Of a DNA stretch of 64,000 nucleotides, positions 1 to 64,000 are shown one piece after another; positions within the stretch are counted from its first letter, which is position 1, and every line of letters starts with the position of its first letter. The notes beneath the pieces were generated by a model, which searched no databases, was not told the origin of the DNA, and was given only the letters and a program-made list of their open reading frames with translations. Source of the stretch: Nemopilema nomurai (lineage: Eukaryota > Cnidaria > Scyphozoa > Rhizostomeae > Rhizostomatidae); NCBI GenBank assembly GCA_003864495.1, contig ML133454.1, positions 1,521,149 through 1,585,148 on the forward strand. Reading direction: 5' to 3'. The position numbers were made by a program, and so were the translations under genes.

Positions 1-933
1 ACCAAACAGCTTGTGCTATAGTTTCAATGAAAAGATGTCTACTATGCATAGCCAACAGAGGTTTCCTCCTAAGCCAACCGTATTGTACTTGCTAATTTCT
101 ACTGTGGAATTGTAGATAAATGAAATATATGAAAAATATACAAAATTAATCAGTGCTATGAAAAATGAGTACAAAAAAACCTTTAAGTATGGAAAGGGCT
201 TCAAATTGATCGTCTTGACTCGAAAGCAGTTGTTTATAGACAATCAAAACTAAAAAATGCGACCATCACATAAATTGTTAGTTATGAGAAAATGAGGCCT
301 GGACCATCTTCCATGATCAATATCAATCAAAATTTATCTTTCCTTGCATCGTTTCTTGCTAAAATGACATTTACTTTTTCTGTCCATTGTAAAACTGTCT
401 TCTCATTTAGGTTTTCCAATGTTTTAAGGCATTGATCAAACTACTTGGTAACATGTCAATACACAAATGTACTGTAGAACAATGCTTGTTTATTCTCTCG
501 ACTCGATATAACTCATCTTGAACAGTAAGTCTTTCAAAAGGGATACCAAAGACCGATGGCTCGCACTAAGGGGTCCAAACTATTAGACTCACTAGATACA
601 AAATAACAAGTTTGCTACTCCGTTGGACAGATTAGCAACTAGAAATGATCGTGTTGTCTTTCGTACATTACTTCAAACCACGAAGTAATCAATCGCAGTA
701 GTCAGAACATTCTTCTTCGTTCTGTTTAGTCTTCGAGTTTATGAAAACATGCACACGATCCCGGAGCTGGTATTTGTCACAACAAAACAAGAAATTTAGG
801 AGCTGAATCGATATTTGACTAGGCATAGATCCTTTCTAATATCAGAGACAAGTTCCATTTAGCGACACTTCCCTTTCCTTTCTTACAATATCGCATTTAT
901 AACATTACAATATAGCATTAGAATTTAGCTCAC

Positions 934-1107
934 CTATACAGACTTCGTGTCTTCCATTTCCAAAGGAAGCGGCGCATGCAACAGCGTCGACGAGATAGTT
1001 CGACTGACAACGGTCAGGAAGGTTTCGCGATTATTTCTCGTTGCTAGCAGGTTGAAAAACATCTGCCTCTCTTTGTTTGCGTTTCTCATTGTGGCATAGA
1101 CAATCAT
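934..1107 (-). CDS. Possible small or partial coding exon, unrecognised
   Basis: A minus-strand ORF begins MIVYATMRNANKERQMFFNL and contains LLHAPLPLEMEDTKSV before TAG. A good donor (GTGAGC) follows the TAG directly, and a second possible donor (GTATAG) lies just before it, so this could be the first exon of a gene running off the left edge. The composition looks more protein-like than the surrounding AT-rich sequence. A possible downstream exon at about 1-91 follows an acceptor-like ATTAG. I do not recognise the family, and the exon structure is a guess. Confidence 0.3.
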   Translation of the reverse strand: MIVYATMRNANKERQMFFNLLATRNNRETFLTVVSRTISSTLLHAPLPLEMEDTKSV

Positions 1108-2208
1108 TCTATTGTGAATGATTTCAATTATTTTAAATATTGGCGAGCATTTTTTCGAACATGGTTAAAAAATCTCTACCATCCTTTAAAAACGGCATGC
1201 ATAATTGTGATCGCAGGTTTCAGCAATCTTCATACGGCATCTGAACAGGGGTGGTCTTCTTCAACTATGCAACAGCTTAACGACTGCTATCCATTCAAGA
1301 AGATCACCAACAGATTTCTACCCCGAAGCCAAATACTTTACAAGAATTGCCTCCTTCTTTCTACTAGTTCTGGAGCGGATTTAGCCCAGTAAAAGTTTTA
1401 CTGCTGATCGATCGAGTCTGCTTTGCCACTTAAAGACGTGCAAGGACTCTTTGATGCTTTTAGACTCTTTGCATCTCTGTTCAGATTGCTTCTAGACATT
1501 GGTATAAATACAAATAGTGAATTAGCATAATTTTTAAACCGATAAAAGTTTGCAATGGAGACAAAAGGCCTATTGATTTTTGCTTACGTCATTACTAGTC
1601 TACGAAAGTTTTCGCACTTTCTCATGCTTGCAAAGGCAAAGTAATGCCCACTTCGATGGTTTGTAGATGAGTCACAAAGAGAAAACAAGATTTGCGTTAG
1701 TGAAGACGAATATATAAACTTAGAAAAGCCAAACTTACAAAAAGTTACTTAAAAGTATAAACTTAATATCTACGTAAAATCCATGCAGTAAGAACTGCGA
1801 TCGTTTGCTCAACAAGCAGACACATTAGTCTTCTTAAGCATCTCCATTTTTGTTCAACACGTTGCACGTTTCGATCTTATAACTGGCCCAGGCTTCTTCA
1901 CCTATAAGATAATGGTACGAAATTCGAATCAACAACTGGCAGACTTTCATTCTTTAAACAGCAATTGAGTATAAAGTCAAGTATCTTCAATTAAATGCCT
2001 TGAATATCCGGTGTTTGCTTGGGAACGTTATTGGTCAATTGCCAACTTCATATGATTCGTTAAAACCAATCAGCTACAGATATTTCTCCTGTATATTCGC
2101 CAATCACTGAGTCAACATGATATAAAAGGCCTCTTTGCCATTGCCATTGTAATATGCAACAGGAATATATCATAGGTTTGTACCCAAGTGCCTTGAAAAC
2201 TGAATGGC
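1108..2208. other. Region downstream of the TEP gene
   Basis: AT-rich sequence holding the 3' UTR of the thioester protein gene and intergenic DNA. I see no convincing coding signal, RNA gene or repeat. Confidence 0.5.
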
Positions 2209-5200
2209 CTAGCATTGAGGAAGAGTGATATTGCGAGTAGAAGCACTTATGTCTGAAGGGGTAAAAAGATCAAGGGTCCTACCAGTGTTGTAGTAGTCAT
2301 AGATCACTGCATGGGCTTTCTTCCGATCAGATACGTCGATTGTTTGTTCCACAAGCACTTCAATACATGTCTTGGACTCAATCTGGCGCAAGAGATATTA
2401 ACTTAACCACGAATGACATAAACGAAGGAAGTAATATAGAATTCAAGCTCGAGGGAAATGGGTATGTCAATTTCTGTCAAACAAGTCATCAGTCCAAACA
2501 TGCATTCAATGACAAAAAAAATTGACAGCTCAAATTTGGAGATGATGAAAAGGCAAAAATACAAAGCAATGCATTTTGAGCTGGTTGGCAATCCCATTCT
2601 AGAAAGCAGCCCGTTTAAATTTGCGTTATCAAAGGTATACAAATCAGACGACCAACCTTCTCGAAGTAGATTGAAAGCGTGTTGTCATCCACCTCATAAT
2701 CCTTCAGCAAATCGTTTGAATTCGATTGGAGGAGCTAAACCATGGAAGAATGTTTTAGAAGAGCTTAAGAATCGCTGGTTTTGATTTAAAATAACTAATT
2801 ACTAATCACAAAAGCTAGTAGATGTTGGAAACGATCTTCAGAAATTTATTCATTATTCCAGTAACCATAGGTAAGCAGAAAAGTCGTCGAAAGCTAAAAC
2901 CGCAAGAGATAATGAAAAATAAACAAAAAAATAAAACTTTAAAGAGACAAATTCGAATATTTAGCAGATTCGCTTCTTTTTATTTGGTGACACCATGAGA
3001 TACCGAAGAAGCTCCTGGGCAGTTTCTGAATACCCACCTGATCCAAGTGCTCTTTGACTGGCTCAAATCCAGACACCATTTTAACTGCAATTAGCGCCAT
3101 GTTACTCGCGCCAATACCATAGTAGCTGGATAAAAACAAAGGCAGAAAAATCTAAAAAGCACTAAATATTGAACGTATTCCTTAATGAGGCAGGAGGTTA
3201 TTTATCGTATCTGACAAGCAAAACGGCCAGGAATCATTAAGTCACGTCTACCATTGCTGGAAACAAAATTTTTTCTATTTGTTAAATTTCAACCAAATAT
3301 GAACGACAGCCTTCGTACTGCTACGAAAAGCTTGTGGATTGTCGTAGTCGCCTCGATGGTCGAGAAGTTGACGATCCTGAAGATCATGTGGAAGCAAGGC
3401 TTAAGAAAGAGCCATTGGCTATTTTGCGTTATGTGGCATCAAAGATTAGAGAACTATTTCGCGAAGGTAGAATGGCACGGTTTCACTGTGCAGCTTTTCA
3501 CCTTAATGACACAAATCGTAAGACCCTTGCTCCATTTAACACGTCACTTCTATGTTGCAAACGAGGATTTTCGCTCTTGCATTAAGGCTCTACTTCCTGC
3601 AACAACTGACATTTACAAGACTTGGTGATCTTAATGATTGTCGCAAAAACCTTCTTAATCGTCAGAAAATCTTTAAGTCTACAGCAGAATTGGTGCTATA
3701 CCGCCATTACTCACTATTTTGACTGCCATTGTTATCGATACTTTTGTCATCACCCGCAAAATCGTTATCATCATCACCATTACATCATCATGCATCTATC
3801 TACGCTGTGTACAGCCTTTTTGCATTTTTTCTTTGCAATATTTCTTTTCTATTTATGTTTCCCACCTGCAAACTATCTTGTCTTGATATATGCCTTTGCA
3901 AAATGAACTGGCTTACAATATTTCTTACGAGGCTTACAATATTTCTTATTAGCATCCTTATCAAGAGGATTCTACATTTTCAAAAGGTCAAGCCTAAAAA
4001 ATGGACGGTTCCCAAAGAGAGTTGCCCAGCGTTTTCGTTGCAAATCGCAAAGATTGATGCTACTATCAACGCCCCTGATTAAAACTCAGTGCAATCTCAC
4101 TATCTGTCATTACGACATAACTGAAGGGTGCTCTTTGCTTCAGTAACGATCTAGGCAGGGGTAAAGCAGACGTGACGAAAAATTTATTGTCCCAAACCTG
4201 GCACAAATCTTGAGGCTGTGTCTGCAATTTGGTCCTTTTGGACTTGGTTTTATGGCAAGGAAAAACTTGGGCTTTTCTGTCGCATCAGGAATGTTATATT
4301 TAACGTTTGCCTGTTGGAGAAAAATGGCGAACAAGCAGGTAAAAGAAAATGGTCATTAAATCATAAAAAGCTCTAACACTATACGATTATAGATACTCGA
4401 AACATTGCGTGTTCAATCACTGTAGGATTACTGTGAGATGCTGAACAAATAATACTGTTTGCATTCACAAAAAAAACAATCATCGACAAATTTTGAGATA
4501 ACGTTTATTGTTAAACCTGTCTTTAGACTGTTCTCGATCAAAAAAGATAAGTGTACTTGTTTATATTCGTCAAAAAGCATCGAACAATGTTGTTTGTGAC
4601 TAGTTTGTCAAATATTTATGTAAGAGTAAGCATTCATATGTAAAATAAATGAAGTGTCGGAAGTGAATTTATACTATGTTGATGCACCTGTTCGATCGAT
4701 CGATCAATCGCTAAATCAATCAGTCAAATAAACAATCAATCAATCAACCAATTATCAATTGAAAAAAGAAATAAGTAGACATTTTTATGTGATATTTCTA
4801 TTAATGCACTTGCAGAATAATTTAAGAATTGACTTGAATGGAAAGAAAAACACAGGGCACCAAAAATTAAAAGTCGTCAGTACCATTCTGATGAAATTAA
4901 TTTTACACTTTACTAAGTAAATTTAGCAATATTCCAAGGTTGCGAAACCTATGAACTACATGTTAGATATATGAAGTGGAAAATTAAGCATCTGCATTAG
5001 GCTAGAACAATTAATGAAGAAACTTTATATTACTTGAACAAGGGCACAACCGCTTCCTTTGGCAGTTAAAGTGACTTTGGTTGGGACTTCAGGTATCTGT
5101 GAACAAGAAATACAAAGCTATAGGGGTTTTGTCCCACGTTGACACAATGCCCCTCACTTCTTATACATTATGGGTGAAAACTTTAGTTATTCTGTCCAGC

Positions 5201-8200
5201 TCCACTGAGTCTTGAAACAACAATGAAATCGTCCTGCATCCAATCAAAGTCAAGCTCTGCCTTCGTGAAAATAAACTGAAACAAACATGCACTTAGGCCC
5301 TTCTAGCCTCAGAACAGTTAGACGGACCGTTAAAATGTGTTTTCGCAAAAACATCGCGATGTGAACCAGATATTACAGGATGATTGCTTGAAAAGCAACT
5401 GGAACTAAAATAAAACAGGGTGGCTGGAATTTCCTGGTGCAATTTTGGCTATCATCACTACTTAAAACGAAGCCAAGTTATAAGTTCATAGGAGATCACA
5501 TTATGGGCAGAGCTGGGAACAAATATCTTATCGGATGCATTGGCAATATTGCTAGAATGAATAAAGAAATCAAAGGTGCAATATAATTCATAACTTTTGG
5601 TAACGAAATCGTTTACCGATTCATCGAATACAAAACAGAACAGAAAGCAAAACGATGAACGAAACGCAAGGACCATCTGCTATTACCTCCACCTGCTGCA
5701 GGACCAATTTGTTATCATCATTGATTGTGAATTGATGGTCAAGCTTAGTGGCTCGAATGTGCACTTGGATGTCACTGTCTCCTTGGTAAACTAAGCCTCC
5801 ATATAAGGCAAGCGCCTGCAGTGCCACGCAAGTATCCTAAAAAACAAAAGGCCTCGTACAGTCACAGCCTCTATTGCATACAGCCTCTAATTGGAACATA
5901 CAGGTCATTAACGCAAGTTTTAAAACCTCAAGCATCGAAACAATTTCGTTTTTCGCAGATCTATGTTAGCTTTTGCCATTTTTGCATTACTGCAGTTAAT
6001 AAGAGTGCCTCCAATAAGCATGTTCAGAAAATTTTTCGAATCGAAATTGAGTTTATAACAAATAACAAATTAAACTGATGGTAAGTAAGTAGATTTCTGA
6101 ATGAAGGAGACGGCTGGTAGATTTGAATGTTGAGGCCAGGTAATTTAACTAGCAAGAAATGTTCATTGTTTGTCAAGAACTTAACAACAGCCTCGAAACA
6201 GTAGAACAACTTTGTTTCTCCAATCGAGCCACCTTCAAGTTGCATTACTCACTAGCTTAATCTCAAATAAAAAATTTTCTGTACCTAGCTCTTACTATTA
6301 CTGAAGTGCATATCTTGCATCAAAATCACACAAATTTCTTTGTAAACAACATGGCAAACGAGAAGAGCATCTTCGATACAAGCAAGGTTCTCAATACAAA
6401 GGTTAAACATCCGGGAATAGACGATAAAGATGACCTACTTGTGTGGAAGCAAAGCCTCCCAGCGAATTTCTTTGTTTCGCAAGCCATCTGACAATCGGTG
6501 CAGCAGCAACAACCTCTGGCTGACTTCCACTTACGTAGGCCAGAAGCACATATGCAGTCATTTCGATATCAATGGGCGCTGGGCCATGTCCGCTAGACTG
6601 ACCTGACTCCCAATGCGTTGTCCCACCTGCCAATTCAAAAAGTACAATGACACATGACAGCAGATTGAGGCCTCTACCTTTGAAACAACGAATGCTTTAA
6701 GCTGGTAGCAAACATTTACGTCTATCAAACTAGGCCCTATCGTAAACAGGAACTATCTATCATAAACATGACAGGAAAATTTGATTAAGTCTTTGAGATT
6801 CGATGCTGGGAGAAAAAACCGAAAATAGATCAATTTAGCAAAAGACACCGAAACCTTGGAATTGGAGTACGTGAGCTAATGAACAAGACGACAATGGGCT
6901 TTGTCAAGTTGTAACAAGCTGGAAAAAAACCTTAAAGATTTTCTATGAATGGATGGAAGGAGAATTGGATAGCGAGTGTTGTCGGCAACTGCAACATAGC
7001 AAATCATCAAATCAGCTATACAAAGCTGCATAGCAAATCATCTGTCTGAGAAAAAACCTTAGCAATTTTCTGCAAGATAAAGTAAAACCGACAATTGCAG
7101 TCTGCTGCCACAAGAAGCTCTTCGAACACCGAGATAAGTGGCGATGTTGTCTGGTTTTCTAAGCAAAACCCCGCATCGCAGATTATTGTGCTTGGAAATC
7201 AAGGAAAAGAACACCTTTTTCCGAGAGGGTTACGTTTCTCGTTTGCGCGAAAAATTATGCCAAAAACTTTTCAAAAGCTTAAAACTCGCAATATGATTTA
7301 GATTTTAAGTGCCGATACGCCAGTTATCTTGGCCATCAACGCTTTAGAAACGCGGTTTTTTGAAAAAAAGGATAACGAACTGAGACATCGATGGTACCAG
7401 ATGTATATCGAGGTACTAATAAGCAATTGTGAAATAGCTAATCTATTTCTTGCTGCGAAGAAATTGCATCTAGGTCACATCAAACAAAGAACCGTTACTA
7501 GCGATACTTGAAGAAATATGTTTTATTGATGAGCGCATGCATGGGTCTGCATTTCTGTTCATATATATATATACTTCATGGTTACATTCTTTTGGCTCGT
7601 TCTATTAGAATACTCATTTTGAAACAGTTGAATGGCGAAATAAAAAACCAATGACAATGAACAATAAGGCAAACCACCAGCTTTCAATTGCCATTGGTTA
7701 CAATACAAACAATCGAATCTCGACTTGGAGATGATCTAAGAACGAAAACATTGTGGCAGTGAAGTGGTAGCTTAAGTTTATATGGGTTACTTTTACATAA
7801 ACATGGATAATTATTGTATTAAAGAAAGCACCACCACCTACACCTACGTACCTTGGCGAATAGCCAGTGATGTTAGCTTGTCTACCAGTTCAGCACGCTG
7901 TGAGGCCTGGGCAACAGTCATTGTGTACGCAATCAAACTGATTGAGTAGGGATCTTTCAATAAGGGAAGTCCTTTGCCGATACAGGCCAATGCTGCCTGC
8001 GCTTCTTTGCTCTGAGGAATCAAGTAGTACACCAACCATTACAAAGAAGGTACAAATAGTATTTATTAAAAGATCAAAGAAGTGGCTTCATAGAGAGAGG
8101 AATGCCTGGAATCATTGCTCCTATAATGACAAAGGCATGAAAACTTTCGAACACAAATTTATCAAGCTTCCAAATATAAACAACGTAAAACTGTTAAAGC

Positions 8201-11200
8201 TAATATAGATTTAGTTAATATTACGGCTAGAATGGGAGCTCACTAGTAAATACTTGAATTTACATATGTTGAATTTGCCATTGCAAAATAATTCATCAAT
8301 CAGTTCAGAGTTGTCAAGCACTTTGTTAGAAATTTACACTTAATTTCGCCATACCGGTTCAATGGAAAGGCTTAAAAACAGTAATGCTAATGTAAAATTG
8401 GAGATGTTAGCCAATAAAAAGTTAATATTGCAATTTGACAAATTATACGAGAGTTTATAGAGAAACTGTTACTTAATATTACTAAAGATAATGTTAGTAT
8501 ATCGCACTTAAATTACCCTTGACATTACCCTTAAACTAGAGAATGTGCCAGTCCATAAGACAGTAAATTCAACAAAATATCCATTAGCACACTGTTAACA
8601 CGTGGTTGGGAATTGTCCAAGCAAAATGGCGATGCACCTTTTTTATAAATGACTTTGATTGGACAACGGGGGTATCCATACAAGTCTGACCGCGCTAGTT
8701 CCAGACTCTATTAACGTCTCTTGCAAAACAATAACAATTCCGTTCCGTTGAGTTCCGCCCATTGTTAAGTAATTAATACAGAGTGAATAATAATGAACTT
8801 ATTTCCAAACATTTTCACTTTGTTATGAATAGTCAAAAGAAGGCATACCTGGATTTGAAGACCAGCTTCGATCAAAGCAGAAAGGACAAATGCCGTCATG
8901 GTAACACCACTGGTCACGCCCCCCTGAAAATCAATCAAAAAGTGTGGAAGCATCACTCACATCTTTTCTGTAATCAAATAGAATCAGGTGCACAAATCAT
9001 GTGGATTGAACAACAAGAAGTGGATTGAAGAAAACTGAATATCAAGGCAAGAAACTAGTTCATTCTTCTGATTTTGACTTCTCAAACAAAATTGCCTGCA
9101 TTCACTCCATCTGAATACTTCAGCAGGAGGCTGAATGCACATAATAAAAAAACCCTAGACATCATCAGAAATAACTCGGCCCCAGACCTCTTCAGAAAAT
9201 CTAATCAAAGTGAGATGAAGATATACCTTCATTGACTTATGTATGACCATACCAACTTCTTTGAAGCAGCCATCCTTTTCTTGCAGGGACAAAAGCCACG
9301 ACATACTGGCTGCGATTTCTTTCTGGTCAATGAAGATGTACGGCTTTGCCTGTGCGTATGACTTTAACACAAAAGCCGTCAACCTGCAAGGGAATAAGTA
9401 ACTCAGCCTGGTAAGCCCATCTTGCAGGAACAGTGAAAGCTACTGGGTGGGTGGGTGCCTTTAGGAGCACAATAGCCCCCCCCCCCCCCAACTCTCCGAA
9501 CTAACTGGTTGACAATATCTGCGAAGTAGTGTATCAAATACTTTATTGCGTGGGTAAACAAGTGGGCAGCCATTGCTTCTACCAGTCCATAGCCCAGCCG
9601 CAACCGTGGACCACTGCTCTATACAGTGAATCACAAAGTCATTCAGATTTATAAGTGAATCAGGTCAATCAGCGATGATTAATTGTTTAGTGACTGATCA
9701 AGATGTAAGTAATACTCAGGTGCATGTGAAATAATTGCAATCAAAGCATAGAGGAAGGAGCCTGACAGCCACCCTGGCAATTGGCAATTGAAAAAAGCTC
9801 ATCTAACCAAGTGCTGCCTTCACGGTCCCGACTCCCAAAAGCGGAATAGGATCCATCAGATCGCTTGTAGGTCAGTTCCCGTTGATAGCCTTGAATGAAG
9901 AGAGACAATCGGTTTGCAGTATGATTACATGGCGCAAGTCGGTGTTACCTTACTTGGTTCGATTTTTATCTGTTTATTACCTCTAGAAAAGTTATTCAAA
10001 TTTCACTAGATATTTCAATAAATATTCGAAAAAGTAATTTAAGTGAATTCGACTAATCGTAAGGAAACTTGTAAAAGAACGTTAAAAAAATCTTCATCAC
10101 GATATGCAATGGAAAGGTACCATTCTAAGAGCAGTGTTCGCTCGAATATTAAAGACTAGCGTTCTGTCCTGCTCTAGACTATGATAGAGAACGTTTAAAA
10201 ACGAATAATATCTGCATCCTTTCACAGCATTTTTTAATGTCATTCCTCATAAACCCTTCGTTCTTTTTGTTGTTTGTTTACTTTGCTTACTTTAAAAGCA
10301 ATTGATTGTTTCATTCAACAGTGTAGTTGCCATCACATCGAACTACAATCTTTGAAATATTTGGCACAAGGCTTTTGATAGGCACAACCTATCAGCAGCA
10401 TTCCTTCAATAACCTTGTGTAGCAGAAAATACATTGACCACGAGCAACTTAAATCCATGACGGGGTATCACTACATCAAGTTAACAAATCAATATATACA
10501 GGAATGCTAAGGGATATGTATCTAGCATTCTTTTTCAATGCCTCTTAACAAAAAAGCAGCAGTAATGTGACCCAGTGCAGACAATAAAGCAGGTTACAAC
10601 ACGAACATTAAAACAAGGTAATACCAAGCAGGTGATACCACAGTAGGCAGCGTATTCTAAAGTATTTGGGAAGTGTCACCTGCAACCATAAATGTCTTAG
10701 CTCGCTCTTCGACCTCCTTGCTTGACTGCTTCGTCTTTGTTAAGTACTGCAGAATGTATATGTTGGGGGCAAACTTCAGCATGTTCTGCTCGCCACATCC
10801 ATAAGGCATGGCCAACAGCTTGTCTAAGTCAGTCAGTGAAGGCCCCATCAGGTCACCTGCAAAGGATGGGATAAGCACTTAACAATGCTCCTGGGGGAGG
10901 TAAGAGAGAAACAGAACATATGCTTTAAGAAGCGGGAATTCAAATTGGCAATTATAAGATTCTTTCAGACGAAACTGAACTGAAATTTCATAGTATGAAA
11001 CATAGCAATACCAGCCTTGAGGCTTCGGATTAAAAGCTCAACCTCTGGATGGGAGAGAGTTAGAGCAAATGACAGATTTTCTTTATGTCCCTCACGCCAT
11101 TTTAACTATGAATAAAAAATATTTGCTTACCGTACACTGAGAACTTGGCATAAACAGAATCAGGAACAATCTTGGCTGGGAGCTTCAGTTGGAAAGCCTC

Positions 11201-14200
11201 TAAATAGTCAGTGCTCCCTGCAAAAGGATCATGCAAGATTCACAGGTCTTGAAAATCCAGAAATACAACTCAAAGTACTAGGAAATTATGACATTTACGT
11301 GAACAAATCATTGTTTCTAGATCAATACCATTTGATATTCTTTAAGTCATCATCATGCCGTATACCATGGTTGAGGTAATCAGAGACTTTTAACACCGGT
11401 AAACTTTGGCTGTCTCTAGGCATGTTTTTGGATACAAGATGCAGCGCAGCGTATTTGGGTTTACATTATTGTTAAAGTGACAGAAATACACCAAGGTCAC
11501 TTTAGCGGCGTTTGGAGTGTAAAAGGCCCCTGTCATTCACAACCTTAAGAATACTGTCTAAATAAACAAGCCTAAATAAACAAGCTTAAAGAAACTGAAC
11601 AAAAAACAAACAAACATTAATGAACTATTTGTGTCTCTTTTCCTGGTGCTAGTTACTTATTTGCTAAGGCAATTTGTCTGAAAATGTTCGCTTCCATTGC
11701 TTACCCTTTGATAGGCAAATCAGTGAATTGTAGTTGTACTCCTTCTTGACGCCTTCAGGCTGCAAAAACAACGACTTAAGAATGGGGCGAAGCATTAAAG
11801 GTCAAACTGCCAGGTGCAGCAACAACAACATTTTAAGCAAAAATATATACTAATTGACTAAGATGAACGCTTTTATGTTTAAATGACCTCCAGCTACACG
11901 AATTTTTTCAGGTGTACTTCCACGCTTAGGCATTCATTCGTTACGTAATATACTGCAAACTCATCCCAAGCTTGTTTTTGTTATTACGTCATACCTTATC
12001 TTAATCAAAGGCAATGGCGCAGATGCGAAAGAGCCTGTCTCGCATCAGGAAAACGGACAAACAAGGATGTAGTGGCAGGTTTCGCTTGCTCTTAAATCCT
12101 TTCCAATTTGCATCCAAGATAAAAACGACAGCGATGACTGGTTGAAAAACGCTTTTCACAGCAGCGAAAATCGATGTTCAGGAAAATCCTAACCACGAGA
12201 CGCAGCTTCTTATTTAAACATTCCATTAATGACGAAACTACGAAATTAATAACGAGACGAAGCACGGCTGCAGAAAACACGTGACTTGCGTCGATGAGCA
12301 ACACTTAAAGACTTCCAGTACAAAAATACGTAATGGAGACTAGAACCAAAAATAAGGATGGTGCAGAACTTGGAAACAGGATGGTGCAGAACTTGAAGTG
12401 CCTCCACTTTTGCTGTTTTTCTATAATTAAAAAGCCGTTAAGAAACCCGATCAACTGGCCTATCAACCAACCAATCAGTCAACCAATCAATAAATCAATT
12501 GATCAGTAAATCACATGGGAAACGAATAAATACCTCCACGAGTAGCATCCGTTTGACAGCGTCGGCTGCATTTACAGAACTCGCCATCTTGCTGTCCTTT
12601 GAACAGACATTCTGATCAGTGGTGATAGCTTTGATTGTTATCGGAATCTTGCCGATTTTCGTTGGAGTGATTTTAAATTTGATCGAGTTCGACTGGCCGC
12701 CACAAACGCACAGCTTTGATGACAAAATGTCAGAGGTAAACTCCTGCGAGGCTTCTACTGACAGTCTTACCTGAAAATGACACTTTCGCAATTCAGATCT
12801 AAAAGCTTTGCGGAGAAAGCAAACTTCTCCTGCAAAACAACTATTAGGAAAATAAACAATCGATTACTCTTCAGGAGCTCCTTCTTAAGAGACTTGCTAG
12901 GCAAACTTGTAGGGAAATGAAGTCTTTTTCTCTCCTTCTTCTCTTAGCTAATATTCTTGTGTAATATAAAAACATACAGTTAGCGTAATTGCAGAGTTCA
13001 TGAAACTTATAACCTCCCTTCAGCTGCAATTTTAATTCAAACTCCTTATCAACAATTCAAAAGGAAAATTGTTTATAATAAAATTACTAATAAACTTTCA
13101 CTAAATATGACAATATGACAAAACTTTGGAGCCGTCAATTTTTCTAGACTGCGTATTCGCCTCCATTCCATTACATGAATTCATTTGACATGAGAACTGT
13201 ATGAAATCAAATTGAATTCCTACCGTGAGGCACTTTTCAAGATAATTGAAAACAGTGACTGGTACTTGAACGCTTTCCCCGCGCACCAGTGAATAAGGCA
13301 ATGTAAGCGACACGAAGAAGGGCTGAAAGACAAGTAGCGAGGCCGTGGGCGACACCCCTACTCCAAGCCTTGAGGACATTGCGAAGGCGCTTGCGTACCA
13401 AGTCGTCAATGTATCAGGGACTTTGGCTACTATTGTCTTCTTGCCTGTGTGTTTGCTAGTTGAAATACAAGCCAAATTAAAATGAGACCACGCAAACAAG
13501 CAAACAAACAAAACCACGCAAACAAAACTGGTAAGACAGTACATTGCAAATGTTTCCGTTACGTACGATGAGAGAACCTTCTTTTTGTAATCTGGCTGTC
13601 GCAGAAGAGCATTTGAGAAATAAGTGAAAATTCTTTGCCTACTAAAAAATCAATGCAAGGCAGATCATTGGTTTTTGTCTCCATGCTACAAACAGATAAA
13701 ATACGACAGATGAGATATATACAGATAAAATGCGTAGAGATAGAATTGGACACCAGATATCTGGCAAATTTTTAAACAATTGTATTACGTCACCATCTCG
13801 AGGTGATTGGCGAGTTCAGCAAACTCACTCTACTTTTGTTTCCTCCCATATCCATGTTTCAGGAAAATCTGTCCTCACTTTTACACTTTTTGTTCCTTCT
13901 GTCTTCTTCTTCTTCTTCTTTACAACCTTGGTTTTTTTTCGTGGTGCCAATTCCATTTCTGGTACTAAATCCATGTCCACAGAAGTCTTAGCCGTAATTG
14001 CAAATAACCGTTCTCTTCCTTGTGGCCTGACGAATCGTCTTCTACGTCGACGTGAAAACCCAGAGACTCTGTCTGAAAGTAGAGAAATTTCAACTATTGA
14101 ATTTGTGTAATTGCTCCTTCAAATAAAGACACCGTGTCTTGGATCCAGAGTTTGCGATTTGTGTTCAAAAGCTTTGAAGTAAAGATACTGCTATAAGCAA

Positions 14201-17200
14201 AAATCGTCTCTCGTGAAAACATTTACCAAAAGCGCTAAGAGGGGTTTATTTGCAAATTTTAGGCTTCTTAACTAGTTAAAATGCAACTTGATTTTATGAT
14301 CAGACTTTTTGACAGTTGCACTTAAAGTTTTGGGCACGGTATGTCTAGCCAGAGGGGGCAACGGAAATAAAAAAAAACTTACAACGATATCTTCGATACC
14401 CACTACACGGCTTCGTTGCAATGCCAAGGTTCGAGAAGTACACTAAGCCAGCGTCCTGTAAGGGTGAAAAGCATTCAACACAGTGCATTCGTGTCACTGC
14501 AGGCCTAAAGTGGTAGAAGTTCGCAACGGTATCTAACAGTATCGGTATTAGCACAAACACTGCCTCTGACAATAGAAAGATTGGTAGGAGAGCTGCTTCT
14601 TAAAGAGGTTATGAAATACCAACTATCTGATTTTGCACAATAATGGCAGTGTCGTAACGAAAACGGTTGGAGCACTGGCAAAGGAAAACGGTATCATCTA
14701 TGATAAATTGATACTTAATTTACCAAATGCATATTTTTTCTAGAGATGTACATTGGCAAGGTAGCAAAATGTCTTGAACTGAAAATGGCACGTCGTATAA
14801 TCATGGAATTTCTCATTTGCTCATTGTACCTCTCAAAAAGTAACCTCTAGATTTATGACCCAGGCTATGGTAATCTTTCAGACGGCACAGGTTTATTGGT
14901 TGTGCCCCCACTCACTCCCCCCCCCCCCACTCATTAATTGGCAAACTGCAGCATGTTCCTTTATAACGGTGTATTAAAAAGAAAGGAATACAATAGGCGG
15001 CCAACAACCCCCCCCCCCCAAATATGAATTTCCTTCCAACCACACTGGTTGTGCCACTTTAAACCCAAAGGGTCAAGTCGCTTGATCCCCGTCCTCCTAT
15101 CATCTCTATGCACCAAAGAATGTTTTCAAATGCAGATTATAAACACTTACAGACAATGCTTTGGTCCCATCGACGTAGGATGAACGATGGCGGGGATAAG
15201 ACCTGCGAAAGTAGCGGTAAGAAATACCACACTTTGATCGTCTGTGAATACCAGTAACGTCCAGGTTCTCAATCACCTTCATTACCTATAAAACATCCAG
15301 GGATCATTGTTATGGTCGGTACACGGAGAAGCTGCTTTGCTTCATGACAACACAAATATAATTTCCCAATCACTCAAGAAAATTATCATGTTTTTGATGC
15401 CGCTACTTTTAAAGCTTGTCTTAATATTCTCACGCCTTTCTACTACTGAAAAAAGTCTTCACCCCCAAAGTGTCAATTCAAAGAATGCACAGCTGTCTGG
15501 TAGACCAATCTTATTATTAAAGGCTACTTTTAAAAGTTTCGAACTTGTTCATAACAACTCTTTTCACCATTTCTCACAAGTACCTAATTGTAGGAGGGCG
15601 TCTAATAAAGAGGGGGTTGGTATTTTTTTAAAAACCCCTAAAATTGGGGGTCACAGTAGATTGAAAGATAGCTTAGGTGTTCCGAAATATGTAACAAAAA
15701 ATTTTCTGATTTTCTTGGTAGAGGATGAATTTTTGCATGAAATGTATAATTAAGTGTTAATAAATGGAAATAGTTATGAAAAATTTCTGAAAAATGAAGT
15801 TTATCCCCTTCCTACAATTAGGAACTTGAGAGTAACACAACGCGAACTTACACTGTTTGGCCTTAGATCGTTAGTTTGGCCAAGCAGCCGCACACTTTGA
15901 TCGACAGCTGACAGGGCAAACCTAGAGCCGGGGGCTGCTTGCAGTGTTATGGTGACATTACTCGAAGGCTTCACCTCGCTCTCTGAAAAACTCAGTGCTA
16001 CCTGAAATGAAAGACTTTGTGGGCTCAATAAAGGCAGTAGAACAGCCAATGATGTTTAGGGTTCATTGCAACTTTTAACGTCGTCGACTCTAACTACATA
16101 AGAGACACCAAGAAAAAACATAAAAATACAATACGAAAATAAAATCGTTAATAATCGCGTTGTAAAAACGTACTGTAAAAAATCCAAAAAATTAAACATT
16201 TTCAAAATCCAACTATTAATAAACAAAGCGCAAGGAAACTTTAAAAGCATAATAATTCTCTTTGTACAGTATTATCAGAACTGATTACAAAACAACATTG
16301 CGTTGTATATCAGCTTTCTACGCAAGAAATTGAAAGAATTGAGAAATGTTTAGAAATGAAGCTGTTAATAATCACGCTGTCACAGATTGTATTGGCAATC
16401 CAAAGCATCAGTCGGTGATTCAATCCTTCTGTAAGAAACTAAAAATGGTTTATAAGATTAGTTTTACAAACCTCGTTTTCAAACTTCTGTTCAACAGGCA
16501 GCTCAACGCTATCCGACACAAACTCCCCATCACTGCGCACGAAGAAAACAAGCATTCGACACTTTGGCACCATCGCTTGGGTCACAAATATGGGTATTTT
16601 CTCAACCGCAATTCTTGCATTTGTCTTTTGAAGCCCCACATCACCACTGTGCTCAATATTGCCACGACAGAGAAGCTGCAGAATAAAGAATGATTGACAA
16701 TCTCTTCGCACGTGGCTATCGAATGCTTGCAGTGGCCTAAATCACTATTGTGCATGAGAATCATATTTACCTATGCGACTACCTTAACCTTTAGTAAGTT
16801 ATCCCATTGTGAATGACCTACATTCGCAATAAAACATTATGTTGTTGGAAGAACACGTGATTAACATTCTTCAGGCCTCATCCTCTTATCTCAATTCTCA
16901 TCTTTTTATTCAATATAGTACAATATTTCAATCATTGCTACTATAATGATGGATTTGTCGACAAAAGCCTAACAGTAACTACCTATAAATGGATGCAAGA
17001 AATAAGTTCTATTCTTGCTTAGGCCTTCTGCCCTTCTAATAAGAAAGCACATGTTAGAGAGGTTGAAGGCATTCATTGGTACTGACCTTGTAGAGCAGTT
17101 TGTTCTCTGACATGCTTTTGGGGTTGAAACTCACACTGATGACAGTTGGTTCACCTACCTGAAAAAAGAATTACTCAATTAGCTCACTGTAATATCAAGA

Positions 17201-20200
17201 GAAAGTGACGCGCAAGAGTGATGTGCCAATTTGGTTTCTTCTGGTGAGCAACTTCATATTGAAAAAAGAAGAAGGGTACATATCATTAGAACTACACCGC
17301 GGATATGTGAACGCAAGGTAGGATGGTGAATCTAATAAACCATGGCCATGGCCAGAGAACCAGGCCAAAACGGGAGTCAACCTGCAAAGCTACGCTCTCC
17401 GTACAGGAAATTAAAACTAGTTCATCGGATCATATTTTAAACACGAATCAAGAAGAAACTAGGGCTGGACTATCGTAGAAAATGTTCTTTAACATTTCAA
17501 AATTTGCTTGTTCACTTTTCGTTACTAAAACAATGGAATCTAGGGCCTTCCTCTGTTTGCAAGTTTCCTTGTAAATCATCAATGAACTGCAGTTTTGAAA
17601 CCTTGAAGGATTCTCTTCTGTAGGCTCCCGTGATTAAAAAATCATTGCCCTAGGGTCTCTCTATCTTTTGACGAGCTTAGATAGAATTAAAAACAGCTTG
17701 CTTCTATTAACGAATTAAGAGCTGCATCAATGAGCCTTCTATATTACTTCCTATAACAAGAAATTATTCAGTGGAAATCTTTAGTGAAAATTATTTAGTA
17801 GAAATATTTAGTTACATGGAAGGTCGAAGCTTTGACTAACCCGCATAGCCTCTTTTGGCTTTTCAATCAGAAGGTATGTCCTACTGGGAGAATACCATGC
17901 CTTTGCACTATGGTAGCCAGTTTCTTTTCTTCCCGATCTTGTGCCTTTAGCGTCTGATATGTAAGTGGCCTGATGCAATAAATATAGGACAATGTGTTAG
18001 ACACAAAGAGAAATATCCTGAATATCTACTGCATGTTTTTTACTCTTGATAGGCAGAATAAACTGGAGAAATTTGTCCCATAGAAGTAGATAAGACTCAA
18101 GAGTGAATTTCAAAGGAAGATTAGATTAGACTCTGAGGGGAGTAGATTAATATTCTTTATATCCTTAGAACGATTTGCACCACAGCTAATCTGTACTGGT
18201 TGAGGTTTCTGGCAAAAAGGCAGATTTTAGTAAAGTAGGTTTTCAAGAATATTCCAACAAACGATAAATACTTTCATTGAATGAGTTTCTCAGTGTAATA
18301 TACTTATATTTCAATGAATAATAATGAAAAAGTTCCAGCCTAAAAAAACTCCCAGTCTCCAGCAATTTTTCGCTCATTAACTTTTGAAGAGAGGAACGTC
18401 CAATGGTGGGTATCCTTGTCAATTTGATTTCATAATATAATATAATATAATATAATATAATATAAGACACCATAATATAAGACCTCCTTGTCCACTACCC
18501 CACCCTTTGTATTTCAATTCGGCGCACTTTGATTAAAAACTTGAATAGTCAACTAAAGTGCAAACTTAATTCAATTACAATTAAACTATAGTGTTGACAC
18601 TACCTCCAAATGTACACTTGTTGCTTTCGCTGGTGCAGTAAATTGAAAATCTACGACACCGTTAACCGAGACTGCCTTCTTGGTTAGTAGAACCCTTGAG
18701 TTACAGCAGGTTGCTTTTAGGGTTAATACCCTGTTCAGAGCCGGTCTCCCGTTCGCATGAGTAATCAAAGCCTGCGTGAAATAAGTAGGAAGAAATTGAA
18801 ACTTCCCTCAATAATCACGTGACAGATTTAAAACAGTAGGGGGCGTTGTAAGAGGCCAGTGTTGAGAAAAGGACGCAAAAATGAACAGGTAAAAGAAATA
18901 ACTAGGCATGAACGCAAGTGGAACAAGTTAAAATTGGTTGGTTGGAAAACTTTGTTCCATTTGATGTGGAAACGACTGATAACCATTCCTCCCATGTTTT
19001 TTGGATTGTTTCTTGCTTACATTTCTTTTTGCTTACATTTCTTTTTGCTTCGCTGCTAAAGCCTAAAATCATCCAAAACCAAACACCTGTGTTGCCAATC
19101 ACTTGTTGCTTTTATTTACGACAAATCTTTGGCAATAACAGAGTAGAAACAATAACAAAAAGGTTTGACGGTAGGAATATTGGACAACAGCCGTTTTTCA
19201 GATAGAAATGACGAAAAAAAATGTAGAAAATGAATTAGGCCCAAGCAAAGCCCAACTACCAGGGAGTGAGCTTTTTACGTGCTAAAATATGCAAATCACC
19301 TTACTTTTTACTAAAAAATGTTAACAAAATTTGTAAATATAAAACATAGACGAACTATTGACATATACCTATTGAATGAAAAAATTAAAATATTCACGTC
19401 GACCTTTTTTTACAGTTTGTCTCATTATTTTCAAAGAAAATTTTTTGAAACAAATCATATTACAAATTACAAATCAAGCTAAATAGCTTACAGATGAACA
19501 GTGCGCGAGCGATAGAGACCTCGTTATGAAAACAAAATTGCCACTACACTGTAACCAAGGAAACATGTTCTTACCTTTCCTTTATATGGGAAGCCTGGCT
19601 TGAATGTGGTTGGAGCTGCAAATTTGAGTGCATATTCATAGCTTGTCAGTGGCATCTCTCTGGTTCCATTCAAGGTTGTGCCCGTGGAAACTTCCGTTAC
19701 GGATGCATTGACAACTATGGCAGTAGGCTGGCTCCAAAAGTCACTTCGTTTTGGCATCTCAAAATCTTGGCATCCATTAATCTGCAAATAACGCTCTTTC
19801 AATTAACTACGTCACATCAGCAATATCCTTTTCAAAGCACACAACAGTGCCTTAATGTAACATGTGGCACTCTGACAATAATTTGGCAAAGAGATACCCA
19901 TTATAAATGCTAGTTTTTAGGTGCCACAAAAGACTGGGGTTGCAAGAAAACGGTTTTGGCTGTACTGTCATAATACCAATTCGATACTCGGAAGCCACTG
20001 CCAAAAACGTATTAAATATCCATACCTTTTTGCTAATGACCATACAATGCTTATCCTGTCTCCACCAATACTTGAAGCATGACCTAACAGAGGCCTTTCC
20101 GTCAACTTTCTTGCCATACGTATATCTGAGGTGATAAAGTATTTGCTCAAAATACAAACATTGATTACCATCAATTATCAACTTTCAAGAAATGCTTTCA

Positions 20201-23200
20201 TCAGGAATTGGTTTCGACACCTTGACCCTCTCTTCTCGGGAAATTGTTTCTTACGACAATTCTAAACGTGTGCGTAAAATGGATATTAGAAAATACGTAA
20301 ATTTAAGATGCATTACAGTACAACGAAAAGAACTAAAGAGTAAAGCAACTTTTTCAAGATTTCGTGGAAACTTAATAGAACAGGTTTCCTCTACTATTAA
20401 AAAAAACCAATCTTCTGGCTAAAAAGCCTTTGGCACATACTTGGCACAAACCCTTATGGTGAACTCTCGAAGACCGGCAAACAGGCTACTAGGCTCTTCG
20501 ATTGTGACTTCAAACTTTGGCAAAACTAGAAGAGAAACGATGCGTTTTTTAAACAGTCTGCCTTAATAGAGAGCATTTCAGCTTTCCAATTTATAATATT
20601 GTCAACGCTATGGAAAAGTATGGCCTCCTGAAATATGCCAAATAGGCCCCCGGGCCGGTTAGGCCTATGAGCAAATCTTGATATTGGTGTCAATATATAT
20701 GATAAGTATTGTAACATACCGATACAAGACTAGCTGGGTTACAATATTAGTTATTCAGCAGTTATTCAATTTTCAAAATACACATTTAGTATTTCACTTG
20801 GTTTAAAATGCTTGAGAGACTATTTCACCAGCACCAGACAATTTTGAACTCTTTGTAGTTGAGTTCACCGAATTTTGGATAGAGTAATTAACTGTCCACC
20901 AAATTCAGTCCACTTGAAGGGTTCCTCCCCTTATACGGAGAATTGCTTTAGATCTTGACAAGGAAGTAGAATTACACTGTTTCTTGGAAATAAAAATCCT
21001 TCAGGGGATTTTTTGCCAGTGCGGGGAACAACATGCTGGATGTTTAAAACCTATCGAGACTTTGGTTTTGTGCGATCACTTTTCGATCGTGGACTTTGGA
21101 ATCACTTGGGCGGCCTACGTTATACAATCACAGCTAGATAGGCATTATGATACAGAGTGTAAATCATTTTTAACATGATATTAAGCATATCAACGTTTTT
21201 TTGCATTTTACTAAAAGTTATCTTTAGATATTACAGAAACAAACCGTATTTATCAACTTTGATTCTGACTTCTTTCTTGTTCCCCTTAAAAAACAAGCAT
21301 ATGTATTAGCTTTCATTCGAATGGCATTTTATGCGACTAATATATAGTAAGTTGGTTACACTGCCGGTGAAATATTGCCATCGAGCATAATGAGAACGCA
21401 CTCAGTTACTTATAACTGCAAGAAACAGTGAAGAAACCATTTTTGCATGCTATAACTTAATATATAGGCAGTTGTAGATCGAAAACACTAGAGGACTGAG
21501 AGAAGAGCGCGTGGTTGGCTGCAAATTACCAATCAGCTTATACGCCACACCTTTTAGAAATAACCAAGTTGGAAAATATTATTTTCTGTCTACAAAGAAA
21601 GGGATTTGCATAGGAATGTAGACTCTAAAACTCCTGGATGAAAAGACGATCTAGCTTGTCCAATAACACGAAAGTAGTTCTTGTTTTTGCGCAATCAGTA
21701 CGTCAAATTACAGTACGGATGTTTGGTGCTTGCTTTTCCAAAAACAGCTTAGTAAGACTCGCTCCGTTGATCTTTCCACAAATGAAAGAGGGCTTTGCCT
21801 ATCCATAGACCAATTAACGATGAATTAATCATAAATGATGAGTGTTTCCAAGTAAGTAGAAACTGATTGGGAGTAGGTAAAAAAGCCCTTGAAGGATAAA
21901 CACCTGAAACTTAGCTGCTATTTTCCAATCGCCAAGCACAGGTTTCTTTGAAATGCTGAATTCAAGGCTAACAAAGCCTACGGAATAAAACAGTCGATTT
22001 AAGAAACATGGCGCCATTGGTAAACAGTGTTTTAGAAGCTTTTATAGGAAAGTACGTATACGTGCTGACATCACAACAAACAAAAAGTGCTCACCTTCGT
22101 CCAATTCCTTCCCTTTCCATTGTAAAATTCTGCTTCCTGATGGATCCTGCAAGTTATAAAATATTTACCACTTACGTAAGCAAAAGTTGCTCTTCTTCTT
22201 CAGGAAACTATTCCTCCAAAAAAAAGATTGGGAATGGCTGCGATTTTCTATTAACATTGATTATCATTTAATGTCATGTCTGAGCAGCAGTGTTTGGGGA
22301 AGGACATGAAAGGAAGAGCATGAGAGAGAAGGATATGAAAAGAAGCAGGCCACTATTGACTGGCATGAATTGTTAGGTCACTCAGTAACAAGAATTTAGA
22401 AACAGTTTATACAATTTTCGCTAAATAGTAGTAGACTAGCTAATACACAGCGACACGTCAAGGTAATTCCCACGCCCCTTACGTTTCTCCAGAAATTTGT
22501 AAGGCGTTGCTTTCTAGCTTAAACATCACCCAGATAAACTACCCCGCAAACAATGTTATCCTTGCCACTGAGACCCTCCTTCGCCATTGGGAACTTTATC
22601 TTATGGCATTGAAGGCAAGAAAGGCAAATACTGGTACCTACCATGATGGCAATTTCATCTACCTATAAGAGATAAACCAGCTGTCTTCAAATTTGCCTTG
22701 GAACAAGCAAATGTTTTTAACAAGACTTTGTCGACAAGTCTTTTTAGAAGCTCGCACCTAAACTACACTAGATTGAGGCAGTTATCCGCTAAAAGTGTGG
22801 GAACATGTCAAAGTGTGAGCAATATTGTATACCAAAGCAAAACAAACATGACACTATACAAAGCAAATTTCAGCAAAAGAGAAGAGCAAAGGAAAGGATG
22901 TGAAAAAGGTTTTAAAAGTTTCATATAGGCATTTATCTTTATAAAGTATATATATAAAATATACACTTATTGGTATTTTTCTCCATTGCAAAACATGCTT
23001 GAAATCTAACGTATTTACTCGACAATACCATGAGCTTCACCACCTAGACTACATATTGGCAAAACAGAAGCCAAAAATTGAGACGATCCCAGTTTGTATT
23101 GTTTAGAGCCATATTCTGCCTTTTGAGGGAGCATTGAGCCACACATTTTGACGTCATTAGAAAATGGATCCTACACCTAACTAAGCCTGTTTAAAGCATT

Positions 23201-26200
23201 GATACACTTGCCTTTCCAGTCGCTGGCTTCAAATGTGGCGTCATAATAACAACACGAAACCGGACTGTGGAAAACGAAAATATGATTAGGATAGAATTAT
23301 TGGTCGAATAACGACGGGAGAACAAAATACAGAGATAAACTTTTAATAGAGACAATTAAAGGTGTGTGCATACATCTGAGGCAACACTAGTATGAGCACT
23401 GTCCTTCCCTATACCCACTCCTCATCTTCTGACCAATTCTTCTTCAAACTCAGTCCTTCTAATTTAGAGTAAGTGAATTCACAATTGCATGTGACCGGTC
23501 AGTTGATAAACACGTTGGTCAAGTTGTCACACTTGACGTAACTCGTGTAAGAATCAGGGAAGTCGGTGACTTGACTTTTCAACTAGCTTTATTGTGATGT
23601 GGAAATGGTGACTTCCTCGATTCTTGGGCGAATTACGAAAGGCGTGAAGCAGGCCTTTTCAATGCTTATGAAGGGGATTCCCGTGCATGCGACCAGGGGG
23701 ACGTACCTTTGTCACCAGGCTTGTACGCTGGCTTGTCTGTCTGGATAAACAGCGACTCGCCAATCCGCTCAATCTTTACATGTTGACTTTCCATGAAATT
23801 CACACCCCCGGATCCGGTTACGCTAAGCCTGCGACGTCCGACTTTTGCGTCATCTGGCACCTAATGTGGAGCGAAGCCACAAATCAAACGGTTGTGTCCC
23901 CAAATCATGGCTGATATCACATACACCCACACCCTCCTGTTATCACGCTTTCACTTTACCCCAAGTTCGGAGGAAACAAAGCTAGGAAAGTAGAGTTCAA
24001 AAACAAGATAACCAAAATACAAGGAAAAGTAAAGGTACGCATCCCCCACTAAATATAACCTTTAAAGACCACCACAATCGTTACCTATTTGGACAAGAGA
24101 CCAATTAACAGCAAAGGTTAAAGTTAGCAGCACTGATGTTTCATTTCTTATAAAAATTGAGCTAAGAAATTTTATCATATCCCATCAATTCAATACTTGA
24201 TTAATTTTGCTTCAAGCTGAATGCTAAACATTCCGGACATTTATCATAACCAAACATACAAGCAAAATTAAAACGAACCTCCAAAATAATGTCCTTTGGT
24301 TTGCCTTGAAAAAAAACGGTATATGATTAGAGACCTAAATGTTTCAAAAAACATGGATTTGCGCCTGTTGAAACCTAACCTCGAAGAGTGGGCCTAAATG
24401 AATTGGTGGCCACTTCTGGTGTTCAAAGATGACGTCAGGATCAAGTGTCCTATATCCAAGACTTCGTGATTGCACAACAATGGGGCAAAATATTCATATA
24501 TAATCTGCTTAAGCAATGCAATCCTGCTTCTGACTCAAATTTCACACAGTTCGTTTTGTTAGAAGTAGAGCCTATGAATTTGACGAAAAATGTTTTGCTT
24601 CTGATTGTAGTTTCAACTGTGGTAAGTGGGGGAATTCCTGTAAGTCTTTCAATACTCACCTGAATCCTCGGCTTGAAAAATTGTAGTTTTCTTCAAATTG
24701 ATGCCATTGCCCCAGTCTATACTTGTCACTACCACGGCCCTCTCCTTTAGATTGAACAACGTTGCAGAGAGCACCACATTGCTCCCTGTGCGGTACACAC
24801 CAGGGGACACAACAAGGTACCTTGAAAAAGGGGTGTAGGTGGATCAGAAGAGGGCGTTGGGGGTATCAAAGGGTAAGCATTGAGGAAGATCAAAGGCTAA
24901 GCATTGAGGAAGATCAAAGGGGAAGCATTGAGAGAGATCAAAGGGGAAGCTTTGAGGGAGATCAAAGGGGAAGCATTGAGGAAGATCAAAAGGGGAAGCA
25001 TTGAGGGATATCAAAGGGGAAGCGTTGAGGGAGATCAAAGAGTAAGCATCGAGGGAGATCATAGGCTAAGCATTGGGGGAGATCAAAGGGGAAGCGTTGA
25101 GAGGGAGCTCAGTAACACCAAAAATGCTGCGAGAAATAAAAAAGGGGAAGTTGATAGAAATATGAAAGGGAATTTTCTGAGAGAGCAAATGGGGAAAATT
25201 GGGGAAGGTCATAAAAGAGTGTGGATAGGAGGGCAAAACGGAAGATAAGAAAAATCAACATAAGAATTTAGGGAGGATAAGAGAATGGCTCGTTCTTTTG
25301 AAAACAAAAATAGATACTGCAAACATATACTTCTTTAGATAAAGTGATATTTTTAAATGTCTCGATATTCTTTTAATCGCTCTTCTTTATTGCCTGCCCT
25401 TAACACAGCAGATTAGAAAGGAAACCTTAGAATACTTTCTAATCAAACGACATTGATTAAGGTGTTGAAAGCATTTTTGTAGGGATGTAGAAACCCCACT
25501 AAGTTCAAAGTAATTAAAAAAAGTCTAAAATTCAAAACGAAGGGGAAAATCCGTTTTTGTCACAATTCAAGCAAAATGTCCACTTCAAAAAGATAACAGC
25601 ATGAATAATAAAAATCTTCAAAAACTCAATTTTGAAATCTCCGTTTATGTCGAAGTGTAAATAAGCTATTTATGAAAGAATGTCCAGGTAAGATTCAATG
25701 GCCCACTCTTTCACAATAGATTGTTGAAATTAACCGGAACAAGATCGGCTTAGACTGTAAAATATAAAATTACGCCAGTTTTATGGGAAATAAAGGAAAT
25801 AGGTGTTGAACTCCGTGACCGAAAAGCCACATTATAAGGCGCGTTTTCCCTAATGACGCACCAGTCTGGAACAGAAACCAGCATGTGCCCTGGGTATTGC
25901 GTCATTGTCTCTGTTCCACTATTTCCAACAATTTCCCGCCATTTATTTGACTGAGGGAAACTACAAAGAAGCTACATCATTAGACTCCTTGGAGGTTCCT
26001 CTGGGAAATTATTTTATTTCTCGCGAATGAAAGGTTGTTGATTTAAGCAAATTTAAGGTTGTGGACGTGTCTTGGTACAATTATTGACCAACCTGGCAGT
26101 TTTGATGGTATATTGTGTGTCAAGGCAAAAACACTTGGTGTGAAAGAGTGAGAGTTGGTGTGAAACAAAGCATGCGCGGCGGCTGAGCAAACAAGGGGTC

Positions 26201-27395
26201 CCTTGCTACTAAAGCACCGGCCAAACGCTCTCGACATTTTACTCGACTTTCACTCATCAAGGCCCTCGAATTCCTCTTCGTCGCTGCTTGAAGAGCTAGC
26301 ATTGACCTGTTCATCTTTGTAGATACTTGAACTTTCATCGTGAGGTCGAATTGACTGCAACTTTCCATTTTTAAAATTATTCGCAACAAGAGACAGAAAT
26401 CCGAAGATATCACGAAACAAAATCAACATAACTTTGGTAGACGAACGCACTTGCTCATTGCGCATGCGTTGAGTCGAGCAGAATGTCGAGAGCCTGGTCA
26501 AACGCACACGAAAACCCTCGACAAAACCTGAAACAATAGAAATGTCGAGCGGTACCACTCGAAAATTTTGAACTTGTTCAAATTTGTCTCGACAAGGCTC
26601 AACAACACTCTACAAGGTGGCCAACGCTCTCGACATTTGATTCGACAAAATGGCCGGGGCTAAAATAACAGCAAACTGCATTAAAAATCAAGCCTACGTG
26701 CATTGTATGGTAGGCACTCTTCCGATCTCAAAACGGGTGTTCTAACAGCTTTTAAATCAGTGGGTCTCTGTTCTACAAAAGCGTTTTGGCCACTTTGGCC
26801 ACAGAGATCTCGATTTAAAAAAAACCCCGTTCACAACAACCTCGAAGTCAAACCTTGCTAACAATGCAATACAGCGACTAAAGGACTGCTAGAAATGCCT
26901 TTTTATCGAAGGGAGTTGTCGACCTTCTAATGCCAAAACTACAATTTGGCTAAGTATAACTTTAAGTACTAAACATAGTTGGAAATTTTGCAAAAAAACA
27001 CCGTTCATAGTAGGTACAATCTTGGAACTGAAAAGATGGGAGTTGAAAACAAACATTGGCTTCTTTGTTCAAAGTGGCTTCAGTTAGCTGTACATGATTT
27101 CCCAACAAAAGGTGATTCACCATCCCTAAACCTTCCCTGAAAGCTTGAACATTTACACAAAATAATCCTCCTGGAAATTTACCCTTCTCGCATTACTATT
27201 TGCAAATTTCATGAGACACGACACGTCCACCATGCATAAGCAACCTACTCTGTTCCAATGCCAAAAGGGCTCTGGAGACACGGAATGACCGCACGCAAAA
27301 CCTTTGTAAACGCATGCTTACCTTTTGTTTGACTCTGCAAATGCAAGAAAGAGAACACAAACAAAAATCTGTGCCAGTAACCTCGACGCGTTCAT
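2209..27395 (-). CDS. Thioester-containing protein (TEP/CD109/alpha-2-macroglobulin superfamily), complete, 36 coding exons, 1445 aa
   Basis: Secreted thioester protein of the complement/A2M/CD109 superfamily; such proteins bind covalently to microbes or trap proteases. Minus-strand exons, 5' to 3': 27395-27322, 24820-24660, 24304-24279, 23860-23707, 23264-23212, 22662-22642, 22146-22095, 21977-21904, 21284-21245, 20525-20441, 20125-20026, 19781-19575, 18771-18604, 17969-17841, 17158-17087, 16675-16472, 16001-15852, 15285-15151, 14455-14383, 14072-13829, 13455-13224, 12770-12534, 11759-11705, 11217-11131, 10856-10680, 9889-9808, 9383-9227, 8923-8849, 8011-7852, 6626-6439, 5836-5687, 5096-5034, 4310-4198, 3125-3038, 2734-2657, 2382-2209. 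All junctions keep phase (4338 bp). Family landmarks in order: [13 protein letters not shown] (MG1), [25 protein letters not shown], thioester GCGEQNM (about residue 964), catalytic-type His about 1079, and a C-terminal receptor-binding domain. No hydrophobic GPI tail follows the last domain, so it looks soluble. Human CD109 has a similar length. Orthology within the superfamily is not settled. Confidence 0.93.
3295..3590 (+). pseudogene. Coding-like ORF antisense in a TEP intron, probably a mobile-element remnant
   Basis: Between TEP exons 33 and 34 a plus-strand frame stays open over about 290 bases and reads like real protein ([20 protein letters not shown], then [20 protein letters not shown]). 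There is no convincing start or stop context, and I cannot name the domain. A decayed transposon or retrocopied exon is the likeliest origin. Confidence 0.35.
4690..4760. repeat. Degenerate (ATCA)n simple repeat
   Basis: Imperfect tandem ATCA/ATCG tetranucleotides in a TEP intron. A similar tract (CAAT/ATCA steps) lies at 12442-12503 in another intron of the same gene. Confidence 0.8.
9227..9383 (-). CDS. TEP exon 27: TED exon with catalytic-type histidine
   Basis: Continues the thioester domain ([17 protein letters not shown]) and ends MVIHKSMK; the His codon is at 9241-9239. In C3 the equivalent His (in VIHQEM) lies about 113 residues after the thioester Gln and directs it to hydroxyl targets. 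Here the spacing is about 111 residues. The exon runs to the GTATATC donor, not to an earlier GTATGG; only the later donor keeps phase with exon 28 (GGVTSGV). Confidence 0.85.
10680..10856 (-). CDS. TEP exon 25: thioester site
   Basis: Encodes the motif PYGCGEQNM. The thioester Cys codon is at 10797-10795 and the Gln codon at 10788-10786. In this superfamily the Cys and Gln side chains form the internal beta-Cys-gamma-Glu thioester that reacts with target surfaces on activation. The motif is complete, so the protein is predicted to be thioester-competent. Confidence 0.95.
13829..14072 (-). CDS. TEP exon 20: polybasic bait-like region
   Basis: This exon encodes about residues 660-741, the segment just before the conserved FPETWIW motif. 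In A2M it holds the protease bait region; in C3 it holds the anaphylatoxin region. Here it carries six consecutive arginines (about residues 667-672, after GFS), and later a stretch with six consecutive lysines encoded by a pure AAG x6 run (+ strand ctt repeats at 13903-13920). The Arg run fits furin-type or trypsin-like cleavage. The six-cysteine pattern of a C3 anaphylatoxin domain is absent. Exon 20 joins directly to exon 21 (13455-13224) in phase; an open stretch at 13559-13753 between them is intronic. Confidence 0.85.
18432..18465. repeat. (ATAAT)n microsatellite
   Basis: Nearly seven perfect copies of a 5-bp unit in the intron between TEP exons 13 and 14. A further partial copy follows at about 18471. 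Confidence 0.9.
23212..23264 (-). CDS. TEP exon 5, followed by a GC-AG intron
   Basis: Encodes [18 protein letters not shown] of an MG domain. Its donor reads AAAG|GCAAGT (GC at 23211-23210), so this intron is GC-AG, not GT-AG. The next exon is only 21 bp (22662-22642, VDEIAIM) and is followed in phase by [10 protein letters not shown], the usual MG2 start. Confidence 0.8.
24854..25109. repeat. 24-bp minisatellite in TEP intron 1, about 10 copies
   Basis: Tandem units of the form GCATTGAGGGAGATCAAAGG plus GGAA. Copies begin at 24877, 24901, 24925, 24949, 24973 (a 25-bp unit), 24998, 25022, 25046 and 25070, with partial units at both ends. Substitutions are scattered between copies. The unit length is a multiple of three, so both strands stay open across much of the array and create artefactual repetitive ORFs. 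It lies less than 100 bp upstream (in gene orientation) of TEP exon 2. Confidence 0.95.
26219..26657. mobile_element. Candidate non-autonomous DNA element with repeated GCTCTCGACATT motif
   Basis: Inside TEP intron 1, the motif cgctctcgacatt occurs at 26226-26238, nearly inverted at 26481-26497, and again direct in ggccaacgctctcgacattt at 26619-26638. That last copy sits in a partly self-complementary segment ending atggccgg. Other short 'ctcgac' and 'ttcgac' motifs are spread between them. A minus-strand frame inside ends in an acidic tail ([15 protein letters not shown]). I cannot assign the family, and the exact ends are uncertain. Confidence 0.45.
27322..27395 (-). CDS. TEP exon 1: start codon and signal peptide
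   Basis: First coding exon of the thioester protein. It starts [20 protein letters not shown] and ends with ESNK plus two bases before a GTAAGC donor. The composition is a short N-region, a hydrophobic core of about 14 residues and an AFA-type cleavage site, a textbook signal peptide. It joins in phase to exon 2 (24820-24660), giving [11 protein letters not shown], the usual start of the mature MG1 domain. A longer antisense-looking reading frame runs over the same bases but lacks an ATG start. Confidence 0.85.
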
Positions 27396-29063
27396 CTTTC
27401 AGGATTTGTTCTGACTGCAATCTTGACGCAGACACCAACAAACAGCGACTCAAATATAGCGCTTCTACGGAAGTCGAATGACGCATCAACTTCCTGTGTG
27501 AAGTTTTTGGGGTGACGAAGAAAATTCTTCCGCAAACGTTCGAGATTGTCTTCCGTGGAAGCCATAAGGCGAATGCAAATGCCGAGTACGAATAAGTGAA
27601 ATCGATTTCAGCCTGAAAATCTTGGGATTTCTTTAAGGATACCATTGGTTCAAATTGCCGGGCTGGATCTTCCATGTAATTCACAGGAAGTGATGCTAGC
27701 AACTGGACGCAAAGGAAAGGAGCTCCCAAATAAACAAACAAAAAGCCTTTTTCGAGGCGTGAAATTGTTTATACTGAAAATATGCGAATGAACTATGCAA
27801 CCAAAATGCTATAAAACCACTTAAAAGCGTCAGGCATTTTCTAAAAATAACTACAAAGAACAATGTTTACCTTTGCTGCCATTTAAGAGAAATTAAGAAA
27901 AACAATTTACCATCAGCAAAAACTACAAAGAAGACATTAACACTAATAAACCGTTCTTGCCAAGATAGAATGTTCAACATAGATAGATAGAATGTCATAT
28001 AATGTACACCATGTCCATTCACCACAAACACCATGCTACCATTCTTAATAGAGAAAAGTTGACTTGGGTGAATTTGAGGGAAAAGAGTGACCACATCAAG
28101 GTATGCACAACCACCAGCAGCTTCTCTCTAAACAGTAATTAATGGCTGCATTGTAAGCAAATTTTGAGGACCACAACTAGTCAACAAACCAAATATCTGG
28201 CAGTTTCTAAAATCCATCATACTCACTTAAGCTCATTAAGCAAGAAGATCATATTCTCATTGTTAACAAAGATGTGGGAGACGAAAAGACAATATTCAAC
28301 CTTGCAAAAATATTTGATGTGAAAATATGCAAATTAGAACAACAAGAAGAAACTCTTATATCCTTTCTAAAAATTTAATATACAACATGCAGTGGATGAA
28401 TCATACTGAATCAAGAAAAATCACTACATTCAACTTTGTGCGTAGAATAACATCTAAATAAGCGCTATGTGCAAGTATCTGTATTTACAGTGTTCTGCTC
28501 TGGCCAGGTAATATGGGCAGTAGCTTGCCATAAACTTGTAGGGGAAGACTTTTCTCCTGATAGGTCTTTGACGCATCTTATGTTGTGAAGAGTTAAATAG
28601 CTACAATGTAAAAAGGGCCGAAAACTTTGAACATACCTATTAGGCAGAGGTATCAATAAAGGAAGAATCGTGGTAAAGGGGTTGTGCTTTCAGACATCTG
28701 TCAATTAAGCAATACTTAAATGGACAATTTTGTTTATCAAAGGGGATGCCCTTAAAATTCCAAAGTGCATTCATAGTAAATTGCTCTTCTACAGGTGCTT
28801 TTACATTGTAATTTTTAAAGAAAACCCTAGAGACTATGGAAAATTGCTCAAGACATATCCTCACTTGAAGAACAGGAATTCAGAAACATAAACGCTTAGA
28901 ACCTTTTGTAACTTATCTGACTGCTAAGATTTTTAAATAATCAAATCAGTTCAATGGGAAAGTACTTCAGGGATCATTTGAAATGTGATTCACTGATTTG
29001 TTTACCAAATTTGATTCCAATCTACAATAGGTTTGTCCTTGAGCACTTTACTTTTACAGACAA
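27396..29063. other. TEP promoter side and ZNF474 3' side
   Basis: Lies between the start codon of the thioester protein and the stop codon of the ZNF474-like gene, both on the minus strand. It should hold the TEP promoter and 5' UTR and the ZNF474 3' UTR. Short open frames (for example 28640-28864 and 27867-28094) lack ATG starts or recognisable content. I see no repeat or RNA gene. Confidence 0.5.
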
Positions 29064-30599
<1,536 letters not shown>

Positions 30600-30648
30600 T
30601 CAGTTGAGATACGTCCCTCTATTTGACTTTGCCTAGGCCAGCACTGCT

Positions 30649-30831
30649 TCACAAATTCACGGTTTTTATGACAAAGGATAAATCTCCCGAATGAACTGAG
30701 TTTGAAAAGCTACTTGAAAACTGAGAATAAGCTTGATGTTTAGACTCTGTGGCAAGTGATAGCCTTTTTAACAACTCTGCGAGTAGTGTTTTCTTCATTG
30801 CCAAGGAATCCCACCAACTTGCATAGTTCAT
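30649..30831 (-). CDS. Short ORF upstream of ZNF474 (possible uORF)
   Basis: A 60-codon ORF (MNYASWWDSLAMKKTLLAEL...) ends 76 bp before the ZNF474 start, in a different frame. It may be a uORF in the 5' leader or an unrelated small protein; I recognise no family. Confidence 0.3.
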   Translation of the reverse strand: MNYASWWDSLAMKKTLLAELLKRLSLATESKHQAYSQFSSSFSNSVHSGDLSFVIKTVNL

Positions 30832-33184
30832 TCCGTTGTCGTGGAAACGAGTCGAGTTGTGGTCCCTGAATGGCGGAAACAAGGATATATGAAACGGGTG
30901 GTTCTATAGATTTATCACACCTTCCTTTGTCAAGGTACCAAGGACTTTTCGCAATATTTACGGATTATAATTTGTTTGTTTGATAGACTATTCTTCTATT
31001 AAACCCGTTTTATAACATATGCTTTACCTTAGCAACACTAATTAGCTTCTGACAAGCGTCACCATCTTGTATGCAAATTCCAAAAACTAATTTTCCGTGG
31101 AGATTTGACTCAAAGCATGTATTTCTAAATTAGCATCGATAACTGTGAAAGGGGAAAGTTCCTTCTGTAAAAAGTTTGACGTCGACATGTGTGGCAGGGA
31201 CATGGCACGATCGGTATATACAGAAATGACGACGAGTTTCTCTTCTCATCTTTACCATACTCAATTTACTTCAAGCCAGTTGTAGTGCGATTCTGTTTGA
31301 CTCTCATCCCTACGAGCTCTCTAATTATATGCGTGATCAATCCGAAGGCGCATCCCTGTCTTTCTCATGTACTGTATGCCCTTAAAATACTTAATAGAAC
31401 GTCTCACAAAACGATAAGAAGCACGAAGAGGGTTCACAAGACTCTTGTGTTGGTGGTAATCTATCCTTCCTAGTGTCACTTATACATGTCTGTTCTTTAA
31501 CGTAAATACGAACCTCTAATTTTTGCGAATGCATTCATTTAAGTATCTAAATAAAGAAGTATTGCCTCTAAATGGTGTTTCCGGAGGACATGCGTAGTTT
31601 CGGATAGAGTGCCTAACATGCAAGTGCTTTGGTTGTGTCACAATGGTAGGCATAAGCTGTCAAGCGATATGACTTCCTGAATGAACTAGCCTGAAAGAGC
31701 TATGACGTAAATTCAATTCCTAAAGATCAACTAAACAGAGTACCGCTAAAATAGCACGACGAAGAAAAACAAGTTTAAAATGAATGGGCAATACCTAAAT
31801 GACTAAGCCTAAATGTTCCGTTATTACACTTCACCCCACACGTTGAAACGCATACCAACCAAAGTCATTTTGATGTGCCTGAAATTATCCCATATCCAAC
31901 TGGATACTGCTTTCTACAAAGCTGGTGATTCTAGCATTTTAATTATTGTATTGTGGATTTCCTACTTCTGGCTCACTTGAAAAGTAGGAGTTTTTTTAAA
32001 AACTAAAAGTGGAACAATCAATCAGATTGTAAATTTGCTTGACTATACCGTAGCGTACACATTTGAACATGGTCCTAAATGTATTGGCTTGGTTGCCCCA
32101 GGGGGCAGAGTACCCCTCTTCCTTAAGGCTATCATTTCTTAAAGGTTACCCTAGATCTCTTAGAATTGCAGATAAGATCTTGAATTGCGCTTCATCATTT
32201 TGATTGTTACTATTTCATATTAACACATTTCAGTTAAAAGTTGAACATGGAATAAAAAATGTTAACTTTTGAGTTTGATAACTTGTAGATAGGGCGCCAA
32301 CTCGTGTCCTGGTTTGAGGCAGATTTGATAAACTTCCGCCCCTGCAGATGACACATGCTCCACCTCAGCCCTCCCCATTTCAACATGAAGACCCACGATT
32401 TCATCTCGTACACACCCTTTGACAGATGTCATCATGGGCCAGCATAAATAGACCATTGGTGTCGCCATCAATGTGATGACCTGGTTTAACGCGGATAATA
32501 GACTGCACTGCTTGCATGAGACTTCTCACAGACGTAGACAATCATTTTAGGCTTGGAATCTGTATACTGACGCAGATAGGCACGCAGATGCTGTTTAGTA
32601 AAATTTAGCTGAAGGGAGGAATAAGATGTGAATATTTTGAAACAAAGTGCCTCCGGTTCTCCCCTCCTTGAGCGTAACCAGAATTCCAGTGCTTTGTTTC
32701 GGATATCTTCCGGCTGTTTTCAAAAATGTTGAGAAATAAAAACTACTTGTGCCAGGTTTCTTGAGATGCTTTCGCTAGACAACAAACCCCCAGGTTAATG
32801 AGAGTTGTATACGGTGAACCGACTTATAGCGATGTAAGCAAACACCACAACGTTATGGTTGTTTAACTCTTCTGATTTTGAAGAAAAATTACACGAACGA
32901 ATAGAAATGGGTGATTAATTAATCATTAACAGCATAAACATAGGTGACTCCGGGTTTTATGATGTATTATTCATTAGCAACGGCTGTGTTGGCACGTTTT
33001 CTTATTGTCCAATATGCAAGAACATCTTTGAATTACGTATGGCAGCCTCATTGAAAACTTCAAAACCAAGTACATTAATAGCAGATTGGTAGTTGCGGGT
33101 TTTTAACAAAAAGCTCGGACATTCACAGACATACTTGTGAGTGTATGGGAGAACGTACCCTGTTAGGACTACTGTTGCAGCCAA
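30832..33184. other. Intergenic region with one decayed coding-like patch
   Basis: Mostly AT-rich without clear genes. On the minus strand, about 32262-32615 contains protein-like but frame-broken stretches: KQHLRAYLRQYTDSKPKMIV, then in another frame VKPGHHIDGDTNGLFMLAHD, then YQICLKPGHELAPYLQVIKL to a stop at 32262. This looks like a pseudogene or retroelement fragment; I cannot name it. Confidence 0.3.
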
Positions 33185-33856
33185 ATGTTCACTTCTGCCA
33201 ATCGTCAGAGTAAATCTGGGATCTATTACTTAATCGAAGATCCCAGTGACAGAAGGGAGACCCGCAGCAAGGCAATGTCTGCAGAAATCCTACGCATTAA
33301 GAAGCACATTTCGAATCTGATGGGCATGATTGACTGCAGCGACTACGACACCAGGCAACGCGTGCATAAAGAGTCCACGACGAAAGCATGTGGTTACAAA
33401 AAAGCTGGTAAGACACAAGGTTGGGTAATGAACAGCAGAGAAGAGCATTTTTTCCATGAAGAAGGCGACGAGCATTGGGATTTAGGAAGCTACGGTGATC
33501 ACGTGGCTATGCGTTCCGTTGCACAGCCTGCAGGGCAGTTTGGAAGCAGCGCCACGTGCGACACAAATGATTTGATTCTAGAATTTTGTGGACAGACGTG
33601 GGGCATGGAGGATACCCATCGGTTGTTGAATGAGATCAAAGATTGGCGCGAAGCGACGAACAAGGTGCTGCGGGCGATAAGCAATTTGAGGGTGAGGTTG
33701 AATCGGGACAGAGAGATGGCAACAAGAACCATTCTCAAAGTTGATCAAATGAGACGAGGATTTCAGCAGAAAATAGAACTGGCCGATGCAGCGATTGATC
33801 TTTTGCAGAACTTCATTTTGGATGAAGGCACGAGTAGAAAATACTTGCATCTTTAA
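33185..33856 (+). CDS. Uncharacterised 223-aa protein, single exon
   Basis: An intact ATG-to-TAA ORF (starts MFTSANRQSKSG, ends GTSRKYLHL), far longer than expected by chance in AT-rich DNA and with balanced composition. Residues 25-65 and about 155-215 are rich in charged and Leu/Ile residues and probably helical (LLNEIKDWREATNKVLRAIS; MRRGFQQKIELADAAIDLLQ). No signal peptide or membrane segment is visible. A TTGCAG acceptor-like site sits 5 bp before the ATG, so a non-coding 5' exon is possible. I recognise no domain. It is tail-to-tail with ETFA: its stop is 319 bp from the ETFA stop. Confidence 0.65.
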   Translation: MFTSANRQSKSGIYYLIEDPSDRRETRSKAMSAEILRIKKHISNLMGMIDCSDYDTRQRVHKESTTKACGYKKAGKTQGWVMNSREEHFFHEEGDEHWDLGSYGDHVAMRSVAQPAGQFGSSATCDTNDLILEFCGQTWGMEDTHRLLNEIKDWREATNKVLRAISNLRVRLNRDREMATRTILKVDQMRRGFQQKIELADAAIDLLQNFILDEGTSRKYLHL

Positions 33857-34174
33857 CTGCACGATATTGTGACATCAGCTGTTTTGAGCAAATGTGACAT
33901 AACATTTTATTGATGAATCAGAAAATTGAATATACATCTTGAATAATGATGCGACAAGAGCTTCTACGTTTATCTTATGTAATATGGAGATGTAAGATGA
34001 AGGTGATAACGAAATGAGCAGAAAAGACGCGGCCGAGGAAGTGAGAATCTCTATTTACACATTGTTTCATTTCCTAACATTTCCAAAATTCAACACTTGC
34101 AGGTAGATAACACCGTTTGATTAAGCGAAACACTCTCTCTCCGTAAATCCATGTCGACTAAAGCAGTTGGAAAT

Positions 34175-40255
<6,081 letters not shown>

Positions 40256-42157
40256 TTCTCTGAGTTGTTCTCTGGTATTCTTTAGAAGCTCAAAGTAAGC
40301 ATGGCATTCAAAATGCAACCATAAAAATAGACATATTCAAACTGACAAGGCCTTTTTCACTTTATCATCTTAAATATGAACGAAAGAATATAAGTTTTAA
40401 GTATTTCATTTACCAAAAGAACGGGACAATTTACATATTTTATATAGTTATTGATTAGCAATGTTATGACCGATGACTGTCTTCTCATATCTTCCTTCAA
40501 GTGACTCGAACTACAAGACCAAGGAATATTTGCATTGACATAAAAAACGCGATAACCTGGTGATGCAAAAGCGGTGAGGGTGTACACTGTTATTGCGAAT
40601 ATCCGTGTGGTGAACGTTGAAAACTCCAGAAGGCAAAACAGAGAAAATCGTAGTATTCTCTTTTGAAATTTCTTGAATCGAACAACAACATTTTATATTA
40701 ACTTTGAATGTATAAATGCGTATTAAAGAGCAGTTCTAACATCTACGAGGTTAAGCTAGATACTGAAGTAACAGAGCGCATTAATAACAATGAACAGCAA
40801 CAATAGAAATATTTGGGTAACAAGTCTATAAAAATACCATAGACACAAACAAGATGTGAAAAATTGGGTGGATTTTGAGAAAATATGCCACGAAATAGCA
40901 ATTTTCGGGAAAAATCCTACGAGAAACCTTCAATGGGGCAGGGCTTCCTAGTTTTAGGTTCTGTGAAATGTTATTGAAGGCGTTTGAAATTTGATACCAA
41001 GATTAAAAATTGGGATCATTTCTGGCAACAAGTATGTCCTAATGGTAACTTCAAGATGCCTGGGCATAAACAACCATTCCAATTCATTTTAAAAAATAGC
41101 AACATAACAAGATGGTAAAAGAAATAAACAACTAAAAGCATTAATTCTAACATGCTATAAAACCAAGTGCTTCCTAAGGGCACGACAGAACAAAACAACG
41201 TACAAGATTCGTGGTTAAAGGTCAAAGTCTGGAGGTTAACTAGTCAGGGTATTCTATAAATGTTGGATATGCGTAATGAACCTGAATTTTAAGGCAATAA
41301 ATAAATATTGACAAATGAAGCAGTTACAGTTACATATAACTTGCTAAACTCTTTGAAATGCATCAAAAACAAAACAACTCTTTCTTATTTACATAAATAA
41401 TATCATACTCAATACCTACAAACGATTTGTGAAATATCAATATGTCAGGTGTATCAAAAAATACCATACTACTTATAGACGCATTTAACAGACGGGAAGA
41501 AAAGGAACGCCATTTTGTGAAATGAGAAGCAATGTAGAGCCATTTTTTGGAGTAAGGTGGAAGGTCTCAAATTTTGCCAAGTGATACTATAACAATCAAT
41601 AACCAGGGCCATTAGGACAATGCCATTGGGCGGGAAATTCGAATTTAGCAAATTCCTTGGGTTCAGTCAACGTTGTGGACTAAACTACTACTTATTCTCA
41701 TTATAAAAGGGACTCGAAGCCGATCTAAAAAGTACATCAAAAAAGAGCAGTTCTTTGACAAAAATGTTGACAACATACGTAGTTTTGCGATTTCCTTCAT
41801 AATTAAAGTTCCTAATGTGTTTACAGACAAGTGATCACATAAATGTTTGCATATTAAGGGAGGTTTTATGGCATATAATTCTTTAACAAACAGAACAAGC
41901 TTTTAACGAGGCCCAACTCTACAACTCTATAAACTATAAACACAAACTGAACAAAACAATTTTAAACTCCAAATATAACTCTGCGTTAGAATGAACATCC
42001 ACAAATGATATGCAAAAATGCTTGGGGCTTCTTCCGCTCTTAGTCTCTGCATTATCTTGGTGTCACTGTTAAATTTTATCACCATTTATAGGTATTTTGT
42101 AACAGGCTGATATCACTTGTGGATGTTCTTAGAACTTAGACTGAAATATGGACACAA
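40256..42157. other. ETFA upstream region and CCCH gene 3' side
   Basis: Lies between the ETFA start and the stop codon of the CCCH gene, both on the minus strand. It should include the ETFA promoter and the CCCH 3' UTR. No coding signal, RNA gene or repeat is apparent. Confidence 0.45.
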
Positions 42158-44344
42158 TTAAGCACTACTAGTAGCACTGACTCTGCCATACCTCCAAGTG
42201 CAGCCCTCATAAAATTCTTCGACAATGGCCTTGACAATATCTTCGTCCTCAGCTGGTCCTTGCCAGGTCACAGAGACGTTCAACTGGGTTTTCGTCGCTT
42301 GTAAGCGCGAGACGCAACCAGACCACGTTGCGATCTTGGGATACAATGCTCCGTGTCTCTCTAGCAATGACGCTTGCTCCCTTTCTTTGATAGACAACTC
42401 GATGCCAAACTGAGCAAAAGACGCTGATTCCTTCAAGCTTTGGCCTCTGAAATGAAAGATCAGGAACGACTTAGAAACAAGCAATTGAGGTGATTCACGA
42501 TTGATCCCCCTTGGTTGTAGCTCTCCCATCAATCAAAGAGGGGGGGGGGGGATATATGCAGACCTCAATGTCAAAAAGCAGTGGCAAAGGTTCAACGAAG
42601 CAATAATAAGATGGGTGTAGAAACATGTTTCCAGTACCTTTGTCAGGCGCTGGTTTTGGCAAGGATATGGCAATAGAAGGGAGGTGTATGTGAAAAATTA
42701 CGAGCAACAAAATTCATACCTCTGATAGATATCTTCGATTGAGGTAACAGAGGGGATGTCTTCATTACTATTGACATTTGGTGGCAGAGCAGTAAATACA
42801 ACTTTCTCGTCTACTTCAATCCTAAAATGATCGATCAAGTCTGCCGAGCCACACTTAGCCACCAAGCAGCACTTCCAGTCCGAGGGCAACCTCCCTCCAA
42901 AAACATTGACGAAGGCAGCAGCATCCGGCTTGATGTATATTCCCAGCAAATCGCCGATGCATGACGAGTAATACCTGCAAATGCCCTCGTACTTCTTCAC
43001 CGGATCCTGAAACTGAGCCGACACGTGGAATGGAATGGTGAAGAAGCCATCTTTCGTCAGCCTCTGGAGCGATCCATTCTCACCAACAACATACAAAGTG
43101 GCCGAGGGGTATTCACCAAACGTGACAATATCACCAAACTTGAGCTCGATGCCGCATGCGACATCCTCGGCCTCAATGCTGTCAGGGAATGAGCCGCATT
43201 CAAAGGAGCCCCCGACCGACCTGCGATGTCGGCTGTCTCTGCTTTTGCAGCTCAGCTCGCTGTCGTCGCTTTCCATGCCTTCATTTGATGAAGCGAGGCA
43301 ATCGCAGCCATTCTTTATGCACCAACAGCATTCCGACTCGCTATGCTTCCTTACTCGATTTCCCACGTCAGCCGTCATCTTGTACAGTTTCGCGGGCTCC
43401 TGGTTATCTGCAACTGGAGACAGAGAGTCGCTCACCTTTGACTCTGCCACATCTATGTTCGGTTCGGGGTACACTTTAAGCAGAGAACGCAGGTCTGTTT
43501 CTTGGAATGAGCCATTGACCTCTCGAGGTAGCGTAGACATAGGGTACCTTCCTTTCATAACCAGATCATCATTATTGGCTAGGATGGCTGCAAGTTTGCG
43601 TGACTGGGTAAGAAGGACGTCAACAGAACTCCCAAAGATGAAAATGGAAGTATCCATTAGCTTTTTAGACAGGTCTGAAAGATCGAGATTTGTACCAGCT
43701 TTTGACAAATCGAACATCCCTTCGGCGTAAAGCGGATTGGCAGCTCTCTGTGTTACGGTGTCGTAGAGGTACCGAACATCGTCATCCCGTTTGTCTACAA
43801 AGATATCCAGGAAGTATTGGCACCCAGAACTCTGATGAAATTCATTCTTGACAGAATCCTTCACTGGGAGATCGAAACATAGCCTTATTCTGGTGAGGCG
43901 ACCAGCCTTGAGATCGTCGTCTGATGGCGAGAAAATCATTCTAATCTGTTGGTCAGAGGTCTGCTTGCCGACTGCAACTGTCCCATCTGGGGCAGTGTGC
44001 TTGAAGCGACAACTGGCACCGTAACGGCAACTCCCTTTTAGAAAGAATGCACACGTGTCTGCTGAAGACTCACGATCGTCCCCGGAAGAATGCGAAAACC
44101 GGCACTGACTGCCATACTTGCAATACCCTCGCTGGAAGAACTTGCACCGCTCGTTTGCTGCATTGCTCTTGTTTCTCCTGGCCATCTGGAACTGGCTTTC
44201 ATCTGGTACATCTGGGTCTGAGTAATAACCATTACTGTAGCTATTGTTCAGGTAGTTCAACCCGGTCATCTGGTCCCAGTAGAGCAATTGATTCAAGTCA
44301 TAGGCCTGCCCGAATGGGCTTCCTGGAACATTGAAGAACGACAT
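42158..44344 (-). CDS. CCCH-type zinc-finger protein, uncharacterised, 2 coding exons, 637 aa
   Basis: Exons 44344-42720 and 42446-42158 join in phase (CAGAG|GTATGA donor, TTTCAG|A acceptor). There are two tandem CCCH fingers near the N-terminus, both C-x7-C-x5-C-x3-H: C67/C75/C81/H85 (CKFFQRGYCKYGSQCRFSH) and C98/C106/C112/H116 (CAFFLKGSCRYGASCRFKH). Such fingers usually bind RNA. The region from about 130 to 270 (RIRLCFDLPVKDSV onward) and a C-terminal part with KFGDIVTFGEYPSATLYVVG look folded, but I cannot name either domain. A Cys-rich acidic stretch lies between them (about 350-390). The ATG at 44344 is chosen because TTTTCTAG|CGG just upstream looks like a splice acceptor, so the frame before it is intronic. 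Confidence 0.85.
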
Positions 44345-47343
44345 CGTTTGATCCGCTAGAAAACAAACAATAATCAAATGAATTAACGCATTTACCAGCT
44401 TATTTTCTGAGCGATATACTGCATACGTCGTCTGTATCTTTCGCCTTGTAAATGATGAAAAACCGAGGCATCTTGTAAATAAAGACTAGTAACACGTTGT
44501 AGTCTATTTTACTCTTAACCTCTGTTCTTCGATCCTTGACCTTTCTAATAGATACTTAACCTCCTTTTGGACTCTCCTTTGTTTGAGCATTAGCACATGC
44601 TATGAAACAAATCACGACCATTGGATTAACTTCTCACTTTCATTACCCATAGTTCACATTTCATTAAATCAAATGATTTGCCATGCAGCTCACAGAACGG
44701 CTCTAACTTTTATTGGATCATTTGTCTGCAAAGCACTTCCATAGCAGGAAACATCAGACTTTGATGGGATGTTACACAGATCCTGCAGTTAACTATTAAA
44801 TGGCAGATTTCAACCATATCCGTAATGAAATGAATGCAAGGAACATCAGAGTATTTCAGACTAATACCAGTGTCCGGTAATTCTAATTCAAATTAATCTA
44901 TTTTTACTAATGATCGAGGTATCAATAATTTTTCTTTAGCAAGACATAACTCTACCTGTTTTATCTTTCAACAAATGGCAATGCTGCCAATTGTAGTGTT
45001 GCAGGTTGCATTTTTTAAGGTCTTTTCAGTAGTGGGGTATTTCTCAAAAGTGACAACAATCATAGCAATGAATTTTACGGTGCTTCAAATTGTAATAAGC
45101 TTCCGGTTTTACTAAAATTCCAGTTGTTGTTGCAACAGCTAAATGGGATGCATTACATAATACTTGTAGACATCTATTTGGCTAAGATTTGCTCATGCCA
45201 AGGACATTGGCTGAATAAAGTAAAAAAAATAGCTTTTTTTGAGGAATTGTAATAATGGGGTTTGTAACCTAACTGAAAACCATTGCTCTACATGGTCACC
45301 TGAACGGTTTTGATATGCAGTTGTCAAGTTGGCAAGGACAAGTTGGTAAGCAGCAGAGAGCATTTTAACTGAATGTTCTAAAATTGGAGAGATGAGCCTG
45401 CGTCTATAAGGCAGAATTAGAGGACCTCTTAGGAATTAGACAACGTTGACCAATCCAGCTTTAGAAGTTTTGTAGGGCACACTAAAAAGGTTGCATAGTA
45501 TTTTTTAACATTTGAAAAACACAATAGGGACTCCATTTGTCACTATTGTTATCATATTTCAAGTGTTAGTGCTTGGGGCCCCATTTCACCAAAAAGCCTT
45601 GTTGACATAACTACCAGCACATCCTTTTGAAAGGACCCCACAATGACCCAGGCACTAGGAGCATAAAGAGAATTTTGGTGGTCAGTGGAGGGGAAAGTGG
45701 AAGGGCCTGGTGGGGAAACTGGAGTAAAATGCCTACTAGGTAGCATTACAAAAAAAATATAAGCTATTGTTTAACTGTTACTGCTTTAAGTTTGAGGTCT
45801 GTTGATAGCTACTGCAACAAATTTGTTTGATGTTTTAGCATGGAAGCTTGAAAAAGCAGTATTTGTGTACTTAACCCCCACATATGTCCACCTTATTCAT
45901 ACAAAATTTTAAAGAAAAGCATTTGCCATCAATAACTAGGAAAGGTATGTTAGGTAACAACCAAACTATTTGTCATATTGATTAAAGAGGATAGCCCAGC
46001 TTATTGTTAAAAATATTTCAATTTACAGAATCAGTTTTCCTTCTATATATATTTGTTTGAAAAAGGACTGTTAAATTGTTGCTAGGCAAAATATTCTTAT
46101 ATTCTTTTAACTCATTAAAAGCGCAAAAAGACAATAGGGCCAGCAAAACTGGGGAGACAGCCCCCACTTTTTTTAGAGCAAAATATTTTTCAAAGGCCAC
46201 GTAGAAGGAAATAGGAAGATCAAAATATTCACATTTTGCCCCCACCCCTTACACAAATTACCGACCCTTGACAAGGAAAATCTACTTCTGTGAAAGGAAG
46301 GCTCCATTGACAATGTGTCAATTAAGAACATAAAGTTATGTTTCAAAGCAGTAATTTGGTTCTTGCCACTTTTTGCAGTTGTTGCAACTTTGTATTTATT
46401 GTAGACATTTGGTGATGTGCCGCTAACGCAAACTTCCACACAATTTACCATTTTTGTTTTCATTTTTTGATAAAGGAAAGTTGGTTTTGCTGGACAAAGG
46501 CTGTTTGTGACTTTAACGAAGAAGCACAAAAGAGAGGTGTTAATGTCACGTGATAAAAAGTCCAACCGCATTGCAAACAGCGTTGTGCTAATTACGGCTG
46601 GCATCCAACTGTGCTGAAGTTTCCAACAGTGAATGTCACCTAAACCATGAAACTTCCAAGCCATACTTTCACCAGTACCCTCCCAGATAAAGCACTTGCT
46701 GGGAAGCAAAAATATAGCAAGTTCCAATGAAATAATTTTACGTGCGCATGCACCAGCTTCACCTATCCTGTTTACTTGCAATCCTCATCCGGTGTAGAAG
46801 TTACTTTTGGATGAACATGGACCACGCATGGTCATATGCTCTGGAAAATTTATATTAGTTAGAAAAAAGCTTCTATTTGACGCCTTGGGGATCTTTTCTT
46901 GACTTTGTTGGGCCTTGGTATCAATGAACTTACCTACGCCCCTCTGGACAGCTCCAAAAAAAAATTTGAATTTTGAACCGTTCGTGAATGTGAATTTGCC
47001 TCCACATCGCGATTAGAAAATAAACTCTGTGTAATCAATAACTACAAAAGCCAGCCAACAGCAATGGCAAATAATAAACAGGCATGAAAACAAAAAGGAT
47101 GTCGACATACCTAACCTTTAAACTTTCGCGTGCCTTCTGACTCACAACAACTTTCACCTTTTGACGCACGTGCGAAGTAAACATACCAGCCTCGATTTCA
47201 AGCATTGGCCGAGGAAGGGGACGTCTCCCAAGAGGAAATAATGATATTGTGTATTTTTCAAAGAAATAATTCAAAGTTATAAAAAAGAAATGAATACAGC
47301 CATAAAATTTACGCAAATTTAGTAGTTTTACAAAAATTTTCAA
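44345..47343. other. CCCH gene 5' intron and probable leader exon
   Basis: An acceptor (TTTGTTTTCTAG) lies about 13 bp before the CCCH start codon, so the gene needs an upstream exon. On the minus strand, about 47110-47260 is less AT-rich, contains CpGs and ends in GTTTAAAG|GTTAGG, a plausible donor; it is the best candidate for a 5' UTR exon. In between, a 202-codon minus-strand open frame without an ATG start (46173-46781) contains WEGTGESMAWKFHGLGDIHC. This is probably repeat-derived and not a gene. Confidence 0.4.
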
Positions 47344-48300
47344 ATTGTTAAGTTATGACAATTTTATTATAGTATTTCACATGAGTCTGCCTAGAAACCT
47401 CGAAAACTGGTCTTTCGCCTAGAAATCTATTTTATATATAGACATATAATGAATTGTCATAAATAGGAAAATTTAAAAGTAAACAGGAGCATATTCCATC
47501 GAATTCTTTGGCGTTTAAAAGCAGGGCAAAAATGGCAAAATAATTTCTCTCATACGTGAGATTTCTTTGGATGTCAGCTGACACTACAGCAATTGCAGCC
47601 AATCACTTGACTCAGCTAATGCATTTATCAGAGGTAAAAAGGTGCAGTGATAAGAAAAGTCATTATAATTGAAAACAAATAAATAAGTAATCGTGATTCA
47701 ATAAAAAGAAAAGGCTTTATAGCCAAGCCAGAAGACAACCTTGCTAACAGGCAGAACAAAATTTCAAGTCTAATTAAAATTCATTGAAGAATGCTTTGAA
47801 TCATTAAGATTTAACTATCTACTCAAAAAGTGCAATGAAAGCGACCTTCTTAAAATGTTTAACCCAACATAATAATAAAGATTTTCGCTAGCATTAAGCG
47901 ACAAAAAGGGGATAAAATCGTTTGCCACTAGAAAACTGTTAATTCCAAAGACATGTCTCAAATGAGTAGTAACAAGTCACAGAGCAATTAAATTCAAGTT
48001 GATTGGTAATATTTTAGCGAACAACGCGCATTTTTAAAGAGAAGCAAATTGCGATTGTGAAGTAAAACAAAAAAAAGCAAGTGCAAACATTAGGGTTGGA
48101 GGTGTAACAAAGTCCCTATCCACTACAGAGGGTTTTCTTAGAATGAAGAACAATAGGAACATAACTGGGCATGTATAATATTGCATTGCGAGAAAAATTG
48201 ACAAGTGCAAGAATATTCTCTATTGTTACTTTCCACGCTATTTTATATAACTATTAGCCTAAAAAACTTTGTCTTTTTACATTCACCGTGATATTGAACT

Positions 48301-48744
48301 ATGTATGGAACTTTTCACAGAATTCATGTAATTGCAAACTTTGTACTTTTATTACTACAAAAAGCTCTGAGAAACTTAAAGCAGTATGTTTCACAATACT
48401 TGAAGGCTAGAATGTGTAGAGTTGCGCCTGCGGAATCAATTTTGCTTTATATAGAGAAACATAGAATTGACACATTGAACCCACAAACTGGAGCTGCTGC
48501 GAAACCTTCTTTAAAAATAATAAAATCTTTAATAATAATAATGAAGAATATAATAAAGATAATATCTTTTTTTGTCGTACAAATGCCTCACGATCCAATG
48601 CATATGTCATGTGTCTGCAAAAATTTTTTAACTGATACAGCACTCACTGAAGGAGATTGCCAAGGGATTCCAGTTAATTTTCAAGAAGAACTGATTGGAG
48701 GCAATTGTTATTTCAGAACAAATGGGCACCAAATTCAAGTTTGA
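48301..48744 (+). pseudogene. 147-codon ORF, possible transposase remnant
   Basis: ATG-initiated ORF (MYGTFHRIHVIANFVLLLLQ...). A low-complexity block (KSLIIIMKNIIKII), from an AATAAT run, splits it in two. The second half has MPHDPMHM (codons at about 48583-48606), resembling the PHDPMH motif of CACTA-like and related transposases, followed by FLTDTALTEGDCQGIPVNFQ. The start, the low-complexity break and the lack of a full domain suggest decay. The family assignment is a guess. Confidence 0.3.
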
Positions 48745-49208
48745 AATAAAATACTGCCTTGTACAGAACTGTTTTGGGAAAGAAAACTTGACAATGGAAT
48801 TGTGTGTGAGCCTCTATTTAGCAGAACAGACTGCGTGCCTCGATTTCGCACTGAAACTTGACATCTAGTCTGGTTGTTGTTAAAAATTTGTGACGATCAC
48901 GAGGTCATTGGTTGAGGAAAGATATCTAGCTTTGTGAACATACCTGATTGCATTGTATATTTTATTAGCGTCCATTGGCAAGCAAGGCTTCCTTGCAGGT
49001 TGGTTAAGCTTCCCGAGAACATATTACGCAGATATCAACGAAAGGCGATGCAAGGCTTTATCGTTTAATTCAAGCTATTGTTTGGTGACCTGTTGTAGGA
49101 ATGCGATCGACAAGACCGAACTTTTTTATCTCATTCAATCTGCAACCTTGAAAGGGTACTTACCACGGAGATTCAGAAGATTCAGAAGGACCTGGGGAAT
49201 CTACGACA

Positions 49209-50380
49209 ATGGAGCACCTATCTCACATTGTTATAAAATGTGTAGGAACACTGATTTTGTTCATTATGACTATAATTTTTGGAATAATCCCGCTGATGGT
49301 GTTTCGTTCACCACGAAACTCAGTAGGTGCTCGGAGAAGGAAGAAACTTATTATAGGCTGCTGCAACTGTTTTGCAGGAGGTGTATTCTTCAGTGTCTGC
49401 TTGTTGGACTTGCTTCCATCTGTAAGGAGCAAGATGACGAGTGCATTGCTGGAGGTTAATGTCTCGACAACATTTCCACTCGGTGAAGCAATAGCTGCTG
49501 TCGGTTTCATTTTAATGGTCATGTCAGAAATACTTGTGCATGCTATAGGGAAGGACAGCTGGCTGATGGACCACCAGCATAACCATGACGAAGAGATGCA
49601 CGAAAATGACGAAGTTCAGCCTCTTATGAATGATGAACAGTCTCAGGGCTATGGATCCGGGAAAGCAATACTGTCAACAAAAATACTCCTGTGGTTATTA
49701 ATGGGAATGGTGGCGAAGGCTCAAACGGTAGAGATCTAGATTCGAGGCCGGGTAGCCCTGGGATTGATGATGAGGACATAGTGTTTGAAGGGAATTTTAC
49801 CCCGCGCTTGAGGCGTTCAAGGTCAATTCATAGCATTGCCTCTGTGAACACAGTAACCCATTCATCATTCAGAATGTATGTATTGATTATGGCCTTGTCA
49901 CTGCACTCTCTTTTTGAAGGCCTTAGTGTTGGCTTGATCACTGATATTGACACCCTAATTCAGCTTCTGGTTGCCTTATTGTTGCATAAAAGTATAATTT
50001 CTTTTGCTCTTGGAGTAAAGTTGGTTGATGGTGGCTTAAGGGTAAGAACTGTTGTTAAAGGTGTAATTCTTTTTGCTGCTATGGCTCCATGTGGAGTAGG
50101 AGTTGGCCTTGCTGTTCTGAATTCATTCTCAAGAGTTGCAAGTTTGTTTTGCTCTGGCATTCTGCAGGGTTTGGCAACAGGGTCATTTTTCTATGTCACA
50201 TTTTTTGAAATTCTTCCTGAGGAGTTCACCATGCAGAGTCGCAACAAAGGCTCAAAAGTCCTTTTTGTTATCATTGGCTTCCTGATTATCACAGGCATGT
50301 GTTATTATGAGAATCAGTTTCATGGAATCAAGAAAGTGATGCCACACGTCATTGCTCCAACAACACCCTCAATACACTAA
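49209..50380 (+). CDS. ZIP zinc transporter (SLC39A1/2/3 type), intronless, with a one-base frame break
   Basis: Plasma-membrane Zn2+ importer of the ZIP family, subfamily of SLC39A1-3. The N-terminal part begins MEHLSHIVIKCVGTLILFIM with TM1, then GCCNCFAGGVFFSVCLLDLLP (TM2) and LGEAIAAVGFILMVMSEILV (TM3). A His-rich cytoplasmic loop follows (HQHNHDEEMH, the usual metal-sensing loop). The C-terminal part has HSLFEGLSVGL (TM4, metal-site His), HKSIISFALGVKL (TM5) and GLATGSFFYVTFFEILPEEF (TM6-7). The two parts lie in different frames. The first runs to a stop at 49737-49739; the second is open from 49637. One base is missing somewhere in 49637-49737; the A5 run at 49679-49683 is the likeliest place. 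The intact length would be about 390 aa, normal for the family. Confidence 0.88.
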
Positions 50381-52594
50381 GGACCTGCATTCCTTTCTGT
50401 CTCTGTCACTGGCATGTCCAAGCTAATCAGATATGACACGATATCTCCTATTATCACATTTTTCACATATATTGTCATATAATTGTGAGATAACAGCCTG
50501 AAGCAGTTACAGGAACTTGCATTTTTCTATTGCTTAGGTTTGAATTAATGATCCATTAAATTGATATAGGGACTCAACATTCCCAGCTTGAAATTCAGTT
50601 TCTACTGTAATTATTTGCTTACTTAGACTAACAACTACTGCTGAAAGTTTGTTATTACTCTTTAGGTAATGTTTTTCAATTCATAGAGTTTACTTTTCAT
50701 AACTTTACTGTTGATATTTTTTGTTGGATGCTTGCAATAATTTACATTTCCATTAACTGAAAAGTGGCAGCTATTCATTAAGTAACATTAAATGGAGCAT
50801 GTATTCATGTTTTCCCCACAACAGGGCTTTTGTTCATTGCTAAAAGAAAGGCTTATGTGCTCATTTTCTTGAAGGGATTGGTACTTGCTTCCTTGTATCG
50901 GTGTAGGTATTTTAACTATCCTAAGTAGGTTTTGCTAAAGTTCTTCATAAATAGTCAATTTTTCTGGCTTTATTCAGTAGCTTGATGGAAATATAGAGCT
51001 TGCTCATGAAGGAAAGTATATAAATAATTTCAAGGTTACATGAAGCAGGTACAGGTTGGGGAAATTTATAGCTCATTTTCACAGAACAGTAGATAGGTTG
51101 TGGAAACCAACCTGCAAACCAGCATGCTGGAGAGGTTTAATTTGAAGTGAGTCCCATATCAATTGTCAATCATACATAAATCATACCAATGATTGTTAAC
51201 TGCTTCATTTGAAAATTAAAAATTTTTTTAAATTGCTCATACTTGGTATGTATTTACATATATTTAAGTTTAGCTTGTGATATCCTTTAAGATAATTCTT
51301 AGTTAAAAATAGTTTCTGTAATTGTCTGTGACGATTTCAACAGGAGTTTGATAATATATTAAAAACTTTACCAGTGTATTTTGTTTGCCTTTTCAATATA
51401 AACAGATGGTAAAAAAATTTCTTTTGTTGTAGCTTGTTTGTAGTCTAGCTAATTACATCATTTTTGTTATGGGTTTGTTACAACTTTGCTGATTGATAGG
51501 TAAAATAGTTATGCTAAGCTCAGTACTTTTGGAAATGTTTAGTTTCAATAACAGTAAATCATTTAGTTCTTTATTTTTACTAGTTAGAGAATGTGTCTAG
51601 CACGAATGTTAAACTGATTGAATGAATTTTAAATCGAGAACAATGCAAGACATTGATAAGTTGAGATTTTTTCTTTAATAAGAAATTAATTGTTGTTACT
51701 GCAACTTTTGTTTAATTATGTCTAGACATCATTATTAATGATTGCTGATGCACAATGTTATGGATTTTTTTGTAATAACTTGCTCTTTAGTATTTAGCCC
51801 TTATTAACAAAATCAAATATTTTCAGGTCTCAATGAGTTTGTGATTTAAAAATAATCTGTTCTCCAAAGGAGAATAGTGTAAAAGATGTTTTCTTATATG
51901 GAGGGTTTACACAGTGTTTGCACTGAAACATGTCTACATTTGATAAATTTTATTACTCAACAAAATCTGTTTCCAAATAAGTCCATTTTTCTTAAATTCA
52001 TTCCATTAGTTGAAGCGCAGAATTTAATGACTTGCCTGATAACAATGTTAAATCATTCACGCTGAACATGATGACAATTAAAATGGTACATTGTTTCTAT
52101 TCAGCTCACTGCAAGCAATACTTGGTTTAGCTGAAATACTGATAATCATTTACTGCCTAAAAATTTAAAGAGTTTACCCCAACTATTGGTTTTAGTTTGC
52201 TTTATCATCATCAAGTCATACAACACCTCTAAGCTACAATGCTCTTCAAAGAAATTTAATTGTCTCTTTTTTGGGAAAATAAATAACAGAACACATCTGT
52301 TTCTGGGCCATTTATATTTTTGTGCTTTGATTAAAAACTTAGTAGATTTTCAGATTTTTTATAGTCAAATCATTTATAACCATAGAAGTATTTTAATTAC
52401 AGCATATATTTCAAGGCTTTGGTTTGGCCAGCTGCTGGTTAACTATCAGGCAAAAATACTTGCAAAATTTAGCATACTAGGAAACCTTAAAGTCAATCAG
52501 GCTAATGAAGCTGCAATTAGGCTAATAAAACTGCAAAATTGAATTATTTCTTCATTGAGGTATATTTCATGAAATTACAGAATGGTGAAATTCA
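50381..52594. other. ZIP 3' UTR and convergent intergenic region
   Basis: Very AT-rich. It holds the 3' end of the ZIP gene, which converges with the minus-strand selenoprotein gene. A 118-codon frame at 52186-52542 has random-looking, Ile/Leu/Lys-heavy composition and no recognisable domain, so I do not call it. No repeats or RNA genes seen. Confidence 0.45.
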
Positions 52595-52607
52595 TTTAAT
52601 AGATACA

Positions 52608-52688
52608 ATAACAGGACAAAATGTTATCAAGTTGGAGGACTTCCATCCTGAGATGTCTTTTTCCACCAACTTTCATTATCTGTCTTGA
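52608..52688 (-). promoter_or_regulatory. SECIS element (Form 2-like) in the UPF0729 3' UTR
   Basis: It lies 47 nt after the TAA when the quartet is the reference point. On the minus strand the 5' quartet ATGA (52676-52673) and the 3' TGAT (52629-52626) flank helix II: AGTTGGTGG (52671-52663) against CCTCCAACT (52638-52630), eight Watson-Crick pairs with one U-U. The conserved unpaired A run (AAAAA, 52662-52658) begins 10 nt after ATGA. A second mini-hairpin, CATC-TCAG-GATG (52655-52644), caps the apical loop as in Form 2 SECIS elements. Below the quartet, AGACA and TGTC(C) can form helix I. An ATTAAA poly(A)-type signal follows at 52600-52595, so the element would be within the mRNA. Confidence 0.8.
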
Positions 52689-52722
52689 TGAAGTAGCGTC
52701 AGGTTTCCGTCAGTTTTCTTTT

Positions 52723-53056
52723 TTAATTCACAGCATCGGAACCTGATTCTTGTGATGCTGAAATTGTGGCTTTATCCATCCTTTGCTTATCGCTGTCCTT
52801 GTCCTGCAAAACATATGACCGCATCGTATCAAATAAAACATTTACTTAAAGTTTATATATACATTTAGTAAATTTCTGACAAAACACTTTTTAAGAAAAG
52901 GAGAATAAGAATCTAACAGCGATTTACAATTGATTCCTGGCTTGTGTCCGAAGCAATGGGCTTCTTTTTCTGAAACCATAGGTCGACGAAGGGCTGGATG
53001 AATTTATGCCAAATGTACAGCAGCAATGGCACAACAATGCAGCTTACTCATACCAT
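52723..53056 (-). CDS. C18orf32: UPF0729/C18orf32 homologue with in-frame TGA at residue 3 (putative selenoprotein), 69 aa
   Basis: Two coding exons: 53056-52928 (43 codons) and 52803-52723 (26 codons plus TAA), joined in phase (ATT|GTAAAT, TTTTGCAG|GAC). The protein starts M-V-[TGA]-V-S-C-I-V-V-P-L-L-L-Y-I-W-H-K-F-I and continues QPFVDLWFQKKKPIASD. This matches the UPF0729 N-terminus, where vertebrate members begin MVCIPCIVIP: a C-x-x-C pair inside a short hydrophobic hairpin linked to the ER and lipid droplets. The TGA (53050-53048) sits exactly at the first Cys. No other ATG occurs before exon 2, and the rest of the frame is clean, so a dead gene or later start is unlikely. The 3' UTR holds a SECIS-like fold (see separate entry). 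Read as Sec3, the motif is U-x-x-C. The function of the family is poorly known. Confidence 0.82.
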
Positions 53057-53258
53057 CTTGGATAGAAGTTCGTGTTAACAGTTAACACAAATATAACTTT
53101 GATTATCGGCACAGCGATTTCGCCCTTTTAGCATCAACAATCCGTCGAACGCAATATTTCGACAACACGTCTCATTTTCAAAACGAGGTTCTCCGAATGA
53201 TCTTAATTGCAATGCCATGAGTTACAATATACATTAAACTTGATAAGAATGATGCACG
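53057..53258. promoter_or_regulatory. Bidirectional promoter between UPF0729 and MAP2K5, with a 17-bp palindrome
   Basis: Only 202 bp separate the two divergent start codons, so both 5' UTRs and a shared promoter must fit here. It contains GTGTTAAC-A-GTTAACAC (53072-53088), a perfect inverted repeat with a one-base centre. The GTTAAC half-sites resemble HNF1/homeodomain half-sites, but that assignment is speculative. Several CpGs stand out against the AT-rich background. Confidence 0.6.
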
Positions 53259-56200
53259 ATGGCAAATGGTATTTTCAACTTTCAGCAGAGTTTGTCAGCA
53301 AGCACATTTGTTATAAGAATCGTACTTCCTTCAGGTGAAGCCACAGATTGGAGAATAGAGCCGGAGATCTCTTTTCATGATGTTTTGGTAGGTGCAGAAA
53401 TTTATCTGCCGGACTTTGTCAGCAATTTATCTATATTTTATTATGCGCAGGGACGGACTTACCGGGGGGCGGTGTGTGAGGGGTGCGACATCCCCAATAT
53501 ATTTGTGCTGTACGGTAAATTTTGTTTTGATTCGGTAAATAGCTTTATTGGTAGTCAGTATTAGTGATGGAATGACGCCAGTTTCTTCCTTATTTATCCT
53601 TTTGTCGAGCCAGTTGTAGCTTTTATTTTATAGTTATAAAGATAAATTCAAAAATGTGCGTTTCTATTATTTCCCAGGCACCAAAAGAGCGTGACACTAA
53701 AATCCGATCATAATCTAATTCCCCCCTACCCCCCCCCCCCTCCCAATGATTGCCTCTTAAATCCGCCCCTGATTATATGCGAAAAAAACAAATGGTTAAA
53801 ATTTCACAATTGACATCTGCATACAAAGATTAGTTTTGTATAGGTACGAGGAAGGACATTTTGAAAAATATGTTACAAAAAGGTCTCTCTCTCTCTTGTA
53901 AGTTCGTATTTATCAAAGGGAGAGACTGTCATCATTTACTCATATTTGTACGTAAGAAAATATCTCAGAGTACTTGCTGATTTTTTTACAGGATGTTTTG
54001 AAAAGAGTCATGCCCAATCTGTCGCCATCAGCTTTTGAATGTAAGTATGCAGAATATGCTGCTATCTTTAAATTAGTACCTGAATTAGTACCTGAGTTTT
54101 ATGTCTTTATATTTCATCTACACTGATATTGAGAAAAATATTTTTGATAGCATTTTCAGGAAAATCTTTTAAGGTTTCTAAGTGTATGTTTAGCTCCTTG
54201 CTATTGCTTTTTATTTTCAAGAAAACCTTTGCATAGTGTTTACATCTTTATTCTGAAGTCTAAACACTATTAGGTATAAGAATCTGAGGTTTTTGCAAAA
54301 TGTCTGTATACATTCAGCATACATTGGCATTCAGTGTCAATGGAAAACTTTTCCTGCTAGTACCCTGATATCCTGCTAGTTATAAAGGAAGTCATTCCTA
54401 GTATGGAAATTAAAACACCAATCTTGGCAAATGGTAAACAGGTGCAGTAATATAAAAATATCAAATTAAGTAAGATATAAATAAAATTAATGCTAGAAAT
54501 AATTTTCTTGATTTATCTCTATAACATTGGTTTGTTTGAAATTTGTTTTTTAAAAAGATGAAGATGAAGAAGGAGACAGAATAACAGTTCGGAGTGATGA
54601 TGAATTGCAAGCTATGATCCAATGGGTGAGTACTCAGGCTTGCATATTGATTCTGCATGCTTTTTTCTACAACACTTGGGATAGCTGGGTTAATCAAGTC
54701 AGTTGTTAAAAACTGATTTCTGATCTTCACTTCATATTACTATGTCTTTGCTATTGCAAGCAATTTTAGTGCTATTTCATTGTTTTATTGCACAGAAAGT
54801 TGTTCACATATTCTCATGGTCTTGCATAAATTATTCTTATAAATTCAATTTTTCTATTTGATCTGTTACCTTCAGCATCTTTATGTGCACTTGGCTACCC
54901 ATCCTTGGAATGAACAAATTTTGTAGGCCTCCTATAACGATTTGTAATTTAACTCATAGTAGGAGTGCTTGATTCTAGCATCATTGGGTCAATTCACAAA
55001 GAGAATGTAATGGAATTTCAAAGTTACCACTTTTAATATACCCTAAAGGTATGATTTTAGCTCAACTCACTACTTTGATTTCTACTTCTCCATGTTGCAA
55101 AATTTGGTAGGATTTATGCCATCAAAATTTTGGCTATTTTTTTAAACCCAGACTAGATGAAAAGAGTTGGGGGTAGAAGTTTAAATTATAGGAAATATTG
55201 CATATTCTCCATGTCGTAATAGTTTTACTTTTGGATATTTGCATATCTTTCAATGTTAGATATTTGTGACCATGTCTTAACTGTTGCAAATTTTTGAATA
55301 TGTTAAATAAGGAAGCCAATAGTAGAGAGGAGCAAAATTTAATTTCACAGGTCTTCATGAGTTTTTTATGAAGTCTGTTCCTGGTAAAATATCAACATGT
55401 AACTCTTCATGATGTTCTGTTGACTTGCTCTTCATCATTTAGTTAGCCGATCTTCTGGCAAAAGAAATATGCTTGGTTTGAAAGTAAGTTTCTACCTACG
55501 TTGTCCACAATTCTGTTAAGCAAGAATGACTTAAAAGTGGAATAGAATCAAGAAGTGAACCTTGAAAAAGGGTGCCTGTTAATGAAAAGCTTGCTCCTTT
55601 ACAAAGACACTTCAAATTGTTATATGTTAAATAATCCAAGTAGAATTTTCTGTTTTGATTATTCTTTTGCAACAACTTTCATGGGATATATCTAACAGGT
55701 TGATGTAGATGCAAGCTCAACACCTCAGGCAAACAGGCAAGGAAGTGGTGGTGGCTCAAGTGGGTATGATATTATTAGCAACATTTAAGCCAAAAGATTC
55801 TGGATTGTATCCCAAATCTGACAATACAGTTGTTCTTAAACTTATAATTATATAAGGGTTAACTTATAAGGGTTATAATTCTTATCTGCAAAGTGCTCTT
55901 ATTAGGGAAATCTAATTTTGTCTTAGATATTGTTGATGTTTTCTATAATGTCAGAAAATTTCTGCTTAAGCTATAGTGCTTTAGTTTTTTTAATGTGTTT
56001 GCATACTTTATCAAGTGAAAAAATATATCGTACAATTTCGATTTAACAGTTTTATTCAATACTATATAATGTTATGCAAATTTAATTTCATCAGTTTGAA
56101 AATATTTTTCAGGCGAAAACAACCTGGAGATATTCAGAATATTCTCTCTAGTGGCCAGGTAATGTTGTTGTTCTGTACTGGTAAATTGTGTAAACTGGTG

Positions 56201-59200
56201 ATAATTTAATAATTATTTTCTTCAAGTTTCAATTTACAAAATCAGAGCCATTAGAGAACAGTATATAGTGTTCAGCAGATATATTCAGGCATTTTTTATA
56301 AAGTTTCATTAAATTATGTATCAAATGCAATAATGTGGCAAACAAATGCAACTGTTTCCTCAGTTAATTATTAATGCAGAGAAAAACCTTACAAGATCCT
56401 AGGGTCCTATAGGTGATGTCTCACCGGAGTGTTATTCACTCTGCATTCAAGTTGTGTATTTGGCATCTTTGCTACAATAACAGAATTATTATTAAATCAG
56501 AAATCCAAGAGCAAGTGTTTCATTATGAAGTCACAAAGTCACATAATTGCCAATATAATATCACATCTTTCTATCATTTGTTTGTTATAATTTGTAGACA
56601 TTTAGTAAAATAGATGACTAAACTCTTGTATTTGACCCTTTTTTGAAACCTTATCACTGTTGTTGCAGATTTATCAACAGGATATACATAATTTAGAGTT
56701 GATGGGCTTTGGTAATGCTGGAACTGTGTACAGGTTAGTAATGAGATAGGAACTTTGTTGCTTATCTTAATGAAGTAGGTGTAGCTGAGAGAGTTTTTAC
56801 AAAATCCACATGTGCAGATTCTAAAAAATCTTTAAAGCCCAACCCACCTAAAGCTTTGGACTTTCAATACACTGTCATCAGTCTTTGTAATATGAAAATA
56901 GGCCGCGTGCGGCATTTCGCACGCCTTGATTACTTTGCGCGTGCGATGGCGATGCGAACCGCTTTTTATCGGTTGTTTCTCATACCTGTTGTCAAGAACT
57001 GGGTGCTGGTTTTAAGGAGACTTTAAATTTGGCGACTTTGAGTTACCGCTGCTTTGAATATCTTTAAAACATAAGCAATTTAAAAAAAATTTTGTGGCAA
57101 ATTATTTGTTTTGCGCGTGCCATGATTAGCACGCCTTGGACAATCGCGATCGCACGCCTCATATAACAAGACTGTGTCATAGTTTGGAAGTAGTCTGCAA
57201 GCGAATAGGAAATGTCTAGAAATCATTTAAAACAAGGCAAAATCATTGCATTTGATGATAACTTTTCTCTCTGCATTTGATACGCCAAATAACCTCGATA
57301 AATGAGAGTTTGGTATAATTTTTTCAATATCTCTAAGTATGTGTTAGTGAACATATTTATGTTTCTGGGGATACTGTTTATGTGGCAATTTAATTCCTAC
57401 CATCAACAGTAGATGTTCAGGGCTAGAACATTGCATGAGTAACAGTAATCGAATCTTTTTAATCGATGAACAGTCAGTCCATGTATTTGTTAACTAGAAA
57501 TGATATTTTAGAACAGTTGTTTTCATAACATTAATAGCCGTATGATAAATTTCCAAGTATTTGTAAAAAGCTGATTGCCCTGTATTCTTTGGCTTCTAGA
57601 TGTCTCCATATCCCAACACAAAAAATTATAGCCACGAAGGTACTGTTCGAAATCCTTTGAGAAAGACAGCTTCAGATATATCTTTTTGAACATTAAAGAC
57701 ATTCAATACTTGGGAACGATTTTACTTGGGACTCACATCCTTTCTTTCCCAGGATAGAATTTTCCTGGAAAGCAGTAATTCTCCGGATGCAACCTACTGG
57801 GTGGCAGATGCCCTCACCCCTCAATATATTGCCCTGACAATGTTTTAATTTAGTACATTTAAGAAGTAAATACTGGAAGAAACATTTGGGCGTTTTCTAC
57901 ATTTCACTGTTAGATATGAATATTCGAGGGTGCTACAGAATGGGTGATACGCTAAGTTCATTCACAATCTTGCCCGTTCACTACATCTTCTCACAACTAA
58001 CCCAGGCCCAAACACATTATTTTGTTCAGAGACTGGTAGGCCCTGAGTGATCTTATTGGTCAGCTGCGTTTACGTTTAAGAAGATGTAACCAAGGTTGGT
58101 GTTGGCCTAGGTTCAACTCTGCAGTGTAAACAGATGCTTATGTTTATTTACTTTCTTAAATACTCAACTATTCATTCTAGGTTATTCCACTTAATGTGTC
58201 CATCGAAGTTCAAAAGCAAATCATCTCGGAGCTCGATATTCTATTCCAGGTTTCTTGCCCTTTTCCTGACCATTCACCTTACATCTTTTATGAAATCTAG
58301 TTATCTTATTTATAAGATTTTAGCTCATTTCATCGAGTGTGTCTCGAAAAGAAATTGTAAAAGTAACTATTGAATACCTTAGATCGAACCTGTAGCCACC
58401 AATCTAAAATTTTATTTCATATGTTCAAGCCAAAAACCTCTTTGAAAATTCTTGTCTTTGTTTTCTAGTCCTTTCGTTTGTTAGCTGCTAGAATTTTAAA
58501 GCTTAGCAATTTTGCAACTCCTTCAACTCCAACCAGAGTAATTAATTCCAGTTTTTTATTCTAAAGACAACCTTTCCCAATAAATTTCGAATTTTAATTT
58601 CAGTGCAATTCCCCATTCATCATTGGTTTTTATGGGGCATTTTTTACAGAAAGCAAGTAAGTATTACTCCATTTTGCCCTTCTTTTTTAGATAGATCATC
58701 TTTTATTGAAGGCTCTAAAATTGCAATAACGGCTTTCATCGTATCATAGATTTCGAACTGCAAGCTGACTTGAGTTGCTATTGATAGTGTCTAATTTTAT
58801 GCTAATTTGTAACATTTCATAAACATCACACGAGTAGACATTGCATTGTTGCTAATAATTCGAGGATAGCTTCTTAACCCCTCTTTGTATGTAAACGGAC
58901 CTTTTCGTAGATTCTCTATTTCTCTTTTATTTTTGTAGAATAAGCAACATGTTTTTTTCGTTAAAGGATCTCAATTTGTACAGAATACATGAATGGTACG
59001 TTTATATTAATTGTTCATTTGCTTTTTATCGATAGCATCCTCCTGCTTTTCTGTCTTTTTACTAACATTCTTATTTTTCTCTGAAATCATGAATGAGATT
59101 CAAACGTAGTTCTCTTTGAAATCTTCACTTACGATTAATATCTTCACCGATCTTTGTTCTAGGTGGATCTTTGGACACTTATGGTATTATACCAGAAGCT

Positions 59201-62200
59201 GTTTTGGCAAAGATTTCTGTATCGGTAAGTGCATCAATATTAAAGCTATGCAGTATACATTTTTACCAATCTCTAATAAAAATTGATAATGCCAATAAGT
59301 ATTGCTGTCATTAAGTGCCTAAAACAAACGCTTTTTACTTTTGTCACAACATTCTTCTTTGGTCGTGAAAGAGTTTTTTCATCTTAGGTCGTGAAAGGCT
59401 TAGTTTATCTTTGGAATTTAAAAGTAATGCATAGGGGTAAGTACATTTATCATATTTGATAGCTTAACACCAAATAGCAATAAGTGTTTCTATGACGAAA
59501 GAAAGATATTTTGACTATATAGATGCCTCTTTTCCCCTTTATTTGTACTCATGTTGTTGATTTTCAATGTCAAAATCAAAAGTCAGGTCATGAAAATTCT
59601 TTCTATTTTAGGCCAGACTCGCATGACTTTGGTTGTTGATTATGTTAATGTCGCATCACCAAAATCGACCTGATGAAGGGCTGATGTATAAGTTACTGAT
59701 AAGGTTTTCAATCTATACTCAGTGACTGCATAACCTGATATTATCAAATTAGATCAGCATTCTAAGGGTTCATTTGTTGATCGCGAGCAGTCTTTGATCT
59801 TATATGTCCTGCTATGATTACCTCCCATCAGATGTCAAACCATCCAACATGCTCGTTAATACTGATGGCAAAGTAAAACTCTGTGATTTTGGTGTCAGCA
59901 TTCAAGTAAGGCCTGCCTTTATTTTCACAATTTTTCAGACGTTTTTGACTGGATTTCTCAAGCCCTTTCGCTACAAATCACTTGTTACCAGGCGAAAAAG
60001 CTTTTTTATTGCCTACACTAATTTTTATAGCAAAAATGTCTAACGGCAGGTTTCTAACTTCATTGTCTCTTCCAATCTCTTATCTTATCTAACCCTTTCT
60101 GTTCTACTATATGAAAGCTCTAGAAATGTTGAAATTGTCCACCTTACTTTTTTGTATCAGAAATTTGATGTTTATTTTTTATTTGTGTTTCAGTTAGTCA
60201 ACTCCATTGCCAAGACCTATGTTGGTACTAATGCCTATATGGCGGTAAGAATATCTTCGATCTGATTGCAATCTCAGGAAATCTGATATTTTTATTCCAA
60301 TATTCAGACATACCATTTATGAATTAAATTAGGTTTAACTACCCATTTTAGTTAACTTCATGTTAAGAATTGTCACTTTTGTAATTTTATGATTTCTATC
60401 TATTGTTGACGAATTTTTAATAAATTTTCAATTTCCATATAGCTTTCCAATTTCTCCTTTATGCTTTATGAAGCAGCATCACAATAAAGCAAGCAAAGTT
60501 TTATGTTTTTGTTAAAATTTATCTCAACATTTGCTTTCTTTTATTCCAAAGAACCTGTTTCCCATTTTGTCTCGCTAATGGATCTGATTTCTTTCAGCCT
60601 GAAAGGATCAGTGGAGAGGAGTATGGATTCATTCCGACATCTGGAGCTTGGGAATCTCTTTTGCGGAGGTTGTTATCTTTTCTTTTGCAATAATTTGCCA
60701 ACTGAATAAACCTTTTTATATTTCGCTTCGTTGGTTTTTTGCCATTGTGTTTAGACCTTATATATGTGCCCAGTCGTGGTTCTTCTTATCTCCAATCTCA
60801 AAGGTGTGTCAGTTTTGTCTTTTATCATTTTCTGTCACTTCTTTTTCAAAAGAATGCCATTTGCAAACTTTAGGTATATAGCATTTTGTTTCTGCTATTT
60901 GGTACAATTTTTTGTTTTTTATCTGAATCCAATTTTTGTATGTGTAAGAGTATAATTGAAATGACAGCAGGTAGAATAAACTAACCTCTTTTCTATTTGA
61001 GCCATTCTGCTATTGAGAGAAATCACCTTCTTTTCCAGATGGCCACTGGACATTTTCCTTTCGCGTCGGTGAGTATACTGGACCCACTGATTCAGTTCAA
61101 GCAGTTAGTTAATTTTTTGAGTTGGGCATACCTCTTGACTCTTTAAGTAGTGCCTCTTGAGGAACCATTGATGACCGTTTGAATATGTATACAAGAAGTT
61201 AGATATTTACTGTATTGTGAATATTGATGACCAATTCTATGTCGATAGTAAGCTAGTTACATTGATTCTAGGCTAGACGACTTGATGTAAATTCTTTTTT
61301 GTTAAGAGATAGCATGGAATTGGTACTTGTAGCGTGTAAATTTAAGAATTTTTAATTTTTCATGACCTGAGGAATGTCGAATATTTTTTCATGTTGTTTA
61401 TTTGTTGATATCTAATTTACAGAGCACTAAAAAGCAAGATGATGATATTAGAGTGCTGGTAAGCTGATCACGCCTAATATCTGTTACTTCATATGAATAG
61501 TTCAGTATGTGTTGGACCAAGACCATCTTGGAATGAATGTTTTTGTTTATGCACATATGGTATTACTGCTCCCTTCTACTTCGCTTCTGTTAAAGCTTAA
61601 ATTGTGAGATGAAGCTCCAGAAAAATTGATCCAAATGTTTCAGGAATTTTTACACAGGTTATTGTCACCAGTGTTATCACGAGCAAAAATCTGAGGGTCT
61701 TTACTGGTTTTCTTGAAAGTTTGATGAAGATTGCTGCTCACTCTCTATCATGAAGTGCCCGTTTCCTTATAGGAAGAGCTGCACACGCTTGTGGTTAAAA
61801 GAACATGGTAGTTGCATGATAATCGTATCAAGCGTGAAGCTCAGGGCAGTCCTGTGCTATCTACCACAAACTTGTTCAAATGTTATGTAATAATTGATCT
61901 TGCTTTGTTTTTAGCCAATTGACTTGCTACAGTGCATTGTACATGAGGTATGTGTGGTGTAAACAGATCCTTGATATCATTGACTGCATGTTTCTCTTAT
62001 CTTTTTCAAGATCAAGCACTATTTCAAACTTCTGTGAATGCTAATGTCAGTGTTGTTATTTGATTATAGAAACTACTATCGTTGATCATGTTTGAAGCTC
62101 ATTTAGTCTTTATGTTATCGACTTGTCGTTTTGATTTTAAGGAGCCAACCCCACTTCCGCAAGAGCGATTTGGCAGTGACTTCATTGACTTCGTTTCAAG

Positions 62201-62723
62201 ATGGTAAGATGAGAATTATTTATACCAATTTTATTTTAACATAGATTTTTGTTCGTAGTCTTTTTCCGAATATTCTCAATTACATTAATTTTTGTGAAAT
62301 CTTCGCTACTTGTAATCATATATTTGTGATTTTCATACTGTCTTTTAGCCTCAGCAAAGCCCCACATTTTCGGCCAAATCCAGAGCAATTATTGGTATGC
62401 AGCAAGCCTAATTTTTTCTTTGAATTGTATGACTTGTTTATGTTGAACATGAAATGATGTTCGTCAACAATGTTTTAGCCGGAACATGTGATATTTTTTC
62501 CTGAAAATTGAATGTAGACTTGTGAATAGATTGTGAATTTTATTATAGAGTTTTGGTTTTTGGAGGGTGGGAGAAGATTCTTAAAGGGTAGAGGTTATAA
62601 AAAATATCTTTCACCACTCAGGAACATGCATTGATTAAAAAGAATGATAACAATATAGACGATGTAATCGCTGCTTTCGTTGCCCAAAGACTGGCAGAGA
62701 AGGAAAAGATGGACCAGCAATGA
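53259..62723 (+). CDS. MAP2K5: MAP2K5 (MEK5) dual-specificity kinase, 23 coding exons, 437 aa, one base missing in exon 17
   Basis: MAPK kinase that phosphorylates ERK5. Exons: 53259-53387, 53992-54040, 54558-54625, 54876-54922, 55447-55483, 55699-55763, 56113-56158, 56669-56733, 57600-57639, 58181-58249, 58604-58656, 58967-58995, 59163-59224, 59388-59436, 59832-59905, 60194-60244, 60598-60668, 61039-61068, 61423-61458, 61915-61947, 62142-62203, 62349-62394, 62622-62723. N-terminal PB1 domain with the acidic OPCA loop YEDEEGDRITVRSDDELQAM; Gly-loop MGFGNAGTVYR; Lys in IIATK; HRDVKPSNMLVNT catalytic loop; DFG; activation loop NSIAKTYVGTNAYMA with both phospho-acceptor positions; then PERISGEEYG and HSDIWSLGISFAE. 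Human MEK5 is 448 aa. Exon 4 (HLYVHLATHPWNEQI) is the least certain. All junctions keep phase except inside exon 17. Confidence 0.93.
56900..57159. mobile_element. Candidate MITE in a MAP2K5 intron
   Basis: A 260-bp insert between exons 8 and 9 that is clearly richer in GC and CpG than its surroundings. It starts AGGCCGCGTGCGG and ends CGATCGCACGCCT, imperfect terminal inverted repeats. Inner copies of 'gcacgcctt(g)' and 'gcgcgtgc' occur in both halves. There is no coding capacity. Confidence 0.5.
60598..60668 (+). CDS. MAP2K5: MAP2K5 exon 17 with one-base deletion
   Basis: The first nine codons read PERISGEEY, then TATGG is followed directly by ATTCATTCCGACATCTGG. The family sequence YG-I-HSD(I/V)WSLGISF needs one more base after TATGG (60622-60626). 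The downstream frame (IHSDIWSLGISFAE to the GTTGTT donor) is perfect and joins in phase to exon 18 (MATGHFPFAS). The exon is 71 bp where 72 is expected. As written, the kinase is truncated in subdomain VIII-IX. Confidence 0.9.
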
Positions 62724-63360
62724 AATTGACTTTATTTAATTTTGACTGTATTTAGAAGGTGTCAATATTGATTGTAAATACACAATGTGAAAGGAATTTA
62801 TTTTGTACGCAGTAGCATGAGTTATTTTAGCAGTAAGTGAAGTGGTTTCTTTTCTGCTTCGGACTTCAAAAGTTTCTTCAAGTTGCTTTGTGCTTCGTAG
62901 CCAAGTAATCCTTTATGTTTCATAGCTATAGATGTTGTTGTTGTTTTTGTTGTTGTTGCTGTTGCTGTGGCCATTCTTGCTGTTGTTGTTGGCGTGTTTT
63001 TGTGTAACTGCTACTGTTGTTTTTATTATTTTGATATTGTCATTGGCTGCTTTTCTTACATGTTTTTAACTTTCATTGAAGCCTAGACTAGCAGCTCAAA
63101 AAAATGTTTGTCTCAGAAGGTCACGTGTAATAATGGACTACGCTTTTGCAAATAGTTCTGCATTTTAGCATCATTTACCCTTCCTGGACAAAAGTGCTGC
63201 AATGTCAAAAAAGCCTGGCCATAATGTCAAAAAAGTCAGCAATTGTGTAAACCAACAAATTAAAACCAAAATACTTTATAGGTCCACACGTAGAAACACA
63301 ATTGAGTAAGGGTCAAATTTTAGGAAAGTTAATTAGGATTTTGAAATTTCTAGAAAACTA
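62724..63360. other. MAP2K5 3' UTR and a TTG-rich simple repeat
   Basis: Follows the MAP2K5 stop codon. A (TTG)n/(TGT)n microsatellite with GCTGTT interruptions lies at about 62931-62996. The rest is ordinary AT-rich sequence. Confidence 0.6.
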
Positions 63361-63680
63361 ATGGTAACATAAGAAATGGTGCAACTATAAGCAAAATAAT
63401 TGCGAAAACAGGAAAATTGCGAGACGAAGAGAAACCTTGCTTGGAAAACAGACGGAGGTATTTATTTTCTAACAAGGCAATGCAGCCGCAAGGCAAAGCA
63501 ATTTGTACGAATAATTACCTTAAAATCCACAAGTTCAGTATACCTTCTTGGCCTGCACAAAGCCCCGACTTGAATATCATTGAAAATGTTGCAAATGAAA
63601 AACCAAATAACTGCTAAATCCATGAGGTCCTTCAAGGTCGAAGCAAGCACTTGTTCAAAGATTTTTGAAGAATGAAAGAA
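63361..63680 (+). mobile_element. Decayed Tc1/mariner transposase fragment
   Basis: The plus strand encodes FSIPSWPAQSPDLNIIENV just before a stop (frame open at 63417-63617). This matches the conserved WPAQSPDLNPIENxW block around the third catalytic acidic residue of Tc1-family DDE transposases. Upstream, the same region gives KIIAKTGKLRDEEKP and then jumps to the late part of the domain, so most of the catalytic core is missing. The ORF is short and frame-shifted: a dead copy. Confidence 0.8.
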
Positions 63681-64000
63681 CATATCGCTGAAATTAGATA
63701 AGAAACTTTATGCATGAATTCAGCATTGACTTTTAACAGTTGTCAGAGCCGTACAGTACTCACAGAATGTTAGTTTTGAACAAAAAATAATTGTAAATGT
63801 TAATTTTGAAAGTTGAAAAGAGAATATTTGATTTTTGTTAGATGAAAGACACTACCTTAAAGTGACCCTACTCTTGGTGAACTTAGTAAAGGGCGTGAAA
63901 TCTAGCATCTTCATCTATCCACAACCGTGGAACATTTAATGAGCACTTCAGTCGTACTAATTCGAACTGCATCTATTAAAAGCTAAGGCAATATTTCTGT

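Follow-up and report, generated by a model that had tools for sequence, protein, structure and literature searches.

We report a predicted gene of the UPF0729/C18orf32 family in Nemopilema nomurai that very probably encodes a selenoprotein: its third codon is a UGA, which a SECIS element in the 3' flank is predicted to recode as selenocysteine (Sec). The gene lies in the 64,000-nt stretch of DNA analysed here as a whole (the window), and the assembly holding the window comprises 213 Mb. The predicted protein begins MVUVSC, so that Sec would stand unusually near the start codon. A sequence-only reading had proposed an undescribed UPF0729 selenoprotein with a U-x-x-C motif, and this proposal is well supported: the homology and the SECIS speak for it, as do the genome's Sec machinery and GPx genes and the TGA in a second copy of exon 1. 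Its description of the protein as a membrane hairpin, on the other hand, found no support: AlphaFold gives one helix, with modest confidence.

Gene model and the TGA at codon 3

On the minus strand, the sequence from position 53056 reads ATG GTA TGA GTA AGC TGC ATT GTT, with AAG directly before the ATG. The predicted gene comprises two exons and 69 codons including the TGA; when the TGA is read through, 43 codons lie in exon 1 and 26 more precede the TAA. The predicted product is MVUVSCIVVPLLLYIWHKFIQPFVDLWFQKKKPIASDTSQESIDKDSDKQRMDKATISASQESGSDAVN. The intact frame with a single intron that had been claimed earlier was thus recovered as a gene prediction, the intron having a weak donor site (ATT/GTAAAT), which we count against the Sec reading. 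If this intron were left unspliced, the frame would stop after 47 codons, while the TGA and the downstream SECIS would be unaffected. An in-frame TAA stands seven codons before the ATG, and codon 52 is the only other in-frame ATG; hence no start codon both skips the TGA and retains the conserved part, in agreement with the earlier claim that an alternative ATG is lacking. The features of the gene and of its second copy are given in Table 1.

Table 1. Features of the predicted UPF0729 gene and of the related copy of its first exon. Positions are those of the window unless another locus is named.
Feature	Position	Strand	Remarks
Exon 1 (start codon, codon-3 TGA, conserved N-terminal helix of UPF0729)	52928..53056	-	PF14975 match, residues 2-25
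In-frame TGA, codon 3, predicted selenocysteine	53048..53050	-	Cys in 237/240 relatives listed
TGC, codon 6, resolving Cys of predicted U-x-x-C	53039..53041	-	
Predicted intron, GT-AG, 124 nt, weak donor	52804..52927	-	
Exon 2 coding part, terminated by TAA	52723..52803	-	
SECIS core: ATGA, 11 nt, AAAA, mini-stem, TGAT	52626..52676	-	Lower stem about 52604-52698
ATTAAA, possible polyadenylation signal just past SECIS	52595..52600	-	Consensus only
Decayed copy of exon 1 (L053)	L053 1433-1621, contig C88 near 1100450	+	PF14975 search, exon-1 query

In the vicinity, a gene runs from 53259 to at least 60265 on the plus strand, which we take to be MAP2K5-like, with PB1-like and kinase-like exon pieces recognised by eye; it is divergent from the UPF0729 gene, their start codons being about 200 nt apart, and its joined first piece gave no Pfam match. 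A ZIP zinc transporter exon (49637-50380, plus strand; PF02535, 122.4 bits) is convergent with the UPF0729 gene. Farther off, the minus strand holds long zinc-finger frames at 42698-44485 (CCCH type, 595 aa) and 29064-30599 (C2HC type with four stretches, 511 aa), and a tandem repeat of about 10 copies of 24 bp, partly open as a peptide repeat, spans 24865-25101.

Membership in the UPF0729/C18orf32 family

With the TGA taken as Cys, the window protein scored 36.4 bits against PF14975 (DUF4512; gathering cut-off 27). The coding sequence runs on in frame past the TGA and the family match survives its masking, the score with X in place of the TGA being 29.9 bits, above the cut-off. Run against the genome itself, the profile gave 32.4 bits for the window gene. 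PF14975-domain matches carry the names UPF0729/C18orf32 in public records, and the named family matches among those listed in both protein searches are animal proteins.

Relatives were collected by two protein searches (the best 120 of 431 matches and the best 120 of 321, the second query being partly artificial) in databases of predicted proteins, from which the frequency of a Sec form cannot be read. C-x-x-C was present in all 230 relatives fitting an anchored pattern; a looser pattern had been replaced by this one, sequences with N-terminal extensions having been misaligned. Among the remaining 10 of the 240 listed, seven have C-x-x-C by eye and three (P0064, P0068 and P0090) are without the N-terminus. 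The listed homologues confirm that codon 3 corresponds to the first Cys of the C-x-x-C, as the sequence-only reading held, and that vertebrates have the Cys form.

In an alignment of 15 sequences, with the window TGA entered as Cys, M1, V2, C3, C6, I7, P10, L13, F19 and P22 were invariant. The window protein is like the family in its initial Met-Val, its hydrophobic N-terminal helix, the second Cys and the invariant I7, P10, L13, F19 and P22, whereas the gene differs by the TGA in place of the first Cys and by the SECIS in its 3' flank. Moreover, the FWNPW stretch seen in many invertebrate relatives is missing, which we count against the Sec reading, and the tail is divergent. The window gene lacks the two-cysteine N-terminal C-x-x-C, its first Cys codon being TGA, and on its Pfam match would be a Sec variant of UPF0729/C18orf32 rather than a typical member, with U-x-x-C if Sec is decoded.

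The spliced window protein used as query in a single-protein search gave no candidate. Viral contigs scanned for the family motifs yielded no relative, and none appeared with patterns from the window's own tail, which are hardly able to detect relatives. A single match in the genome contigs collection (L046), without a Pfam match, was judged unrelated.

A candidate SECIS element in the 3' flank

The SECIS core begins 46 nt past the stop codon, that is, 247 nt past the UGA in the predicted mRNA, and six more polyadenylation-type hexamers besides the one in Table 1 lie within 600 nt of the stop. We searched for ATGA or GTGA followed by a helix of at least 7 pairs, with an unpaired AA 9-13 nt on, and then [TC]GA. 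Only three such structures were found on both strands of the 64-kb window, with energies of -14.6, -7.3 and -7.3 kcal/mol; that at 52676-52626 is the strongest and the sole one with ATGA. When the 500-nt 3' flank was simulated 40,000 times with a Markov model, 250 of the copies gave any match and 7 an equally strong one. Likewise, 200 simulated windows, both strands taken together, gave 314 matches, of which 6 were of the ATGA type at -14.6 or below (12 including GTGA). A small background of real sequence (12 arbitrary regions of 9.9 kb) contained two matches, at -10.4 and -7.3.

The predicted fold of the SECIS with its flanks shows a lower stem, the quartet bulge, helix II, the AAAA and a mini-stem. 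Taken whole, the 121-nt piece has an unremarkable stability (z -1.17), which 27 of 200 shuffled sequences matched; the evidence for the SECIS is therefore the arrangement of its motifs. Rfam SECIS_1 gave no match at this element, which counts against it; genome-wide, with 133 of 4955 candidates scored, the same model listed no GPx SECIS either. Its sole genome match (26.4 bits, cut-off 35) was regarded as a chance one, lying inside a long open frame that looks retrotransposon-like by eye. Overall, the earlier claim of a SECIS fold in the 3' flank is upheld by the core motif, the fold and the low chance rate, and not by Rfam SECIS_1.

Sec machinery and other selenoprotein genes

Two tRNA-Sec genes scored above the Rfam cut-off and were called tRNA-SeC by ARAGORN; they lie on different contigs (L002 and L003) with an equal score of 77.7 bits. 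For the SEPSECS family, five exon matches were found on one contig, with a model that also matched the control Bacillus subtilis, where the enzyme is not expected. The tRNA-Sec genes together with the SEPSECS family match suggest that the genome encodes the Sec machinery.

Of 8 GPx matches in the genome, we analysed three genes, leaving out one match on C36 with mixed stops and one on C86 without stops. All three have an in-frame TGA (L024, L025 and L026, in the contexts NVASFUG, NVASFUG and NTASLUG, respectively). The energy scanner placed a SECIS at 5545-5593 of L025 (-13.1) and at 4240-4283 of L026 (-8.8), and found none after L024 or over four Rdx regions, which need not encode Sec; we count both results against the Sec reading. 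We preferred this energy scan because a relaxed helix scan picked up numerous structures near the Rdx loci as well. Rdx had 4 matches in the genome, 3 of them over the cut-off, and Sep15/SelM had 2, both below it.

A decayed second copy of exon 1 that shares the TGA

A PF14975 search of the genome returned two matches only, the window gene and L053, which lies on the same contig about 0.47 Mb off and scores 22.0 bits, below the cut-off. Exon 1 as query gave the same two matches, with L053 at 61% identity (E 2.6e-7); human-protein and DNA queries did not reach this copy. Compared with the window DNA, L053 is identical at 142 of 191 positions (74%), in an alignment that takes in exon 1, some of the 5' flank and the start of the intron. 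It is decayed: GTC stands in place of the ATG, codon 11 is a TGA, and the frame is broken by a 1-nt gap. Of the 30 codons preceding this gap, 4 differ silently from those of the window gene and 10 differ by a changed residue or a stop. No match to exon 2 was found at L053, nor was a SECIS like that of the window found near it, loosened settings giving one unrelated match 1.4 kb away. The window gene is thus the only intact UPF0729/C18orf32 family gene found in the genome.

Codons 2 and 3 of L053 are nevertheless still GTA-TGA, and its codon 6 is still TGC. Given that this diverged copy of the same genome has the same codon-3 TGA, we consider the TGA to be old and not an assembly error, and since L053 decayed while the window copy did not, the window gene is apparently not dead. 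Most simply, the TGA would predate the duplication, after which one copy decayed and the other stayed intact; the identity of the TGA in the two copies may also have arisen by gene conversion.

Alternative explanations

The gene could be of the ordinary Cys form, its TGA reflecting a mistake in the assembly or a rare allele and its SECIS-like hairpin having arisen by chance. The TGA of the window gene is seen in one assembly, and a single base separates TGA from TGC or TGT; yet with L053 the error would be needed twice, and a hairpin this strong was as rare in the simulated flanks as reported above, which makes such an explanation very unlikely. Somewhat less improbable, and still very unlikely, is that the gene had already been inactivated by the TGA when it was duplicated and that both copies are pseudogenes. 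L053 is plainly decayed, and no intact Cys copy was found in the genome, and the family may therefore be on its way to loss in this lineage. A dead gene would be expected to decay like L053, however, and while L053 lost its start and frame, the window copy has retained its start, frame, conserved residues and SECIS.

The TGA might instead be spliced out, an upstream exon supplying the Cys and being joined just past the TGA. Donor-like GTATGAGT and GTAAGC are present around the TGA, and there is an AG at 53047, but the pyrimidine tract at this AG is poor (7/15), the Met-Val of the family is encoded exactly by ATG-GTA, and the SECIS would be left unexplained; we hold splicing of this kind to be highly improbable. 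Near-cognate readthrough of UGA and decoding of UGA as Cys both exist, and the codon-3 UGA could be read in one of these ways rather than as Sec. The SECIS and the Sec machinery make Sec insertion the simpler route, and we regard such a reading as the least probable of all.

Proposed mechanism and comparison with known selenoproteins

For the favoured reading, in which codon 3 specifies Sec, we infer the transcript, the decoding of the UGA, the redox cycle and the location. With eEFSec and Sec-tRNA recruited to the ribosome through a SECIS-binding protein, Sec would be inserted by the standard eukaryotic mechanism at position 3 (MVUVSC...), the UGA being recoded at the second elongation step under the control of a single compact SECIS some 250 nt further on. 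The AlphaFold model, made from exon 1 and 23 homologues, has its one helix at residues 4-30 (mean pLDDT 70.4, pTM 0.38), and residues 1-15 are strongly hydrophobic (mean 2.69). U3 and C6 would accordingly be placed at the helix N-terminus, the two forming a U-x-x-C pair where a hydrophobic helix begins. U-x-x-C proteins cycle between selenenylsulfide and selenol/thiol, and by analogy the Sec3/Cys6 pair would have a redox role of this type, exerted at the ER or lipid-droplet membrane. C18orf32 is listed as a lipid-droplet protein in the available part of one study (PMC9213792) and, in that of another, among the GPI-anchor biosynthesis genes mutated in neurodevelopmental disease (PMC10940682).

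As far as the accessible text of PMC3737529 goes, some selenoproteins are sensitive to where the UGA lies, a dependence set by the SECIS, and the most N-terminal natural Sec described there is position 9 of Euplotes SelW, which is used less well than position 85. By analogy with this protein, insertion of Sec so close to the start may be poor, a point that we count against the Sec reading.

SELENOW, SELENOT and SELENOM are eukaryotic U-x-x-C selenoproteins, and the window gene has the predicted U-x-x-C and the TGA with a 3' SECIS in common with them; it is unlike them in that one helix and no thioredoxin fold is predicted, that Sec is at residue 3 and that the family is unrelated. SELENOK and SELENOS are small single-helix ER selenoproteins, to which the window protein, with one hydrophobic helix predicted here, is likened by description and not by sequence; their Sec is near the C-terminus, whereas here it would be residue 3. 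In the available portion of a survey of six invertebrates, sponge AphC-like proteins are the sole novel selenoproteins named (PMC3473315), and on that account novel families of selenoproteins seem to be found only rarely in animals. These sponge proteins likewise have a narrow known distribution within a mainly Cys family, while their fold is thioredoxin-like and their sequence is unrelated to the window protein (PMC3473315). We found no report of UPF0729/C18orf32/DUF4512 as a selenoprotein in a partial body of literature that excluded preprints, the co-mentions of C18orf32 and selenoproteins that we examined being coincidental.

The wider proposition, that the gene founds a new family of animal selenoproteins in which Sec is residue 3, its product being a microprotein of the ER or lipid droplets that uses the U-x-x-C at its helix N-terminus for selenium-dependent redox catalysis, stands at about even chances. 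Where Sec replaces Cys, the position is usually a catalytic redox site, and the window gene would thus give a clue to what the C-x-x-C of C18orf32 does: if the reading is true, the conserved C-x-x-C of the human protein would be revealed as a redox site. Moreover, the codon-3 UGA would offer a natural test of how early after initiation Sec can enter a protein, and of the SECIS-governed position dependence described in the available text of PMC3737529.
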